Assembly: GCF_013340845.1 (NCBI RefSeq)
Contig: NZ_AP020335.1
Coordinates: forward strand, 2,356,001 to 2,420,000
Reading direction: 5' to 3'
Source of the DNA: Hydrogenovibrio marinus
GTDB taxonomy: Bacteria; Pseudomonadota; Gammaproteobacteria; Thiomicrospirales; Thiomicrospiraceae
DNA: 64,000 nucleotides
Part shown: positions 1 through 64,000 of the stretch, in pieces
Numbering within the stretch: position 1 is the first letter of the stretch
Layout: every line of letters starts with the position of its first letter
The notes under the pieces: model-generated
What the model saw: the letters and a program-made list of their open reading frames with translations, nothing else
Database searches by the model: none
What the model was told of the DNA's origin: nothing
Program-made: the position numbers and the translations under genes

Positions 1-1227
1 CCCAATGGCGTACGAGACGGTAAGTGGAAGTCCGGCTTCCTGAAACTGGCAGAAAAAACCGGTGCGCCTATTTTGCCAATTTATACCGATGCCCGTAACT
101 CAGCACTGTTCTATGGTTTATCGACCATTTACAAGCCACTGGGTACCTTGATGCTAGTGAAGGAAATGTTCAATAAGAACGACCAAACCATCCACTTCCA
201 TGTCGGTGGTTTGATTCCTTGGAAGTCTATCAAAAACAGTCGATTTAACTACAAACAAGCGGCTCAACTGCTGAGAAAACATATTTATCGCCTCGATAAC
301 CAAAAGAAAGCGGCGAAAAAGCTGCCATTTGAAATTGAGGAAACCATCGCTCACCCCGTTGATCGTAAAAACCTGAAGAAGGCATTGAAAGATGGTCAAC
401 TTCTTGGGAAAACCGCTGACGGTAAAATCATCTACCTGTTTGACTACGATGCGGATTCCCCGGTCATTCGAGAAATTGGTCGTTTGCGTGAATTGACCTT
501 CCGCACCGTTGAAGAGGGTACCGGGCATGCGCTGGACTTGGATCAATATGATGCTGACTACAAACACCTTGTGCTTTGGGATGACGAAGACCTGGAAATC
601 GTCGGTGCTTATCGCATGGGGGAAGTTGCCAATATTCTCGAAAAGAAAGGTAAAAAAGGTCTGTACACCACCACCCTGTTTGACTTGAAAGCAGAGTTCG
701 ACCCGATTCTGCCGGAAGCCTTGGAAATGGGGCGCAGCTTCGTACAACCTCGTTACTGGGGTAAACGCAGCTTAGATTACCTTTGGTACGGTATCGGCGC
801 TTATGTGAACCACAACCCGAATATCAAGTACATGTTTGGGCCTGTCAGCCTTTCGGACGCCTATTCTCAAGAAGCCAAAGAAATCATCGTCGCTTTCTAC
901 AAGAAGCAATTCGGCTCGGATCGTGACTTTGCCGTTGGCAAGCGCCCGTTTGAAGTATCTGAATCGGTCAAAACCTTGGCGGAAACCGAATTCACTGGAG
1001 ACTACAAAGAAGCCTATAAAAAGCTGAATACGATTCTTGATGAATATGGCATAAAGGTTCCAACGCTATTCAAACAGTATGCAGAACTCTGCGAGCCAGG
1101 CGGTTGCCGATTCATCGATTTCAGCGTTGATCCAGACTTCAACAACTGCATCGACAGTTTGATTCTGGTCGAGCTGGACAAGATCAAAGAAAAAAAACGG
1201 GAACGCTACTTATCTCCTATCCGCTAA
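1..1227 (+). CDS. bifunctional acyltransferase, OlsF/hemolysin-like (5' truncated)
   Basis: The reading frame is open from the first base, so the start lies outside the window; the TTG at 73 is internal. Residues from the window edge (GFLKLAEKTGAPILPIY) match the end of a PlsC-type lysophospholipid acyltransferase domain. The second half (from about 480 nt: GRLRELTFRTVEEGTG, then WDDEDLEIVGAYRMG) matches the GNAT-like domain of ornithine N-acyltransferases (OlsB, 'putative hemolysin'). Fusion of both domains is the OlsF arrangement, which makes ornithine lipids from ornithine and two acyl groups at the inner membrane. The GNAT domain comes after the PlsC domain, as in OlsF. A generic acyltransferase of unknown substrate is the alternative. 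Family call fairly sure, substrate inferred. Confidence 0.7.
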   Translation, partial: PNGVRDGKWKSGFLKLAEKTGAPILPIYTDARNSALFYGLSTIYKPLGTLMLVKEMFNKNDQTIHFHVGGLIPWKSIKNSRFNYKQAAQLLRKHIYRLDNQKKAAKKLPFEIEETIAHPVDRKNLKKALKDGQLLGKTADGKIIYLFDYDADSPVIREIGRLRELTFRTVEEGTGHALDLDQYDADYKHLVLWDDEDLEIVGAYRMGEVANILEKKGKKGLYTTTLFDLKAEFDPILPEALEMGRSFVQPRYWGKRSLDYLWYGIGAYVNHNPNIKYMFGPVSLSDAYSQEAKEIIVAFYKKQFGSDRDFAVGKRPFEVSESVKTLAETEFTGDYKEAYKKLNTILDEYGIKVPTLFKQYAELCEPGGCRFIDFSVDPDFNNCIDSLILVELDKIKEKKRERYLSPIR

Positions 1228-1287
1228 TATTCATGTTGATACTGAATAAAACTGCGTAAAAATTATGATAAAACTCCTTTATGGGGT

Positions 1288-1316
1288 TAGACAATTTTAC
1301 GAACTGTTTGTACAAT
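1288..1316 (+). promoter_or_regulatory. candidate sigma-70 promoter of the first PilZ-like gene
   Basis: TAGACA (1288-1293), a 17-base spacer and TACAAT (1311-1316) form a reasonable -35/-10 pair 30 bases before the gene. The -10 stretch TTTGTACAAT with a following TTAG recurs before the duplicated unit (2798-2811), so the duplication carried its promoter region. Predicted only. Confidence 0.45.
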
Positions 1317-1345
1317 TTAGTAAATGATAATAAAAGCGAGTCAAC

Positions 1346-2287
1346 ATGGGTTTTTGGTTTGAGAATGGCGATGCCAGGCGTTTCCAACGCATAGAAATGC
1401 CGGTACAGATTTATATCTCACCTGCAAAGCCCATAAGAGACAAAGAAATTTTCGGTCTCGGCATTGATTACTTTCCCCCCTCCGTTGAAAAGAAAATTCA
1501 AAAAACCAAACTCGACCTATGGCACTGGATAAAACATATTCAGGAGCAACGAGACATTCTGGAACCTGTTTTCATTGAGGTAGTCGATTTAATTGATACC
1601 TTCGGCGAAGTCATAAAGGGCGCTTGCATCGGCAAAAACCCGGCAGCAAATCCAAAAACACTGCTCACATTGCGACACTTGCAAAACGGCTTTTTGGGCA
1701 TCAACACTTTAAGGGAACCGGCTCCGAAGACTTTCCAGTATTTCGACTCGATGAATCAGAAGTTTCTTGTGTATGCAGAAAATCTGGTGCAAAGCCTGCA
1801 AAAATCAACACCGACACAGTTTGCCTTGAATACCAACTTTCAAACTGAATTCGATATTGATAAAACCATCGCCAACTTTGAAAAGCCCAAGTTCAAGCAA
1901 GTGCCGTTAGCGCAATCCTTGTACTACTTGGCGCGATACATCAATTTGCACCTAGAAGGTTATACAAATTTTTTGAAGGACTTTCAACCTGTCAAACTAC
2001 CGAAACAATGGGAAAAGGAACACGCTAGTGTCAGTGCCTGTGGCATCGCCATCCATGTACCAAAACGCTTTGCGCTGAACTCGAAAGTGGAAACCAACTT
2101 CTATTTTTCGGAGACCGACGAGGTGCTCAAATTGAAAGCCACCATCGTTCGTTGCAACTCGCTCCCAAAAGAGCAGACCGAGTGTAATGCCTTGGATTTC
2201 GATTTCCCGACCAGCTCCGACCAATCTTTAATCCAGCGACAACTGGAGCAATTTCAGATTACCCGTTGTCTGGCTTTTGGCTTATAG
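1346..2287 (+). CDS. PilZ-like protein with long internal insert, copy 1
   Basis: This is a 313-residue protein. It carries the PilZ signature RxxxR at residues 11-15 (RRFQR) near the N-terminus, but the second PilZ signature, [D/N]xSxxG, appears only at 228-233 (SVSACG). About 210 residues of mostly helical sequence lie between them, where ordinary PilZ domains have about 30. The first position of the second motif is Ser instead of Asp/Asn. Atypical PilZ proteins with helical inserts (tPilZ type, such as XC6012 of Xanthomonas) are known, so a cyclic-di-GMP or protein-interaction role is plausible. It is followed 9 bases later by a small helical gene, and the pair is repeated at 2838-4207. 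No signal peptide or membrane segment. Domain call moderate, function inferred. Confidence 0.6.
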   Translation: MGFWFENGDARRFQRIEMPVQIYISPAKPIRDKEIFGLGIDYFPPSVEKKIQKTKLDLWHWIKHIQEQRDILEPVFIEVVDLIDTFGEVIKGACIGKNPAANPKTLLTLRHLQNGFLGINTLREPAPKTFQYFDSMNQKFLVYAENLVQSLQKSTPTQFALNTNFQTEFDIDKTIANFEKPKFKQVPLAQSLYYLARYINLHLEGYTNFLKDFQPVKLPKQWEKEHASVSACGIAIHVPKRFALNSKVETNFYFSETDEVLKLKATIVRCNSLPKEQTECNALDFDFPTSSDQSLIQRQLEQFQITRCLAFGL

Positions 2288-2296
2288 GAAAATAAA

Positions 2297-2707
2297 ATGA
2301 TGTCGAGCCGCGCTAAGCAAAGACCTGTCGAAGCTTTCTATATGAACGCCCTGCCATTTTCCGCCCGAAAAGTAGGTCTGTTGTTTTTTCGAGAATATCG
2401 CTTGGATCAACTAGTCAATATGCGCATAGCGCAGATAGACAAAGACTTGGAAACTCGCTTTAAACTTGCTCCTGAGATTTGGGAGCTGACACTTAATTAC
2501 GTTATCCTCACCAAGCTCAGTAGCTTCACCATTCACTCACAACTGACCGCTGCACACCTTGTCGGACTGCAGAAAGTCGCTGCCTTGTCGTTAGATGAAC
2601 CCAAAGCCAATACCTCACAGCTGATTAAAAAAGTTCAAGAGCATGCGCCGATTTTGGCTGATTGGCTCAAACAGTTGAAAACGGCTATCGCCAAAAAGAA
2701 AAGTTAA
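2297..2707 (+). CDS. small helical protein paired with PilZ-like gene, copy 1
   Basis: A 136-residue protein that I do not recognise. It aligns along its length with the protein at 3791-4207. Shared blocks include a MN(x)3P start region, the LNYVILTKLSxF block near residues 73-84, and ADWLKQL / EDWLKQL near the C-terminus. It looks soluble and all-helical. The Shine-Dalgarno AGGAAA overlaps the stop of the upstream PilZ-like gene, so the two are translationally linked. Homology to the paralogue begins upstream of the internal Met (MNALPF), which supports the start at 2297. The strict pairing suggests a partner or effector of the PilZ-like protein; this is inference. Confidence 0.7.
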   Translation: MMSSRAKQRPVEAFYMNALPFSARKVGLLFFREYRLDQLVNMRIAQIDKDLETRFKLAPEIWELTLNYVILTKLSSFTIHSQLTAAHLVGLQKVAALSLDEPKANTSQLIKKVQEHAPILADWLKQLKTAIAKKKS

Positions 2708-2775
2708 CGCCCTTCCAAAAGACTTTTTGAATAAATTCTTCAAACCACACAATAAGCATTCAAAGCCCATAGATA

Positions 2776-2790
2776 GTCGGGCAAGCCGAC
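2776..2790. repeat. short hairpin between the duplicated units
   Basis: GTCGG-gcaag-CCGAC can form a 5-bp stem just ahead of the second unit's promoter region. There is no T-run, so it is a weak terminator candidate at best. Confidence 0.3.
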
Positions 2791-2837
2791 AAACACTTTT
2801 GTACAATCTTAGGAAGTAATACATTAAGTGAGGTGAC

Positions 2838-3782
2838 ATGGGCTATTGGTTTGAAAAAGGGGAATCTAGACGTTTTCCTAGAATTAACATGTCTATTCAG
2901 GTCCACATTACGCCAGACACTCCTATTCGTAGTCTAGATATCTATGCTTTGGGAATTAATTACTTTCCACCATCTGTTGAAAAAAAGATTCAACAAACCA
3001 AGCTTGATGTTTGGCATTGGGTCAAACGCATTCAAGAACAAAAAGACATTCTCGACCCTGTCTTCATTGAAGCGGTCGACTTGATTGATACTTTTGGCGA
3101 AGTCATCAAAGCTGCTCAACAGGGAAAAAATCCCGAACTCAGTGACCCAAAAGACCCTGTCATCCTGCAGAAACTGTTTACCGGATTTCAAAAGATTTTC
3201 GCGCTACAAGAACCCGCACCGAAAACTTTTTATTACTTTGACCAAATGAATCAGAAATTCCTATCCTATGCGCAAAATTTGGTTTTCAGTCTAAAAAAAT
3301 CATCGCCGGGCAAGTTTGTCTCAACCATGGATTTCCAAACTGATTTCGAGCTGGACAACACCATCGCCAGTTTCAGCAAACCGAAATTCAAACAAGTACC
3401 GTTAGCTCAAGCGCTGTTTTATCTGGCAAGATATTTAGACTTGCACATCAATGCCTACATTGAATACCTGAATGATTTACAACCGCTAAAAACCGCCAGA
3501 AAAGCGCCCACAAAAGATGTCGACATCAGCGCCAGTGGACTCGCAATCAAATCCAGTAAACGGTTTCCTTTGGGGTGCAAGGTAAACGTGCTGCTGTATT
3601 TTGCCGATACCAATGAAACATTAAAATTATCAGCAACGATTGTCCGTTCCGCCACTATGCATGGTGAAGAAACAGAATGTAATGCTGTTGATTATTATTT
3701 TCCGAATGGAAAAGACCAAAATATCATTCAACGTCAAATCGAACTGCAACAACTCTATCGTTGCCCTGACATCACTCTCTAG
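2838..3782 (+). CDS. PilZ-like protein with long internal insert, copy 2
   Basis: A 314-residue paralogue of the protein at 1346-2287. The two are near-identical in blocks such as NYFPPSVEKKIQ, VDLIDTFGEVIK and KPKFKQVPLAQ. RxxxR is at residues 11-15 (RRFPR). The distant second motif is canonical here (DISASG, 229-234), whereas copy 1 has Ser at the first position, so the copies may differ in ligand binding. The Shine-Dalgarno GAGGTG precedes ATG 2838. The upstream region resembles that of copy 1 (TTTGTACAAT; AAG-GAG...ACATGGG), so the duplication unit included the leader. The copies have diverged clearly, so the duplication is not recent. Confidence 0.62.
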   Translation: MGYWFEKGESRRFPRINMSIQVHITPDTPIRSLDIYALGINYFPPSVEKKIQQTKLDVWHWVKRIQEQKDILDPVFIEAVDLIDTFGEVIKAAQQGKNPELSDPKDPVILQKLFTGFQKIFALQEPAPKTFYYFDQMNQKFLSYAQNLVFSLKKSSPGKFVSTMDFQTDFELDNTIASFSKPKFKQVPLAQALFYLARYLDLHINAYIEYLNDLQPLKTARKAPTKDVDISASGLAIKSSKRFPLGCKVNVLLYFADTNETLKLSATIVRSATMHGEETECNAVDYYFPNGKDQNIIQRQIELQQLYRCPDITL

Positions 3783-3790
3783 GTAACGAT

Positions 3791-4207
3791 ATGTTTGCAA
3801 GAATCTTCAACCTCAGAACCATCGAACTGACTTTCATGAACGAAATGCCTATACCGGCAAGAGAAGCAGGCAGGGCACTTTTTCGTGATTATCTGCTTGA
3901 TGAACTGGTGACCATGCGGCTCGAAGGACTTGACCCTGCACTTGAAGAGCGATTCAATCTCTCCCCGGATATCTGGCGACGCACATTGAATTATGTCATC
4001 TTAACCAAACTCAGCACCTTTAGCATCAACCCCTTTCTTGAGTATAAACACTTGGTGCGTTTGCGCCAAATCGCAATACTGACATTCGGTGAGGAAAACA
4101 CCAGTATGGCGACATTAATTCAAAAGGCTCAGGACAGAGGGGCAACGATTTTGGAAGACTGGCTAAAGCAGCTGAATGCCGCATTGAAAAAACACAAGCC
4201 GGATTAA
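3791..4207 (+). CDS. small helical protein paired with PilZ-like gene, copy 2
   Basis: A 138-residue paralogue of the protein at 2297-2707, likewise starting 9 bases after its PilZ-like partner with an AGGTAA ribosome site at the partner's stop. Conserved features are RTxELTFMNEMP at the start (compare RPVEAFYMN), LNYVILTKLSTF in the middle and LEDWLKQLNAALKK at the end. No known family recognised. Its last four bases overlap the end of the convergent sdhE gene. A second copy in the same order argues that the pair works as a unit. Confidence 0.7.
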   Translation: MFARIFNLRTIELTFMNEMPIPAREAGRALFRDYLLDELVTMRLEGLDPALEERFNLSPDIWRRTLNYVILTKLSTFSINPFLEYKHLVRLRQIAILTFGEENTSMATLIQKAQDRGATILEDWLKQLNAALKKHKPD

Positions 4208-4491
4208 AACGAGCCTTCAACCTGCAAATAATGGCGTCGGATATTACGGATTAACTCTCTAAACTCATCCGGCGCTTGCATCTCATCCATCATCCATTCA
4301 AACAGCGCTTGATCTTCCTGCTCCAATAGCCGGGCAAACAGGATACGTTCATCTTCATTCTTCAGTTGTGAGACATAGGGCTTAAGTAGCACTTCGGTTT
4401 CAGCATTGCCGCGTCGACAGGCGTTCGCCAGTGCTTTTCGCTGCAATTCCTCGGTCAAAATCTGCCAGGTTGGGGTCAGCAATTGGTACAT
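4204..4491 (-). CDS. sdhE: succinate dehydrogenase assembly factor SdhE
   Basis: A 95-residue protein of the SdhE/SDHAF2 family, which promotes covalent attachment of FAD to SdhA. The family signature RRGxxE is present (CRRGNAETEVLL), as is the conserved acidic/aromatic block (LLEQEDQALFEWM). It is the last gene of the sdhCDAB-sdhE operon, 11 bases after sdhB. The reverse-oriented dispersed motif at 4457-4475 lies inside it and encodes TPTWQIL, near the N-terminus. The 3' end overlaps the convergent gene at 3791-4207 by four bases, leaving no room for a terminator. Confidence 0.9.
   Translation of the reverse strand: MYQLLTPTWQILTEELQRKALANACRRGNAETEVLLKPYVSQLKNEDERILFARLLEQEDQALFEWMMDEMQAPDEFRELIRNIRRHYLQVEGSF
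4457..4475 (-). repeat. dispersed CCAACCTGGCAGA motif, copy 1
   Basis: On the minus strand this reads CCCCAACCTGGCAGATTTT, an exact match to the consensus, within sdhE codons. Confidence 0.75.
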
Positions 4492-4502
4492 GGCAATTCC
4501 AT

Positions 4503-5207
4503 TCAGTCCAACTGTTTCGCCAACATCATGGATTTTAATTCATTGATGGCGCGGCTTGGATTCAAGCCTTTCGGACAACTTGCGGTGCAGTTCTGGATAT
4601 TGCGACAACGAAAAGTTTTATAAGGATCGTCCAACGCTTCCAAACGATCTCGTGTTGTAATATCACGTGAATCCACTACAAATCTGTGTGCCGCCAGTAG
4701 AGCCGCAGGGCCGTGAAACTTGTCGGGATTCCACCAAAAAGACGGGCAACTGGTCGAACAGCAACCACAAAGGATACACTCGTAACTGCCGTCCAGTTTT
4801 TCGCGTTCCTCAGGTGTTTGCAGGATTTCATGATCCAGGTCTTTCGGTGCTGGTTGCAGGTAAGGTTTGACGTCACGATAATGCTGATAGAACAGCTCCA
4901 TATCGATAACCAAATCCTTAATGACCGGCAAACCGGGCAAAGGCTTAATCACCACAGGCGAGGTCAATTCGGAAACACGGGTAATACAACTCAGGCGGTT
5001 TTGTCCGTTGACATTCATGCCGTCCGAACCGCAAACTCCTTCTTTGCAAGAGCTGCGAAAGGTCAGTGTCGGGTCTTGCTCGCGCAATTTTTCCAATGCG
5101 CCGAGTAGCATCATATCTCCGCCGATATCACAGTCTTCCAACACGAAACGCTGTACATGAGGTTTCTCGTCCACTTCAGGATTAAAACGGTCGATTAAAA
5201 ATTCCAT
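4503..5207 (-). CDS. sdhB: succinate dehydrogenase iron-sulfur subunit
   Basis: A 234-residue iron-sulfur subunit of complex II that passes electrons from SdhA to quinone. The 2Fe-2S ligands are C54, C59, D62 and C74 (SSCKEGVCGSDG...LSC); Asp at the third ligand position is usual for this family. The 4Fe-4S and 3Fe-4S clusters use the CILCGCCSTSCP block (144-155) and the later CRNIQNCTASCPKG block. It starts 17 bases after sdhA with a good ribosome site (GGAGAG). Length is normal. It is the fourth gene of the minus-strand operon. Confidence 0.96.
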   Translation of the reverse strand: MEFLIDRFNPEVDEKPHVQRFVLEDCDIGGDMMLLGALEKLREQDPTLTFRSSCKEGVCGSDGMNVNGQNRLSCITRVSELTSPVVIKPLPGLPVIKDLVIDMELFYQHYRDVKPYLQPAPKDLDHEILQTPEEREKLDGSYECILCGCCSTSCPSFWWNPDKFHGPAALLAAHRFVVDSRDITTRDRLEALDDPYKTFRCRNIQNCTASCPKGLNPSRAINELKSMMLAKQLD

Positions 5208-5224
5208 TCTTCTCTCCTTGTGAA

Positions 5225-7012
5225 CTAGTAGACTCGCGCCTTTGGCGGGAAGGTTTCAACGGTTAACGGCTTGGTGGTAACTGGCTTATATCGCAACTGG
5301 TGGTTTTCCAAAAAGTACAGACTATGCTTCATCCAGTTTTCATCATCTCGTTCGGTAAAATCCACTCGAGAGTGTGCACCGCGACTTTCGGTTCTCGCCA
5401 ATGCGGAATAAACCGTGGCGGTCGCCAACCCCATCAAGTTCTCCAGCTCAAACGCTTCAAGGCGCTCCAGATTGAACGCATTGCTGTGGTCATGTAAACG
5501 CACCAAGTCCAATCTATCCTGCAACACCTCAAGCTCTTTCAGCAGAGATTGCATACTTTCCTCATTGCGGAACACCCCACAACCGACCTGCATGGCTACC
5601 TGCAAGTCATGGCGAATTTCGGCAATAGTTTCCGTTTTATGATTTTTTTCCTGCGGTTGAGCCCAACGGTTCAAGCGCTCCGCCGCTTTCGACAGATTCA
5701 AAGTTTTATCAAAGTGATCGACGGGTTTGGTTTCCAAGTTATGCACGATGTCTTTGGCTGCGGCACGCCCGAATACCACAATATCCAACAGGGAATTACC
5801 GCCCAATCGGTTAGCACCATGCACCGAAACGCAGGCGCATTCACCAACGGCATACAAACCTTTTACCGACTGTGGTTTGCCCACTTCATCCAAAGTAACA
5901 ACCTGACCTTTCAAATTGGTGGGAATACCGCCCATCATATAGTGCGCAGTTGGATACACCGGAATCGCGGCATCGCACATATCCAACCCCAAAAACGTCA
6001 AACCAATGTCACGAATCCCCGGTAGGCGTTTTTTGATCACCTCGGCGTCGATATGCGTCAAATCCAATAACACATGATCTTTCTTTGGTCCGCATCCGCG
6101 ACCTTCTTTCACTTCTATAGCAATCGCGCGTGCCACCACATCACGAGACGCCAAGTCCTTCACATGCGGCGCATACTTGACCATAAAGGCTTCGCCATCG
6201 GCATTTCGCAGTACGCCACCTTCCCCACGTGCCGCTTCAGAAAGCAGCATCCCTTTATTGGCAACACCTGTCGGGTGAAACTGCCAAAACTCCATATCTT
6301 GCAACGGCAATCCGGCACGCAACACCATGCCCAGACCATCCCCAGTGTTGATCTTGGCATTGGTATTGGTTTTGAATAACTGGCAAGCGCCCCCAGTGGC
6401 GATCATCACCACATGAGAACGCAACAACTGGACTTGTCCGGTCTGGATGTTCAACACCACCAAACCGCCAACATTGCCTTCGTCGTCCAATACCAAATCT
6501 ATCGCAAAATATTCATCAAAAAAGGACGTCCCGGCATGGATATTTTGTTGATACAGCGTTTGCAGGATAGCGTGCCCGGTTCTGTCGGCAGCGGCGCAGG
6601 TGCGTGTTGCTTGCGACTCACCGAAATGTCGGCTTTGCCCACCGAAAGGACGTTGATAAATTTTACCTTCATCGGTTCGCGAAAAAGGCACACCAAAATG
6701 TTCCAGCTCCCGAACAATCTCTATCGCCTCTCGGCACATGAACTCAATCGCATCCTGATCGCCGAGATAGTCCGACCCTTTGATGGTGTCGTACATGTGC
6801 CAGTGCCAATTGTCTTCGGTGATATTGCCCAACGCGGCGTTGATCCCCCCTTGCGCGGCGACCGTGTGCGAACGGGTCGGGAACACCTTGGAAACCACGG
6901 CAACCTGCTGATCGGATTTAGACAATTCCAATGCACTACGCAAGCCCGCGCCACCGGCACCGACAATCACCACATCAAAATGAAAAGTATCTATGGCGTC
7001 CAAGTTTGTCAT
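5225..7012 (-). CDS. sdhA: succinate dehydrogenase flavoprotein subunit
   Basis: A 595-residue catalytic subunit of succinate dehydrogenase in the TCA cycle and respiratory chain, peripheral on the inner membrane. The N-terminal Rossmann motif is VVIVGAGGAGLRSA. The histidine that covalently binds FAD lies in RSHTVAAQGG (about residue 49). Substrate-site blocks FHPTG and HGANRLGGNSLLD are intact, and the C-terminal RGAHSRVDF block is present. Length matches the family. Long antisense frames across it are shadows. Co-transcribed with sdhC, sdhD, sdhB and sdhE. Confidence 0.97.
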   Translation of the reverse strand: MTNLDAIDTFHFDVVIVGAGGAGLRSALELSKSDQQVAVVSKVFPTRSHTVAAQGGINAALGNITEDNWHWHMYDTIKGSDYLGDQDAIEFMCREAIEIVRELEHFGVPFSRTDEGKIYQRPFGGQSRHFGESQATRTCAAADRTGHAILQTLYQQNIHAGTSFFDEYFAIDLVLDDEGNVGGLVVLNIQTGQVQLLRSHVVMIATGGACQLFKTNTNAKINTGDGLGMVLRAGLPLQDMEFWQFHPTGVANKGMLLSEAARGEGGVLRNADGEAFMVKYAPHVKDLASRDVVARAIAIEVKEGRGCGPKKDHVLLDLTHIDAEVIKKRLPGIRDIGLTFLGLDMCDAAIPVYPTAHYMMGGIPTNLKGQVVTLDEVGKPQSVKGLYAVGECACVSVHGANRLGGNSLLDIVVFGRAAAKDIVHNLETKPVDHFDKTLNLSKAAERLNRWAQPQEKNHKTETIAEIRHDLQVAMQVGCGVFRNEESMQSLLKELEVLQDRLDLVRLHDHSNAFNLERLEAFELENLMGLATATVYSALARTESRGAHSRVDFTERDDENWMKHSLYFLENHQLRYKPVTTKPLTVETFPPKARVY

Positions 7013-7033
7013 GTGTTTTTCCCAACGAATAAA

Positions 7034-7369
7034 TTAACGACCAATCAGCGTCATGGCGAGGTAAATCAAATCCAGCATCACTGCCAACCAAAAAATGCCG
7101 AAACCAACCAGTTTCATCATCACCAGTTTGCGCGGCAAATAGTCGATGACGACATCCCTGACACCAATCCAGATATGCACCATCACCATCGCCAACCCCA
7201 AAAAAGTCGGTAGTGTGAAATAGGGATTGGTCAATGCAGACTGTAAAACTTGATAAGTTTCGAAATGAAATTGTGAAAGGTAAGCGATGGCAAATGGGAA
7301 GTAGAAAAACAGATAAACCGCGCTGACGCGTTGCCAAAGGTGTGCTTTAGCGCCGGAAAGCATCATCAT
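7034..7369 (-). CDS. sdhD: succinate dehydrogenase membrane anchor subunit D
   Basis: A 111-residue membrane anchor with three hydrophobic segments. The family block AHLWQRVSAVYL is followed by VHIWIGVRDVVIDYLP, which carries the haem- and quinone-side histidine/aspartate. I chose ATG 7369 over the TTG at 7384: a GGAGG ribosome site (7380-7376) sits 6 bases before it, and the ATG overlaps the sdhC stop as ATGA, typical of coupled translation. Three ATG codons in a row (7369, 7366, 7363) leave slight ambiguity. Confidence 0.9.
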   Translation of the reverse strand: MMMLSGAKAHLWQRVSAVYLFFYFPFAIAYLSQFHFETYQVLQSALTNPYFTLPTFLGLAMVMVHIWIGVRDVVIDYLPRKLVMMKLVGFGIFWLAVMLDLIYLAMTLIGR

Positions 7370-7770
7370 AAACTGCCTCCCCAAAACAACCAGGCAAAAA
7401 TGACTTCACCTACCACAAATACCGTCAGGAGAATCTTGCTCCCCAGTGTGGCGTTTGCCAGACAACTTGAAAGACCGAGAAAATCATGTTCCGCCAGCAA
7501 ATGCTTTGCGCCCGCCAACCAATGGAACCAAAGCCCGCTCAACCATGCGAACAATAAAATCTGACCTGACAGAGAACGGCTCAATGCCAAGTTATCGGAA
7601 AAATTTTCGGGAAAGAGAATAAGCTCGTTCAACCACCAGAGCCCAACCACCAAGCCAGCGACCATCAACACACCGGAAATGCGGTGCAAAATCGAGATAT
7701 AAGCATTCAAAGGAAAACGAAACGCCGCCAGATTCAAATTCACTGGACGATTTCCCGGATGATGATACAT
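7366..7770 (-). CDS. sdhC: succinate dehydrogenase cytochrome b556 subunit C
   Basis: A 134-residue integral membrane subunit with three transmembrane helices. The signature SILHRISGVLMV and the haem-ligand region HWLAGAKHLLAEHDF are present. It is the first gene of the sdh operon and has a strong ribosome site (AAGGAGG) 8 bases before ATG 7770. The stop overlaps the sdhD start. The 243-base gap to the divergent TPP enzyme gene must hold promoters for both directions. I see no clear operator there. Confidence 0.93.
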   Translation of the reverse strand: MYHHPGNRPVNLNLAAFRFPLNAYISILHRISGVLMVAGLVVGLWWLNELILFPENFSDNLALSRSLSGQILLFAWLSGLWFHWLAGAKHLLAEHDFLGLSSCLANATLGSKILLTVFVVGEVIFAWLFWGGSL

Positions 7771-8013
7771 GACGTTCCTCCTTGAAAATCCATCTCATTA
7801 AGGTTGATGATTTAGAATGCATCTGCCTGTTCTACCTACTGTGCAGAAAACGATTTGATATTTATCATACGCTTCTTGGATTTAAAAATGTAATCAAATT
7901 CGCCTATAAAAGAATTAGTAAAATCACCCGACCTTCTTGACGTAAAAGCTTGAAAATTTCTCCCGCTGTTTTAAGATGAAAGCTCGCACAACACCAAAGG
8001 AAGGGTGGCACTA

Positions 8014-9666
8014 ATGAAAGCATCTGATTTATTTGTCAAAGCACTCGAGGCCGAAGGCGTGGAATATATTTTCGGTATTCCCGGTGAAGAAAATCTTGAT
8101 GTCCTCAACTCTTTGAAACACAGCCCCATCCAACTCATCATCACCCGTCATGAACAGGCCGCCGGCTTTATGGCAGCCACTTATGGTCGTTTGACTGGTA
8201 AAGCAGGCGTTTGCATGTCAACACTTGGACCGGGCGCAACCAATCTTGTCACCGCCGCCGCTTATGCCAACCTCGGTGCCATGCCAATGGTGATGATTAC
8301 CGGGCAGAAACCTATCAAGAGCAGTAAACAAGGACGCTTTCAGATTATCGATGTGGTGAACCTGATGGAGCCCATCACCAAATACTCCTGTCAAATCACC
8401 AGCGGACAGGTCATTCCTGCACGTATTCGTGAAGCGTTCGACGTGGCACAAACCGAAAGACCCGGAGCAACGCACCTTGAGCTACCGGAAGATATCGCCA
8501 TTGAAGAAACCGGTGCACAGATCATTGAACACAGTACACATCGTCGTCCACTAGCCGAGAACAAAGCCGTGGAAAAAGCGGTGGAGATGATTCAAAAAGC
8601 GAAATCACCTTTGATTCTGGTCGGCGCAGGCGCCAATCGTAAAACATCAGGAAAAATGCTACGCCAGTTCATAGATAAAACTGGCATCCCCTTTTTCACC
8701 ACCCAAATGGGCAAAGGCGTCATTGATGAGCGCCATCACCTTTATTTAGGATGCGCTGCCTTGTCCGACAACGACTTTGTCCATGCTGCCATCCGTAGCA
8801 CGGATTTGATTATCAATGTCGGTCATGACGTTGTTGAAAAACCGCCCTTTTTCATGAAACCGGACGGCTTCAAAGTAATACACATCAACTACACCAACGC
8901 CTCCGTCGATCCGGTTTATTTCCCGCAAGCCGAAGTGACCGGCGACATTGCCAATGCGATTTACCAAATCAAAGAAAAAATAGAGCGCCAAATCCATTGG
9001 GACTTCAAAAACTTCTTTGAAGAAAAAATTCTCATCGACGAAAACTTACAAGAAGGCGCGACAGACGACCGTTTTCCTATCTATCCGCAGCGACTGGTGC
9101 ACGATGTACGTAGCGTCTTGCCGGATAACGGCATCATTGCGCTCGACAACGGTATCTACAAAATTTGGTTTGCCCGCAACTACCTTGCTTATCGTCACAA
9201 CACCGTCTTGCTCGACAACGCTTTGGCGACCATGGGTGCCGGACTGCCTTCCGCAATTGCCGCCAAACTTGTCAACCCGGACGAACGCGTCATCGCCATT
9301 TGCGGTGATGGCGGTTTCATGATGAACTCCGCAGAGCTGGAAACCGCCGTGCGTCTTAAACTCGACTTGGTGGTGCTGATTCTCAATGACAATGCCTTTG
9401 GCATGATTAAATGGAAGCAAGCCAACTTGGGATTTGAGGATTTCGGGCTGGACTTGAACAATCCTGATTTTGTGCTTTACGCTCAAAGCTACGGCGCTAT
9501 TGGGCATCGCATCCATAAAGCAGAAGAACTGATTCCAAAGTTAGAAAACTGCTTTGAAGATGGCGGCATACATGTCATCGAAGTGCCTATGGACTACAGC
9601 GAAAACGACCGAATTCTCAATCACGAAATCAAAGAACGCAGCCAGGCCATTTTCGCTGACAAGTAA
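8014..9666 (+). CDS. acetolactate-synthase-like thiamine pyrophosphate enzyme
   Basis: A 550-residue TPP-dependent enzyme of the acetolactate synthase/pyruvate oxidase superfamily. The N-terminal PYR domain begins with FGIPGEENLDVLNSL and has the cofactor-activating Glu in TRHEQAAGFMA. The PP domain carries the TPP motif GDGGFMMNSAELET ending in LNDN. The sequence is closest in feel to AlsS-type catabolic acetolactate synthases, which join two pyruvates into acetolactate. No regulatory subunit gene is adjacent, which fits that type. ATG 8014 was chosen over GTG 8005 because the GGAAGG ribosome site (7999-8004) is then at normal distance. Substrate not proven; a related decarboxylase is possible. 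Confidence 0.8.
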   Translation: MKASDLFVKALEAEGVEYIFGIPGEENLDVLNSLKHSPIQLIITRHEQAAGFMAATYGRLTGKAGVCMSTLGPGATNLVTAAAYANLGAMPMVMITGQKPIKSSKQGRFQIIDVVNLMEPITKYSCQITSGQVIPARIREAFDVAQTERPGATHLELPEDIAIEETGAQIIEHSTHRRPLAENKAVEKAVEMIQKAKSPLILVGAGANRKTSGKMLRQFIDKTGIPFFTTQMGKGVIDERHHLYLGCAALSDNDFVHAAIRSTDLIINVGHDVVEKPPFFMKPDGFKVIHINYTNASVDPVYFPQAEVTGDIANAIYQIKEKIERQIHWDFKNFFEEKILIDENLQEGATDDRFPIYPQRLVHDVRSVLPDNGIIALDNGIYKIWFARNYLAYRHNTVLLDNALATMGAGLPSAIAAKLVNPDERVIAICGDGGFMMNSAELETAVRLKLDLVVLILNDNAFGMIKWKQANLGFEDFGLDLNNPDFVLYAQSYGAIGHRIHKAEELIPKLENCFEDGGIHVIEVPMDYSENDRILNHEIKERSQAIFADK

Positions 9667-9667
9667 A

Positions 9668-9685
9668 CCCAACCTGGTAGATTTT
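9668..9685 (+). repeat. dispersed CCAACCTGGCAGA motif, copy 2
   Basis: CCCAACCTGGTAGATTTT begins two bases after the stop codon of the TPP enzyme gene. It has one difference from the core consensus (T for C after GG). Confidence 0.7.
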
Positions 9686-9699
9686 GATTGCTTTCCTTT

Positions 9700-9746
9700 C
9701 TGAAGCGCAAGATAATTCGCTTCAGGGGAAACACCATTATTTTCCC
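9700..9746. repeat. two adjacent hairpins downstream of the TPP enzyme
   Basis: CTGAAGCG (9700-9707) pairs perfectly with CGCTTCAG (9718-9725). Immediately after, GGGAAA (9726-9731) pairs with TTTCCC (9741-9746). No clean U-tract follows, so these may be weak terminators or leader structures of the next gene at 9800. Confidence 0.4.
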
Positions 9747-9799
9747 TCTGACTTCCCCATCAACCTAAGCGTGCAACGCGTTTTTTAGAAGGTTACAAC

Positions 9800-10504
9800 A
9801 TGCATTCCTCCGCTCTAGAACCCGATGCCTTAGTGCCTTTTGACCCTGCCAGCCCGGAAAGCGAAGCATCGATCAATGACTTGCTGGACAACCTAGTCGA
9901 AAAAGGTTGGTATGTCTGGCCGAACGCCATCGAACCGGAACTCTGCCAAGCCCTGTTGGAAGAAGCCAGCGAACATCACCAAGAAGGTGAGTTGAAACGT
10001 GCAGGGATAGGACGTGGCGATGAGCATCAGCTCAATCGTGATATTCGACGTGATAAAATCAAATGGTTGGATGGTTCCACTCCAACGCAGCAGGCTTATT
10101 TGGCAAAAATGGCGGACTTACAGTTCCGCCTCAATCGCGAATTATTTTTAGGGTTGTTTGAATACGAATGTCACTTCGCACTTTATCAACCGGGCGACTT
10201 CTACAAAAAACACTACGACAGCTTCCGTGGGCAAGCGACTCGTATCGTCACCACCGTGTTGTATCTAAACCCAGAATGGCAGCCGGGTAAAGGTGGCGAG
10301 TTAGTGATTTATAAAGATGAAGAAGATACCCAGCCGACGCTGGTTTCCCCTTACTTCGGAACGCTGGCCGTCTTTATGAGTGAAGAGATATTACATGAAG
10401 TTTTGCCGACGCTGCAATCTCGCTACAGCATCACCGGGTGGTTCCGTTTGAACAATATGCAAGGCAATCAGGTTGACCCGCCAACCCAACTTTTGACTTA
10501 TTAA
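9800..10504 (+). CDS. 2OG-Fe(II) oxygenase, prolyl-hydroxylase-like
   Basis: A 234-residue non-haem iron dioxygenase. The iron triad is visible as HYDSF (HxD) and the later His in EEILHEV. The 2-oxoglutarate-binding Arg is in SRYSITGWFR, and YLNPEW..GKGGELVIY matches the double-stranded beta-helix core. Size and motifs resemble bacterial prolyl 4-hydroxylases of the PHD type (the Pseudomonas enzyme hydroxylates EF-Tu). The enzyme is probably cytosolic, since no signal peptide is visible. It stands alone between the TPP enzyme gene and the convergent minus-strand operon. Substrate unknown. Confidence 0.82.
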   Translation: MHSSALEPDALVPFDPASPESEASINDLLDNLVEKGWYVWPNAIEPELCQALLEEASEHHQEGELKRAGIGRGDEHQLNRDIRRDKIKWLDGSTPTQQAYLAKMADLQFRLNRELFLGLFEYECHFALYQPGDFYKKHYDSFRGQATRIVTTVLYLNPEWQPGKGGELVIYKDEEDTQPTLVSPYFGTLAVFMSEEILHEVLPTLQSRYSITGWFRLNNMQGNQVDPPTQLLTY

Positions 10505-10522
10505 ACATCTTGGTTGGTAGAA

Positions 10523-10540
10523 CCCAACCTGGCAGATTCT
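10523..10540 (+). repeat. dispersed CCAACCTGGCAGA motif, copy 3
   Basis: CCCAACCTGGCAGATTCT lies 18 bases after the oxygenase stop codon. The 5' part can pair with the preceding GGTTGG (10512-10517), giving a small stem between convergent genes. Confidence 0.7.
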
Positions 10541-10550
10541 GACCGTTTAC

Positions 10551-10640
10551 TCAGCGGTTTTTGGTGAAGTACATAATCAGGGCAATCACAAACAAAAACA
10601 CGATGCCGAGTATTAAAGAAAAGTCCCAATGCATGCCCAT
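10551..10640 (-). CDS. 29-residue single-pass membrane peptide
   Basis: A short frame, MGMHWDFSLILGIVFLF then VIALIMYFTKNR, ending in TGA at 10551. It is a single hydrophobic helix with a short N-terminus and a basic C-terminus, typical of small inner-membrane proteins. A near-perfect Shine-Dalgarno GGAGGTGA lies 2-3 bases before ATG 10640; measured from the GGAGG core the spacing is 6. It follows the thioredoxin-like gene by 24 bases on the same strand, so it is the last gene of that operon. Too short for usual gene finders. Coding status rests on the ribosome site, position and composition; function unknown. Confidence 0.6.
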   Translation of the reverse strand: MGMHWDFSLILGIVFLFVIALIMYFTKNR

Positions 10641-10648
10641 ACTTCACC

Positions 10649-10666
10649 TCCAACCTGGTAGATTTT
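10649..10666 (+). repeat. dispersed CCAACCTGGCAGA motif, copy 4
   Basis: The plus strand reads TCCAACCTGGTAGATTTT. On the transcribed minus strand it spans the stop codon of the thioredoxin-like gene and the first bases of the ribosome site of the 29-residue peptide. Confidence 0.68.
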
Positions 10667-11174
10667 ACTGAAGATCGTAACGTTTTTTATTGCCAAGCTC
10701 TTTCAGCGCTTGGTTGATGCGCTGTTTCAGGTAGTAAGGCACATAATCGTAAGCACCTGAGTTCGTCATGCGTTTGCTGATTTCATTACCGTCGGCATCC
10801 ACGAAAACGATGCTTGGAATAGACGTTACATTGTACATTTCCTGAAAGAACTTCGGCTTCGCCGGCTCACCATAGAAGTCTTTGATAGTTTCGTCCGGTT
10901 CATCCACCGTGATTTGCACCATGTGCACATAACCGTCAAAAATACCGTTTTCAATCATGGGCAGAATCGCCATGTCTTTCAGTCTTTTGCTCGCGTTGAT
11001 TTTTGTCATATTGAAATAGATGGCGATTGGCAGATGGTCTTTTTTCGACTGCGCCGACAAGACTGAGAAATCAGTCGCTTCTTTCAGTTGCCAGTCATCC
11101 GCCTGTGCGACATTCGCCACCGAAAACGCAACAAATACAAGAGATAATAAGAACAATTTGGGGAATGTTCGCAT
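10665..11174 (-). CDS. exported thioredoxin-fold protein lacking CxxC
   Basis: A 169-residue protein with a signal peptide ending near ANVAQA|DD, so periplasmic. The body has a thioredoxin-like pattern of SoxW type: a strand LPIAIYF, then where CxxC is expected the sequence is NMTKINASK with no cysteine, then the cis-proline loop SIPSIVFVDADG. Apart from any in the removed signal there are no cysteines, so it cannot catalyse thiol-disulfide exchange by the usual route. It lies 13 bases after the ClsC-like gene and is followed by a 29-residue membrane peptide gene. A chaperone or scaffold role is possible; function unknown. Confidence 0.72.
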   Translation of the reverse strand: MRTFPKLFLLSLVFVAFSVANVAQADDWQLKEATDFSVLSAQSKKDHLPIAIYFNMTKINASKRLKDMAILPMIENGIFDGYVHMVQITVDEPDETIKDFYGEPAKPKFFQEMYNVTSIPSIVFVDADGNEISKRMTNSGAYDYVPYYLKQRINQALKELGNKKRYDLQ

Positions 11175-11187
11175 CGTCTTTTCTCCT

Positions 11188-12741
11188 CTACAAATAACCT
11201 TCTATCGGCAACCAACCCATCATCTTTGTCGTTATTTTACGCCAATGACTGGCTTCCGGCGGGCTGATTGCGGTTTTTTGTTGTCCATCTTCTTCATAGT
11301 GCCAAACCACTTCCCCATCTTCCAACGCCAGTTTGTAGAAAATATCTCCGGACAACACCGATTCCAATTGCGCCGTTTCCTGACTCGCCATGGCTTCGCT
11401 ATCAATGATGGCAAGCATTTCTGTATTGAGCTTTCGTGAGCGTGGGTCGGCATTGGCAGAACCGGTGAGCAGATAGCGATCATCAATCACCGCCAATTTG
11501 GTGTGCAACGACAACTGATGGCGGTGCCAGTATTGAAACAATTGGTGTGATTGCAACCACTCAGAATCCGACCAATGAAGTTTGGCAAGTAGCGCCTGCG
11601 TCCAACTTTTCAGCCATCCTTTGGGACGCAGTTCATACAGTTCCACCCCCATTTCCAACAAAGACTGTTGATAATGCTGATAAGCGGAGTAAACCAAAGT
11701 CACGTCGGTGGATGCCAGTGAGTTGGTCAACACTCGAATCTTCACTCCCTGCTCTCGGTAACGGCGAAATCTATCCAACCCTTCCTGAGTGGGAATGAAG
11801 TAGGGTGAAACCAGCGTCAAAGACTTTTCCACGTCAATTTCATGGCTGAGTTGATAAGCCAAACTCAGCTTTTCCATATAGTATGAATTGATTTTTTCCG
11901 GTGGATCGACCAGCAAATCAGCATGCGCCAATTCCAATGGCAACTTATTTGAAAAGTTTTGTAAGGGACTTTGTTTTAACAACTCGGCAATCGGCATCGC
12001 ATCAAAATGCGAGATGGCTTGCTGATGACGCCAGCGATTGCGCTGATGGTTTTTGATGGTATACAGCGCGGCGTCGAGCTGGTTCATCGCCTTGGATTCA
12101 CCGCTTTGCCAATAGGTATCGAAAGCAAGCTGAACTTGAAACCCGATTGGACCGAATGCCATTACGTCATAATCGAGAAACATGCGCTCTTCATCGGATA
12201 GGAAATATTCGGTACCGATATTGCGCCCACCAAACAACGCAACTTCTCCATCAACCACCATCGCTTTGTTGTGCATGCGGTGACCTAGCTTCTCCATATT
12301 GAACAGCAGCACCAACCCGCGGAATAGGCCACGAAACAGATTGGGGTTGAACAGACGGATTTCGACTTTGGGATGGTTCGCCAGCAACGCAAACGATGCG
12401 CCGCGCCTTGCGCCTTGAAGGTCATCCAGCAACAACTGGATTTCGACACCTCGATCGGCGGCTTTCAGCAAGCGGTCAATCAACAACGCGCCAATCATGT
12501 CTTCTTTGAAGAGATAATATTGCAGACAAAGGCGCGTTTTTGCGCGGTCGATCATCAATAGACGTGCCGCTAACGCATCGACGGGGGAGGACAGAGCATA
12601 AAAGCCTGACACCCCGTCAGACAAACTGTCCGCCAAACCTGCAGTTTCAAAAGTATCGGCGAAACTCAAGGCATCCGTTACCGGCGGAACCGCATCCTCA
12701 GTGTTGAGAAAGTCGAACCCGTCATCAGACACCTTGGCCAT
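11188..12741 (-). CDS. phospholipase D-family protein, cardiolipin synthase C-like
   Basis: A 517-residue protein with two HKD motifs: HNKAMVVDGEVALFGGRN in the first half and HTKLAVIDDRYLLTGSAN in the second. An RSRKLNTEM tail follows, as in ClsC (YmdC), which makes cardiolipin from phosphatidylglycerol and phosphatidylethanolamine. No transmembrane helix is obvious at the N-terminus, unlike ClsA. It begins 14 bases after the hydrolase-thioredoxin fusion gene and ends 13 bases before the thioredoxin-like gene, so it is operonic. A nuclease or other phosphodiesterase role is the alternative, but the ClsC pattern is convincing. Confidence 0.82.
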   Translation of the reverse strand: MAKVSDDGFDFLNTEDAVPPVTDALSFADTFETAGLADSLSDGVSGFYALSSPVDALAARLLMIDRAKTRLCLQYYLFKEDMIGALLIDRLLKAADRGVEIQLLLDDLQGARRGASFALLANHPKVEIRLFNPNLFRGLFRGLVLLFNMEKLGHRMHNKAMVVDGEVALFGGRNIGTEYFLSDEERMFLDYDVMAFGPIGFQVQLAFDTYWQSGESKAMNQLDAALYTIKNHQRNRWRHQQAISHFDAMPIAELLKQSPLQNFSNKLPLELAHADLLVDPPEKINSYYMEKLSLAYQLSHEIDVEKSLTLVSPYFIPTQEGLDRFRRYREQGVKIRVLTNSLASTDVTLVYSAYQHYQQSLLEMGVELYELRPKGWLKSWTQALLAKLHWSDSEWLQSHQLFQYWHRHQLSLHTKLAVIDDRYLLTGSANADPRSRKLNTEMLAIIDSEAMASQETAQLESVLSGDIFYKLALEDGEVVWHYEEDGQQKTAISPPEASHWRKITTKMMGWLPIEGYL

Positions 12742-12755
12742 GAACCACTCTTAAT

Positions 12756-14048
12756 TTACTCTTTAAGCAGTTGTTCAATGGCATGCATCGCCGCTGGACT
12801 GGTCCATTCATACCCTCCGAACAAGGCATAACGAATTTGCCCTTTTTTGTCGATAAGATAAGAGCTTGGATAGGCGAAAACTTTCCACTCTTTCACCGCC
12901 GAACCTTTTGGGTCGAGCAAAATAGGGAAGTTGACCGGGTGGCTCTTCACAAAAGTATTGATCGCCGCCTTGTCTTCCGCCAGATTCGCCGCAAGAATTT
13001 CAAAATCCTGCCCTTTTAGACGTGTTTTCAACGCCGCCATTGAAGGCATCTCATGCACACAAGGCGGGCACCAGCTCGCCCAGAAATTCAACAACACCAC
13101 TTTGCCGCGATAGTTTTTTAGATTGATGGTTTTACCATCCATGTCCTGCAACACTAATCGTCGATTCTGCTCACCTTTATAGACAGGAAGCGCATCATCT
13201 GTCGGCGGCGTTACCTCATGTTCAGCTTCTGCTTGAGCTTCCAGATGTTCAGCCGCCTGCTCTTTTGCCAACAAAGAAACGGTACCATTGGTTCCCGCCT
13301 GACGCGATTCCGCCAAATAGCTGGAAAGCAATCGCATGGCATTGGTTAAATCCGTCGCTAAGTGAGCTGCGGTCTGCTGCTCAATACTCATCGCATCCGG
13401 GCGAAAATAATAACGATCACGAACTTTCGGAATCACTTTGATGAATACATCCGATCCACCGTGTGACAAACGTTGACTTAACGACTCTAAATGCCAGTGC
13501 CAAGGCGACAACTCTGCTTGTAGTACCACCACCGGTAAATTGAGTTGCAGGACACTCGACCAGTACTCGGCACTTTTCCCTGCATCAGGTGTTTTCACAT
13601 AAAGATTCGGATTTAGCAGAATCAACCCGAGATTCTGCACAGGCGACTGCTCGACTTTCACCAAAGCTTTAACCGCCAATGCCGCGCCTTGATTCGGCGC
13701 AATGACAAACAAAGGTAATTCAGGGTGATCGTATCGCAATTTTTCAACCAGATTCGCAACCACTGCCGGTGGGATTTTCGTCATACTACTGGGGGCGGCC
13801 GGTAAAAAGTAACTGTCGAACAAGTCCGGCATCAGCACGGAAACACCTTTTTTTTGCAGTTGCTTCGCCAGCTTCTTCTCTTGCGGCAACAAACCATATT
13901 CCGATGGTATCCACAGTACCTGTGCAACAGGGTTTTTCGCCTCATAGTGGTTGATGCTCAACGCGCTTTCACCAACAGCAGCAAACGCTGACTGACCAAT
14001 CACCATCCATAATCCAATGGCTGTCATCATTTTCATTAACCATTTCAT
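12756..14048 (-). CDS. exported hydrolase-fold/TlpA-like thioredoxin fusion protein
   Basis: A 430-residue protein. ATG 14048 was chosen because GGAGG lies 10 bases ahead and a signal peptide follows at once (MKWLMKMMTAIGLW, cleavage near AFA|AV); the upstream in-frame ATG 14141 would bury it. Residues about 30-250 look like an alpha/beta-hydrolase fold (DUF3530-like), but the expected nucleophile elbow GxSxG reads APNQGA, without the serine. After a charged linker, residues about 300-430 are a TlpA/ResA-type thioredoxin domain with WASWCPPC (C327, C330) and the cis-Pro loop AYPSSYLI. This is a periplasmic, potentially reducing domain attached to a probable pseudo-hydrolase. First gene of a four-gene operon. 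Confidence 0.78.
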   Translation of the reverse strand: MKWLMKMMTAIGLWMVIGQSAFAAVGESALSINHYEAKNPVAQVLWIPSEYGLLPQEKKLAKQLQKKGVSVLMPDLFDSYFLPAAPSSMTKIPPAVVANLVEKLRYDHPELPLFVIAPNQGAALAVKALVKVEQSPVQNLGLILLNPNLYVKTPDAGKSAEYWSSVLQLNLPVVVLQAELSPWHWHLESLSQRLSHGGSDVFIKVIPKVRDRYYFRPDAMSIEQQTAAHLATDLTNAMRLLSSYLAESRQAGTNGTVSLLAKEQAAEHLEAQAEAEHEVTPPTDDALPVYKGEQNRRLVLQDMDGKTINLKNYRGKVVLLNFWASWCPPCVHEMPSMAALKTRLKGQDFEILAANLAEDKAAINTFVKSHPVNFPILLDPKGSAVKEWKVFAYPSSYLIDKKGQIRYALFGGYEWTSPAAMHAIEQLLKE

Positions 14049-14312
14049 ATGCTTTGCCCCTCCATGACGGTTGCCTCGTTGAAGAGATGCAATCCCTCCA
14101 TCCCTTTCATCAACGACACATTGTTGTAACTGATTCCCCATGTCATTTCCAACCCTCCCTCTGACTGATTGCTCAGTACAACGGCTTATGTATCCGTTTT
14201 TACTTTATTTTATTGTATTTTCATCGAGTGATGATTAACCTCATCCACTCAGATTGAATCTTAAACCATATGCCGATATACTTGAAATATATTATATTTT
14301 GTCAGGAAATTA

Positions 14313-15257
14313 TTGCGTTTTCTGCACAAACAACAAACCTTGGTTACGGCTATGTTCGCAAAAATTTTTAGCACTTGGTTTATTCTGGCCTTAGCGGGCT
14401 TTCTGTCTTTTTCCGCACATGCAGCTGACGACTCACTTCGTGTAGATGCTTCCACCTTGGTAACCGCCATTGAGCAACAACATCAGACTGCCGTGGTGCT
14501 GGATGCCCGCTCGGAAGCACTCTACCAACAAGACCATATTCCCGGTGCGCTGAACTTTCCGGTCAACTGGACTTATGCACACAAGAAAACCAACGGACAG
14601 GTCATCGAGCCCAATCAAGCGCAAACCTTGTTCCGCAAGCTTGGATTGGACATTCACACCCCTGTCATTATTTACGACGACGGCGCACTGGTCGATGCTG
14701 CGAGGTTATTTTGGACGCTGGAAGTCTATGGTCTGCAAAAGGTAAAAGTGCTCAGTACCGGCTATGACTATTGGACCAATAAAGGCTATCCGACCACAGA
14801 TCGCGTACCGTTTGTCACGCCAAGCAAGTACATCGCCGAGGTAAAACACCAACGACTCGCCACCAAATTTTCAACACTGTTAGCCACCAAAAATCCCAAT
14901 GACTTGATTATCGACGCCCGTCCTTTACCGGCGTATTTAGGCGAACAATCTTCTGCCAAACGATTCGGGCATATTCCTACGGCTATCAGCATTCCCGCCT
15001 CGCACAACTTGAAACTTGAAAACCACATGGCAAGTTTTCAGCCGGTAAATGCGTTGGAAAAAGTCTATTCGGACATTCCTAAAAACAAGAAAGTCATTAT
15101 CTACTGTGCCATCGGGCGTATTTCGGCAACCAACTACTTTGCTCTCAGAGAGCTGGGGTATGATGTCGCCAACTACGATGCCTCTTGGAAACAGTGGGGC
15201 AACGATTTGGCACTGCCAATTGCAAACCCTTCTTTCTCTAAAGATAACGAAAATTAG
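14313..15257 (+). CDS. periplasmic two-domain rhodanese sulfurtransferase
   Basis: A thiosulfate/mercaptopyruvate sulfurtransferase-like protein with two rhodanese domains. The first is structural (VVLDARSEALYQQDHIPGAL) and has lost its active cysteine. The second carries the catalytic Cys in IIYCAIGRIS (a six-residue CAIGRI loop), preceded by DARPLPAYLG. A signal peptide (FAKIFSTWFILALAGFLSF..AHA|ADD) exports it. The TTG at 14313 has an AGGAAA ribosome site 5 bases ahead; ATG 14352 gives a neater signal peptide but has no ribosome site. I list the TTG start as tentative. It may trim sulfane sulfur in the periplasm. First gene of a plus-strand run to rsgA. Confidence 0.82.
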   Translation: MRFLHKQQTLVTAMFAKIFSTWFILALAGFLSFSAHAADDSLRVDASTLVTAIEQQHQTAVVLDARSEALYQQDHIPGALNFPVNWTYAHKKTNGQVIEPNQAQTLFRKLGLDIHTPVIIYDDGALVDAARLFWTLEVYGLQKVKVLSTGYDYWTNKGYPTTDRVPFVTPSKYIAEVKHQRLATKFSTLLATKNPNDLIIDARPLPAYLGEQSSAKRFGHIPTAISIPASHNLKLENHMASFQPVNALEKVYSDIPKNKKVIIYCAIGRISATNYFALRELGYDVANYDASWKQWGNDLALPIANPSFSKDNEN

Positions 15258-15297
15258 ACCTGAAACCATGACGCAAGAACGGAGCAACTAAACCGAT

Positions 15298-17301
15298 ATG
15301 TGGCGCAAACTCAGCATCAAATTCCAGTTGATGGTTCTCATCTCGGTCGTTACCTTTACCGTTGCTATCAGTTCGTTGGGCGTTGCCTTCTGGTTGGATA
15401 AAAAACAACGCCAGAATCTCGCTATTGAACTCTCAGACCAAATCAACACCGCTCTAAAACATGACTTATTGGAAGGCATGCTTTCCAACAACGCCGACAC
15501 CTATTCCGACTTGAATTTCACGCTCTCAGGGTTCCAGCAAATAGACAGAGTGGTACTGTTTGATAACGACAACAAAGCCATTTACACCTATCGCCACGGC
15601 ACACATCATTACCATGATTTGATTGCAAAAAGTACCGAGACCCCACAGTTTTCCGGCGTTGATCTCTATGTCAGACATCCTCTGGAAGAAGGCGGACATC
15701 GTTTTGGTTCAGTAGCTTACGTTATCGACATGGAAGACTTCTCAACCCAAATCGAAAAACACCTGATTTTCTTGATACTGGCTTTGCCGCTTGAACTCAT
15801 TTTTGCCTTGGCACTGGCTTGGTGGATCAGCCGAAGCTACAACAAACCTTTCAGTTTGCTTGCGGATTCCATGCAAAAAAACGATGTCGTGCGCAATCGC
15901 TTCTACACCGTAGAGACCAGTTCACAAAACGAAATCGGCAAGTTGTTCGATGGCTACAATCAGATGATTCAGAAAATCGAATCCACCACCGAACAAATGC
16001 GCTACCAGTCCGAGCACGATTCGTTAACAGGGTTGTTCAACCGCTACTATCTCGAACAAAAAATCCAAGCTTGCCTACAGGACGACAGCGTTGGCTACCA
16101 CACCATTATTTCCATTGATATTGATCAGTTCCGTTTGATTAACGACTCTGCAGGACATCAGGCTGGCGATGAATTGTTGAAAATGGTGTCGCAGCACTGT
16201 CTACAGCACCTGCCAAAAGATACCATGATCGGGCGGGTCGAAAGCGACATCTTCTATCTGCTACTGCCTCAATATTCCGAGCAGCAAGCCATGTTCCTTG
16301 CCAACGGGCTACTCGACATCCTGTCAGACTTCCGCTTCACTTGGCAGGGTGAAGCTCATTCGGTTTCGGCATCGCTCGGTATGGTGGTTTTCAAACCGAA
16401 TGAATACACCTTGGAAGAGCTCATCAAAGCACTGGAATCAGCAACCCACACCGCGAAATCTTTGGGGCGCAATAAACTACATATCTTCCAGCTGGACGAC
16501 AAAAAAGCCGCACTTTACAACCAAGAGTTGCAAACCGCCAATATGGTCAAAGAAGCGCTTGCCAATGATGGCTCTGGCAATGCGGCACGATTCGAGCTAT
16601 ACGCCCAAGCCATTGTTCCGCTACAGGAAGACGACGCTGCCAGCCAACAATTCGGCTATGAAATCCTGCTACGTTTACGTAATGGCGAAGGCAATATCAT
16701 CCCGCCGGATAGGTTCCTACCCACAGCGGAACGCTACCAGTTGATGAGCGAAATCGACAGCTATGTACTCTGGCACTTTATCGAAACCGTGAGCGCGCAT
16801 CCCCAACATTTGGAAAACCTGCATCTGGCGCACGTCAATTTAGCTGGTTCAAGTTTGAACCATCCCGACTTTCAGGCAAAACTCAAACAGGCGGTCACCA
16901 CCTTCCACTTCCCTTGGCAAAAACTCGAACTGGAAATCACCGAGACTTCCGCCATCGGCAACTTCAATCAAGCGGCGCAGTTTATCCAGTATTGTAAGAA
17001 CCTCGGCATTGGCTTGGCGCTGGATGATTTCGGTACTGGGATGTCTTCGTTTGAGTACCTGAAAAGCTTACCTTTTGACGTGGTAAAAATAGACGGCAGC
17101 TTCATCAAAGACATGCATACCGATCCGTCGGACAAAGCCGTTATCCGCTATATTCAGGAAATCAGCGCACTGCGTAACCAAAAAACCGTAGCGGAATATG
17201 TCGAAACTGAACAAGACCTGCAAGTCCTGACCGAAATCGGTATCACTTATGGTCAAGGCTATTATCTCGGCAAGCCAAAACCTTTGTCTGAATGGTTGTA
17301 A
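15298..17301 (+). CDS. membrane GGDEF-EAL protein with degenerate GGDEF, intact EAL
   Basis: A 667-residue protein. An N-terminal membrane helix (about 12-32), a periplasmic sensor of some 120 residues and a second helix (about 155-177) with a HAMP-like stretch lead into GGDEF and EAL domains. The GGDEF site reads ESDIF (315-319) and has no cyclase residues, so it should be inactive or only bind nucleotide. The EAL domain keeps EILLRL (455-460), ELEITET, DDFGTG (576-581), VKIDG and AEYVE. It is therefore predicted to be a c-di-GMP phosphodiesterase. It begins 40 bases after the rhodanese gene. The ligand sensed is unknown. Confidence 0.85.
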   Translation: MWRKLSIKFQLMVLISVVTFTVAISSLGVAFWLDKKQRQNLAIELSDQINTALKHDLLEGMLSNNADTYSDLNFTLSGFQQIDRVVLFDNDNKAIYTYRHGTHHYHDLIAKSTETPQFSGVDLYVRHPLEEGGHRFGSVAYVIDMEDFSTQIEKHLIFLILALPLELIFALALAWWISRSYNKPFSLLADSMQKNDVVRNRFYTVETSSQNEIGKLFDGYNQMIQKIESTTEQMRYQSEHDSLTGLFNRYYLEQKIQACLQDDSVGYHTIISIDIDQFRLINDSAGHQAGDELLKMVSQHCLQHLPKDTMIGRVESDIFYLLLPQYSEQQAMFLANGLLDILSDFRFTWQGEAHSVSASLGMVVFKPNEYTLEELIKALESATHTAKSLGRNKLHIFQLDDKKAALYNQELQTANMVKEALANDGSGNAARFELYAQAIVPLQEDDAASQQFGYEILLRLRNGEGNIIPPDRFLPTAERYQLMSEIDSYVLWHFIETVSAHPQHLENLHLAHVNLAGSSLNHPDFQAKLKQAVTTFHFPWQKLELEITETSAIGNFNQAAQFIQYCKNLGIGLALDDFGTGMSSFEYLKSLPFDVVKIDGSFIKDMHTDPSDKAVIRYIQEISALRNQKTVAEYVETEQDLQVLTEIGITYGQGYYLGKPKPLSEWL

Positions 17302-17326
17302 TCAAGTTCGGTAAATTGAATTCCTA

Positions 17327-18700
17327 ATGAGACTGCTTAAACTCCTCATCCTCATACTGGCACTGCTTTTTTTGATGTACCAGCTGTTCCTGCTATTGCT
17401 GACGCCGCCGGAATTTCTCAGCAAACCGGGTAAAGTTGAACAAGCACCCAAAGAAGTCGTTGCACCGCCACACAAAGCTCTACCTAGTGAACGCATTGCC
17501 GAAAATGCATTGCGTTATATCAATCAGATTCGCCACCAACTAGGTTTAAACCCATTGCAATCGAACGAAAAACTCGGAGAAGCAGCCCTTAATCACTCCC
17601 GCTATTGCGTCGTCAACAACATACAACAACATGTGCAGACCCCCAACCTGGCAGAATTTACGGGCAAAACACCCTCCGACAGAGCCTATGCAGTGGGTTA
17701 TCCTGCCGGCGTGAATGAAGTCATCAGCTTCAACCGAGACAGTGCAAAGCCTTTTGTCGATGACTTGATGTCCGCCATCTATCACCGCCTCGGCTTACTG
17801 GATATGACAATAGATCAAATCGGTACTGGGGTTTACCGTGTTGATGGCAAAAAACCCGGTGCCAATTCGGTTTCATCTGCTTTCACCGCTGAAACCAGCA
17901 ACCTGAAATTGGCGGAACTTTGCCAAAACCCTATCGACCCTCGTCCCGGCGAACTGGCCTATAAAGGTATTTGTCGCGGCAATGTGATGATTCCCAAACA
18001 GTCTTTCGACCGCGCTCGCTATACCATCGCCCATCAGAATCCGAAGTGGATTATCTGGCCGCAGGACGGTAGCACCGTTCCCCCAGTGTTTTATGAAGAA
18101 ATGCCTGACCCGCTTCCGGAGTGTGATGCATCCGGCTACCCGGTGCACATTCAAATCAACCCGATTTATTGGGGACGCATCGAGTTTGTTAAAGGCAGCT
18201 TCAAACTCTACCGAGTGGAAGGACAACAAAAAACACCCGTTGAGATCGAGCGCACCATGACCAACCTCAACGACCCAAACCATGAAAGCCGCGGCAAGAA
18301 ACCGGAATGGTATGCGTTGTTTCCAAAACTCCGACTGGATTGGAATGCCGAGTATCTTGCAGAAGTACAAACCCGCGAAGCCGGGCAAATCACCACACAC
18401 CATTGGCGCTTTTACACGCCTAAACTCAGCCATCTGACACGCTTCCGCTCGTCGCAAGGCAATCACACGCCATTGCCAATCAAAGTAGGTGAAATTCATC
18501 ATATCTACTTTGAACCACACGCCTGCAAAGCGCCGCGTGAAAGTCAGCTCAAGACCCGGACACCAAGATATACACAAATCAAAACTCGCTTTATCGATGG
18601 ACAAACCTTGCAGATTCAGGTCATTAAAGCTCGAAAAGGCGATAAAATCGTTCTCGACTATGTTCCAACGCATACCCGAATCACTTTTCAGGTCAACTAA
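17327..18700 (+). CDS. membrane-anchored CAP/SCP-domain protein
   Basis: A 457-residue protein with an N-terminal hydrophobic anchor (MRLLKLLILILALLFLMYQL) and a cysteine-rich secretory/CAP domain (residues about 60-200: INQIRHQLGLNPLQ, ALNHSRYCVVNN, VISFN, YHRLGLLDMTIDQIGTG). The C-terminal 250 residues contain beta-rich sequence that I do not recognise. Bacterial CAP proteins are exported and of uncertain function. The dispersed motif at 17641-17659 encodes TPNLAEF within the CAP domain. It starts 25 bases after the EAL gene and ends 8 bases before tmcA. Confidence 0.75.
   Translation: MRLLKLLILILALLFLMYQLFLLLLTPPEFLSKPGKVEQAPKEVVAPPHKALPSERIAENALRYINQIRHQLGLNPLQSNEKLGEAALNHSRYCVVNNIQQHVQTPNLAEFTGKTPSDRAYAVGYPAGVNEVISFNRDSAKPFVDDLMSAIYHRLGLLDMTIDQIGTGVYRVDGKKPGANSVSSAFTAETSNLKLAELCQNPIDPRPGELAYKGICRGNVMIPKQSFDRARYTIAHQNPKWIIWPQDGSTVPPVFYEEMPDPLPECDASGYPVHIQINPIYWGRIEFVKGSFKLYRVEGQQKTPVEIERTMTNLNDPNHESRGKKPEWYALFPKLRLDWNAEYLAEVQTREAGQITTHHWRFYTPKLSHLTRFRSSQGNHTPLPIKVGEIHHIYFEPHACKAPRESQLKTRTPRYTQIKTRFIDGQTLQIQVIKARKGDKIVLDYVPTHTRITFQVN
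17641..17659 (+). repeat. dispersed CCAACCTGGCAGA motif, copy 5
   Basis: CCCCAACCTGGCAGAATTT lies in the CAP-domain gene and is read as PNLAEF. Confidence 0.72.
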
Positions 18701-18708
18701 CAAACGCC

Positions 18709-20940
18709 ATGTCAGACACTCGCACCTCAACCCCTTTTACCGAAAACTGGCTTCGCTGGTGTAGTGACCTGCACAATCATCTAGCCCAGCAGCGACATCG
18801 CGCTTGTGTGGTATTGATTGGGGATGCCAAGTGGCGACACGCAACCATCAATCAAGCCTTAACGGCACTGGCACAACACCACCCGAATCTGTCCGGTTTG
18901 GAAGTGATACAACCTAATGAAGCCCCAGCTTTTGAGCACACCGAAGCCGTCACCACTAAAACCCTACCGCATAAGCTCGGACAAGAAACCGACTTTGTCA
19001 TTTTCAGTGGCGAACAGGGTTTGGATGCCAATGCGCTCGGGCAAGCCGGTGGTATGATTCGCGCCGGCGGCATTTGCTGGCTGAGTTTACCTGCCGACTG
19101 GTGTGCGCTGCCCAACCCGGCGAATGCCAGATTTTTAAGTTATCCACTCACGCTGGAAGACAGCCTGAAAGGCTTTAATCGCTTTTTCTGGGATGGTCTT
19201 CAAACACATGCAGAGCAGCAAGAAGTGCTATGGGTTTCACAAGACTCAACACTGCCAACATTGCCAAGCGCTACACCATTGGCAAATGTTTCTCCTGACA
19301 AACCGGCCTTGCAACTCACTGAAGATCAGCAAACCACGTGGGAACAAATTCAATCCGTCGCCTTCGGTCATCGCCACCGCCCATTGGTACTCACTGCCGA
19401 TAGAGGACGCGGCAAATCGACACTGTTGGGTGTTGCGGCGATACGACTGTTACAGCAGGGCAAACAAACCATTGCCATCACTGCCGCGCGATTAGATCAA
19501 ACCCAAGCCCTATTTCAAGGTGCAGTTCAAACGCTGAATCAATTGATAGAAGAGTATTCAGACACCATCCGCATGATTGAAAATCAGCCAGGTTGGGTCT
19601 GCTTCGAGATGGAAGTACAACAGGGTAACAAGTTGACAACCGCACGTAAAAACCTGCAATTCATCGCACCGGATGAACTGGCGGCGAGGACTGAATCCTA
19701 CTACGATTTATTGATGGTGGACGAAGCCGCACACCTACCCCTGCCGCTTCTCATGACCTTGGCAACGCAGCATAATCGCCTGATTTTCGCCACCACACAA
19801 CAAGGCTATGAAGGCTCCGGCCGTGGTTTTACGCTGAGATTCTTATCCACACTCAAAGCGCACTATCCGCAAACCAAAACCGCCAAACTCCATCACCCGA
19901 TTCGTTGGGCGGATGGCGACCCTCTGGAAAAAGTCTTCAATCAATGCCTGTTGTTCGCCACGCTTGATGACAACCCTAACGAAACCGAAACCTCGCAAAT
20001 CAATACAGGCGATTTAAGTTATCGAGCCATCTCCGTTGAGGAATTGATAGTCGACCGAACCAAGTTATCACAACTTTTCCAACTGCTGACATTCGCCCAC
20101 TACCAAACTGCGCCGAATGACTTGATGCAACTGCTCGAAACGCCCAATCAGCATCTTTATATTGCAGAACAGGAAGACAAGATTCTCGGCGTGCTGTTTG
20201 CCTTGGAAGAAGGCAATTTGCCTTTTGAAAACCAAGGTCGAAAACAAGGGCATTTGTTCCCGCAACTCATGCAACAGCAAACCGCTAATGATGCTTGGTT
20301 GGCTGATAAAACACTTCGAATCGTCCGCCTTGCCGTGCAACCCGACAACCAATCTCAAGGCATCGGCACCGCGCTACTCTCTCACTTTATCAACAGTGTA
20401 AAACAGCATTCTGCGGATATTAACGCCATCACTACCAGTTTTGGCGCCACCCCCAACCTGGTAGATTTTTGGCATCAAAATGGATTTACCGCATTGCATT
20501 TGGGGCAGAAGCGTGACAAAGCCAGTGGCACCCATTCGTTATTGATGGCGCTGCCCCTTTGCCATGAATTGAGCGAACGAGTCACTGCACAACATGCCGC
20601 TTTCATTCAACAGTTTGCATGGTTGCTGACAGACAGTTTCCAAACACTATCTGTGGACTTGGTCTTGAGTGTTTTAGCAAAAGCGTCGCTGCCAAAATCG
20701 GATTTCCCTGAAGGTTATTTAACCAACCAACCCTTTGAAGCGGTGTCTTACCCATTACGACAATGGACACTGTCCAATGTAGATGTTCTACAAAAAATGG
20801 AAGCGCCTCTTCGTGCGCTTTGGATAAAGCGCGTGCTACAAAATCCCGCTTGGGAAAGTTTGGTCAAAGCCAGCGGCATGACAAGCCGAAAACAACTAGA
20901 GCAACAGTTTAAACAGTATTTCAATGGGCACGTAGAATGA
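18709..20940 (+). CDS. tmcA: tRNA(Met) cytidine acetyltransferase
   Basis: A 743-residue enzyme that uses ATP and acetyl-CoA to acetylate cytidine 34 of elongator tRNA-Met. An N-terminal DUF1726 region precedes the helicase-like module with Walker A DRGRGKSTL, the DEAA-like box LLMVDEAAHLPL and HPIRWADGDPLE. A GNAT domain follows (IVRLAVQPDNQSQGIGTALL, then TSFGATPNLVDFWHQNGF), then a helical tail. Length and domain order are normal. Two dispersed motif copies lie within it (19580-19597 reversed, 20451-20469 forward). The stop overlaps the rsgA start by four bases (ATGA). Confidence 0.95.
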   Translation: MSDTRTSTPFTENWLRWCSDLHNHLAQQRHRACVVLIGDAKWRHATINQALTALAQHHPNLSGLEVIQPNEAPAFEHTEAVTTKTLPHKLGQETDFVIFSGEQGLDANALGQAGGMIRAGGICWLSLPADWCALPNPANARFLSYPLTLEDSLKGFNRFFWDGLQTHAEQQEVLWVSQDSTLPTLPSATPLANVSPDKPALQLTEDQQTTWEQIQSVAFGHRHRPLVLTADRGRGKSTLLGVAAIRLLQQGKQTIAITAARLDQTQALFQGAVQTLNQLIEEYSDTIRMIENQPGWVCFEMEVQQGNKLTTARKNLQFIAPDELAARTESYYDLLMVDEAAHLPLPLLMTLATQHNRLIFATTQQGYEGSGRGFTLRFLSTLKAHYPQTKTAKLHHPIRWADGDPLEKVFNQCLLFATLDDNPNETETSQINTGDLSYRAISVEELIVDRTKLSQLFQLLTFAHYQTAPNDLMQLLETPNQHLYIAEQEDKILGVLFALEEGNLPFENQGRKQGHLFPQLMQQQTANDAWLADKTLRIVRLAVQPDNQSQGIGTALLSHFINSVKQHSADINAITTSFGATPNLVDFWHQNGFTALHLGQKRDKASGTHSLLMALPLCHELSERVTAQHAAFIQQFAWLLTDSFQTLSVDLVLSVLAKASLPKSDFPEGYLTNQPFEAVSYPLRQWTLSNVDVLQKMEAPLRALWIKRVLQNPAWESLVKASGMTSRKQLEQQFKQYFNGHVE
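19580..19597 (-). repeat. dispersed CCAACCTGGCAGA motif, copy 6 (diverged)
   Basis: The reverse complement reads CCCAACCTGGCTGATTTT, one mismatch from the consensus over these 18 bases, within tmcA codons for ENQPGW. Confidence 0.6.
20451..20469 (+). repeat. dispersed CCAACCTGGCAGA motif, copy 7
   Basis: CCCCAACCTGGTAGATTTT within tmcA is read as PNLVDF in the GNAT domain. Confidence 0.7.
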
Positions 20941-22004
20941 CAAATACTCTTAAAAAGGTTGGCTTTGATGACTGGTTTCAAGAACAACTCGATACAACTC
21001 AAACCGAAATTCATGAAGTCGCTCGAGTCGTTGCCGTACACAAGAACAGATATGTTATTTCTAACGGTGAGATGGATGTTTTTGCAGAATTATCAGGACA
21101 TCTTTTCTACACAGCCGACTCGTCTACTGACTTGCCCACAGTCGGAGATTGGGTATATGCAGACTTTTATGACGAAGATACTCATGCAATCATTCATGGC
21201 GTAATACCAAGAAAAACTCTGTTAAAAAGGAAGGTTGCCGGTAAGTTAGTTGATCTTCAATTAATTGCAGCAAACATAGATGTTGCCTTCATTATTCAAT
21301 CCGCAGATTACAATTTTAATCTTAGAAGATTGGAACGCTATTTGGTGATGGTGAATGAAGGCGGCATCACTCCTGTTGTTCTCTTAAGTAAATGCGACTT
21401 GGTTTCTCAAAGTGAAGTGGATGAGCTCAAGAAAAGCATTACAGAGATTGCGCCTAACGTCAGGATAGTAGCTTTTAGTAGTTTAAATGGCGACAACATT
21501 GATGGTGTGAAAGAGGCTCTAATTCCTTGCCAAACATACTGTTTGCTCGGGTCGTCAGGGGTCGGAAAAACGACTTTGCTAAACAACCTCTTGGGTAGCG
21601 AGCAACTAAGAACTCAATCCGTTAGCAAAAAACAAAACAAAGGAAAACATACCACGACCAGCCGTGAATTAATTCTATTGGACAATGGCGCAATGCTAAT
21701 TGATACCCCGGGCATGAGAGAGCTTGGTAATTTATCAATAGATGCAGGGATGGATGAAACTTTTTCAGATATATCTGCGTTGGCCGAACAGTGTAAATTT
21801 GGTAATTGCACTCATACCAATGAAAAAGGCTGTGCTATTTTGGCAGCGATAGAAAGTGGAGCACTCTCTAAACAACGCTATGAAAACTATCTCAAAATGA
21901 AAAAAGAATCGGCTTTCAATGAATTAACCTATTTTGAGAAAAGACAGAAAGACAAGAACTTCGGCAAACTGGTGAAAGCCACCATGAAAAACAAAAACAG
22001 ATGA
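20937..22004 (+). CDS. rsgA: ribosome small subunit-dependent GTPase
   Basis: A 355-residue circularly permuted GTPase (RsgA/YjeQ) that acts in late 30S subunit maturation. An N-terminal OB fold is followed by SKCD-like G4 (VVLLSKCDLV), then G1 GSSGVGKTTLLNNLLG, G3 DTPGMREL, and a C-terminal zinc knuckle with Cys/His residues in CKFGNCTHTNEKGC. The start overlaps the tmcA stop (ATGA). The gene is visibly richer in AT codons than tmcA, suggesting separate acquisition, and the sequence resembles the longer second RsgA type of some gammaproteobacteria. The genome may therefore hold another rsgA. Confidence 0.92.
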   Translation: MTNTLKKVGFDDWFQEQLDTTQTEIHEVARVVAVHKNRYVISNGEMDVFAELSGHLFYTADSSTDLPTVGDWVYADFYDEDTHAIIHGVIPRKTLLKRKVAGKLVDLQLIAANIDVAFIIQSADYNFNLRRLERYLVMVNEGGITPVVLLSKCDLVSQSEVDELKKSITEIAPNVRIVAFSSLNGDNIDGVKEALIPCQTYCLLGSSGVGKTTLLNNLLGSEQLRTQSVSKKQNKGKHTTTSRELILLDNGAMLIDTPGMRELGNLSIDAGMDETFSDISALAEQCKFGNCTHTNEKGCAILAAIESGALSKQRYENYLKMKKESAFNELTYFEKRQKDKNFGKLVKATMKNKNR

Positions 22005-22026
22005 TTGTTTCGCCATTCTTTAAAGC

Positions 22027-22055
22027 AAAAAAGCGCTCAATTGAGCGCTTTTTTT
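22027..22055. terminator. bidirectional rho-independent terminator
   Basis: A perfect palindrome (AAAAAAGCGCTCAA joined to its complement, 22027-22054) ends in a T-run. It sits between convergent rsgA and purU, so it can serve both strands. Confidence 0.9.
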
Positions 22056-22074
22056 GTAACTTTCAGATCATGCT

Positions 22075-22932
22075 TTAAGGCGCAAACACCACTGTTTTGT
22101 TGCCGTGAATCAAGACACGATCTTCCAAGTGGTAACGCAAGCCGCGTGACAAAGTGATTTTCTCGACATCACGCCCCAGACGTTTCAGATCTTCAATATC
22201 CTGTGAGTGGTTCACACGAATGACTTCCTGCTCGATAATCGGCCCGGCATCCAACTCTTCCGTCACATAGTGACAGGTCGCCCCAATCAGTTTCACACCA
22301 CGCTCGTAAGCTTGATGATACGGCTTGGCGCCAACGAAAGACGGCAAAAAGCTGTGGTGGATATTGATGACTTTACCGGCATAATCACGACACATATTCG
22401 GTGGCAAAATCTGCATATAACGCGCCAGTACGATGACATCCGCTTCGTATTTGGCAGCCAGTTCTTCAGACTTGGCAAAGGCTTCTGGTTTGGTTTCAGG
22501 CGTGACCGGCACATGATGGAAAGGCACTTGATACCACTCAACCATGGAGCGTAAGTCATCATGATTGGCGATAACGCAAGCCACTTCACCCGGTAGATCT
22601 TTTTCATGCCAACGATACAGCAAGTCCGCCAGACAGTGAGACTCTTTACTGGCAAACAACGCGATGCGCTTTGGCTTAGCCGAGTCGAACACTTGCCATT
22701 GCATATTGAACTCTTCGGCAATCGGCGTGAACTTTTCTTTGAAACCTTCCAAGTCGTTGTTCAACGAGCTGGCCAAAATCTCATGACGCATGAAGAACCA
22801 TTGATCCATGGTTTCGGTATGGTGATTAGCTTCAACAATGGAGCCGCCTTGATCGGCAATAAACGACGCCACTTTTGCCACGATACCCACTTGATCCGGG
22901 CATGAAATCACTAATCGAAACACTCTGCTCAT
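22075..22932 (-). CDS. purU: formyltetrahydrofolate deformylase
   Basis: A 285-residue enzyme that hydrolyses 10-formyl-tetrahydrofolate to formate and tetrahydrofolate. The N-terminal ACT domain (VISCPDQVGIVAKVASFIAD) and the formyl-transfer fold with NIHHSFLPSFVGAKPYHQA and the catalytic Asp block EELDAGPII are complete. It is transcribed alone and ends 20 bases from a strong terminator. The formate it releases is the substrate of PurT, whose gene is at 52732, giving a plausible metabolic link. Ribosome site weak (TAAAGG upstream). Confidence 0.94.
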   Translation of the reverse strand: MSRVFRLVISCPDQVGIVAKVASFIADQGGSIVEANHHTETMDQWFFMRHEILASSLNNDLEGFKEKFTPIAEEFNMQWQVFDSAKPKRIALFASKESHCLADLLYRWHEKDLPGEVACVIANHDDLRSMVEWYQVPFHHVPVTPETKPEAFAKSEELAAKYEADVIVLARYMQILPPNMCRDYAGKVINIHHSFLPSFVGAKPYHQAYERGVKLIGATCHYVTEELDAGPIIEQEVIRVNHSQDIEDLKRLGRDVEKITLSRGLRYHLEDRVLIHGNKTVVFAP

Positions 22933-23237
22933 GAAAATTAACCTTTAATAAATTGATATGTAGTCCACAAAAGCTTTCTATCAAAGCTTTCCAAAAAAAC
23001 TTTCCTCGACCTTTGCTTTCCTCACCCCGAAACTCTGGAAAAACAAATGCCTTAGCTTTCTGTATACAGGAAAAAACTGCACACTGAATGGACGTAAAAA
23101 ACATTAGCCTGCAATCATATCAAACCCTTTCGCCCACAAAAACGTTTTTATCCGCTTTGTGCGATAACATGGCTACCTCAATGCCGAAATTTATGTAAAA
23201 ATGTCTTTATGTTCGCCGCGTAGAGAAGCTGGAAATC
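22933..23237. other. intergenic region between divergent purU and cNMP-binding gene
   Basis: These 305 bases hold no supported gene. I see a 12-bp palindrome AAAAACGTTTTT at 23138-23149 and AT-rich stretches that could hold promoters for both directions. Nothing further was recognised. Confidence 0.4.
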
Positions 23238-24185
23238 ATGTCTCAACAAACCCCAAATCAAGCCACCGAAAACAAGATGATTAAGTTCAAGGCAGGAGAT
23301 ATCTTGTTCAACGAAGGTGAACCCGGACACAAAATTTATATCATCAAAACGGGTGAAATCCGTATCAGCACCCAAAAGGATGATAAAGCGGTGACTCTGG
23401 GCATCTTGAAGAAAGGTGCTTGCTTTGGGGAAATGGCAGTGATTTCCTCCGCGCCTCGTGTGGCATCCGCCATTGCGAAAACCGATGCGGAAGTCTATGA
23501 AATCGACAAGGCGCATGTCGACAAAATGATTGAAACCCTGCCACCTTTATTTCGTGCCATCGTCAATTCTTTGATAAAACGGGTGGCGACGCTGAACGAT
23601 TTCGCAACAGAGAAATCGACTCTAGGGCATGCCTTGTCTTCACTGGCGCACTTGATTATGTTGTTTCTGCAAACGCAAAAACAAACGGTCACAACAACAC
23701 CTCAACCGGCAGCTGAGCCAGCCTCTACACCAGCTTGGGCGAGACAACCCGACCCACAGGAAGAGGAACCTTTACAAATCGTTGATGATGCGCAAGCACA
23801 TGTGCCGATTGTCAAAATCATTGACATCAGCCAACAGATTTTAGGGTTCACCAAGGGACACACCCAAAAACTATTGGTGCAGTTCACTAAGTTCAATCTA
23901 GCGAAAATCGAACAGCAGGGGTCGCATGAAGTCCTGAGCTTCAACCCGAATACTTTCGTTGCGGAAACGGAAAAAACCCTTGGTGCTCTCGGCCACATGA
24001 TCGACGCGGAACTGACCGCCGATTTGGAATATGTTGATCTGGTTGAAATGGCAAAACAGATGAACACCAAGCCGCGCTATCTGATTGATGCGATTATCTC
24101 CGGTAGATTACCGCAAGAAGCGGTAGTGCTTAAACAATCAATGGTACGCCGAGCGGTAGAAGAACAGGGTCGCATGTTTTTCTGA
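23238..24185 (+). CDS. cyclic-nucleotide-binding domain protein
   Basis: A 315-residue protein. Residues about 15-125 form a cNMP-binding domain (AGDILFNEGEPGHKIYIIKTG, then GACFGEMAVISSAPRVASAIA; FGEMA followed by PRVASA matches the phosphate-binding cassette layout). A Pro/Ala/Thr-rich linker (about 155-180) precedes an unrecognised C-terminal half. It lacks a clear CRP-type helix-turn-helix, so it is not a classical CRP regulator. No membrane segment is visible. Ligand (cAMP, cGMP or none) cannot be told from sequence. Monocistronic, between purU (divergent) and xthA. Confidence 0.75.
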   Translation: MSQQTPNQATENKMIKFKAGDILFNEGEPGHKIYIIKTGEIRISTQKDDKAVTLGILKKGACFGEMAVISSAPRVASAIAKTDAEVYEIDKAHVDKMIETLPPLFRAIVNSLIKRVATLNDFATEKSTLGHALSSLAHLIMLFLQTQKQTVTTTPQPAAEPASTPAWARQPDPQEEEPLQIVDDAQAHVPIVKIIDISQQILGFTKGHTQKLLVQFTKFNLAKIEQQGSHEVLSFNPNTFVAETEKTLGALGHMIDAELTADLEYVDLVEMAKQMNTKPRYLIDAIISGRLPQEAVVLKQSMVRRAVEEQGRMFF

Positions 24186-24253
24186 GCGTTTCTTTACCGC
24201 AATAACCCTGTAATTTAGTCGGATTTCTCACTGCTTAAAGCCCTATGCTTTGA

Positions 24254-24259
24254 TATAAT
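24254..24259 (+). promoter_or_regulatory. candidate -10 element for xthA
   Basis: A perfect TATAAT lies 36 bases before xthA. The hexamer 17 bases upstream (CTGCTT) is a poor -35, so strength is uncertain. Confidence 0.4.
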
Positions 24260-24295
24260 CTTGCCTTTGTTTTAATCAACCAGAATAGTTTAGTT

Positions 24296-25117
24296 ATGAA
24301 AGTCGTTTCGTTTAATGTCAACAGCGTACGTATGAGACTCCACCAGCTTCAAGCGCTGGTCGACAGCCAATGTCCGGATATCATCGGTTTACAGGAAACC
24401 AAAGTACAAGACCATGAGTTTCCGTTGGTGGATATTCAAGCCATGGGCTATAACGCCGTTTTTATGGGTCAGAAAACTCATTACGGGGTTGCGTTGCTTT
24501 ATCGTGACACCGTTGAGCTGGTCAACACACAATACGGTTGGAAAACCGATGACGAAATGGCGCAAAAACGCATGATTATCGGCGACTTCCGCGATGCCTC
24601 CGGCAATGAAGTCCGTGTGATCAACGGTTACTTCCCGCAAGGTGAAAATCGAGACCATCCGGTGAAGTTTCCGGCAAAAGAAAAGTTCTATCAGGATTTG
24701 ATGACTTACCTGCAAACAGAATGCTCGCCTGAGCAAAAACTGATTGTGATGGGTGACTTCAATATCTCACCTGAAGACATCGATATCGGTATCGGCGAAC
24801 AAAACAAAAAACGCTGGCTGAAAACCGGGAAAACCAGTTTCTTACCGGAAGAACGCGAGTGGTGGGCAAAACTGATCGGTTGGGGTTTGAAAGACACTTA
24901 CCGTACCGTTCACCCTGACGATGACAACACCTTCAGCTGGTTTGATTACCGCTCGAAAGGTTTTGAAGATGACCCGAAACGCGGCCTTCGTATCGACACG
25001 CTACTGGCAACGGAGTCTTTGAATGCCTGCACCGTAGACAGCGGGGTGGACTATGCGGTTCGCGGCATGGAAAAGCCATCGGATCACGCGCCCGTTTGGA
25101 GCGAATTCCGCTTTTGA
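24296..25117 (+). CDS. xthA: exodeoxyribonuclease III
   Basis: A 273-residue AP endonuclease/3'-5' exonuclease of base excision repair. The DNase I-like fold motifs are all present: FNVNSVRMRL, IIGLQETKV (metal-binding Glu), VINGYFPQGENRDHPVKFPAK, GDFNIS (catalytic Asp/Asn), WFDYRSKGFEDDPKRGLRIDTLL and the final SDHAPVW (catalytic His). Length matches the E. coli enzyme. It stands between a cNMP-binding protein and a flavin reductase, with no obvious operon partner. Confidence 0.95.
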   Translation: MKVVSFNVNSVRMRLHQLQALVDSQCPDIIGLQETKVQDHEFPLVDIQAMGYNAVFMGQKTHYGVALLYRDTVELVNTQYGWKTDDEMAQKRMIIGDFRDASGNEVRVINGYFPQGENRDHPVKFPAKEKFYQDLMTYLQTECSPEQKLIVMGDFNISPEDIDIGIGEQNKKRWLKTGKTSFLPEEREWWAKLIGWGLKDTYRTVHPDDDNTFSWFDYRSKGFEDDPKRGLRIDTLLATESLNACTVDSGVDYAVRGMEKPSDHAPVWSEFRF

Positions 25118-25203
25118 TTTTATAACCGATAATCTTGCAACGCACGGCAAAGACACAAACTACTCACTAGCGGCTAAAGCGCCACAACAGAGTCAAAAAA
25201 GCG

Positions 25204-25890
25204 ATGAAAATGAGTCAAATTTTTAAAGTTATTCAGGTCGAACACTTCACGGCAGACACACTTCAGCTGATTCTCAAACCGACCCAGCCTTTCCGTTATC
25301 AAGCCGGTGACTACATTATGCTTGGCTTCGAGCAGGAAGACCTGAAACCGTTTTCCATTGCCTCTTCACCGCGCAATGATGGTCGTATTGAACTACACAT
25401 CCGCAAGCATGAAGACAATGCATGGAACGACCGTCTTTTCTCTCTGACGTCAGGGGAAGAAGTATTGGTCGAGGGGCCAAAACCGCAATATCAGCTTGAT
25501 GAGGACATTTGCCAAAGCAAAAAACCTATTCTGTTCGTTGCCGGTGGTACAGGCTTTGCGCCGATGAAAGCTTTGTTAGATGAGTTGCTGGCGTCGGGAT
25601 GCGAAAACACCATTCACTTCTATTGGGGTTCGAGACACAAAGAAGACCTCTACATGCGTAACCAAATGATTGCCTTGGCGAAACATCATGATAACTTGGA
25701 CTATGTTGAAGTCTTGTCCGAACCAAGTGAAACCGATACGGGATTAACCGGATTGGTTCACCAAGTGGTCTTGGAACGCCACCCCAACCTGGCAGATTTT
25801 CGCGTTTATCTTTGTGGGCCTTGGCCGATGGTTCAAACCGCAAAAGAAGATTTCTTTGCCGCCAATTTACCGGAAAATCAATTCAACTGA
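25204..25890 (+). CDS. NAD(P)H-flavin reductase, Fre-like
   Basis: A 228-residue ferredoxin-reductase-fold enzyme like Fre/LuxG. The flavin-binding motif is KPFSIASSP (RxYS-type), the NAD(P) motif is LFVAGGTGFAPMKALLD, and the C-terminal block is YLCGPWPMVQTA. It has no iron-sulfur domain. It would reduce free flavins using NAD(P)H in the cytosol. The dispersed motif at 25782-25800 encodes HPNLADF. ATG 25204 and ATG 25210 are both possible starts and neither has a strong ribosome site. Confidence 0.85.
   Translation: MKMSQIFKVIQVEHFTADTLQLILKPTQPFRYQAGDYIMLGFEQEDLKPFSIASSPRNDGRIELHIRKHEDNAWNDRLFSLTSGEEVLVEGPKPQYQLDEDICQSKKPILFVAGGTGFAPMKALLDELLASGCENTIHFYWGSRHKEDLYMRNQMIALAKHHDNLDYVEVLSEPSETDTGLTGLVHQVVLERHPNLADFRVYLCGPWPMVQTAKEDFFAANLPENQFN
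25782..25800 (+). repeat. dispersed CCAACCTGGCAGA motif, copy 8
   Basis: CCCCAACCTGGCAGATTTT, an exact consensus copy, is read as PNLADF in the flavin reductase gene. Confidence 0.75.
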
Positions 25891-25961
25891 TTCTTGTTTT
25901 TTTGCAAGTTTGCACACTCTTTGCTTAACATAAGCATCAACCAATCGAGTGGAAACAAACG

Positions 25962-26639
25962 ATGCAAGAAAGATTGACGAGCTCCTATGTAAAACCCTTG
26001 TTCGGCGCGGCTTTGTGCTGGCTGGTGCTTGGTATTTTCGGTATCGCAAATGCGGCAACTTCCAACATTCCGCCTCTGCCTCAACCACTGCCTGTGCAAA
26101 AAGCACCTCTGCAAACACAACAAACTGTGGCGGCAAGCAACCCTTCGGCAAAAAGAATTTTGACCGATTATTGGGGGCTAAGTTATCACGTGTTCAGCAT
26201 CGCCAATCCGGATGTTTCTTCCAGTACGCCAAAATCTGTCATGTTGAAACTCGGACATCACCTTAACGATACGCTTGCCATTGAAGCCGGGTTGGCAACG
26301 CCTATCTCGGACGATAAGGTCAACTGGAGTGGACAGTCGGCATATCAAAAGGTCGATACGCTTTTTACCATCCGCCTACGCAAAGCTTTCGTGAATATGG
26401 AAGGGATTGAGGCTTATGGACTTTTGGGCGCGGCTTACACCAAACTGGATACGGGGATGGTTGAAAGCGGAGCCTTGGTTCAAGGCTATAAGGAATCGAC
26501 GGATTTCGCGTTTGGTTTCGGTGCTCGTAGCCGATTGGGCACCACAAACATGACGGGCTACGTGGAATACAATCGTTTGGTGAATGAATCGAAATTCGGT
26601 CTATCCAGCGTATCTGTCGGCGTCGACTATTACTTCTGA
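25962..26639 (+). CDS. outer-membrane beta-barrel protein
   Basis: A 225-residue exported protein. The hydrophobic signal (FGAALCWLVLGIFGIANA|AT) is followed by a Pro/Gln-rich stretch and alternating amphipathic strands ending in VSVGVDYYF, the aromatic terminus that marks outer-membrane barrels. Size and pattern suit an OmpX/OmpW/OmpA-type eight-stranded barrel. Blocks such as LGHHLNDTLAIEAGLATPI and AYGLLGAAYTKL are typical of 'porin family/outer membrane beta-barrel' proteins. Its last ten bases overlap the convergent rdgB. Transport role unproven. Confidence 0.75.
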   Translation: MQERLTSSYVKPLFGAALCWLVLGIFGIANAATSNIPPLPQPLPVQKAPLQTQQTVAASNPSAKRILTDYWGLSYHVFSIANPDVSSSTPKSVMLKLGHHLNDTLAIEAGLATPISDDKVNWSGQSAYQKVDTLFTIRLRKAFVNMEGIEAYGLLGAAYTKLDTGMVESGALVQGYKESTDFAFGFGARSRLGTTNMTGYVEYNRLVNESKFGLSSVSVGVDYYF

Positions 26640-27235
26640 TATCCGTTAAGCTGCGCCATCAGTTGCTGTAACGCTTGAGCGCGATGGCTGACTTCGTTTT
26701 TCTGCACCTTGGAAAGCTCTGCCGCGGTACAGCCGAATGCATCAAACCACACCAACGGATCATAACCGAAACCACCCGTTCCTTGAGGCGCCTCCAACAA
26801 ACGACCACACCATTGCCCTAACCCGATTTTCGGCGTTGGATCTTGCGCATGCTCAACATAAACCATCGCGCAATAGTAACAGGCTTCTCGCTCTGTTTTA
26901 CCCTGCATGGTTTCCAGCAGTTTTTCATTATTCAAAGCATCTGAAGCAGTTTGTCCTTTATAGCCTTCGGCATAACGTGCGGAATAAATACCCGGCTGTC
27001 CCTGCAACACAGGCACTTCCAAACCGGAATCGTCGGCAATGGCAGGTAGCCCGGTTTTTTCGCTAGCGAAACGTGCTTTAATCAAGGCGTTTTCAATGAA
27101 GCTCAAACCATCTTCAATCGCTTCTTCCTGAAAAAACTCAGACTGCGGATGCACCTGGAACCCCAATGGAGACAAGATGTGCTGCATTTCCGCCAATTTA
27201 CCGGCATTGCCGGTTGCCAAAACAACCTTCTTCAT
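26630..27235 (-). CDS. rdgB: dITP/XTP pyrophosphatase
   Basis: A 201-residue RdgB/HAM1 enzyme that removes non-canonical purine nucleoside triphosphates (dITP, XTP) from the pool. The N-terminal substrate loop VVLATGNAGKLAEM, ADDSGLEVPVLQGQPGIYSARYAE and the C-terminal GGFGYDPLVW block with SHRAQAL are complete. It follows rph by 18 bases on the same strand; the pair is a common arrangement. The 3' end overlaps the convergent outer-membrane gene by ten bases. Confidence 0.95.
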   Translation of the reverse strand: MKKVVLATGNAGKLAEMQHILSPLGFQVHPQSEFFQEEAIEDGLSFIENALIKARFASEKTGLPAIADDSGLEVPVLQGQPGIYSARYAEGYKGQTASDALNNEKLLETMQGKTEREACYYCAMVYVEHAQDPTPKIGLGQWCGRLLEAPQGTGGFGYDPLVWFDAFGCTAAELSKVQKNEVSHRAQALQQLMAQLNGYQK

Positions 27236-27253
27236 CTGTTCACTCGCTCCGTA

Positions 27254-27970
27254 TTACTCGGCAAGCATTGCTTTTTGTTTCTGGATCAATTCTTTAATGC
27301 CTTTCGCACCCAACGTCAGCATTGCGTTCATCTCTTCCAGAGAATAAGGCTCTGCTTCCGCCGTACCCTGCACTTCGATAAAACGACCATCTTCTGTCAT
27401 CACCAAGTTCATATCGGTTTCTGCAGTAGAATCTTCAGCATAGTCCAAATCCAACACAGGCGTTCCCTGATAAACCCCAACAGAAACGGACGCCACGTTT
27501 TGAATCAATGGATTTTCAGTTAAGGTACCGTCTTTTATCAAAGTATCCAGCGCCAACGCCATAGCGGCAAAACCACCCGTAATGGATGCAGTACGCGTAC
27601 CGCCATCCGCCTGAATAACATCACAGTCAATTGTGATACTGCGCTCACCAAGCTTCGCTAAATCAACTCCAGCTCTTAATGAACGGCCAATCAATCTTTG
27701 AATTTCTACAGTACGACCACCTTGTTTCCCGGCACTCGCCTCACGACGCATTCTCGTGCCGGTAGAGCGTGGCAACATACCGTATTCCGCTGTCACCCAA
27801 CCTTGACCTTGCCCTTTAAGAAAGGGAGGAATTTTTTCTTCTATTGTCGCGGTACAAATTACTTTGGTATCACCGAATTCGACCAGCACCGAGCCTTCAG
27901 CGTGCTTTGTGAAGTTTTTTGTCAGTCTTACAGCTCTCATTTCATCAGTTTGACGGCCACTTGGTCTCAT
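27254..27970 (-). CDS. rph: ribonuclease PH
   Basis: A 238-residue phosphorolytic 3'-5' exoribonuclease that trims tRNA 3' ends. The family blocks are intact: [62 protein letters not shown] and [15 protein letters not shown]. Phosphate-binding arginines are present. It is divergent from yicC across 131 bases and upstream of rdgB. The length equals that of active RNase PH enzymes and there is no frameshift of the E. coli K-12 kind. Confidence 0.96.
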
Positions 27971-28101
27971 TTGATTTGTCCTTATCGAATACTTTTTATT
28001 AGAATGGAAGGATTATACGAGACGATGACGTCGCACTCAAACCGTCTTGCAACAAACATTCAACATAAGGCTCAATCAATGCCGAAGAAGGTGGGTAACG
28101 C

Positions 28102-28968
28102 ATGAAAAGCATGACAGCTTTTGCCAGAGTAGAACAACAACAGGATTGGGGGAAAATTAGCTGGGAGCTCCGAAGTGTCAACCAGCGTTACCTTGAAATC
28201 TATCTGAAAATGTCGGAAAACCTGAAGTCCGTCGAAATGCCCGCCCGCGAAAAAATCAAACAATCCATCGGGCGCGGGAAATTGGAAGGTACGCTTCAAG
28301 TAGATCTGACAGAAGCTGCAACCAGTTTTCATGTGGACATCAATCTGGTCAACCAACTGGTGCAATCCATCGAAGCCGTCCAACTCTCTTTACCGGAAGC
28401 GACCAACCTGAGTCCATTGGATATTTTGAAGTGGCCCGGCGTGTTACAAACCCAACAATCGACCTTATCCGCAGAGCAACTGAACGATGCCATTCTTGGT
28501 TGTCTGCAACAAGCTTTGGAACAACTCAACGAAGCCCGTGGTCGCGAAGGACAAGCTTTGGCAATGATTCTGTCGGAAAAGATTGAGCGCCTGCAAAATG
28601 AAGTTGATGCAGTCAAAGCCATCTACCCGGAAGCCTTAAGCCAACATACTGAAGCCTTAAAGCAACGCATTCAGGAACTCGCAGGACAAGTTGATGACTA
28701 TCGTTTTCATCAGGAAGTGGCGATCATTGCCCAAAAAGCCGACATTACTGAGGAAATCGAGCGCTTGCAAACACACCTGACAGAAGTATCACGCTTACTG
28801 ACCACCAAAGGATTGGTCGGAAGACGACTGGATTTCCTCATGCAGGAACTGAATCGCGAAGCGAATACACTCGGCTCAAAAGCTATTGATCCGAGACTGA
28901 CACAATTGAGTGTTGAATGCAAAGTGCTCATCGAACAAATGCGCGAACAAATCCAGAATATAGAGTAG
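28102..28968 (+). CDS. yicC: YicC-family endoribonuclease
   Basis: A 288-residue protein of the YicC family, described as an endoribonuclease acting on small RNA and mRNA targets. Start MKSMTAFARVEQQQDWG, SVNQRYLEIYLKMSE, the conserved REGQAL block, DITEEIERLQTHL and the C-terminal GRRLDFLMQELNREANTLGSKA are typical. The ribosome site AAGGTGGG precedes ATG 28102. The last codons, for QIQNIE and the stop, coincide with the attachment site of the integrated element beginning here, and a second copy of these codons is found at 44189-44209. The integration leaves the protein intact. Confidence 0.93.
   Translation: MKSMTAFARVEQQQDWGKISWELRSVNQRYLEIYLKMSENLKSVEMPAREKIKQSIGRGKLEGTLQVDLTEAATSFHVDINLVNQLVQSIEAVQLSLPEATNLSPLDILKWPGVLQTQQSTLSAEQLNDAILGCLQQALEQLNEARGREGQALAMILSEKIERLQNEVDAVKAIYPEALSQHTEALKQRIQELAGQVDDYRFHQEVAIIAQKADITEEIERLQTHLTEVSRLLTTKGLVGRRLDFLMQELNREANTLGSKAIDPRLTQLSVECKVLIEQMREQIQNIE
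28948..28968 (+). repeat. left attachment site (attL) at the yicC 3' end
   Basis: CAAATCCAGAATAT (28948-28961) is identical to 44189-44202. Over the full 21 bases it encodes QIQNIE and a stop, as does the distal copy. It marks the integrase-proximal end of the element. Confidence 0.75.
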
Positions 28969-29130
28969 AATCCACGCAAATCCATCTAAGCTCTAAAATA
29001 GTTGATTATTCAAGATTATCTCCTGTTTTAGATCCACCAACTTCCACCATCACCCACCACTTTCTATGCTAAAATGGTGGTTAAATTGGCGGGTGTTTAA
29101 TCGATCACTAAAGAAGTTAACGGTGGGTAA

Positions 29131-30345
29131 ATGGGTGTATTAACAGTTAAAGGCATTGAAGCGAAGGTAAGGGCAAACAAGCCAGGTCGATTTTCTGATG
29201 GTAATGGGCTTTATTTAGTTATTCCAAAGTCAGGCAAGCCTTTTTGGATGTTGCGCTACACCTCCAACAAAAAACGTAGAGAAATGACTCTTGGAAAGCT
29301 AATAGACTTTTCTTTATCTGAAGCTAGATTAGAAGCGGCAAAAAACATGCATCAGCACCGCCAAGGCACTGATCCATTGCTCATAAAGAAACGTGCACAA
29401 GAAGAAAGCATTGTTACAGTGGATGATTTATTTGAAGATTGGCAGAAAGAGAATTTAAAAAGACTTAAACACCCTCAAATTCCAAAACGAATATATACCA
29501 GAGATATTCAACCTCATATAGGTGATGCCCGCTTAGATTCTATTCAAGCACGGGATGTTAGAAAAATTCTTCAAAAAATTAATGAATCAGGAAGGCCTAG
29601 CATCGCAAATGATGCCTTGGGGTACTGCAAACAAATGTTTAATCATGGAATTAAACTAGATGTCATCGGTGCCAACCCTGCTAGCGCCTTTACCGTTACT
29701 GATGCGGGAGGCATTGAAGGGAGCAAGGATCGAGCGCTCACCATCAAAGAACTAAAATTTTTCTTTACGGTTGCCAAAAACAATTCCACAAGCTTTAGTC
29801 GCGAAAACTACCTAGCGTGTGGATTATTGGTTTCGCTAGGTGTTAGAAAAACTGAGTTAACTGAAGCCAAATGGTCAGAATTTAATTTGGACAATGCTAC
29901 TTGGAACTTGCCTAAAGAAAGAAGCAAATCAAATTCGGAAATAACCATCCCTCTATCAGAAGTCGTAGTTGCTTGGTTAAACGAACTTAAAGTCAGGGCA
30001 TGTGAGTCTGACTATGTTTTTCCTAGTCGAAGACAATCAAAAAAACCTTATATGGGAGCTGACACCTTAAACAGAGCAATTACCAAACTCTTTGGACATG
30101 AAGCAGGAAAGAAAAAACAACCTCCAAACAAAATGGGAGACATAAAGCATTTCACCGTGCATGATTTAAGAAGAACTTGCCGAACGCTACTTGCGGCACA
30201 AGGCACCCCCGGACATGTTGCCGAGAGGTGCCTTAATCACAAACTAAAAGGTGTTGAAGGTATTTACGATAAGTATGACTATTTTAAGGAGCGTAAAGCA
30301 GCCCTAAGTAAACTGTCGATAACCATAAGCAAACTAATTGACTAA
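29131..30345 (+). CDS. tyrosine-type integrase (P4 family)
   Basis: A 404-residue integrase that should catalyse site-specific insertion and excision of the island. An N-terminal arm-binding domain of DUF4102 type (GIEAKVRANKPGRFSDGNGL, MTLGKLIDFSLSEAR) precedes the SAM-like core-binding domain and the catalytic domain with the first Arg in SLGVRKTEL, HxLR-type HDLRRTCRTLL, His in HVAERCLNH and the nucleophile Tyr in GIYDKYDY. It begins 162 bases after the yicC stop, reading into the island. The ribosome site is GGTGGG. Most relatives target tRNA genes; here the target is yicC. Confidence 0.93.
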   Translation: MGVLTVKGIEAKVRANKPGRFSDGNGLYLVIPKSGKPFWMLRYTSNKKRREMTLGKLIDFSLSEARLEAAKNMHQHRQGTDPLLIKKRAQEESIVTVDDLFEDWQKENLKRLKHPQIPKRIYTRDIQPHIGDARLDSIQARDVRKILQKINESGRPSIANDALGYCKQMFNHGIKLDVIGANPASAFTVTDAGGIEGSKDRALTIKELKFFFTVAKNNSTSFSRENYLACGLLVSLGVRKTELTEAKWSEFNLDNATWNLPKERSKSNSEITIPLSEVVVAWLNELKVRACESDYVFPSRRQSKKPYMGADTLNRAITKLFGHEAGKKKQPPNKMGDIKHFTVHDLRRTCRTLLAAQGTPGHVAERCLNHKLKGVEGIYDKYDYFKERKAALSKLSITISKLID

Positions 30346-30376
30346 ACCTTATTCTTTTTGAATGGTTCAATAAGCT

Positions 30377-30562
30377 TTACCCAAAATTACTCAAAACCAA
30401 TATCAAAAACAAAATAAAACCAAAGACACTGACCAGCCATAACAAGGTCAAAACTAGACCTTGAACTAAATTTACAGTTGTTTTGTTTTTGCCTGCCTTT
30501 AAAAAACTATTTACTGCAACTGCGAACACAACAAAGCCCAATATTCGAAACATCAATGGCAT
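30377..30562 (-). CDS. 61-residue membrane protein, third gene of the TerB/HNH-like cassette
   Basis: A small protein with two predicted membrane helices (RILGFVVFAVAVNSFL and LVLTLLWLVSVFGFILFLI) separated by the basic loop KAGKNKTTVN. ATG 30562 was preferred to the GTG at 30574 because AAGGTG lies 9 bases before it. That ribosome site touches the end of the preceding 550-residue gene, 17 bases away, so the three genes are likely co-transcribed. No family recognised. It resembles small membrane partners or immunity proteins in defence and toxin cassettes, which is inference only. Confidence 0.6.
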   Translation of the reverse strand: MPLMFRILGFVVFAVAVNSFLKAGKNKTTVNLVQGLVLTLLWLVSVFGFILFLILVLSNFG

Positions 30563-30579
30563 GCTGACACGCACCTTAA

Positions 30580-32232
30580 TCAGTAGCTAAAACTAGCCAA
30601 CATATCGTCAATATCTGCCCTGTTTGTTTGAATTGAGTTCTCAAGTTGATTTAGAACAAAGTCATCTTCTTGATTTTTAATCGCCCCGAACAAATCTAAC
30701 TTATCCCAAATATAAGCCATTAAGGACATCGAAATAGCAGTTAAACTACCGACAACCAATGCAGTAAGCATTCCTGCTATTGGCACTAACAATGGAATTG
30801 CCAAAATTGCTTTTTCAATAATCTCCTCTAGCAGGACGCCACCGATTACAATACCGCCAGCGAAAAGCAACTTCATGGTTTCATGAGCAACCGCTTCAAA
30901 CGACATACCTTCTGGAGGAAAAGCTAACATTTTCAATGCTCGATAAAGACTAAAAACACCTTCTCGAATCATCCTTACTGTGCGCTTGGCTGTCGTGGCA
31001 AAGACATTAATTAGAGTTGTGACAATGTTAGAGATAAACCCTGATATAGCGCCATCTTTAAATGCATGCAAAACATCTTTCCATTTACTAAGAACATTTT
31101 TTGCAATTCGTTTAAAGCGAGTAGAGATTTCTTCAAGCCATTTGTTTTTATCTATCCCCTCTTTCATTAGGTTTTTTATTTCTTGAATAATATTAGAAAA
31201 AAGCTCTACTAACACCATTCCAAAAGCTTGTTGCCACCCCATCTTAGCAGCTTCAGTTGCACTTGTTAGTAACACCTCTTGCCCTTGTTTTTTGATTTGC
31301 TTTTTTATTTGTTCATTTTTAATATGTTTTTTTGATTTTTTATATTTTTCCTCAACTAATTTTGAATCAAGGTCGTAGAATTCTGCATTCGTCATATCGG
31401 GATCACCCGTTTTTTTTGCATTGTCTTGAGTTATTTTTGAGTCTGCCCACTCTTTTAAATCCTTATCCTGCTTTGAATTATTCATAGTTCCTTCAACTAA
31501 TGTCAGGTTATCTTTATGCCCAGATACTTGAGCTCTGTCGACCAACCTTTCTTCACCATTAGTACCTTGTGCATACAAATGGTTTTTCGGATCTAATTCC
31601 AATTCTTTCACAGAAGTTACATGCTCTCCATCAATCCGCACATGCTTATTTACATTATTACCATCTTTAACTCCAAGTTCCTTACCTGAGTATCCGTCAG
31701 TTACTGATGCACCCTTTTCTATAGATTGAAACTCTTCTTTCTTCCATTTATCCTTTATAACATCGTGAACTTTATGCTTTCCCTTTCGGTCTATACCGTT
31801 ATTGAAAGAATCTTGCCATTCTTCATATCTTTTCTGGTCATCTGTAGTCGCAACCACACCTTTCTCAAAATTATGAAGAGTAGTAACATTCCCTCCCGTC
31901 TTATCATAAGCTGCCAAAACTTTACCCAATCCGAAAGGAACCACAATTGCGTGCATGACGTCAGATTTTAGCTGATCAACCATGCTTTCCAGCCTTTCAT
32001 CATGAAAACGGTCTTTAATAGAATCTAAGAGTCCATACACTTCTTGCTCACTAATCCCTTCAGCAGAGGTAATCTCGGCAATTAATGAAAATGGCTTGCT
32101 TGGTGAATGATTAACTTTACCTTCAAGCATTTCTGTAACTAGTCCAGCATCAACCAGACTACTCACAAGCGGTTTTCTCTTTGCTTTCAATATTTGTTGT
32201 TGGCGCATAAAAGCTTCAATATTCTTAGACAT
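30580..32232 (-). CDS. HNH-like nuclease with hydrophobic C-terminal region (candidate defence effector)
   Basis: A 550-residue protein with no certain family. Residues about 176-260 show a pattern like HNH nucleases: a GYSGKEL stretch, DGEHVTS (EH at 203-204), then NLTLVEGT (242-249) and NNSKQDKD (251-258), comparable to the D-H-V...NL...N-x-SKxDKD layout. Residues about 395-520 contain several hydrophobic helices (SGFISNIVTTLINVF, LLFAGGIVIGGVLLEEI, LLVPIAGMLTALVVGSLTAI), suggesting membrane insertion. A highly charged helical linker (about 290-320) joins them. The gene follows the TerB-like gene by 10 bases with GAGGAG as ribosome site. I infer an effector of a small defence cassette; the HNH assignment is tentative. 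Confidence 0.5.
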   Translation of the reverse strand: MSKNIEAFMRQQQILKAKRKPLVSSLVDAGLVTEMLEGKVNHSPSKPFSLIAEITSAEGISEQEVYGLLDSIKDRFHDERLESMVDQLKSDVMHAIVVPFGLGKVLAAYDKTGGNVTTLHNFEKGVVATTDDQKRYEEWQDSFNNGIDRKGKHKVHDVIKDKWKKEEFQSIEKGASVTDGYSGKELGVKDGNNVNKHVRIDGEHVTSVKELELDPKNHLYAQGTNGEERLVDRAQVSGHKDNLTLVEGTMNNSKQDKDLKEWADSKITQDNAKKTGDPDMTNAEFYDLDSKLVEEKYKKSKKHIKNEQIKKQIKKQGQEVLLTSATEAAKMGWQQAFGMVLVELFSNIIQEIKNLMKEGIDKNKWLEEISTRFKRIAKNVLSKWKDVLHAFKDGAISGFISNIVTTLINVFATTAKRTVRMIREGVFSLYRALKMLAFPPEGMSFEAVAHETMKLLFAGGIVIGGVLLEEIIEKAILAIPLLVPIAGMLTALVVGSLTAISMSLMAYIWDKLDLFGAIKNQEDDFVLNQLENSIQTNRADIDDMLASFSY

Positions 32233-32242
32233 AAATCACTCC

Positions 32243-33040
32243 TCAGACAACTTCTGCCTTTAATTGTTCCCAAGCGACTGCATAAGCAATCTCTTTTTCA
32301 TGCTCAATATCATCTGCCATAATAATGACTAAGATGATTTCATCAAAAAACTCCATGTCCACACCTGCTTGCTTTGCCAACTCAAATGCTTCTTTAACAT
32401 TTGGTGGATTGAGATACATTTCTTCAATTCTACTCTTCACAAGTGTTGGGAGTTTTTCGGCCGCTTTTCCTGAAATAAATTGTTCAATATTTTCCCTTTC
32501 ACTTGGAGCTATTTCACCATCACAAGCCGCAACACTTATTCCTACTGCACACATTGCAACTATTGCCCTAAAGCAATCATCTGTTTCTTGCAATACACTT
32601 GCTAGCTTTTCTTTAAGTTGTTTTTCTACTATGTCAGCTTCAGCCTTTGCCTTAAGATACCCTTCTGTTCTAGCTCTATCTTTTGCGCCTTTCTCGACTC
32701 TCTCTCCCAGCTTAGATGCAGCTGTAGCACCGGCTACACCTGCTGCACCAGCCACTACTCCAGCACCTGTTAAAGAGGCCAACAGAGAAGCTCCACCTAA
32801 AAGTGAACCTCCACCTGTAAATGGTGCAGCAGCAACGGCTGCAACCCCTACAACACCTCCAACAGCGGCTTTACCTGGATTATTCTTAACTGTTTCATAT
32901 GTATCACCGGCAAAATCAGACGCTGACTTATATGCATCACCAGCTGTTTCTTTGACATAGTCGAACGTTTCCCCTGCTGTTTCACCAACCGAATCAATAG
33001 CCGAATCTAACGCATCACTTAGCTTTCTAAAAAATCCCAT
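32243..33040 (-). CDS. TerB-fold protein with glycine-rich hydrophobic N-terminal region
   Basis: A 265-residue protein. ATG 33040 was chosen for its AAAGGA ribosome site; the upstream in-frame ATG 33118 lacks one. The N-terminus has amphipathic near-repeats (ETAGETFDYVKETAGDAY, ASDFAGDTYETVK) reminiscent of membrane-binding LEA/apolipoprotein-like helices. A Gly/Ala-rich hydrophobic segment follows (VGGVVGVAAVAAAPFTGGG to GAGVVAGAAGVAGA). The C-terminal 120 residues match the TerB fold (VAACDGEIAPSERENIEQFI and FDEIILVIIMADDIEHEKE). TerB-like domains occur in tellurite-resistance and in several defence systems. No other ter genes are near. First gene of the three-gene cassette. Confidence 0.65.
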   Translation of the reverse strand: MGFFRKLSDALDSAIDSVGETAGETFDYVKETAGDAYKSASDFAGDTYETVKNNPGKAAVGGVVGVAAVAAAPFTGGGSLLGGASLLASLTGAGVVAGAAGVAGATAASKLGERVEKGAKDRARTEGYLKAKAEADIVEKQLKEKLASVLQETDDCFRAIVAMCAVGISVAACDGEIAPSERENIEQFISGKAAEKLPTLVKSRIEEMYLNPPNVKEAFELAKQAGVDMEFFDEIILVIIMADDIEHEKEIAYAVAWEQLKAEVV

Positions 33041-33092
33041 AACAAATCCTTTATCAAGTTCATAACTCTTACGAAAATAATAAAACCATTTA

Positions 33093-33109
33093 GCGTCAAC
33101 TATTGACGC
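33093..33109. promoter_or_regulatory. perfect palindrome GCGTCAA-CTA-TTGACGC
   Basis: Seven-base arms with a three-base centre, 53 bases upstream of the TerB-like gene's start and well placed for a repressor at that promoter. It shares GTYAACTATTG with the palindrome at 33222 read on the other strand. Candidate operator of the adjacent WYL regulator. Confidence 0.5.
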
Positions 33110-33221
33110 ATGATTCAATTAAACTTCTAATTTATCTAAAAACTACCCAAACTTAATCTCGCTCCAGTGGCAGACTTTACATTGAAGCTAAGGCTTGTCC
33201 GCAAAATGCGATAAAAAAGGG

Positions 33222-33239
33222 GGTTAACAATAGTTAACC
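33222..33239. promoter_or_regulatory. perfect palindrome GGTTAAC-AATA-GTTAACC
   Basis: Seven-base arms around AATA, 145 bases before the WYL gene. Together with the boxes at 33093 and 33255 it suggests a set of binding sites for one dimeric regulator. Confidence 0.5.
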
Positions 33240-33254
33240 AATAGCGTCATTCCT

Positions 33255-33267
33255 GTCAACAATTAAC
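33255..33267. promoter_or_regulatory. imperfect palindrome GTCAA-CAA-TTAAC
   Basis: Five-base arms with one mismatch, in the same form as the 33093 box. It is the third GTYAA-type element in the region. Confidence 0.35.
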
Positions 33268-33383
33268 ATTTTTTTGGACATGAAAGCTTTATGACATAAA
33301 TTAATTTAAAGCCCCAAAAACATAACTATAAAAATCAGGAAAAGGCAATCACACTGGTGTTTTACAAAAACAAGGCTTAAATA

Positions 33384-34391
33384 ATGAATGAAAAACAAGA
33401 TACAGCTTTTAGGCTACTGGCTTTATTGCAGGCAATCCCACGCTATCCTCACACTAAGAGCACAACAAATCTTAGAATCATTTTAAAACAAGGTGGCTTT
33501 GACGTAAGCATGCGTATGTTACAACGTGATTTAGACAAGCTATCTTATGCCTTTCCTATTATATGCGATGATTCAAGCAAACCTTACCAATGGAGCTTTG
33601 AAGAGAGCTTTCAAAGCAGCTTGCCTGCTCTTGATACAACGGCAGCATTGGTGTGGGTACTAGCAGAAGAGCACCTAAGGCACTTACTTCCTTCAATAGC
33701 CATGGAAAAACTGAACCCAACTTTTGAACAAGCAAAACGTTTTTTAGATGCACAACCGAACAATCAATATGGCAATTGGCGTGCAAAAATCAAAGCTCTG
33801 CCAAATGGCAAAGCTTTGATTCCAGCAAAAATTGATGAAGCAATTTGGCACAATGTCTCTGAAGCCGTATTATCAGGAGTTGTTGTAATTGTGGATTACC
33901 TTAGCCGTGAATCTGGAGAAGTGAAATCACGCAAACTGCACCCTCTTGGGTTGGTGGATCGTCATACCACTACTTATTTAGTTGCATGGGCTGAAGAATA
34001 TGCTGAAATACGCCAATTTGCAGTACATCGCATTCAATCAATTGAACTTACTAATGTGCCCGTTAAGGTGCTAGATGATTTTTCGATAGCGAACTATGCT
34101 CAGTCTGGCGCTTTTGACATGCCAATAGACAATCAAAGCATATCTTTAGAAATTTTGATTGATAACAAAGTCGCGTGGCACTTAAAAGAAACACCTATTA
34201 GCCAAGATCAAATCATCACCGAAACAGATGACCCTACTCGCCAACACCTAAAAGCCACCGTCTCGAATGATGAACAAACACAATGGTGGTTGATGGGATT
34301 TGGCAGCAAGGTAGAAGTGCTTGCACCAAAAGAATGGCGTGAAGCAATTTATCAACACGCTCTAACAATAATACAACGCAATAACAAATAG
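33384..34391 (+). CDS. WYL-domain transcriptional regulator
   Basis: A 335-residue regulator. The N-terminal winged helix (residues about 5-60: RLLALLQAIPRYPHTKSTTN, SMRMLQRDLDKLS) resembles DeoR/YafY-type HTH. The WYL ligand-binding domain (about 150-225) carries VVVIVDYLSRESGE, RKLHPLGLVDRHTTTYLVAW and the EIRQFAVHRIQSIEL strand; a WCX-like C-terminal part follows. Such regulators often repress defence genes in phage-defence islands (BrxR/CapW class). It is divergent from the TerB/HNH-like cassette across a region with three palindromes, so it probably controls that cassette and itself. Ligand unknown. Confidence 0.85.
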   Translation: MNEKQDTAFRLLALLQAIPRYPHTKSTTNLRIILKQGGFDVSMRMLQRDLDKLSYAFPIICDDSSKPYQWSFEESFQSSLPALDTTAALVWVLAEEHLRHLLPSIAMEKLNPTFEQAKRFLDAQPNNQYGNWRAKIKALPNGKALIPAKIDEAIWHNVSEAVLSGVVVIVDYLSRESGEVKSRKLHPLGLVDRHTTTYLVAWAEEYAEIRQFAVHRIQSIELTNVPVKVLDDFSIANYAQSGAFDMPIDNQSISLEILIDNKVAWHLKETPISQDQIITETDDPTRQHLKATVSNDEQTQWWLMGFGSKVEVLAPKEWREAIYQHALTIIQRNNK

Positions 34392-34446
34392 ATCAGTTTC
34401 TACAAAAAGTTAAAATATGGATCATTCGTAAGTCGGAATAATTAAA

Positions 34447-36069
34447 ATGAATCAGTATCCTGTAGCCACAACCCCATCTCAATCCTATATAGCAACAACT
34501 CTACAGACCCCCAAAATACCCCAAGCATATCGAAAGGGCAAATCAGGACAGCAACTTGACATTATTTTGGGCGCTTTACTCAATCTGAATTATTACAAAT
34601 ACAGCTTTAGTCTACGTACAAATCAACTTGGCACCCGTTACTGTATCCAAGATTTTCAGTTCATCTTTTTTGATTCACCTGAATTTGAAGACAAACTTAA
34701 AGCTTTTGTTATAAAAAGCCTATTAATAAGAGAACCAAGTCAAACAGCGATTAAAAATACATTACTCATTCTTAGAGAATCTCCCGAATACTGGCTAAGA
34801 GATTCAGAAGAGTGTTCGAACCCATGTATCAGAGTCATTAACCATGGCTACCCAAATATTTACTACGTCGCCAACCCTAATAACACCGTTCAGCTCACAA
34901 CCATGAATTATGAACCAAGATTTTGTGGTTTTGCTGCTCTCATGCCAAATGAAGCAAAATGGGACTGGAATATGACTCTTAGTGACAATTTTGGAGACCA
35001 AAAACTACAGGACTTAAGACAAGCTCCTGAGCTATACACAACTAATTTACTAGCTTTGCTCAAAACGGCTAACATTCCTGAAGATAGAACTTTCCTCGTT
35101 ATATCCTGGCTTGCGCACTGTCTTTTATCATCAGACCACATAATTCTGGAACTCATTGGAGAAGACTCATCCATAAGACATTATGCTCATGAACTAATAA
35201 AACAATTATTAGACCCAAGCAACGATCCCATTAAAGTAATTCCTAAAAAACATGACGAATTATTCCGTATCGGTCTTGAAGAATACCTAATCAGCCTGCG
35301 CTCTAATTTAACGAGAAAACTATCAGACGAATACCAATCTACACTACTAGAAATGATTACAAATAATGGCGCAAGAGGTTTTGGAAATGATAAAAATAAA
35401 GAAAAAACTAGATGTTTTATCAAACGGCCTTTTAGTCTTAGCGCTCCAGATACTTTAATTACGAATCATTCACTTCAATCTCACACCCTGACTATCAATT
35501 TACCAGATACAAGTAAATCTCGTCCCCCTAAACTCGATCACCAACTTTTAAACCACGCTAGGATTGAATTACTCAGATTGACTAAGGCAGTTTCATACTG
35601 TTTTTCCCCCAGTTGGCATGAGAAAAACTTCACTATAGGAAAAAATGCATTCCCTGAGATGGAGAGTTTATTACTCATTGGCTGCGAACTTAGCGAACTT
35701 CTGAGGAAGAATAAAAACAGCTTTATGCATGAATTTGAAGCCTGGGCAGTTGAAAATTCCTTTATGCAACTAGAAAATAATGACACTGCATTTTTGCTGT
35801 ACTTATGGGCAAGTGAAAACCCTGAGACATCCATAAAAAGAACCATCAGCGAATGGAAAAAAATACTACTTCCGTACGCTCAAGATGAAAATATTGACCT
35901 CAGCAGCGTTGAGGCTAGAAAAATAGGAGCCGACTTAAAGCAAGCAAGATCACTTTTCAAGAAACTTGGAATTGACTGTGAATATGCAGGGAGAGGCCGT
36001 CTCAGTTATTGGACGATTTCAGTAGGTACAACAATAGGTTTTCAAGAGTCTTTGATGACAAAATCTTAG
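34447..36069 (+). CDS. phage-type ATPase relative with lost Walker motifs
   Basis: A 540-residue protein. From residue about 215 it follows the layout of the ATPases found in phage-satellite and prophage replication modules (a Walker A line such as GEQGSGKSTLA, LxDPS, PKDxRDLF, a Walker B line, RP..LNGI, and a C-terminal ALSxRLRxxxPxLxxLGI block). Here the Walker A position reads GEDSSIR (238-244), followed by LLDPSNDPIKVIPKKHDELF. The Walker B position reads YLISLRSNL, and the C-terminus keeps ARKIGADLKQARSLFKKLGI. The catalytic residues are gone although the frame is intact over 540 codons, which argues for selection on a non-ATPase role. It starts 55 bases after the WYL gene. Homology inferred by eye. 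Confidence 0.55.
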   Translation: MNQYPVATTPSQSYIATTLQTPKIPQAYRKGKSGQQLDIILGALLNLNYYKYSFSLRTNQLGTRYCIQDFQFIFFDSPEFEDKLKAFVIKSLLIREPSQTAIKNTLLILRESPEYWLRDSEECSNPCIRVINHGYPNIYYVANPNNTVQLTTMNYEPRFCGFAALMPNEAKWDWNMTLSDNFGDQKLQDLRQAPELYTTNLLALLKTANIPEDRTFLVISWLAHCLLSSDHIILELIGEDSSIRHYAHELIKQLLDPSNDPIKVIPKKHDELFRIGLEEYLISLRSNLTRKLSDEYQSTLLEMITNNGARGFGNDKNKEKTRCFIKRPFSLSAPDTLITNHSLQSHTLTINLPDTSKSRPPKLDHQLLNHARIELLRLTKAVSYCFSPSWHEKNFTIGKNAFPEMESLLLIGCELSELLRKNKNSFMHEFEAWAVENSFMQLENNDTAFLLYLWASENPETSIKRTISEWKKILLPYAQDENIDLSSVEARKIGADLKQARSLFKKLGIDCEYAGRGRLSYWTISVGTTIGFQESLMTKS

Positions 36070-36109
36070 TATTTTCATATCACAAAAAGCAGCTCACCCA
36101 TAAACTTAA

Positions 36110-36206
36110 TGCGACATTGCGGTGAAAAAATACAGTTTTTACATATAAACCTGCTTTAACAATCATCAAATTCTTGAAATTGATGATTATTTTAAGCAAT
36201 GTCGCA
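36110..36206. repeat. nested inverted repeats, candidate replication origin
   Basis: Outer arms TGCGACATTGC (36110-36120) and GCAATGTCGCA (36196-36206) are perfect complements. Inside, TGCTTTAACAATCATCAA (36152-36169) pairs with 36180-36198 with one bulge and one mismatch, and AATCATCAA/TTGATGATT is perfect. It is located just beyond the 3' end of the Rep-like gene, between two convergent genes. It could be a single- or double-strand origin or a strong terminator. Confidence 0.55.
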
Positions 36207-36240
36207 ATTAGCTTAACCCCCTCACTGAAAACACACTGTG

Positions 36241-36966
36241 CTACCTTCTACTTTTGCTAAAAACTTTTATTGGAAAATAAAAATGTTTTGTATACACCTT
36301 GCATAGATAAGAGAAATCGAAAAACGATTGATCAATACTGGCAGCAAAACCCGAACTCGATCTATCCAATAAATACCCTCCATTACTGAAGTTAACTAAC
36401 CCTCTATATCTCACATCTGAATGCATTAAAGAGAGCGCACTAGCCCAAGCCCCAAGGATTCGTTGGTATAGATTCTCACGCCCTTCGTTATAACATCCTA
36501 GACTTCTAAATACATGCCCATTGAACAATAGCACGGCGTGAATATGAACCCCCCTGCCATTCTCACCATATTCAATGACCCGGCAAAACCTAACACGATT
36601 AGATCGACCATCTCCAGCCAACTGCTTCCGATGATTAAAAGCCCTCAGTTTTGCTTTTAATGAATCCATAAACTGAGAAAAGTAATCATGAGATACCCGC
36701 TGTTCATCTGACCACTCTACTGGGAAAAACAAATCCACTCTAACTGCAAACACCTTCGAATACTGATTAAGTTGCAGATTAATAGTATTCTCCAATCCCT
36801 CCAAATAATTTACTATCAACGCCCCATAGTTAACGCACACAGGCTTATCATGAAATAAGCTCTCATAGTGCAGATTAAGATTCTTATTCTCCAATAGCCT
36901 TTTAGGCATTAATGATCTTTGATTTTCATTGTTGAAAGCAGTACTAACTGACATCTTCTTACCCAT
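36241..36966 (-). CDS. YagK/YfjJ (inovirus Gp2) family Rep-like protein
   Basis: A 241-residue protein matching the YagK/YfjJ C-terminal family, also annotated as inovirus Gp2. The core is RVRFCRVIEYGENGRGVHIHAVLLFNG with HIH at 141-143, reminiscent of the metal-binding HxH of HUH replication proteins, then ILGAWASALSL and VNFSNGGYLLDR. Members occur in P4-like satellites and filamentous phages and are thought to act in replication. I cannot place a catalytic Tyr with confidence. Read leftward, and its 3' end is next to nested inverted repeats. In the mRNA, CCUAU can pair with the AUAGG just before the start codon, possibly masking it. Confidence 0.75.
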   Translation of the reverse strand: MGKKMSVSTAFNNENQRSLMPKRLLENKNLNLHYESLFHDKPVCVNYGALIVNYLEGLENTINLQLNQYSKVFAVRVDLFFPVEWSDEQRVSHDYFSQFMDSLKAKLRAFNHRKQLAGDGRSNRVRFCRVIEYGENGRGVHIHAVLLFNGHVFRSLGCYNEGRENLYQRILGAWASALSLMHSDVRYRGLVNFSNGGYLLDRSSSGFAASIDQSFFDFSYLCKVYTKHFYFPIKVFSKSRR

Positions 36967-37269
36967 CCTATCTTGTGATAATTAATAGGTCTTAGATATA
37001 GGCCACTAGATAAATTTACTGCTGAAAATATTCATACATATAACACTATTAACCCCGATCTGACCTTCTAAATTTGTACAGAAATCCTTGATTGATTTTC
37101 TTAAATTTCCTTATCTGCTCAAACAATTAGCAACTCAGTTAAAAAAGTACTCAACTCAACACTCTACGCCAGCGATCAAACCCTGTTTCTAACAAAAATA
37201 CGTCATATATATTCCTAGTGACACTTTCAAACCAAATGTCTTTTTCTCTAGCTATAAAAAGGAGTCTAT
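36967..37269. other. intergenic region upstream of the Rep-like gene
   Basis: These 303 AT-rich bases hold no supported gene. CCTAT (36967-36971) and ATAGG (36985-36989) form a small stem over the Rep gene's ribosome site. Promoters for both directions must lie here, but no convincing hexamers stand out. Confidence 0.4.
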
Positions 37270-37602
37270 ATGTCTGTAACTTGCCCTAAATGTGGCTCAA
37301 AAAATATTGAAATAAAAAATACTGCCCGAAATATCGGCGCTTCTATTGGTTTAGCCTGTGGTGCCACGGCTGGCTATTCCAGTGTTATTTCTGGTGCTCG
37401 AATTGGCGGTTCGCTAGGTGCTATCACAGGGCCAACTGGTATTGCTGTGGGTTCAATTTCGGGAGCAATCATGGGAATGCTCATAGGGGCATCTGCTTTC
37501 GGCTCCGCTGGTGCTGAAATCGGAAAACACATTGACGAAAAGGTACTGGACAACTACCAATGTTTAGACTGTAAACACACTTTTTCTATCTGCAAAAATT
37601 AA
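37270..37602 (+). CDS. zinc-ribbon protein with glycine-zipper core
   Basis: A 110-residue protein. CPKCGS at the N-terminus and CLDCKHTFSIC at the C-terminus supply four or five cysteines for one zinc ribbon split by a hydrophobic middle. The middle (residues about 22-85) is rich in spaced glycines (GASIGLACGATAG, GGSLGAITGPTGIAVG), a glycine-zipper pattern typical of membrane-inserting segments. The ribosome site AAGGAG is strong. Small zinc-ribbon proteins of this kind recur in mobile elements with no known function. Confidence 0.65.
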   Translation: MSVTCPKCGSKNIEIKNTARNIGASIGLACGATAGYSSVISGARIGGSLGAITGPTGIAVGSISGAIMGMLIGASAFGSAGAEIGKHIDEKVLDNYQCLDCKHTFSICKN

Positions 37603-37691
37603 CCCACTTTTCACAACTTTTTATAAATCGTAGCTTTCAAAGTGCCATGCGCTTATCAAGACCTACGTCACTCTCTATAAGGAGAATTTCA

Positions 37692-38516
37692 ATGAGCATG
37701 AATATTCTTACTGAACAACAACTGTACAGATCTGCACCAGCAATATTCGCGAACTCACCGGATCGTGCTGTTTCTGATCGTTATGGATTTGTTCCAACCA
37801 TAAATATAGTGCATTCTTTACAAAATGAAGGCTGGTACCCAGTTAAAGCACTGCAAACCAACACTAGAAACAAAGCACGTAACCATTTGACTCGACACAT
37901 GATTCGTTTTAGACAAGACCCTGATCGTCAGATACTGGTAGGTGATTCCATTGCTGAACTGATACTAACTAATTCTCATGATCGCAGCTCGGCTTACCAA
38001 TTGGATTTAGGGTTATTCCGTTTAGTCTGTTCCAACGGTATGGTGACACAAACCGGGGACCTAGGTAATATCCGTGTTCGTCACGGCAAACAGGTAGTTG
38101 AGAACATTATCGAAGGCTCTTTACAGTTGGCTGTTGAAATTCCTAACCTGTCTGAATCAGTAGAGAAATTTCAATCGACATTAATCTCAAAAGAAGAAGC
38201 GAGGGTCTTTGCTGAAGCTGCTTTAATGATGCGTTACGGCGATAACTGGAAAAATCAGAGTCCCGTATCTCCTGAAATGCTTTTACTTCCTCGTAGAAAT
38301 GAGGATAAAGAACCGAGTCTTTGGAAAATCTTCAATCGAGTTCAAGAAAACTTTATGAAGGGCGGACTATTAGGTCGTTCCGTCAATGGACGTTTGACGA
38401 GAACTCGAGCAATCAAGTCTGTTGCTGAAGATGTTCGTTTAAATCGTGCGCTTTGGAAACTTACTGAAGACTTTTCTCATCACAAAACTCTTGCACATCG
38501 ACATTTCCTACATTAA
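37692..38516 (+). CDS. DUF932-family protein
   Basis: A 274-residue protein of the DUF932 (phage/plasmid-like) family. SDRYGFVPTINIVHSLQNEGW, HMIRFRQ, ILTNSHDRSSAYQLDLGLFRLVCSNGMV and the long helical C-terminus with GRLTRTRAIKSVAEDVRLNRALW fit the family. ATG 37692 was chosen over 37647 because AAGGAG (37679-37684) is then correctly spaced. Such proteins are frequent on plasmids, ICEs and satellites; function unknown. It ends in front of a perfect hairpin shared with the convergent alpA gene. Confidence 0.82.
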   Translation: MSMNILTEQQLYRSAPAIFANSPDRAVSDRYGFVPTINIVHSLQNEGWYPVKALQTNTRNKARNHLTRHMIRFRQDPDRQILVGDSIAELILTNSHDRSSAYQLDLGLFRLVCSNGMVTQTGDLGNIRVRHGKQVVENIIEGSLQLAVEIPNLSESVEKFQSTLISKEEARVFAEAALMMRYGDNWKNQSPVSPEMLLLPRRNEDKEPSLWKIFNRVQENFMKGGLLGRSVNGRLTRTRAIKSVAEDVRLNRALWKLTEDFSHHKTLAHRHFLH

Positions 38517-38530
38517 GGAAAACCGGCAAA

Positions 38531-38562
38531 TGAAACTGGAGACCTAAGCGCCTCCAGTTTCA
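38531..38562. terminator. hairpin between convergent DUF932 and alpA genes
   Basis: TGAAACTGGAG (38531-38541) pairs perfectly with CTCCAGTTTCA (38552-38562) around a ten-base loop. There is no long T-run, but the position between two stop codons supports a bidirectional terminator. Confidence 0.6.
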
Positions 38563-38563
38563 C

Positions 38564-38761
38564 TTACTGTTCTTCTACTACATTATCTCTTTGCTCAATC
38601 TTTTCTATAATCCAATCTTCAATCTCACTTTCCACCCATGCCACTGAGCGCCCACCTAAACAGATCTGTTTTGGAAACTTTCCTTGATCCATAAATTTAT
38701 AAATAGTCGAACGTGCTAAACCTGTGCATTCGATAACTTTTTGTAATTTCATCAGCTTCAT
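38564..38761 (-). CDS. AlpA-family excisionase/regulator
   Basis: A 65-residue winged-helix protein of the AlpA/MerR-like excisionase family. KLQKVIECTGLARSTIYKFMDQGKFPKQICLGGRSVAWVESEIEDW shows the helix-turn-helix (CTGLARSTIY) and the wing (RSVAW). Such proteins activate integrase expression or act as excisionases in P4-like elements. The ribosome site AAGGAG precedes ATG 38761. Divergent from the type III modification gene; it may regulate excision of this island. Confidence 0.88.
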   Translation of the reverse strand: MKLMKLQKVIECTGLARSTIYKFMDQGKFPKQICLGGRSVAWVESEIEDWIIEKIEQRDNVVEEQ

Positions 38762-38937
38762 TTTGAACTCCTTATCTCTGGTTCAAAACATCAGTCCTAG
38801 AACAAAAAATTTATTTACCTAATACTGAGAACGGCCCATACACTTTAACTACTATCCTCTCCTAAAAAGCTTGATATGCTCGGCAAACTTGATAAGCTTG
38901 CAAAAGTTTTTAAATCGAATAATTTACAGCGGATCAA

Positions 38938-40935
38938 ATGAAAACAATCAAACCTGAAATTCTTGCGGACAACTCTGAAGTCACTATCAATAGCCAACAA
39001 GTTGAGACTTTGAAAAAACATTTTCCTCAGTGTTTTGACAAGGACGGCAACTTTATTGCCGAAAAACTCAATGAAATTGTTGCTGATAGTGGTACTGCCC
39101 TCTCAAAAGAATCTTATGGTTTGAACTGGCTTGGCAAGTCTTATGCACGTTTATTGGCAAATGAAAACCCTCTGACGCTACTCGCAGAAGACAAGACACA
39201 CAACCAAAAGCCAGAAAATAAAGACAGTCAAAACCTTTTAATTAAAGGTGATAACCTTGAGGTATTAAAACACCTTAAAGGAGCCTATTCTGAATCCATC
39301 AAAATGATTTACATTGACCCTCCGTACAACACGGGTTCGGATGGATTTGTCTATCAAGATGACCGTAAATTCACACCTGAACAATTGGCTGAATTAGCAG
39401 GAATTGAAACAGAGGAAGCCAAACGCATTCTGGAATTTACCCAAAGCAAAGCCAATAGCCATAGTGCATGGCTAACCTTTATGTACCCCCGTCTTTATAT
39501 TGCCCGTGAACTTCTTAAAGATGATGGGGTTATCTTTATTTCGATTGATGAAAACGAGGCCTCACAATTAAAAATTTTATGTGATGAAATTTTTGGCGAA
39601 TCGAATTTCATAACTACTTTTTCAAGAGTAATGAAATCAGGAGGAGCAAAAGCTAAATTCGTAACGCCTAATGTAGAGTTTATCCATGTTTATGCGAAAA
39701 ATATAGAAAGAGCTAAACATTTTAGAACAAGCATCTCAGAAGACCAAATCAGAAATTATTACAATAAAGTCGAAACATCAGGGCCCAGAACTGGTGAGAA
39801 ATATGGAGAAGAACGACTTTTTTTGTCCAGTTTAACGCCAAGACCAAATCAAAGATATTGGATAGAATGCCCCGATGGAAGTTTCGCCATTCCTCCAGGA
39901 AAAAACTTTCCTATGGAAGTAGTTGAAAGTCAAAAAGTTTTACCTACATCGGAAGATGGGTGCTGGCGATGGACGTATGAAACATATAAAGAAGCCTTCC
40001 TTGAGAAAAGAATTCTTTTCAAAGAGACTGACACTTCTCCTTTACTGAATGAAAAGAGGGAAAGATCAAAATATAACATTTACTTTAAACTTTGGTTGAA
40101 AGACCAACAGGAGAAGGGCAAAACACCCGGCAACTTGATTACTAAATGGGAGAATCGACATAGTTCAGCTGAGTTAAAAGACTTAGGCATTCCATTCGAA
40201 TTTGCTAAACCATCAATGTTAATAAAGTACTTGATTGAAATCGCTAGAGTCAGTTCAAATGATATGATTCTGGATTTTTTTTCCGGTTCAGCAACAACTG
40301 CTCAAGCAGTGATGCAATTTAATTTCGACGAATCCAGCAATCTTAAATTTATTTTGATACAAATTCCAGAACCCACATCACCCCAATCTGAAGCTAGGAA
40401 AGTCGGTTACAAAACTATTTTCGATATATCAAAATCAAGAATTAAAAAAGCCGCTGAAAAAATCCGTGCAGAAAATCGCGATTACAACGGCGATTTAGGC
40501 TTCAAAATCTTTGAAACTCTGCCAATTTTTGAAGGGTATTTGGATAATATCGAAACCCTTCAAGGTGATATTCAAGACCTATTTGATGGTGCAACACTCT
40601 CAGATGAACAGCTTGAACATTTGCTGACCACATGGAAAGTGTATGACGGCACTCCTCTCACACAACCACTTGTTGAAACAGATTTGGCCGGTTACACAGC
40701 TTTCCGTCACGACAAAGTTTTGTATTTAATGCACCAAGGATTTAAGACAGAATCGTTAAAAGAATTCTTATCCAAGTTGGATACAACAACCGGCACTGAT
40801 AAAGACTTCGATGTTGAAAAAATCGTGCTGTTTGGCTACAACTTTAACAGTAAAAACCAGCTTGAAATCAATGAAGCGGTTCGCCAGTACCAAAACCGAA
40901 AAGAGAAAAATGTCAGTGTTGTGGTGAGGTACTAA
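38938..40935 (+). CDS. type III restriction-modification methyltransferase (Mod)
   Basis: A 665-residue beta-class adenine methyltransferase. The catalytic motif DPPYN is at 127-131 (MIYIDPPYNTGSDG) and comes before the AdoMet motif FFSGSATTAQAVMQFN (near residue 445), as expected for Mod. The variable region between them (about 220-430) is the target-recognition domain. With Res it would methylate one strand of an asymmetric site. No simple-sequence tract is visible that would make it phase-variable. The stop codon shares one base with the res start. Confidence 0.93.
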   Translation: MKTIKPEILADNSEVTINSQQVETLKKHFPQCFDKDGNFIAEKLNEIVADSGTALSKESYGLNWLGKSYARLLANENPLTLLAEDKTHNQKPENKDSQNLLIKGDNLEVLKHLKGAYSESIKMIYIDPPYNTGSDGFVYQDDRKFTPEQLAELAGIETEEAKRILEFTQSKANSHSAWLTFMYPRLYIARELLKDDGVIFISIDENEASQLKILCDEIFGESNFITTFSRVMKSGGAKAKFVTPNVEFIHVYAKNIERAKHFRTSISEDQIRNYYNKVETSGPRTGEKYGEERLFLSSLTPRPNQRYWIECPDGSFAIPPGKNFPMEVVESQKVLPTSEDGCWRWTYETYKEAFLEKRILFKETDTSPLLNEKRERSKYNIYFKLWLKDQQEKGKTPGNLITKWENRHSSAELKDLGIPFEFAKPSMLIKYLIEIARVSSNDMILDFFSGSATTAQAVMQFNFDESSNLKFILIQIPEPTSPQSEARKVGYKTIFDISKSRIKKAAEKIRAENRDYNGDLGFKIFETLPIFEGYLDNIETLQGDIQDLFDGATLSDEQLEHLLTTWKVYDGTPLTQPLVETDLAGYTAFRHDKVLYLMHQGFKTESLKEFLSKLDTTTGTDKDFDVEKIVLFGYNFNSKNQLEINEAVRQYQNRKEKNVSVVVRY

Positions 40936-43900
40936 TGATGGCTGGATTTAACTTTGAAAAAGATCTAGCTCACCAAACCGATGCCGCCCAATCCATTATG
41001 GCGGTGTTTGGCAAAGTGGCCAAGGTTGAAATTCATCCACAACCGGCTATGGCTATGCTGAGTAATCCAGTTGCATCTTTTAATAGCGACGTTGAATTTG
41101 GCATGACTGTGATTGATATTCAAAAAAACAATCAAATCATCAAACCCAATTCCATCACAACCGTGAATAAGAGAAGCCGTATTCTTGATATTTCAATGGA
41201 AACAGGTACAGGGAAAACCTACACCTACACCAAGGCTATCTTTGAACTCAACAAAGCCTTTGGAATGACTAAGTTTATTGTCGTTGTACCAACACTCTCT
41301 ATCAAAGCCGGAACGGTCAGCTTTCTTCGTGCAGAAGCCACGAAACGGCACTTTATGGAAAGTTACAGCGATAAACAGTTAAAAGTCCATGTCGTTGAAA
41401 GTCAAAAGGGCAATAGAAGCAAAAAAGCCTATATGCCACACTCAATTATCGAATTTGTTGAAGCTCAAAAACACGCGAATCCAGCACTGGACAAAACCAT
41501 TCACGTAATGGTTATCAATGCCGGAATGATAAACTCAGATACCCTAAGCAAAAAATTCGACACCCGTATTAACGATGCTTACGACAATCTTTTTGATGCA
41601 ATTGCCTCGGTCAATCCGATTACGATTATTGACGAACCACACAAGTTCAAACAAGAGAATGCAACGTGGCAAAACATTCTCAAATTTGGCTCTCAATACA
41701 CTCTACGATTTGGAGCAACGTTTGACAACAATTATGAAAACTTAATCCACGAACTCTCAGCAGTTGATGCCTTTAACCAAGACCTAGTTAAAGGTGTCGT
41801 TGCGGATATTGAAATGTTTGATGACGGCTCAGAGGAATACATCAAGTTACTTTCTTATGGTGCGAAAGCCACTCGTGAAGTGGAAATCATATCCGGCAAA
41901 AATAAAGGGCAAACCGCCAATAAGGAGTTCCCAGAAGCGACATTTGAGTATTTTGACGGCACCAAGAAAAAAACCTTCAAACTCATCGAGGGTGAGAGTC
42001 TATCTGTAATCCACTCGGAAATGAATGGAATCTATATTGAGAAATTAAACACCCAAAAAGTTCTGCTTTCTAATGGCCTGGAACTTAAAAGTAACCAAAA
42101 AATTAGCCCCTATTCTTATTCATCAACCATTCAAGACAAAATGATTGCCAAGGCAGTCAAACGTCATTTTGAAATCGAAAAATCGTTACTTTCTCGTGAT
42201 GTAAAAATTAAGCCGTTGACCCTGTTTTTCATTGATGACATTGAAGGGTATCGTGGCAATCATGAGATTACCGGCGACCTTAAAACCAAATTTGAAGCCC
42301 TGCTGAAACAACATATTGAAACGCTTTTGAAAACGGATGATATAACGCCGTTTTACCGTTCTTATCTGGAAAGCTCACTGAAAGACCTTTCGGTTTGTCA
42401 TGGTGGGTATTTTGCACAAGATAATAGCGAGTCCGATGAAGCCATCGAGCAAGAAGTTGCTGAAATCCTTCACGATAAAGAAACCTTGTTGAGCTTAGAT
42501 AACACAAGACGTTTTATTTTCTCAAAGTGGACATTGCGTGAAGGCTGGGATAACCCAAATGTTTTTCAGATTTGTAAACTGCGTTCAAGCGGCTCACAGA
42601 CATCCAAACTGCAAGAGGTTGGCCGTGGGTTACGTTTACCAGTAAATGAGTTTATGAGTCGGGTTAAAAATGAATCCTTCGACCTTTACTACTATGTGGA
42701 CTTTTCAGAGCGTGATTTTGCTGAACAGCTAGTCAATGAAATTAATGAAAAATCAGGCCAAACACCGGTTGAAGAACTCACTAAGCTGACCGATGAAGTT
42801 GTGCAAAGAATTGTTGCCAAGTATCCCGAACAATCCGCAGATTCCATTCGCAATACTCTGGGTGAGGCTGGGGCGATTGATTTTTCAGGAAACTTCAAGG
42901 AAGGCGGTTTAGACATTATCAAAGCTGAGTTCCCAAACGCCTTTGAAGCGACAGGCGGCTTGAAAAAAGGCAAGGTTCGCGTTGAAGGGAAAACAAAGTC
43001 AAAGGCTTCTATCCGTATTGGAAAATACAACGAACTTCGAGAGCTTTGGGAAGCAATCAACCAGCGTGTGATCCTTGAATATAAGATTGACGATGAATAC
43101 AAATTTCAGACTATCTTCGAGTCTTACCTTCTGGACAACCAAGAAACATTTAAACCACGAGGCAGCATAACTCAAACTAAGCGACTAACCTTTGACCAAG
43201 GGCTTGCTTCATTACAAGAAGAAGATGACCTTAACAATGAAATTTTACCGATAGTAACCCTTCATTACAGACAGTTTATTGAAGAGCTGGCCGTATTGCT
43301 TGGTGTAAACATGATAACGCTACACAAAGCATTCTTGGCGGTCAAAGACGACTTGAACATTAACGATTATTTGAGTCACCAAACCATCCGAACCATCAAG
43401 GCACAGTTCCACAAATACTTATTGGATCACGCTTTCAGTAAATTCCATATTGGATACCAACAAGTATCTAACAAAGTTCATCCTACAGTGTTTACCAACG
43501 AAAAAGGAAAGCCTCTTACTAACATCCCCGCTCATAATTTAGGGGGTCACTTTGATGATTCAAAACCTGCGGACCAATACTTGTTTGAAGAAGTTTTCTA
43601 CGACTCTCCCCTTGAGCAAGAAAACATTAAAAAGTCGATTACTGGAGTCTCTGTATTTACAAAAATTCCACGTAATTCAATACGCATTCCTGTAGCGGGA
43701 GGCGGTACTTATTCGCCTGACTTTGCTTATGTTATTGAGTACGATGGAGGTCAGAAACAGCTTAATCTTATCATTGAGACAAAGGACAAAGAAAAACGCG
43801 CTCTGTTTGATGATGAAAAGCAAAAGCTCAAACATGCACAGAAATTGTTCAGCTCACTGAAGAAAGGTTTTGAAGTCCGATTTGAAACGCAATTTAAGAA

Positions 43901-43943
43901 TACTCAGATCAAAGAACTTCTTCAAAGTGCTATAAAAAACTAG
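40935..43943 (+). CDS. type III restriction endonuclease (Res)
   Basis: A 1002-residue helicase-nuclease subunit. Walker A (ETGTGKTYTYTKA) and the DEAD-like box IIDEPHKF define the superfamily 2 motor; FSKWTLREGWDNPNVFQICK and QEVGRGLRLPV are later helicase motifs. The C-terminal nuclease has PD...ExK as SPDFAYVIEYDGG with LIIETKDK (about 935-960). It needs Mod and ATP to cleave unmodified DNA. No break or missing motif is visible, so the system looks functional. The ATG overlaps the last base of mod; ATG 40938 is a possible alternative. Confidence 0.93.
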   Translation: MMAGFNFEKDLAHQTDAAQSIMAVFGKVAKVEIHPQPAMAMLSNPVASFNSDVEFGMTVIDIQKNNQIIKPNSITTVNKRSRILDISMETGTGKTYTYTKAIFELNKAFGMTKFIVVVPTLSIKAGTVSFLRAEATKRHFMESYSDKQLKVHVVESQKGNRSKKAYMPHSIIEFVEAQKHANPALDKTIHVMVINAGMINSDTLSKKFDTRINDAYDNLFDAIASVNPITIIDEPHKFKQENATWQNILKFGSQYTLRFGATFDNNYENLIHELSAVDAFNQDLVKGVVADIEMFDDGSEEYIKLLSYGAKATREVEIISGKNKGQTANKEFPEATFEYFDGTKKKTFKLIEGESLSVIHSEMNGIYIEKLNTQKVLLSNGLELKSNQKISPYSYSSTIQDKMIAKAVKRHFEIEKSLLSRDVKIKPLTLFFIDDIEGYRGNHEITGDLKTKFEALLKQHIETLLKTDDITPFYRSYLESSLKDLSVCHGGYFAQDNSESDEAIEQEVAEILHDKETLLSLDNTRRFIFSKWTLREGWDNPNVFQICKLRSSGSQTSKLQEVGRGLRLPVNEFMSRVKNESFDLYYYVDFSERDFAEQLVNEINEKSGQTPVEELTKLTDEVVQRIVAKYPEQSADSIRNTLGEAGAIDFSGNFKEGGLDIIKAEFPNAFEATGGLKKGKVRVEGKTKSKASIRIGKYNELRELWEAINQRVILEYKIDDEYKFQTIFESYLLDNQETFKPRGSITQTKRLTFDQGLASLQEEDDLNNEILPIVTLHYRQFIEELAVLLGVNMITLHKAFLAVKDDLNINDYLSHQTIRTIKAQFHKYLLDHAFSKFHIGYQQVSNKVHPTVFTNEKGKPLTNIPAHNLGGHFDDSKPADQYLFEEVFYDSPLEQENIKKSITGVSVFTKIPRNSIRIPVAGGGTYSPDFAYVIEYDGGQKQLNLIIETKDKEKRALFDDEKQKLKHAQKLFSSLKKGFEVRFETQFKNTQIKELLQSAIKN

Positions 43944-44371
43944 CGAGATTGAGTAGACTTAAATAGAAATGATATTCATTAACTTATAATTACCTAAACA
44001 GGGAATATTTCTTTAGATCTTGATAGTAATAGATCAAAACTACCTCCAATTACCTCAATATCAAATATAAAGAATTAATGTTTACATCAACATAACGGAG
44101 GGTATATTGGTGGGTAAAAAACCAAATAGGCGATATAATTTTATCTAAGTTAATCTTTTTTAACACAATTAATATCCCATACAATATTCAAATCCAGAAT
44201 ATTGAATAAGCCGGAAATGACGCAAGCACTTGCTTGCACAGAGATTTTTCGTCTCTTAAATAATAAAGTTTCTTTCTTGATGCGAATCAATATTTTTATT
44301 TGAATTTTTGCGTCCAGAACAGTATAGTTCGAGTTGTTGTTAAGGACTTACAACTATCTGAGGAAAAACAA
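43944..44371. other. island end and flanking region after res
   Basis: These 428 bases hold no supported gene. They contain the distal attachment site (44189-44209), AT-rich DNA on the island side, and on the chromosome side small stems (GCAAGC/GCTTGC near 44222-44237 and AGAGA/TCTCT near 44242-44257). I see nothing else. Confidence 0.5.
44189..44209 (+). repeat. right attachment site (attR), displaced yicC 3' end
   Basis: CAAATCCAGAATAT is identical to attL. The following bases keep the reading QIQNIE plus a stop with synonymous changes only (ATT for ATA, GAA for GAG, TAA for TAG). This is what remains of the original yicC 3' end after the element supplied a replacement. Confidence 0.75.
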
Positions 44372-44590
44372 ATGAACAATTTTATGAAATTGCTTGGAAC
44401 GCTAACAATCGCGGTTATCATTCCATTGCTAGTACTTTTAGGGATTTGGGCGGGCATCCTTCCTCAATCACTACAAGTTGACATCGGTATGTTCGGTGTG
44501 ATTTCTGCGATCGTCATTATCGTAGGTGGAAACTTATACCTGATGTACGATGACATTAAATCAGGGCGTTATTCAAAATCTAAAAAATAA
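44372..44590 (+). CDS. 72-residue two-helix membrane protein
   Basis: A small protein with two hydrophobic helices (FMKLLGTLTIAVIIPLLVLL and MFGVISAIVIIVGGNLYLMY) and a basic, lysine-rich tail (SGRYSKSKK). ATG 44372 was chosen because GAGGAA lies 7 bases ahead; an upstream in-frame start at 44300 lacks a ribosome site. It is followed by a rho-independent terminator and so is its own unit. No family recognised. Before the island inserted it would have been the next gene after yicC. Confidence 0.75.
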   Translation: MNNFMKLLGTLTIAVIIPLLVLLGIWAGILPQSLQVDIGMFGVISAIVIIVGGNLYLMYDDIKSGRYSKSKK

Positions 44591-44616
44591 GATTTCCTGT
44601 TTCACAGTCATTTTCG

Positions 44617-44644
44617 AAAAACCCGGCTTATGTCGGGTTTTTTT
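44617..44644 (+). terminator. rho-independent terminator
   Basis: AAAAACCCG (44617-44625) pairs with CGGGTTTTT (44634-44642) and runs into a T-tract, 27 bases after the small membrane protein gene. Confidence 0.88.
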
Positions 44645-44748
44645 ATACCTTTTTACAATATTGTCATCTTTCCATGCTTTTTAGCTAGTGGGTTATCACG
44701 TATAATGGCTCCTTAATTTACCTTGAATAACAACCGATTACTTAACTT

Positions 44749-47181
44749 ATGTCAGATGAATTGCGAAATGACGATTATTACGATCGTCAAGCATCCGAAC
44801 CAGAGAACACTCCCCCAAAAAAGAAAAAGCGTGGTTTCTTTAAAAAATTCTTTTGGTTTAGCTTCTTTTCAGGATTCTTCCTCTTTCTAGCCGGTGTCAT
44901 CTACTACGCAGTCACAATTTACCCAACACTGCCTGACGCTTCGAGCCTGAGAGATGTTTCCTATCAGGTACCGTTGAAAATCCTGACATCGGATGGCAAG
45001 CTCATCAGCGAAATCGGTACGAAAAAGCGTATCCCGCTGGATTACACCCAAATTCCTGAACGCATGACTCAAGCCCTGGTATCTGCAGAAGATGAAGACT
45101 TCTTCAAGCATGGCGGTATCTCATTCAAGGGCTTGGCACGTGCCGTCTATGAACTGATTACCACCGGACACAAGAAATCAGGTGGTTCAACCATCACCAT
45201 GCAGGTTGCCAGAAACTTCTTCCTGACCAAGAAAAAGAGCTATTTGCGTAAGCTGAACGAGATTGTGCTGTCTTACAAAATCGAGCACCAAATCAGTAAA
45301 GAAGAAATCCTCGCACTTTACATGAACAAGATGTTCTTGGGCTACCGTTCTTACGGTTTTGCCGCCGCAGCGCAAACCTATTATGGGAAAGACCTGAAAG
45401 ACTTGTCGTTGAATGAGTTTGCGATGCTTGCCGGTTTGCCAAAAGCTCCTTCTCGCTACAACCCAATTTACAACCCTGAGCGAGCCAAACTTCGTCGTGA
45501 TTACGTGCTGAAACGCATGTATGAAAACCACTACATCACTGAAGAAGAGATGAATCAGGCGATGGCAGTTCCTGTTCACGCCAAGTTAACCGGTTCCCGT
45601 ATTGATGTGGAAGCAGGTTATGTCGCGGAAATGGCGCGTGACTTTGCTATTGAACACTTTGGGGATGATGCACTGAAAAATGGTCTAACCATCACGACCA
45701 CCATTGATTCACATCTGCAGGATGTTGCCAACAAAGCCGTGCGAGACGGCCTACAAAGTTACGAAAAACGCCATGGATATCGTGGTGTTATCACCCACTT
45801 CGCCCCCACTATCATGACCGATCATGCACAATTGATTTCAGAACTTAGTGACCTGAAAACTTTTGCCTCCTTGGATGTCGGTGCTGTCACCGAAACCACC
45901 GATGACGATGCGACAGTGATGCTGGAAGACGGTACGGTAACACATATTTCTCTGGACAGCATCAAGTGGGCAAACCCATACATTGACGTCAACAAGACAG
46001 GTCCTGAACCGGAAAAAATCACCGATGTATTAAATGTTGGCGATGCCATTTACCTACAGTTGACCGATAGTGGTTGGCAACTCGCCCAAAATCCTAAAAC
46101 TGAAGCGGCATTGATTTCCGTTGACCCTGACAACGGCGGTATCAAAGCTTTAGTCGGTGGTTATGATTTCTTCCGCAGCAAGTACAACCGTGCCACGCAG
46201 GCGCGTCGACAAGTCGGTTCGAACATCAAACCGTTTTTGTATTCCAGTGCATTGGAAGACGGTATGACTGCTGCCTCTATCATCAATGATGCGCCTGTTG
46301 TATTCCACGATGCCGCTTTGGAAGATGTTTGGCGCCCTGAAAACTACTCTGGTCGTTTCTATGGTCCGACCCGTTTAAGAGTTGCGCTCATGCATTCACG
46401 TAACTTGGTTTCCATCCGTTTGTTGCAGCATGTCGGTATTGCATATGCCATCAAATACATTGAACGTTTCGGTTTCCCGAAAGACCAACTGAACCTACAT
46501 CGCGACTTATCTTTGGCATTGGGATCAGTACAGTTCACACCGGAAGAAGTGGTTCGCGGTTATTCTACTTTTGCCAATGGCGGTTATTTGATTGACCCGT
46601 TCATCATCGACAAAGTACAGAACTTTGATGGTGACGTCATTTATCAGGCGAATCCTCAGAAGGCCTGTACAGTGCAATGTACACCGGATGATCCAACCAC
46701 TGCGCCAAAGATTATCACGCCACAAAATGCCTATATCATGACAACGATGATGCAAGATGTTATCAATCACGGTACAGCGCAAGCGGCCAGAGTATTGGAT
46801 AGAAAAGATATCGCCGGTAAAACGGGAACGACCAACGACCAGAAAGATGCATGGTTCTCAGGGTTTAACCCACATATCGCGACCAGTGTTTGGGTAGGCT
46901 TTGACCAACCTAGCACCTTGGGACGTAATGAGTTTGCGGGGCGTGCGGCGTTGCCGATCTGGATTGACTACATGAGAGAAGCCTTGAAACCTTATCCGAA
47001 TGTACCTTTTGCGATTCCGGATGGTTTAGTGAATGTTCCTATCGACAAAACCACGGGCAACGCCGTTCCGGCAGACACCCCCGGTGCATTCTTTGAAGTT
47101 TTCCGAGAAGGGCATGCTCCGAAGGTTCCTAACGTATCGGAAAAGAACATCGAAGAAATGACGCAAAAGCTCTTTCAATAG
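44749..47181 (+). CDS. mrcA: penicillin-binding protein 1A
   Basis: An 810-residue bifunctional class A PBP that polymerises and cross-links peptidoglycan. A basic cytoplasmic start (KKKKRGFFKKF), one membrane helix, and the GT51 domain (SAEDEDFFKHGG, GGSTITMQVARNFFL, NKMFLGYRSYGFAAAA) precede an OB-like insert. The transpeptidase follows: Ser nucleophile in GSNIKPFLY, SRN in HSRNLVSIRL, KTGTT in AGKTGTTNDQKDAWF. Length and motif order are normal. A perfect -10 TATAAT (44701-44706) lies 43 bases ahead. Confidence 0.95.
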   Translation: MSDELRNDDYYDRQASEPENTPPKKKKRGFFKKFFWFSFFSGFFLFLAGVIYYAVTIYPTLPDASSLRDVSYQVPLKILTSDGKLISEIGTKKRIPLDYTQIPERMTQALVSAEDEDFFKHGGISFKGLARAVYELITTGHKKSGGSTITMQVARNFFLTKKKSYLRKLNEIVLSYKIEHQISKEEILALYMNKMFLGYRSYGFAAAAQTYYGKDLKDLSLNEFAMLAGLPKAPSRYNPIYNPERAKLRRDYVLKRMYENHYITEEEMNQAMAVPVHAKLTGSRIDVEAGYVAEMARDFAIEHFGDDALKNGLTITTTIDSHLQDVANKAVRDGLQSYEKRHGYRGVITHFAPTIMTDHAQLISELSDLKTFASLDVGAVTETTDDDATVMLEDGTVTHISLDSIKWANPYIDVNKTGPEPEKITDVLNVGDAIYLQLTDSGWQLAQNPKTEAALISVDPDNGGIKALVGGYDFFRSKYNRATQARRQVGSNIKPFLYSSALEDGMTAASIINDAPVVFHDAALEDVWRPENYSGRFYGPTRLRVALMHSRNLVSIRLLQHVGIAYAIKYIERFGFPKDQLNLHRDLSLALGSVQFTPEEVVRGYSTFANGGYLIDPFIIDKVQNFDGDVIYQANPQKACTVQCTPDDPTTAPKIITPQNAYIMTTMMQDVINHGTAQAARVLDRKDIAGKTGTTNDQKDAWFSGFNPHIATSVWVGFDQPSTLGRNEFAGRAALPIWIDYMREALKPYPNVPFAIPDGLVNVPIDKTTGNAVPADTPGAFFEVFREGHAPKVPNVSEKNIEEMTQKLFQ

Positions 47182-47208
47182 TTCATTGAATAACGCAGGG
47201 AAGATACT

Positions 47209-48090
47209 ATGAATTGGTCAGCACTTTCTCAAGTTTTAAGCACTGAACATGGCCTTAATCTGCATATCGAAACCGCCTCACCTATCGGAGGCGGAGACAT
47301 TCATCAGGCATTTCATGTTAAAACACTGGATGACACCTACTTTCTGAAAGTAAACCATACTGATAGCCTTCCCTTGTTTGAAACAGAAGCTCACAGTCTT
47401 CAAGCGATTCTCGATACAGGCGTGCTTGATGTACCCAAGCCACTTGCATACGGCATCGCCGATGGTAGAGCTTTTTTGCTTTTGTCCTATTTTCATATGG
47501 TTAGGGAAGGAGATGATGATCAACGCGGCAGAGATTTGGCCTTGTTGCACCATCAAATAAACGACGACAAGCAATTCGGCTGGTTTGAAGACAACTACAT
47601 TGGCCACACCTTACAAAAAAATCCATGGCATAACGACTGGATCAGTTTCTATCGTGAAGCCAGGCTGCTTCCTCAACTTGAATTGGCAAATACTAATGGT
47701 GCCAGCAACCAACTAGTGGATGCCGGTAAGCGGTTGGCAGATGAACTCCCTAAATTTTTTCAGGAATATCACCCGGAAGCTTCTTTATTGCACGGCGACC
47801 TTTGGGGCGGTAACAGCGCGTTTCTGACGACAGGCGAAGCGGTGTTTTTTGATCCCGCCAGTTATTATGGTGACCGTGAAACCGATTTAGCAATGACTGA
47901 ACTGTTTGGTGGTTTCTCCAGAGCATTTTATGAAGGCTACAATAGCGTATTTCCTATCGACAAAGGTTATCAGATGCGTAAACCTTTGTATCAACTCTAC
48001 CATCAGCTAAACCACTTCAATTTGTTCGGTGGGCATTATCAGCAACAGTCTCTGCACACCATAGAATCCCTGCTGAAAATTCCCCGCTAA
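47209..48090 (+). CDS. fructosamine kinase family protein
   Basis: A 293-residue protein of the fructosamine/ketosamine-3-kinase family (aminoglycoside phosphotransferase fold). The N-terminal PIGGGDIHQAFHVKT loop, the hinge region LLSYFHM, the catalytic loop LLHGDLWGGN and the metal motif FFDPASYYGDRETDLAM are intact. Bacterial members such as YniA phosphorylate sugar-amine adducts and may help in protein deglycation. It starts 28 bases after mrcA with GGGAAG as ribosome site, possibly co-transcribed. Confidence 0.87.
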   Translation: MNWSALSQVLSTEHGLNLHIETASPIGGGDIHQAFHVKTLDDTYFLKVNHTDSLPLFETEAHSLQAILDTGVLDVPKPLAYGIADGRAFLLLSYFHMVREGDDDQRGRDLALLHHQINDDKQFGWFEDNYIGHTLQKNPWHNDWISFYREARLLPQLELANTNGASNQLVDAGKRLADELPKFFQEYHPEASLLHGDLWGGNSAFLTTGEAVFFDPASYYGDRETDLAMTELFGGFSRAFYEGYNSVFPIDKGYQMRKPLYQLYHQLNHFNLFGGHYQQQSLHTIESLLKIPR

Positions 48091-48104
48091 AAATTAAATC
48101 ACTC

Positions 48105-48124
48105 CCCCAACCTGGCAGTTTTTT
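48105..48124 (+). repeat. dispersed CCAACCTGGCAGA motif, copy 9
   Basis: CCCCAACCTGGCAGTTTTTT lies 15 bases after the fructosamine-kinase stop. The AT pair before the T-run is replaced by T's, so it may also serve as a weak T-rich terminator tail. Confidence 0.62.
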
Positions 48125-48177
48125 ACAAGCACATTGGGTGCGCAAAACACTCTATGATAAAATACCCAAACTTTTAA

Positions 48178-48230
48178 GCCGCCTTGAAATTCATCTTGGA
48201 ATTTGAACACCATTCCAACAGAAAAGCGGC
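48178..48230. promoter_or_regulatory. structured leader upstream of adk
   Basis: TTGGAAT (48196-48202) and ATTCCAA (48212-48218) form a perfect inner stem. GCCGCCTT (48178-48185) and AAGCGGC (48224-48230) close it with one bulge. It sits 67 bases before adk and could be part of its 5' untranslated region. I do not recognise a known riboswitch. Confidence 0.4.
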
Positions 48231-48281
48231 AAGGCATAGATGACAAAATCACTGCCGAAAACTTATTCATACAAGCTGTAA

Positions 48282-48944
<663 letters not shown>

Positions 48945-49005
48945 CCCAAAAACCTGTAAAAACCCTCTAAATAGAGGCTGCAAACGGGACAAAGACTCAG
49001 TGTAT

Positions 49006-49041
49006 GTTATAAGTTGTAATCTTTAAGTTACAACTTATAAC
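49006..49041. repeat. perfect 14-bp inverted repeat between adk and the TetR gene
   Basis: GTTATAAGTTGTAA (49006-49019) and TTACAACTTATAAC (49028-49041) flank an eight-base loop. It lies between convergent genes without a T-run, so a bidirectional transcription stop or mRNA end-protecting hairpin is likely. Confidence 0.5.
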
Positions 49042-49078
49042 TCGAATTGATGTTTTTGCGTTGCGTAGCCCAGTAAAA

Positions 49079-49672
49079 TCAATTCTTCATAAATTGACTG
49101 ATTAAAAACTTTTTGCCCGACTCTAGAATTTCTTTCGCCTTTTTCGGGTCGCTCATAGTCCTTGCCATTGTTAGTGTCCCTACTAAGCCTGAGTATAAGT
49201 TTAGCGCCTTCTCATGACTCTGAAATTCAGTGTCATTAGGAAACTGATCCTTTAACGCGCGCGCGAAGAGAGCATAAATCCTGTCCATATATTTTTCATA
49301 TTGACTGCGGTACTCTTCATCACTACGCTGCATATCCGTGCTAAGAGATGTAAATGCACAACTCGTTTCCACATTATATAAACTGCTTTCAGACAAATGG
49401 TCTTCAATAATTTTTTTTATTGCGTCGTCGCCATCCCGCTGAAACCTCATTAAAAGACTGTCTTCAAGTTTTGCCAAATCATAACAAACTGCCTGCGCAA
49501 AAAGGTCGGCCTTCGAATGAAAGTGACTGTACAGAGCACCACGTGTTAATCCCATGTACTTCATAATATGCTCAGTCCCAGAGCCTCCTTGCCCATGTTT
49601 TTTTAGGTAGGCAATGGCTTTTTCCAAAATAACTGAGCGCAGTTTTTCTTTTTCACCTTTTTTGGTTTTCAA
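49079..49672 (-). CDS. TetR-family transcriptional repressor
   Basis: A 197-residue regulator. The N-terminal helix-turn-helix (SVILEKAIAYLKKHGQGGSG, HIMKYMGLTRGALYSHFHSKADLFAQAV) is typical of TetR proteins, with an AcrR/BetI-like C-terminal half. I chose TTG 49672 because AAAGGA lies 6 bases ahead; ATG 49723 has no ribosome site and would add an atypical N-terminus. It is divergent from the SnoaL-like gene and azoR, which it may control. The repeated octamer CAACTGCA (49715-49722 and 49768-49775) in the shared region is a possible binding element. Confidence 0.82.
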   Translation of the reverse strand: MKTKKGEKEKLRSVILEKAIAYLKKHGQGGSGTEHIMKYMGLTRGALYSHFHSKADLFAQAVCYDLAKLEDSLLMRFQRDGDDAIKKIIEDHLSESSLYNVETSCAFTSLSTDMQRSDEEYRSQYEKYMDRIYALFARALKDQFPNDTEFQSHEKALNLYSGLVGTLTMARTMSDPKKAKEILESGKKFLISQFMKN

Positions 49673-49789
49673 TTGAGTTCCTTTAAATTTCTGTACCAAT
49701 GAAATTTTAAAACACAACTGCATTAAAAGTGTATACTATTTTTTAATACAGAAATGAATTAAAAACTCAACTGCAAAAAGGAGTGAATC

Positions 49790-50119
49790 ATGCCGCAACA
49801 AGAAACTTTAGATTTAATTGAAAAATACATCCAATCATCAAACAACAATGATATTGAAACTTTTTCTTCCTGTTTCAAGGAAGATGCAACGGTGCTGGAC
49901 GAGGGGCAAAAATTACAAGGCAAGCAAGCTATAATTGAGTGGTTCTTACGTAACAAGCAAAGATATCAACACCAAACCAAACCTTTGAACATTGAGGTTT
50001 CTAATAAAGAAGCACTTTTAACCGCATCCGTTAATGGAAAATTTGAAGGAAGCCCTATTACGCTTAAGTACCGAATCAAATTAGAGTCTGGCCTTATTCA
50101 AGATCTCAGAATTGCGTAA
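49790..50119 (+). CDS. SnoaL-like (NTF2-fold) protein
   Basis: A 109-residue protein of the SnoaL/ketosteroid-isomerase fold. IEKYIQSSNNNDIETFSSCFKEDATVLDEGQKLQGKQAIIEWF shows the usual helix-then-strand pattern with the conserved Asp and Glu residues, and the remaining strands follow. The ribosome site AAGGAG is strong. Members bind or isomerise small hydrophobic molecules; the substrate is unknown. It is divergent from the TetR gene, ends at a good terminator and precedes azoR, suggesting a small detoxification group. Confidence 0.78.
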   Translation: MPQQETLDLIEKYIQSSNNNDIETFSSCFKEDATVLDEGQKLQGKQAIIEWFLRNKQRYQHQTKPLNIEVSNKEALLTASVNGKFEGSPITLKYRIKLESGLIQDLRIA

Positions 50120-50193
50120 TCACAAGTGCAACAGCAATTTTCGTCTATCCTATTAAGTACCTGAAAAAATACACCCGAGCACCTAATGCTCAC

Positions 50194-50226
50194 AAATACT
50201 ATTGCTGTATTTGCAATAGTATTTTT
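50194..50226 (+). terminator. rho-independent terminator after the SnoaL-like gene
   Basis: AAATACTATTGC (50194-50205) pairs perfectly with GCAATAGTATTT (50213-50224) across a seven-base loop, and the T-run reaches 50226. Confidence 0.8.
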
Positions 50227-50305
50227 CACATTACGCTATTTTTCACCACTAATCTTCTCCTTAGAATAAGGGTTCACTTTGAATTACCCTCTAGGAGAAT
50301 TTCAC

Positions 50306-50911
50306 ATGGCAACCCTACTTAGAATCGACAGCAGCGCTTTATCACAAGGATCTAATTCCAAATATCTGGCAGATCAATATCAAGCGGAATGGCTGGGCAA
50401 CCATCCACAAGGCAAGGTTATCCATCACGATTTGGGCGTTAACCCACCTTCACATTTGTCCGAAGCCACCATTCAGGCTATGTACACACCTGCAGAAAGC
50501 CGTAGTGCAGACCAAAACGCACAGCTGAATGAATCAAACCAAGCGCTACAAGATATGCGCGAAGCCGACACTTTATTGATTAGCGCGCCGATGTATAACT
50601 TCGGCATTCCCTCTTCTTTGAAGGCTTACTTGGATCAAGTCGTACGCGTTGGCGAAACCTTCACTTATACAGAAAATGGCCCTAAAGGGTTGTTGGAAGG
50701 CAAGCAGGCAATTGTGATTTTGACTTCCGGCGGAAACTACACGGAATCGCCCTATAATCAATTTGATCACGTGACCCCTTATCTGAATACGGTTTTAGGC
50801 TTTATCGGGATTACAGATGTTAAGGTAGTTGCGGCGCCAGACATGGCTAACAATGATAATAAATCGACTTCGTTGAACCGTGCTGAAGAAGCATTATTGG
50901 AAGCGGTTTAA
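50306..50911 (+). CDS. azoR: FMN-dependent NADH-azoreductase
   Basis: A 201-residue flavodoxin-fold enzyme of the AzoR family that reduces quinones and azo compounds with NADH. LRIDSSALSQGSNSKYLAD (phosphate loop), APMYNFGIPSSLKAYLDQVVRVGETF (FMN site) and ILTSGGNY are diagnostic. ATG 50306 has AGGAGA 8 bases ahead, and the resulting length equals the family norm; the upstream TTG 50279 is rejected. It probably protects against electrophilic quinones, perhaps under control of the nearby TetR regulator. Confidence 0.93.
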   Translation: MATLLRIDSSALSQGSNSKYLADQYQAEWLGNHPQGKVIHHDLGVNPPSHLSEATIQAMYTPAESRSADQNAQLNESNQALQDMREADTLLISAPMYNFGIPSSLKAYLDQVVRVGETFTYTENGPKGLLEGKQAIVILTSGGNYTESPYNQFDHVTPYLNTVLGFIGITDVKVVAAPDMANNDNKSTSLNRAEEALLEAV

Positions 50912-50974
50912 TCATGCAAAATGAGTCGCAATGCCTAGAACGGCATTGCACTTAAAGACTTTGAAAACTGTGCA

Positions 50975-52525
50975 TCACCCAATCAGCGTTTTGAAGTTTT
51001 CGGTTTCGATTCTTTCTGACCAATAAGATCCCTGCCCATAAGCACAACCCCAATCCTTCAGCTCTTCCGCTTGCTGTTCTGAGTGAATTCCGCCGGCAAT
51101 CATGCAGGCATCCAAACTTTGTACCATTTGAATAATGGCTTTCACCCACTGTTTACCCTGCTCGGACTGCATTTGTTTATCCAACCAAATCGGATCAAAG
51201 CGGAACTCTTGAATCGTCAAACCCATCAAGAAGTTCAAATCCAAAGGCTGCGACCCAACATCGGAAAGCGTCAATTGATAACCTGCATCGGTCAGTGCCT
51301 GCAACAGTTCTTTAACCTCAGTCCCTTCTTGTTGCAGACTTCTCAGCGAAAAGGATAGCTGTAGCTGGTTCTTTGGAATGTCGTAGCGTTCAACCGCCTC
51401 GTCGAGTTTCTTTTGCAAAGCGTCATTCCACAAAGGTTTCAAAACTGGCAAGGTCACCACAAACTCTGGATCCAATACCTGCCAATCTTTTAAGTAGTGG
51501 CAAGCAGTATCCAACAACCAATCACCGGCTGTATCCGCCCACAAGGCATTTTCAAGTTTTTCTTGCCACTCGCTGGCCGAGAAAGTTTCATAGAAAGGGT
51601 TCTTCCAAGCAATGGACAGACACCCACCAACGATACGGCTTTCTTTTAAATCGATTTGTGGTTGAACGCAACTAATCAATTCATCCTTACCAATCGCCAT
51701 TTCCAAGGCGGCACGAATATCAGATTCTCTCTTTTCATTCAGGAAATCTGGCGATGTGCGCGCATCTTCATAAAAGCGGAATTGTTTTTTCCCCAAGTTC
51801 TTAGCGACATATAGCGCTTTATCTGCGTTTTCAGACAGCTCGGAAGCAATACGTCCGTCATGAGGGAAGCGACTGACACCAATACTGGTAGATATTCTGA
51901 CTTCATGCCCTTCAAAGTAATAAAGGCGTGAAATCTCGTTGATAATGCGTTTGCAAATGCCTTCGACAATATCGCGATTGTCTTCTGAATCGGTCAATAA
52001 AGCGACAAACTCATCGCCGCCCAAACGGGCAACAATATCGTTTTCACGAAGCGAAGAAACCAAACGTGCCGCAGCATGGCGTAACAACTCATCTCCGACA
52101 TGATGGCCCAGATTATCGTTAACCTGCTTAAAGCCGTCCAAATCAAGAAAGAGCAAGGTGAACTTGGTATTGGTCTCGGTGGCACGCTGAACCATCTGCT
52201 CCATCAAGTCATGGAAATAGCTACGATTCGGCAAGTGCGTCAAGGCGTCATAATGCGCTTTTCGGTAGAGTTCTTCCGTACGGGCTTTCACTTCTGCCTC
52301 TATAAGGTTTTCGACATCTTGCTGACGTCCAGAGAATTTATAACGTAAGTCAGACAACAGATTTTTGACATTTCCCATCTCCAATCTGGCTTGAAGTGAT
52401 GCCTCGTTATCCCTTGCAAGGCCACCCAGCTGTTCATGCGCCAAACGACTTTCATTTGCTAGCCTTTCGATGGATGCATCGCTTAGCGTAACCTCTGAAA
52501 GAGGGCTCATGTCGTCTTTTACCAT
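50975..52525 (-). CDS. diguanylate cyclase with degenerate EAL domain
   Basis: A 516-residue soluble protein. A coiled-coil-rich start (residues 1-88) leads to an intact GGDEF domain: DALTHLPNR, the active site GGDEF (169-173) and the inhibitory I-site RxxD (R160, D163), correctly spaced five residues upstream. The EAL-like half has lost its catalytic residues: LSIAWKN replaces ExLxR and LSDVGSQPLDL replaces DDFGTGxSSL. It should make c-di-GMP and perhaps use the dead EAL domain for binding or regulation. AGGAAA precedes ATG 52525. Confidence 0.88.
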   Translation of the reverse strand: MVKDDMSPLSEVTLSDASIERLANESRLAHEQLGGLARDNEASLQARLEMGNVKNLLSDLRYKFSGRQQDVENLIEAEVKARTEELYRKAHYDALTHLPNRSYFHDLMEQMVQRATETNTKFTLLFLDLDGFKQVNDNLGHHVGDELLRHAAARLVSSLRENDIVARLGGDEFVALLTDSEDNRDIVEGICKRIINEISRLYYFEGHEVRISTSIGVSRFPHDGRIASELSENADKALYVAKNLGKKQFRFYEDARTSPDFLNEKRESDIRAALEMAIGKDELISCVQPQIDLKESRIVGGCLSIAWKNPFYETFSASEWQEKLENALWADTAGDWLLDTACHYLKDWQVLDPEFVVTLPVLKPLWNDALQKKLDEAVERYDIPKNQLQLSFSLRSLQQEGTEVKELLQALTDAGYQLTLSDVGSQPLDLNFLMGLTIQEFRFDPIWLDKQMQSEQGKQWVKAIIQMVQSLDACMIAGGIHSEQQAEELKDWGCAYGQGSYWSERIETENFKTLIG

Positions 52526-52600
52526 GGTAATTTCCTAATTTCTCTCTATTTCCCGGTTGTAATTGGCGATTGTCTAGTCACTTTTGCACAGGGCTTTGAC

Positions 52601-52606
52601 TATAAT
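52601..52606 (+). promoter_or_regulatory. candidate -10 element for purT
   Basis: TATAAT lies 126 bases before purT. No good -35 is found 17 bases upstream and no PurR-box palindrome was recognised. Confidence 0.35.
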
Positions 52607-52731
52607 ATGCCTACAACTGCGTAAACACTTTTGAACGACTTCCGTCCGAAATTGACTCTTAACGTTATTCTAAAGTGTTTGATGTCAATAAGTTAACAAC
52701 AATTTAATAAACACTTAGCAAAGGAAATGCC

Positions 52732-53937
52732 ATGTCTCAGGATTCGGCTACGAACACTGTCACCATTGGAACCAAGTTTTCACCTACCGCAACCAAGCTT
52801 TTATTATGTGGCTCAGGGGAATTAGGAAAGGAAGTCGCTTTAGAAGCACAACGTTTTGGCATAGAAGTCATTGCGCTTGACCGCTATGAAAACGCGCCAG
52901 CCATGCAAGTTGCGGACAAAAGCTACACTTTGAGCATGCTTGATGGTGACGCACTACGTGACATTATCCTCAAAGAAAAGCCTGACTTCATCGTTCCGGA
53001 AATCGAAGCGATTGCGACCGACACCTTGGCAGAACTTGAACAACAAGGCTTTAACGTTGTCCCAACTGCCAAAGCGACGCAATTGACAATGAACCGTGAA
53101 GGCATTCGCCGCTTGGCAGCAGAAACGCTAGGCTTGAAAACCTCACCTTATGCTTTTGCAGACAATAAAGAAGACTTTGTTCAGGCCGTAAACAACATTG
53201 GTATTCCGTGCGTTGTGAAGCCAATCATGAGCTCATCAGGTAAGGGACAAAGTGTCATCAAAACCGCTGCAGACATTGATAAAGCTTGGGATTACGCCCA
53301 AGAAGGCGGACGCGCCGGCAAGGGTAAAGTCATTGTCGAAGGGTTTGTTGATTTCGACTACGAGATCACGCTATTGACGGTACGTCACATTGACGGCACA
53401 AGCTTCTGTGAGCCAATCGGCCACTTGCAGGAAGACGGCGATTACCGTCAGTCTTGGCAGCCGCATCCAATGACATCAACAGCGTTGGAAAAAGCACAGC
53501 AGATGGCAAAAAGCATCACTGACGCGCTCGGTGGGCGCGGACTATTCGGTGTTGAACTCTTTGTCAAAGGTGATGAAGTCATTTTCAGTGAGGTCTCACC
53601 ACGACCACATGATACGGGTCTGGTGACATTGATTTCCCAGGATATTTCCGAGTTTGCATTACATGTACGCGCGATCCTTGGGCTACCAATTCCTAATATT
53701 GTCCAGCATGGTCCTTCGGCTTCCAGCGTCATTTTGCCTACCGGTCAATCGACACAAACGGCTTTCGGAAACCTATATCAGGCACTCAGCGAACCGGACA
53801 CACAAATCAAACTGTTCGGTAAACCTGAAATCGCCGGTAGACGGCGCATGGGCGTTGCGCTCGCCAGAGGAAACTCTATTGAAGAAGCACTAGAAAAAGC
53901 AAAACGCGCTTCTCAGGCCGTTACCGTTACTTTTTAA
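52732..53937 (+). CDS. purT: formate-dependent phosphoribosylglycinamide formyltransferase
   Basis: A 401-residue ATP-grasp enzyme that formylates GAR with formate and ATP in purine synthesis. The N-terminal [19 protein letters not shown], the ATP-grasp core [40 protein letters not shown], the metal site [24 protein letters not shown] and a C-terminal RRRMGVALA block are complete. AAGGAA precedes ATG 52732. It would use formate made by PurU (22075-22932). Confidence 0.96.
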
Positions 53938-53965
53938 AAGCTTTGTTAAATAAATACTTTATTAA

Positions 53966-54010
53966 CCCCCAACCTGGCAGAAATTTGTCAAGAATCTGCC
54001 AGGTTGGGGG
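53966..54010. repeat. dispersed motif, copies 10 and 11 as a perfect inverted repeat
   Basis: CCCCCAACCTGGCAGA (53966-53981) and its exact complement TCTGCCAGGTTGGGGG (53995-54010) form a 16-bp stem with a 13-base loop, 28 bases after the purT stop. Paired head-to-head copies downstream of genes are the way DNA uptake sequences form terminators in Neisseria and Pasteurellaceae. Confidence 0.78.
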
Positions 54011-54056
54011 CATAATCACCACATCAAACCCCGTCAATTTTCTGACTATCAGCAAT

Positions 54057-54103
54057 AATTGCCAGTTTTCCATTGGTTTTTCATGCCTACGTGGCAATTT
54101 TTT
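54057..54103 (+). terminator. possible terminator with long loop
   Basis: AATTGCCA (54057-54064) and TGGCAATT (54092-54099) are complementary and a T-run follows to 54103. The 27-base loop makes it uncertain. Confidence 0.35.
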
Positions 54104-54238
54104 CCACCCCATAAAACCTTTTAAAATCAATATATTAACCTTAATTTTGGTAATTTTTACCTATATTGGCACGGACAATGCTGTTGGCTAAGTAAAGAAA
54201 AACTTTAATTATTTTTTCGACTAGAAAGGAAAACAGCC

Positions 54239-54673
54239 ATGACCACTAATTTAACAATGACATCAGAAGCGAAAGCGCCACTGATTAAAGATTACAACCG
54301 TAACCCACAAACTGAAAAACACTTGGCTGAAAACCCAAGAAAAACTGTTTTGTTACTATTACAAGGTGTTGTTGATAAAGGAAATTTGGCAAAAGTATGC
54401 CATCAATCCAACGCTTTGGTTGAAAAAGGATTCCACCTAGGTCGTATGACAACGATTCTTGACGCACTTCGTGACCGTTTGAGTTTGACCGAACACACTC
54501 CGATTGCGTACGATCTGGAAGAACTTTATCACTATGCTGATAAAGCGATTCAAGAAGCTGTCTTTGAAAAAGATACTTTCTATCTAGACAGCGCTATTGA
54601 GATTCTTACCGAGCTAAGAGATGCTTGGTTGGAAATGATGCATCAAACAGGTGAGCTCGGCGATCACGCTTAA
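54239..54673 (+). CDS. FliS-like protein, isolated from flagellar genes
   Basis: A 144-residue helical protein. From KTVLLLLQGVVDKGNLAKVCHQ through GRMTTILDALRDRLSL to LDSAIEILTELRDAWLEM it follows the five-helix layout of FliS, the chaperone that caps flagellin before export. No other flagellar gene is within reach of this window, so it may be a second FliS-type protein with another partner. AAAGGAAAAC is the ribosome site. It has its own terminator. Family call moderate, partner unknown. Confidence 0.6.
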   Translation: MTTNLTMTSEAKAPLIKDYNRNPQTEKHLAENPRKTVLLLLQGVVDKGNLAKVCHQSNALVEKGFHLGRMTTILDALRDRLSLTEHTPIAYDLEELYHYADKAIQEAVFEKDTFYLDSAIEILTELRDAWLEMMHQTGELGDHA

Positions 54674-54747
54674 TTCTCGCTTAGCTTGCCTGATGCAACT
54701 AAGTTTGGCTTTCTTTCCTTTCAAACTCGAAGGCTTTACTTACTCCC

Positions 54748-54777
54748 AAGACCAGTTACTTAGCTGGTCTTTTTTTT
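54748..54777 (+). terminator. rho-independent terminator after the FliS-like gene
   Basis: AAGACCAG (54748-54755) pairs with CTGGTCTT (54764-54771), followed by a run of T's to 54777. Confidence 0.88.
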
Positions 54778-54849
54778 ATCTGTTTTCTTTGTATAATCCT
54801 CTATAGACTAAATCGTTCTGCACTTTCAACCTAACAAAGAGCCTACCCA

Positions 54850-55410
54850 ATGAGCCTAAAAAACACTCCTAATAGCTTCGGCCTAGTTTCTCGCGCAAAT
54901 CACTGGATTTCAGCTTTTGCATTTATCCTAGCGCTTATCACCGCTTTCGCTGCCGAAGAATTTATGGCAAAAGGTGAGGCAAGAACCGCCGTGTTCCATT
55001 TGCATTTTTCATTGGGGATCAGTTTATTTCTACTAATGATTCTTCGAGTCATCTGGTTGAAGATGTCACCCAACCCAGAAGACATCGGTGAAAATCGTAT
55101 GGAAATCGTGTTGAGCCACATCGTCAAAGGCTTCTTGTACCTTTCATTGATTGTCATGCCGATCTCCGGTTATATGATGGTCAGCGCAGGCGGACACGAC
55201 ATCCCTTTCTTTAATCTATTTACATTACCGAACTTAGTTGGCGAAAACCCTGACATTAAAGCCATTGCCAAACCGCTTCATGTTTACAGCGGGTTCTTCA
55301 TCACGTTCATTTTGATGGTACATATTGCAGGTGCTTTGAAACATCATTTAGTTTACAAAGATGACGTGCTTAACCGCATATTGGGTCGCTCTTCATCTAA
55401 GCCAGAATAA
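54850..55410 (+). CDS. cytochrome b561-family membrane protein
   Basis: A 186-residue four-helix membrane cytochrome of the bacterial b561 (CybB/YceJ) type. Haem-ligand histidines lie in RANHWISAF, FHLHFSLGISLFLLMILRVIW, KPLHVYSGFFITFILMVHIAGALKHH. The family accepts electrons from quinol or superoxide at the inner membrane. It is monocistronic, between the FliS-like gene and rpoH. Electron partner unknown. Confidence 0.85.
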   Translation: MSLKNTPNSFGLVSRANHWISAFAFILALITAFAAEEFMAKGEARTAVFHLHFSLGISLFLLMILRVIWLKMSPNPEDIGENRMEIVLSHIVKGFLYLSLIVMPISGYMMVSAGGHDIPFFNLFTLPNLVGENPDIKAIAKPLHVYSGFFITFILMVHIAGALKHHLVYKDDVLNRILGRSSSKPE

Positions 55411-55512
55411 GCCCATTTAAAACCTAGAAAAATTTTAAATAGTAAAAATAACTATTTGTTTTTCTAAAGTTTTAATAAAGTCTGTCGATACAATGAATAT
55501 CGCAAAAAATGA

Positions 55513-55539
55513 TTAGCACTCTCTTGACTTGAGTGCTAA
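55513..55539. promoter_or_regulatory. perfect CIRCE operator (HrcA site) at the rpoH promoter
   Basis: TTAGCACTC (55513-55521), nine bases, then GAGTGCTAA (55531-55539): an exact match to the consensus CIRCE element TTAGCACTC-N9-GAGTGCTAA. It overlaps the -35 of the predicted rpoH promoter, so HrcA bound here would block transcription. Confidence 0.93.
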
Positions 55540-55551
55540 TTTCTGTATATT
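55524..55551 (+). promoter_or_regulatory. sigma-70 promoter of rpoH within the CIRCE region
   Basis: TTGACT (55524-55529) and TATATT (55546-55551) are separated by 16 bases. The -35 lies in the CIRCE spacer and its edge. Transcription would begin near 55558, excluding the in-frame start at 55529. Confidence 0.7.
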
Positions 55552-55591
55552 AGAGTTAATGAAAAAGATGACTCAACAGGAGCAGGATTGT

Positions 55592-56443
55592 ATGACAAAT
55601 CAAATGATTCCGTTTAGCGCGAGCCTTACTCCAGGACAAAACATCGAACACTACCTGGCAACCGTTCAAACTCTGCCTGTCTTAAGTGCAGAAGAAGAAC
55701 GCTCGCTTGCTGAAAAACTTTATTACCAACAAGACCTAGAAGCAGCCAGACAACTTATCTTGTCGAGCTTGCGCTATGTCGTGCCTGTTGCCCGTTCTTA
55801 TAAAGGTTATGGTTTACCTTTAGGAGACTTGGTGCAAGAAGGTAACATCGGTCTAATGAAAGCGGTAAAACGCTTTAATCCAAACGAAAATGTTCGTCTA
55901 ATGACGTTTGCTGTGCATTGGATTCGTGCTGAAATCAACGAATATGTGATTAAAAACTGGCGTATCGTTAAAACAGCAACCACCAAAGCGCAACGTAAAT
56001 TGTTCTTCAAACTAAGAAGCACAAAAAAATCGTTGGAATGGTTTGGCGACAAAGATGCCGATGCGGTTGCAAAAGAACTTGGCGTTACCCGACGTGATGT
56101 ATTGGAAATGGAAACCAGACTTTACGGTCAGGATTTACCGGTAGATATGAGTTCTGATGATTCAGAAGACTCAGGTAAAACTTATCCTATCTTGGTCAGC
56201 CAAGAGTTGGATCCAGAAACACACTTGGTCAACGAATCTCAAAGTGCTTATGAAATGGGCATGATGACATCTGCGCTTGCGAACTTGGATGAACGTAGCC
56301 AAGACATTATCCGCAAACGCTGGTTAACCGAAGATAAAGTCGGCTTGAAAGAGTTGTCTGAAATTTACGGTGTTTCTATGGAACGTATCCGTCAGATTGA
56401 ACAACAAGCTTTATTGAAAATGCGTGCTAACATGCAAGCTTAA
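55592..56443 (+). CDS. rpoH: heat-shock sigma factor sigma-32
   Basis: A 283-residue sigma-32. Region 2 includes GDLVQEGNIGLMKAVKRFNPNENVRLMTFAVHWIRAEINEYV, the RpoH-specific box reads QRKLFFKLR, and region 4 ends with GVSMERIRQIEQQALLKM. ATG 55592 was chosen: AGGAG lies 10 bases ahead, and the predicted transcription start near 55558 excludes the earlier in-frame starts. It drives heat-shock genes. The CIRCE element places it under HrcA as well, linking the two heat-shock circuits. A terminator follows. Confidence 0.95.
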   Translation: MTNQMIPFSASLTPGQNIEHYLATVQTLPVLSAEEERSLAEKLYYQQDLEAARQLILSSLRYVVPVARSYKGYGLPLGDLVQEGNIGLMKAVKRFNPNENVRLMTFAVHWIRAEINEYVIKNWRIVKTATTKAQRKLFFKLRSTKKSLEWFGDKDADAVAKELGVTRRDVLEMETRLYGQDLPVDMSSDDSEDSGKTYPILVSQELDPETHLVNESQSAYEMGMMTSALANLDERSQDIIRKRWLTEDKVGLKELSEIYGVSMERIRQIEQQALLKMRANMQA

Positions 56444-56460
56444 GCATCACTCAACACAAT

Positions 56461-56489
56461 AAAAAAGCCCCTATGTTGGGGCTTTTTTT
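56461..56489. terminator. rho-independent terminator after rpoH
   Basis: AAAAAAGCCCC (56461-56471) pairs with GGGGCTTTTTT (56478-56488). With A- and T-runs on both sides it can act for rpoH and for the convergent membrane-protein gene. Confidence 0.92.
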
Positions 56490-56518
56490 ATGGCCGATTT
56501 TAAACACTTGATGATGCG

Positions 56519-56842
56519 TTAGATAAATCGCATCACAATGATCAAAACAATACAGGCATCCGCTATCAAGGTTAAGAGAAAACCGAGCTTTTGCACCATG
56601 CCGCGCATAGCACTCGTACTACCCTTCAACACCAATAACGACAACAAGTTGGCAAATATCACTAGAGGCACACCCCAAGTAATCGCCGCATTGAACTCTG
56701 TCGCGCCAGGCTTAACTTCATTCAACCCGAACACCACAAACAATGCTGGTAAAAACAGCACAAATGCAATCAGCCCGCACATCGCCGTCAAGATCGACAA
56801 CATATTGATTAACCACTGGGGTTTTTCGGTTTTATTCGCCAT
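56519..56842 (-). CDS. small three-helix membrane protein
   Basis: A 107-residue protein with three hydrophobic helices (MLSILTAMCGLIAFVLFLPALFVVF, AAITWGVPLVIFANLLSLLVL, LGFLLTLIADACIVLIIVM). ATG 56842 was taken because GAGGGA precedes it; the ATG at 56857 lacks a ribosome site. No family recognised. It follows the mutarotase gene by 23 bases on the same strand and may be co-transcribed with it. Confidence 0.7.
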   Translation of the reverse strand: MANKTEKPQWLINMLSILTAMCGLIAFVLFLPALFVVFGLNEVKPGATEFNAAITWGVPLVIFANLLSLLVLKGSTSAMRGMVQKLGFLLTLIADACIVLIIVMRFI

Positions 56843-56865
56843 CAAATACTCCCTCAAAAACCAAT

Positions 56866-57768
56866 CTATAAACTTTCAGCTGACAATATCATGGTTAAGG
56901 TATGCTTAGATTCGCTTGGAATCAAAACCGCATTGTCGAGTACATTACCTGACTCAACGCACAGCATCGTTTGCCAGGCATCATCACTCATATCCCCAAA
57001 CGCTTTCACGCCTTCAGGACCGGGGTTCCAAACTACACTTGATAGGCTACTATCTTTCTCTATAACAATGCGACGATTCAACCCCACATCCTCAAAACTG
57101 ACTTTCCCCGACTGGTTCAAATAGACATTATCCATAGGTGGTTCAACCACAACCACGCCTTGCTGTTGAACGGCGTCTGCATAGGTCAATTTATCAAGTA
57201 ACGTGGAACCCTCTAATCCTTCAATCTTGATGCCTTGAGGGTTAGCAACGGTAAAATAGGTATGCAAGGCTTCGGTGATACTCAAATCGTAACAATTCAA
57301 ATTATGAGTGGTGAGTGCCATGGATAACTTCTCGCCAATCTCAATCCGTAAGGATAAATGAAAGGCATGCGGCCAAAGCGCATGAGAATCTGCATCTGAA
57401 TCACAAACCAATAGAATTTCCGTTACGCCACTTTCGTAGGTATGGACTTTCTCCAAATGCCACACACGATTGCGCACAAAACCATGAGCTGGCAAACCCT
57501 CTTCATCAGATTTACCAAACCAAGGCCAACAAATCGGGACACCGCCTCTGACAGGTTTTTTGCCATCATAGACCGCTGACTCTGACACCCAAATCAAGTC
57601 CTTTCCTGCAGAAGCGCCTTGCTTTGGTACATAACTCAACAAGCTGGCACCATGGGTAGTGATTTTCGCGGTTGCAAAAGGATTATCAATCTCAATCATC
57701 ATCAGATGATCTTGCATTGAAAAGGAGACGCCTTCGGCATCAAACTGTTGGGCAAGTGCGTCTATCAT
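56866..57768 (-). CDS. D-hexose-6-phosphate mutarotase, YeaD-like
   Basis: A 300-residue aldose-1-epimerase-fold protein of the YeaD type, which interconverts anomers of hexose-6-phosphates. KPVRGGVPICWPWFGKSDEEGLPAHGFVRNRVW, the catalytic His in ITEALHTYFTVAN, and VVWNPGPEGVKAFGDMSDDAWQTMLCVESGNV with the catalytic Glu are all present. Length is normal. It is upstream of the small membrane protein gene and downstream of aroB by 54 bases. Confidence 0.9.
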   Translation of the reverse strand: MIDALAQQFDAEGVSFSMQDHLMMIEIDNPFATAKITTHGASLLSYVPKQGASAGKDLIWVSESAVYDGKKPVRGGVPICWPWFGKSDEEGLPAHGFVRNRVWHLEKVHTYESGVTEILLVCDSDADSHALWPHAFHLSLRIEIGEKLSMALTTHNLNCYDLSITEALHTYFTVANPQGIKIEGLEGSTLLDKLTYADAVQQQGVVVVEPPMDNVYLNQSGKVSFEDVGLNRRIVIEKDSSLSSVVWNPGPEGVKAFGDMSDDAWQTMLCVESGNVLDNAVLIPSESKHTLTMILSAESL

Positions 57769-57822
57769 GCTGTTTCCTTACTGGGTGTGCCGACAAAGCG
57801 GGCAACGGAATTATGACTGAAA

Positions 57823-58905
57823 CTATCGCCACTCGGTCAGGGTTTGCTCCAACATCGACTGAGAGTAATCACCCGTAACGTAGGCTTCTCCAATTCGCTT
57901 TAGTAACACTAAACGAATGTGACCGGCCTGTACCTTTTTATCACCCGCCATCAAGTCCAAGAAACGTTGGTTAGACATTTCATTAACACTTGGCGGTAGC
58001 GTTGGGAGCTTGGCATGTTTAAAGATTTTTTCGATTCTATCGAAGTCAGCTTGGGAAATATTCCCCATCAATTTGGACAAGTAAATGGCTTGCATGGAAC
58101 CAGCACTAACACCTTCACCGTGCAACCATTTACCGTAACCCATTCCCGCTTCAATCGCATGACCAAAGGTATGACCAAGATTAAACAAAGCACGCAATCC
58201 AGACTCTTTTTCATCCAACGCAACGATTTTCGCCTTATTTTGACAGGATCTTTCAATCGCTTCAGTTAAAGCGACAGGATCACGAGCAAGCAATTCATCC
58301 ATATACTGTTCAAGCCACTCGAAGAATGGATAATCTGAAATCAAACCATACTTGATAACCTCTGCCAAACCTGCTGATAGCTCTCGATCTTCCAAAGTAC
58401 TCAATACATCGGTATCAATCACAACACATTCCGGTTGATGAAAGGCACCAATCATGTTTTTACCAAACGGATGGTTTACACCTGTTTTTCCGCCGACTGA
58501 AGAGTCAACTTGAGACAATAGCGTCGTCGGAATCTGGATGAAATTAACACCTCGCTGATAGGCTGCTGCTGCAAAACCTGTCATATCACCAACCACACCG
58601 CCGCCCAGCGCCACAAAAGTACACTTTCGATCAAAACGGTTGGCAAGCGCCACATCAAAAATCTTGTTCAGGACTTCTAGGCTTTTGTACTCTTCACCGT
58701 CCGGAAGTACCGCAACGCGAACTTCATAATCCGAAAAGGTTTTCTCCACCTGTTCTAAATAAAGTGGCGCCACTGTCGTATTGGTGACAATAAGCACTTG
58801 GGTTCCCTGAACGTAAGGGCGAATCAACTCAGGGTCATTAATCAGTTGCTGTCCGATAAAAATCGGGTAACTTCTTTCTCCTAAATCGACATTTAGCGTT
58901 TTCAA
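57823..58905 (-). CDS. aroB: 3-dehydroquinate synthase
   Basis: A 360-residue second enzyme of the shikimate pathway, converting DAHP to 3-dehydroquinate with NAD and a divalent metal. [72 protein letters not shown] and the metal-ligand block [11 protein letters not shown] with HGEGVSAG are intact. The start is a TTG at 58905 with GAGGA 7 bases ahead; no better ATG fits. It follows aroK by 68 bases, the usual aroKB order. Confidence 0.95.
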
Positions 58906-58973
58906 TAGTCTGTCCTCAATTCTTTAAAACTTTTAGCTGGCAAGTGTATTTGGTCCGATGGCCTTTGGCTTAG

Positions 58974-59498
58974 TTATGCCAAGTTCTCTTCTTCCAGTTT
59001 TTCGACGATTTGTTTAACCACTCTATGCACAGGAATTTGCTCGGTTTCAATCACCAAATCCGCAACTTCCATATACAGAGGATCGCGCTTTTCCATGAGA
59101 TCCGTCAATACCTGCTCAGGATTATCCGTTTGTAGCAGAGGGCGATTGCGATCATGCTTGGTACGTTGCACCAACGCATCCACTGAAGATTTGAGATAAA
59201 CAACAAAGCCCCTTGAGCGTAAATGTCTTCGGTTTTCAGGATCTAACACTGCCCCGCCACCTGTTGCCAAGACCGTCTCCGTGCGCTGCGTCAGTTCATC
59301 AATAACATTCGCTTCGCGGACACGAAAGCCTTCCTCACCTTCAATGTCGAAAATCATCGGAATAGTTGCGCCGGTTTTTGCCTCTATTTCGTGATCGCTG
59401 TCCACAAAATCATAGTGCAGTTTTTCCGACAAAAAACGACCAACGGTGGATTTTCCAACCCCCATCGGACCGACCAAAAAAATACTTTCTTTATGCAT
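58974..59498 (-). CDS. aroK: shikimate kinase
   Basis: A 174-residue shikimate kinase. P-loop [16 protein letters not shown], shikimate-binding [45 protein letters not shown] and the LID Arg region [13 protein letters not shown] are complete. First gene of the aroKB pair; divergent from gmk across 285 bases. Confidence 0.95.
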
Positions 59499-59645
59499 GG
59501 TGTTATTTTAGCCCACTACTGGAAACGACTTAAAATTTTGTTTAAAAATTATATGGAGTGCACTTTTACCAACCGACCAAGCGTTAATCCGACAAACTGC
59601 ACAAAAATGAAAGGAATTTTTTTAGCTGTATGTTACAGATAGCAT

Positions 59646-59674
59646 GGTTAAATTTTGGTTAAACTCTGTTAAAA
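59646..59674 (+). promoter_or_regulatory. helically phased GGTTAAA boxes upstream of gmk
   Basis: GGTTAAA (59646), GGTTAAA (59657) and TGTTAAA (59667) recur at 10-11 base spacing, on one face of the helix. They are either a binding array or AT-rich promoter sequence. No regulator can be named. Confidence 0.3.
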
Positions 59675-59783
59675 TGCCCAACTTGCTACAAAATTAAAAA
59701 TACTACCAAATTACATACAAAGATTCCCTCACATTTCAGTGAAATGGGAGACTTTAGTTAAAAAACTGGAAACACAACAAGAC

Positions 59784-60419
59784 ATGACAGGCTCGCTATA
59801 TATCATTTCCGCACCCTCTGGCGCAGGGAAATCTTCTCTTGTCAGCAAACTTCTGGAACGCGACCAGCATATTCAGGTTTCCGTATCGACCACCACTCGC
59901 CAACCACGCCCGGGTGAAGAAGATGGTGTAAACTATTTTTTTGTGACCGTTGACGCTTTCAAACAGAAAATTGCTCAAAATGACTTTCTTGAATATGCTG
60001 AAGTATTCGATAACTTTTACGGTACTTCAAAATCCATCGTCGAATCCAAGTTATCCGATGGCAAAGATGTCATCCTAGAAATCGACTGGCAGGGCGCGCA
60101 ACAAGTCAAATCACTTTTTCCGGATGCCATCAGCATTTTCATCTTGCCCCCGAGTATGTCAGAGCTAAACAAACGTCTAAAAGGCCGAGGAACTGACAGT
60201 GAGGAAGTGATTGCATCCCGCATGGCAAAAGCGGTGAATGAAATGTCACATTTCAACGAATTTGATTATGTTGTGATTAACAACCATTTTGAAACGGCTT
60301 TAGCGGAATTGCACAGCATCTTTTTGGCAAACCGCCTTCGCCGCCATATTCAGCACCAAAAACACCGAAATATGATTAACGAATTGCTGGAAAACAGCTC
60401 TCCAGAAAAGGACATATAA
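59784..60419 (+). CDS. gmk: guanylate kinase
   Basis: A 211-residue enzyme that phosphorylates GMP to GDP. The P-loop [62 protein letters not shown] and the LID block [14 protein letters not shown] are typical. ATG 59784 gives the usual length; the GTG at 59739 would add 15 residues without a ribosome site. It abuts kdnA with no gap, so it heads the kdn cluster. In many relatives gmk follows yicC, but not here. Confidence 0.93.
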
Positions 60420-61610
<1,191 letters not shown>

Positions 61611-61668
61611 ACTTTGATTTTTGAATTACCCCCAAACCATCTACAACTTAAAACGTACTAAAACGTAA

Positions 61669-62766
<1,098 letters not shown>

Positions 62767-62798
62767 ATTTAACTTACTCGTTTCCTACTTAGCTTTGT

Positions 62799-62841
62799 TA
62801 GGCCTTTAGCCATTGAGATTAACTCAACTCCTTTAGGCCTA
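62799..62841. repeat. nested stem between kdnB and kdsB
   Basis: TAGGCCT (62799-62805) pairs with AGGCCTA (62835-62841), and TTGAG (62813-62817) with CTCAA (62823-62827) inside. No T-run. Possibly an mRNA processing or attenuation structure. Confidence 0.35.
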
Positions 62842-62902
62842 CCTTGCCAAGCTTCTAAACGAATGTGTTAAAAATTAAAACTTTTCAATAAAAGAACTCA
62901 AT

Positions 62903-63649
62903 ATGAAAACCTATGTATTTATCCCAGCACGTTATGGTTCTTCCCGTTTACCAGGCAAACCACTCAAACTGATCAACGGCAATCCGATGATTCAGCATGT
63001 CTTCGAGCGCATTTCCAAGGCACAAGGCATTGAAGCGGTTTATGTCGCAACCGATGATGACCGCATCAAAGCAGCCGTAGAAGATTTCGGCGGCAAAGTC
63101 ATTATGACCCCTCCGGAAGCGGAATCAGGAACAGACCGCATTGCTCAGGCAGCAGCACAGCTACAGCTTCAACCAGATGATTTGATTGTGAATGTGCAGG
63201 GTGACCAACCACTGGTGCACTCGGAGTCGATTGAAGCGGTTATCTCACCATTCATGGACAGCAACTATGATGGCAGCTTTGAAATGTCTACCCTGTCTTT
63301 CAAAATCGTCAATGAAGCGGAAATCACTAGCCCTAAAGACGTTAAGCTCGTCACAGATGTGAACGGTTTTGCACTTTATTTCTCACGCGCAACCATTCCT
63401 CATGGTAGAGATTATTGGGATCATGATTCCTTTAAACATTTGGGGGTCTATGCCTATACCAAGCGTTTTGTAGATGCTTTTAACCAGCTGCCAATGGGGC
63501 GCTTGGAAAACATTGAGAAGCTGGAACAACTGCGCGCATTAGAGTTTGGCCACAAAATCAAAGTGGTGGAAAGCCTTTGGGATTCTCCAGAAGTGGATGT
63601 TCCTGGTGACATTGAAATCATGGAAGCCTTGCTGAACGCAGGACACTAA
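62903..63649 (+). CDS. kdsB: CMP-Kdo (or CMP-Kdo8N) synthetase
   Basis: A 248-residue cytidylyltransferase that activates Kdo with [18 protein letters not shown] (nucleotide loop), [30 protein letters not shown] (metal Asp) and [14 protein letters not shown] with [10 protein letters not shown] are complete. In Shewanella the KdsB next to kdnAB prefers Kdo8N; the same specificity is likely but not visible in sequence. It is 136 bases after kdnB, with a nested stem between. Confidence 0.94.
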
Positions 63650-63674
63650 CCCTCCAAAACCCAATGGGCTGATT

Positions 63675-64000
63675 ATGCTGATTTATCAATTACTGATTCG
63701 CTTGCTAAGCCCATTGGCACTGTTCCTCATTATTTCAGACGCCATCAAGAAACATGGCGGATGGATTTTCTTTCTTCAACGCTTAGGCTTCGGCTACAAA
63801 AAACCAGAACACCGCTCATCGTCCATTTGGATTCATTGCGCCTCGGTAGGAGAAGTCAAAGCAGCGGAACCTTTAATTCGCAGCTTACAACCAGAAGCAG
63901 AGATTCTGCTAACCACAAACACACCAACGGGCTATGCACTCATTCAGACCCTGTTCAAGCAAAACGTTTCCTACGCTTATTGTCCACTAGATTACCCTTA
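63675..64000 (+). CDS. waaA: Kdo transferase WaaA, N-terminal part (truncated by window end)
   Basis: An open frame runs from ATG 63675 off the window end (108 full codons). MLIYQLLIRLLSPLALFLI is the membrane anchor, and IHCASVGEVKAAEPLI carries the catalytic Glu region of WaaA/KdtA glycosyltransferases, followed by LLTTNTPTGYAL and AYCPLDYP. The enzyme adds Kdo (here probably Kdo8N) to lipid A at the inner membrane. It begins 26 bases after kdsB. Confidence 0.9.
   Translation, partial: MLIYQLLIRLLSPLALFLIISDAIKKHGGWIFFLQRLGFGYKKPEHRSSSIWIHCASVGEVKAAEPLIRSLQPEAEILLTTNTPTGYALIQTLFKQNVSYAYCPLDYP

Follow-up and report, generated by a model that had tools for sequence, protein, structure and literature searches.

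The rpoH gene of Hydrogenovibrio marinus is preceded by an exact CIRCE element that, as judged from sequence comparison, probably functions as an operator through which HrcA acts on the rpoH promoter (we put the probability at roughly 0.86). The parts by which an HrcA/CIRCE regulon can be recognized, namely the operator, an hrcA gene, the promoter of a heat-shock gene and the co-occurrence of the operator with hrcA, were all found, and comparison across genomes gives good support to HrcA control of rpoH.

The rpoH leader and its CIRCE element

The window, i.e., the whole stretch of DNA that was analyzed (64,000 nucleotides, 64 kb), contains rpoH at positions 55592-56443 of the forward strand. 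The product, of 283 amino acids, was assigned to RpoH, the heat-shock sigma factor sigma-32, on the basis of a TIGR02392 score of 362 bits (equivalog cut-off 323). The CIRCE upstream of the gene, TTAGCACTC-N9-GAGTGCTAA, spans positions 55513-55539 of the same strand and is exact, just as an earlier, sequence-only reading of this DNA had described it. It was the sole match at up to three mismatches in the 64 kb window, where shuffled sequences led us to expect 0.01. The distance of 40 bases to rpoH given in the same reading applies to the interval between the -10 element and the ATG, but not to the CIRCE, whose end lies 52 bases before the ATG.

Within the spacer of the CIRCE lies a predicted sigma-70 -35 element, TTGACT (55524-55529, forward strand), followed after 16 bases by a predicted -10 element, TATATT (55546-55551, forward strand). 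From the position of the latter, transcription would start at approximately 55558 on the forward strand, and a Shine-Dalgarno-like AGGAG is found at 55578-55582, again on the forward strand. A pattern search of the window yielded neither sigma-32-type nor sigma-E-type sites upstream of rpoH. We also considered an RNA thermometer in the rpoH leader. The fold of positions 55558-55700 gave no signal of one: its minimum free energy indicated no added stability with respect to shuffled sequences (z = -0.11), with the caveat that such structures can escape detection. Right behind rpoH, an inverted repeat (AGCCCC...GGGGCT) with a run of T residues at 56460-56489 looks by eye like a terminator. Two genes upstream of rpoH, an open reading frame at 54239-54673 resembles the flagellar chaperone FliS, with a score (45.4 bits) under the curated cut-off of 53.75.

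A search for other CIRCE sites, one of the checks proposed in the sequence-only reading, was carried out on the entire genome, a single contig of 2.49 Mb, and returned two elements at up to three mismatches, both of them exact. One is the element at rpoH; the other, at 404784-404810, precedes groES and then a GroEL-like frame (judged by eye), and comes, again by eye, after a -10-like sequence, whereas the rpoH CIRCE encloses a -35. A reversed control pattern gave two matches at three mismatches in the whole genome, and one at two mismatches. Because this control also matches at three mismatches, weak CIRCE matches tell little, and it is exactness that counts.

The presence of an hrcA gene was one point on which the sequence-only reading could have failed. 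The gene was found: the match extends over positions 1815239-1815907 of the reverse strand, and the product, intact and 344 amino acids long, scored 332 bits against TIGR00331 (cut-off 197), so that the reading is not refuted on this point. A single gene on the opposite strand separates hrcA from grpE, and dnaK follows grpE. No CIRCE was found before hrcA or grpE in the H. marinus genome at up to three mismatches, nor when the leaders themselves were read. The grpE-dnaK leader has an exact promoter of the sigma-32 type (CTTGAA-N14-CCCCAT); both strands of the 64 kb window were free of exact matches to this motif (CTTGAA/CCCCAT, N12-16). Because CIRCE occurs only at groESL and rpoH, and the sigma-32-type promoter at grpE-dnaK, HrcA would act on the first two and reach grpE-dnaK via sigma-32. 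This division of sites, together with the co-occurrence of the operator with hrcA, supports the cascade from HrcA to sigma-32 proposed earlier, and the topology read from the H. marinus sequence fits an HrcA to sigma-32 to DnaK cascade.

In such a cascade, HrcA bound to the CIRCE would cover the sigma-70 -35 element of rpoH and would keep both rpoH and groESL low as long as free GroEL maintained its activity, a GroEL feedback that is known from published work on HrcA. Once unfolded protein occupied GroEL, HrcA would lose activity and the rpoH and groESL promoters would open. The ensuing increase in sigma-32 would turn on the genes that depend on this factor, grpE-dnaK among them, and newly made GroEL would finally bring HrcA back. 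For the rpoH CIRCE we infer binding, repression, induction and GroEL feedback alike.

Distribution of the CIRCE element and of hrcA

Leaders of rpoH were available for 58 of the 62 genomes of the source family, the other four having no rpoH match at 1e-70. At up to two mismatches, CIRCE was present at rpoH in 36 of the 39 family genomes with hrcA and in none of the 19 without it (Fisher P = 1.6e-12, a significance that is overstated, related genomes not being independent). The three genomes with hrcA that lacked the element at this threshold (G016, G020 and G023) all belong to one genus, and the leader of G023 was only 42 bases long. Ten of the 11 genomes of the source genus, H. marinus counted, had both hrcA and CIRCE, and the remaining one (G008) had neither; its leader still contains TTGACA-N18-TATCAT, out of register in the alignment. 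In the sister genus, two genomes devoid of hrcA (G058 and G068) have retained the blocks CTTG(C/A)AAT and TCAGTATATTG, while their CIRCE arms have eroded and now show 7 and 8 mismatches, respectively. This promoter pattern was absent from G031, a third hrcA-less genome of the sister genus. Where they can be traced, then, the CIRCE arms have drifted since the loss of HrcA and the promoter has stayed, as expected of a repressor site.

The class-wide sample comprised 114 genomes, one per family save for two from the source family, and 103 of them had RpoH over the cut-off. Four of these dropped out: G000 and G015, which were counted with the family, as well as G039 (no hrcA) and G164 (hrcA). The class set examined consisted of 100 leaders from 99 genomes, as G093 supplied two leaders, the better of which was counted. 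A CIRCE with up to two mismatches was found at rpoH in 64 of the 74 genomes with hrcA, ten such genomes thus lacking it, as compared to 3 of the 25 without hrcA; at up to three mismatches the figures were 68/74 and 4/25. The association between the rpoH CIRCE and hrcA had a Fisher P of 1.7e-11, overstated as above by the nonindependence of related genomes. Three genomes in which no hrcA was found (G049, G153 and G183) nonetheless had an rpoH CIRCE with one mismatch (leaders L189, L120 and L149, respectively), possibly owing to a missed gene, an assembly gap or a recent loss. By eye, we also noted a second half-site, GAGTGCTAA, near the rpoH CIRCE in the leaders of G043 and G113 (L163 and L154), as if these genes had two operators now or formerly.

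A set of 80 named rpoH loci, two of which (L277 and L258) had leaders of only 2 and 78 bases, gave 42 loci with CIRCE at up to three mismatches. These included Pseudoalteromonas, Dyella, Methylocaldum, Nitrosomonas, Polynucleobacter and Pandoraea, as well as a Herbaspirillum MAG and two Geobacteraceae MAGs. At the same threshold there was no CIRCE at rpoH in the named loci from Pantoea, Kluyvera, Serratia, Dickeya, Vibrio and Haemophilus, and none in Xanthomonas pisi, whose best match had 5 mismatches. The leader of E. coli rpoH came no closer to CIRCE than 7 mismatches, and the contrast with E. coli drawn in the sequence-only reading is true. Going by these sites, HrcA control of rpoH is the predicted common state among HrcA-bearing members of the class, the E. 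coli-like groups being exceptions.

How much this control would matter is addressed by a different view, which is compatible with an HrcA operator but would make its role minor: HrcA would bind and merely trim rpoH, with the heat response of sigma-32 depending mostly on the control of translation, activity and stability. The CIRCE leaves the -10 and the start uncovered, so that repression might well be partial, and in E. coli sigma-32 is controlled mainly after transcription. We nevertheless regard mere trimming as rather unlikely. The operator follows hrcA across relatives, so the CIRCE presumably matters to the cell, and the fold of the rpoH leader, no more stable than shuffled sequences, shows no sign of an RNA thermometer, though such a structure may be missed.

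Much less credit is due to the idea that the rpoH CIRCE is a relic, or that it forms a hairpin in an mRNA begun at a promoter farther upstream, and is not a repressor site. CIRCE repeats are able to pair as hairpins in mRNA, but at rpoH the element lies upstream of the predicted start of a conserved promoter, and so should be untranscribed; moreover, its arms have decayed in the hrcA-less G058 and G068 though the promoter pattern remains. Finally, HrcA control of rpoH could be seen as a rare rewiring unique to the source lineage, inasmuch as the degenerate pattern with the -35 in the spacer, at 0 mismatches, was confined to 2 of 369 class genomes, at rpoH in H. marinus and before hrcA, not rpoH, in the other. 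Uniqueness is, however, contradicted by the rpoH CIRCE of the 68 hrcA-bearing class representatives (at three mismatches) and 42 named loci reported above, as well as by the published prediction for Geobacter sulfurreducens (PMC545781), and we find it highly improbable.

Predicted promoters overlapping the CIRCE element

The sequence-only reading had described a good sigma-70 promoter with its -35 under the CIRCE. The promoter is present and conserved in the genus, but "good" does not apply to its consensus score, which is at chance level: TTGACT-N16-TATATT (55524-55551) was found once, against 1.1 expected. The promoter is credible because TTGAC in the spacer is conserved across the genus, where it was found in 10/10 CIRCE sites (H. 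marinus counted), as opposed to 0/72 class-wide. At sister-genus sites, TTGC is present in the spacer of 19/26. The -10-like hexamers of the source genus lie 16-18 bases past the -35. When the -10 scores at 15-19 bases past the -35 were summed over each genus, values inflated by the relatedness of the genomes, we obtained 46 for the source genus, against a shuffle mean of 36.6 (a sum that 1 of 1000 shuffle sets attained), and 92 for the sister genus, against a mean of 72.9 (reached by 0 of 1000). No single genome gave a significant -10 score (lowest P 0.10). In Polynucleobacter (L261, positions 564-590), the CIRCE at rpoH has TTGACA in its spacer, and the genome has no RpoE match. The locus may have acquired a -35 within its CIRCE independently, but as there is no clear -10 at 16-18 bases, we do not claim it as convergent.

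Class-wide, GAAC precedes the CIRCE in 51 of the 72 sites (at up to three mismatches), as searched between 18 and 8 bases ahead of the element, a range that was chosen after viewing the alignment. The offset of its start from the CIRCE is narrow, being -15 in 39 and -16 in nine of the 72 sites. Correspondingly, the gap between GAACNN and CIRCE position 8 (the TC of the left arm, which would begin a sigma-E -10, TCTNA) is 16 bases in 39 sites, 17 in 9, 15 in 2 and 12 in 1. The rpoH gene of E. coli MG1655 carries GAACTT-N16-TCTGA, known as the sigma-E promoter P3. Spacer position 12 was A in 47/51 sites with GAAC, compared to 9/21 without (P = 2e-5); T at spacer position 10 was not distinguishing (33/51 vs 16/21), and the two bases together occurred in 30/51 sites with GAAC vs 6/21 without (P = 0.04). 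In the GAAC-bearing genomes, HrcA would thus cover the -10 of a sigma-E-like promoter. Among the literature matches listed, none reported an overlap between sigma-E and CIRCE at rpoH, as judged by titles and abstract openings.

In the class set, GAAC before the CIRCE was found in 51 of the 63 genomes with RpoE over the cut-off and in none of the nine without (P = 3e-6); G184, counted among those nine, does match RpoE, with a score under the cut-off. An out-of-sample confirmation of this link failed. For the 42 named loci with an rpoH CIRCE, GAAC was present in 18/34 with RpoE and in 4/8 without (Fisher P = 1.0); the RpoE search took in 45 genomes, with L227, L236 and G337 outside the 42. The four named loci with GAAC and no RpoE (L215, L231, L252 and L273) are all titled as MAGs, and in 16 named loci, a good number of which are Burkholderiales by name, RpoE is present and GAAC is missing before the CIRCE. 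Pooling the class and named sets gave GAAC in 69/97 with RpoE vs 4/17 without (P = 5e-4). A link between GAAC and RpoE is a candidate for a general rule.

As for the source family, none of its 62 genomes had RpoE over the cut-off (one, G068, had a match of 101 bits vs a cut-off of 236), and the H. marinus genome had no RpoE match at E values of 1e-40 or 1e-25. In the two genera of the family that bear CIRCE, GAAC was found in 0/10 sites of the source genus and in 2/26 of the sister genus, and a pattern of the E. coli P3 type (GAAC, 18-20 bases, TC(T/A)NA) had no match in 55101-55600. With neither the promoter pattern nor RpoE, a P3-type sigma-E promoter at rpoH of H. marinus was discarded. A sigma swap under the rpoH CIRCE, from sigma-E to sigma-70, is probable in this family.

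More tentatively, and at somewhat short of even odds, the ancestral gammaproteobacterial rpoH may have had a sigma-E -10 fused to the HrcA operator. Such an arrangement would be an AND gate, in which sigma-32 from the rpoH promoter would rise only with sigma-E free and HrcA off (that is, with GroEL busy). HrcA would have disappeared from the E. coli-like groups, which retained the sigma-E half. In the source family RpoE would have been lost and HrcA retained, and a sigma-70 promoter would have been built anew, with the -35 inside the unchanged operator.

Comparison with known systems

Control of groESL by CIRCE and HrcA is of the Bacillus subtilis type, and H. marinus shares with it the operator, the repressor family and the groESL target. 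The placement of the H. marinus elements differs from that type in that the CIRCE encloses the -35 at rpoH and follows the -10-like sequence at groESL.

HrcA at rpoH as such is not new. For Geobacter it is a published prediction: in Table 8 of Rodionov et al. 2004 (PMC545781), rpoH of G. sulfurreducens is given a CIRCE, and for the beta, gamma and epsilon groups these authors refer to Permina and Gelfand 2003 (J Mol Microbiol Biotechnol 6:174). Like H. marinus, G. sulfurreducens has an exact CIRCE at rpoH (at -51), hrcA and a CIRCE at groESL; it differs in having a CIRCE also before hrcA-grpE-dnaK-dnaJ (PMC545781), an element that is absent in H. marinus. The Geobacter rpoH CIRCE is itself a prediction, entered in that table without a stated promoter (PMC545781).

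The textbook picture of sigma-32 control derives from E. coli, a genome without an HrcA match. If HrcA gates rpoH in most of the Gammaproteobacteria that keep HrcA, the E. coli scheme may be derived, and the HrcA repressor and sigma-32 activator systems would be one cascade in many Gammaproteobacteria. The overlap of sigma-E-like promoter and CIRCE predicts that rpoH would integrate envelope and cytoplasmic damage at a single promoter, and in the source lineage the sigma factor was apparently exchanged beneath a fixed operator.

The likeness to E. coli rpoH P3 resides in the 39/72 class sites that share the 16-base gap to the -10 place. E. coli differs from H. marinus in having no CIRCE in the rpoH leader and no HrcA match, whereas H. 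marinus has no RpoE match and no GAAC -35. Set against these systems, the H. marinus rpoH is, by its predicted sites, of a widespread and known kind, with a promoter arrangement in its lineage that is unusual.
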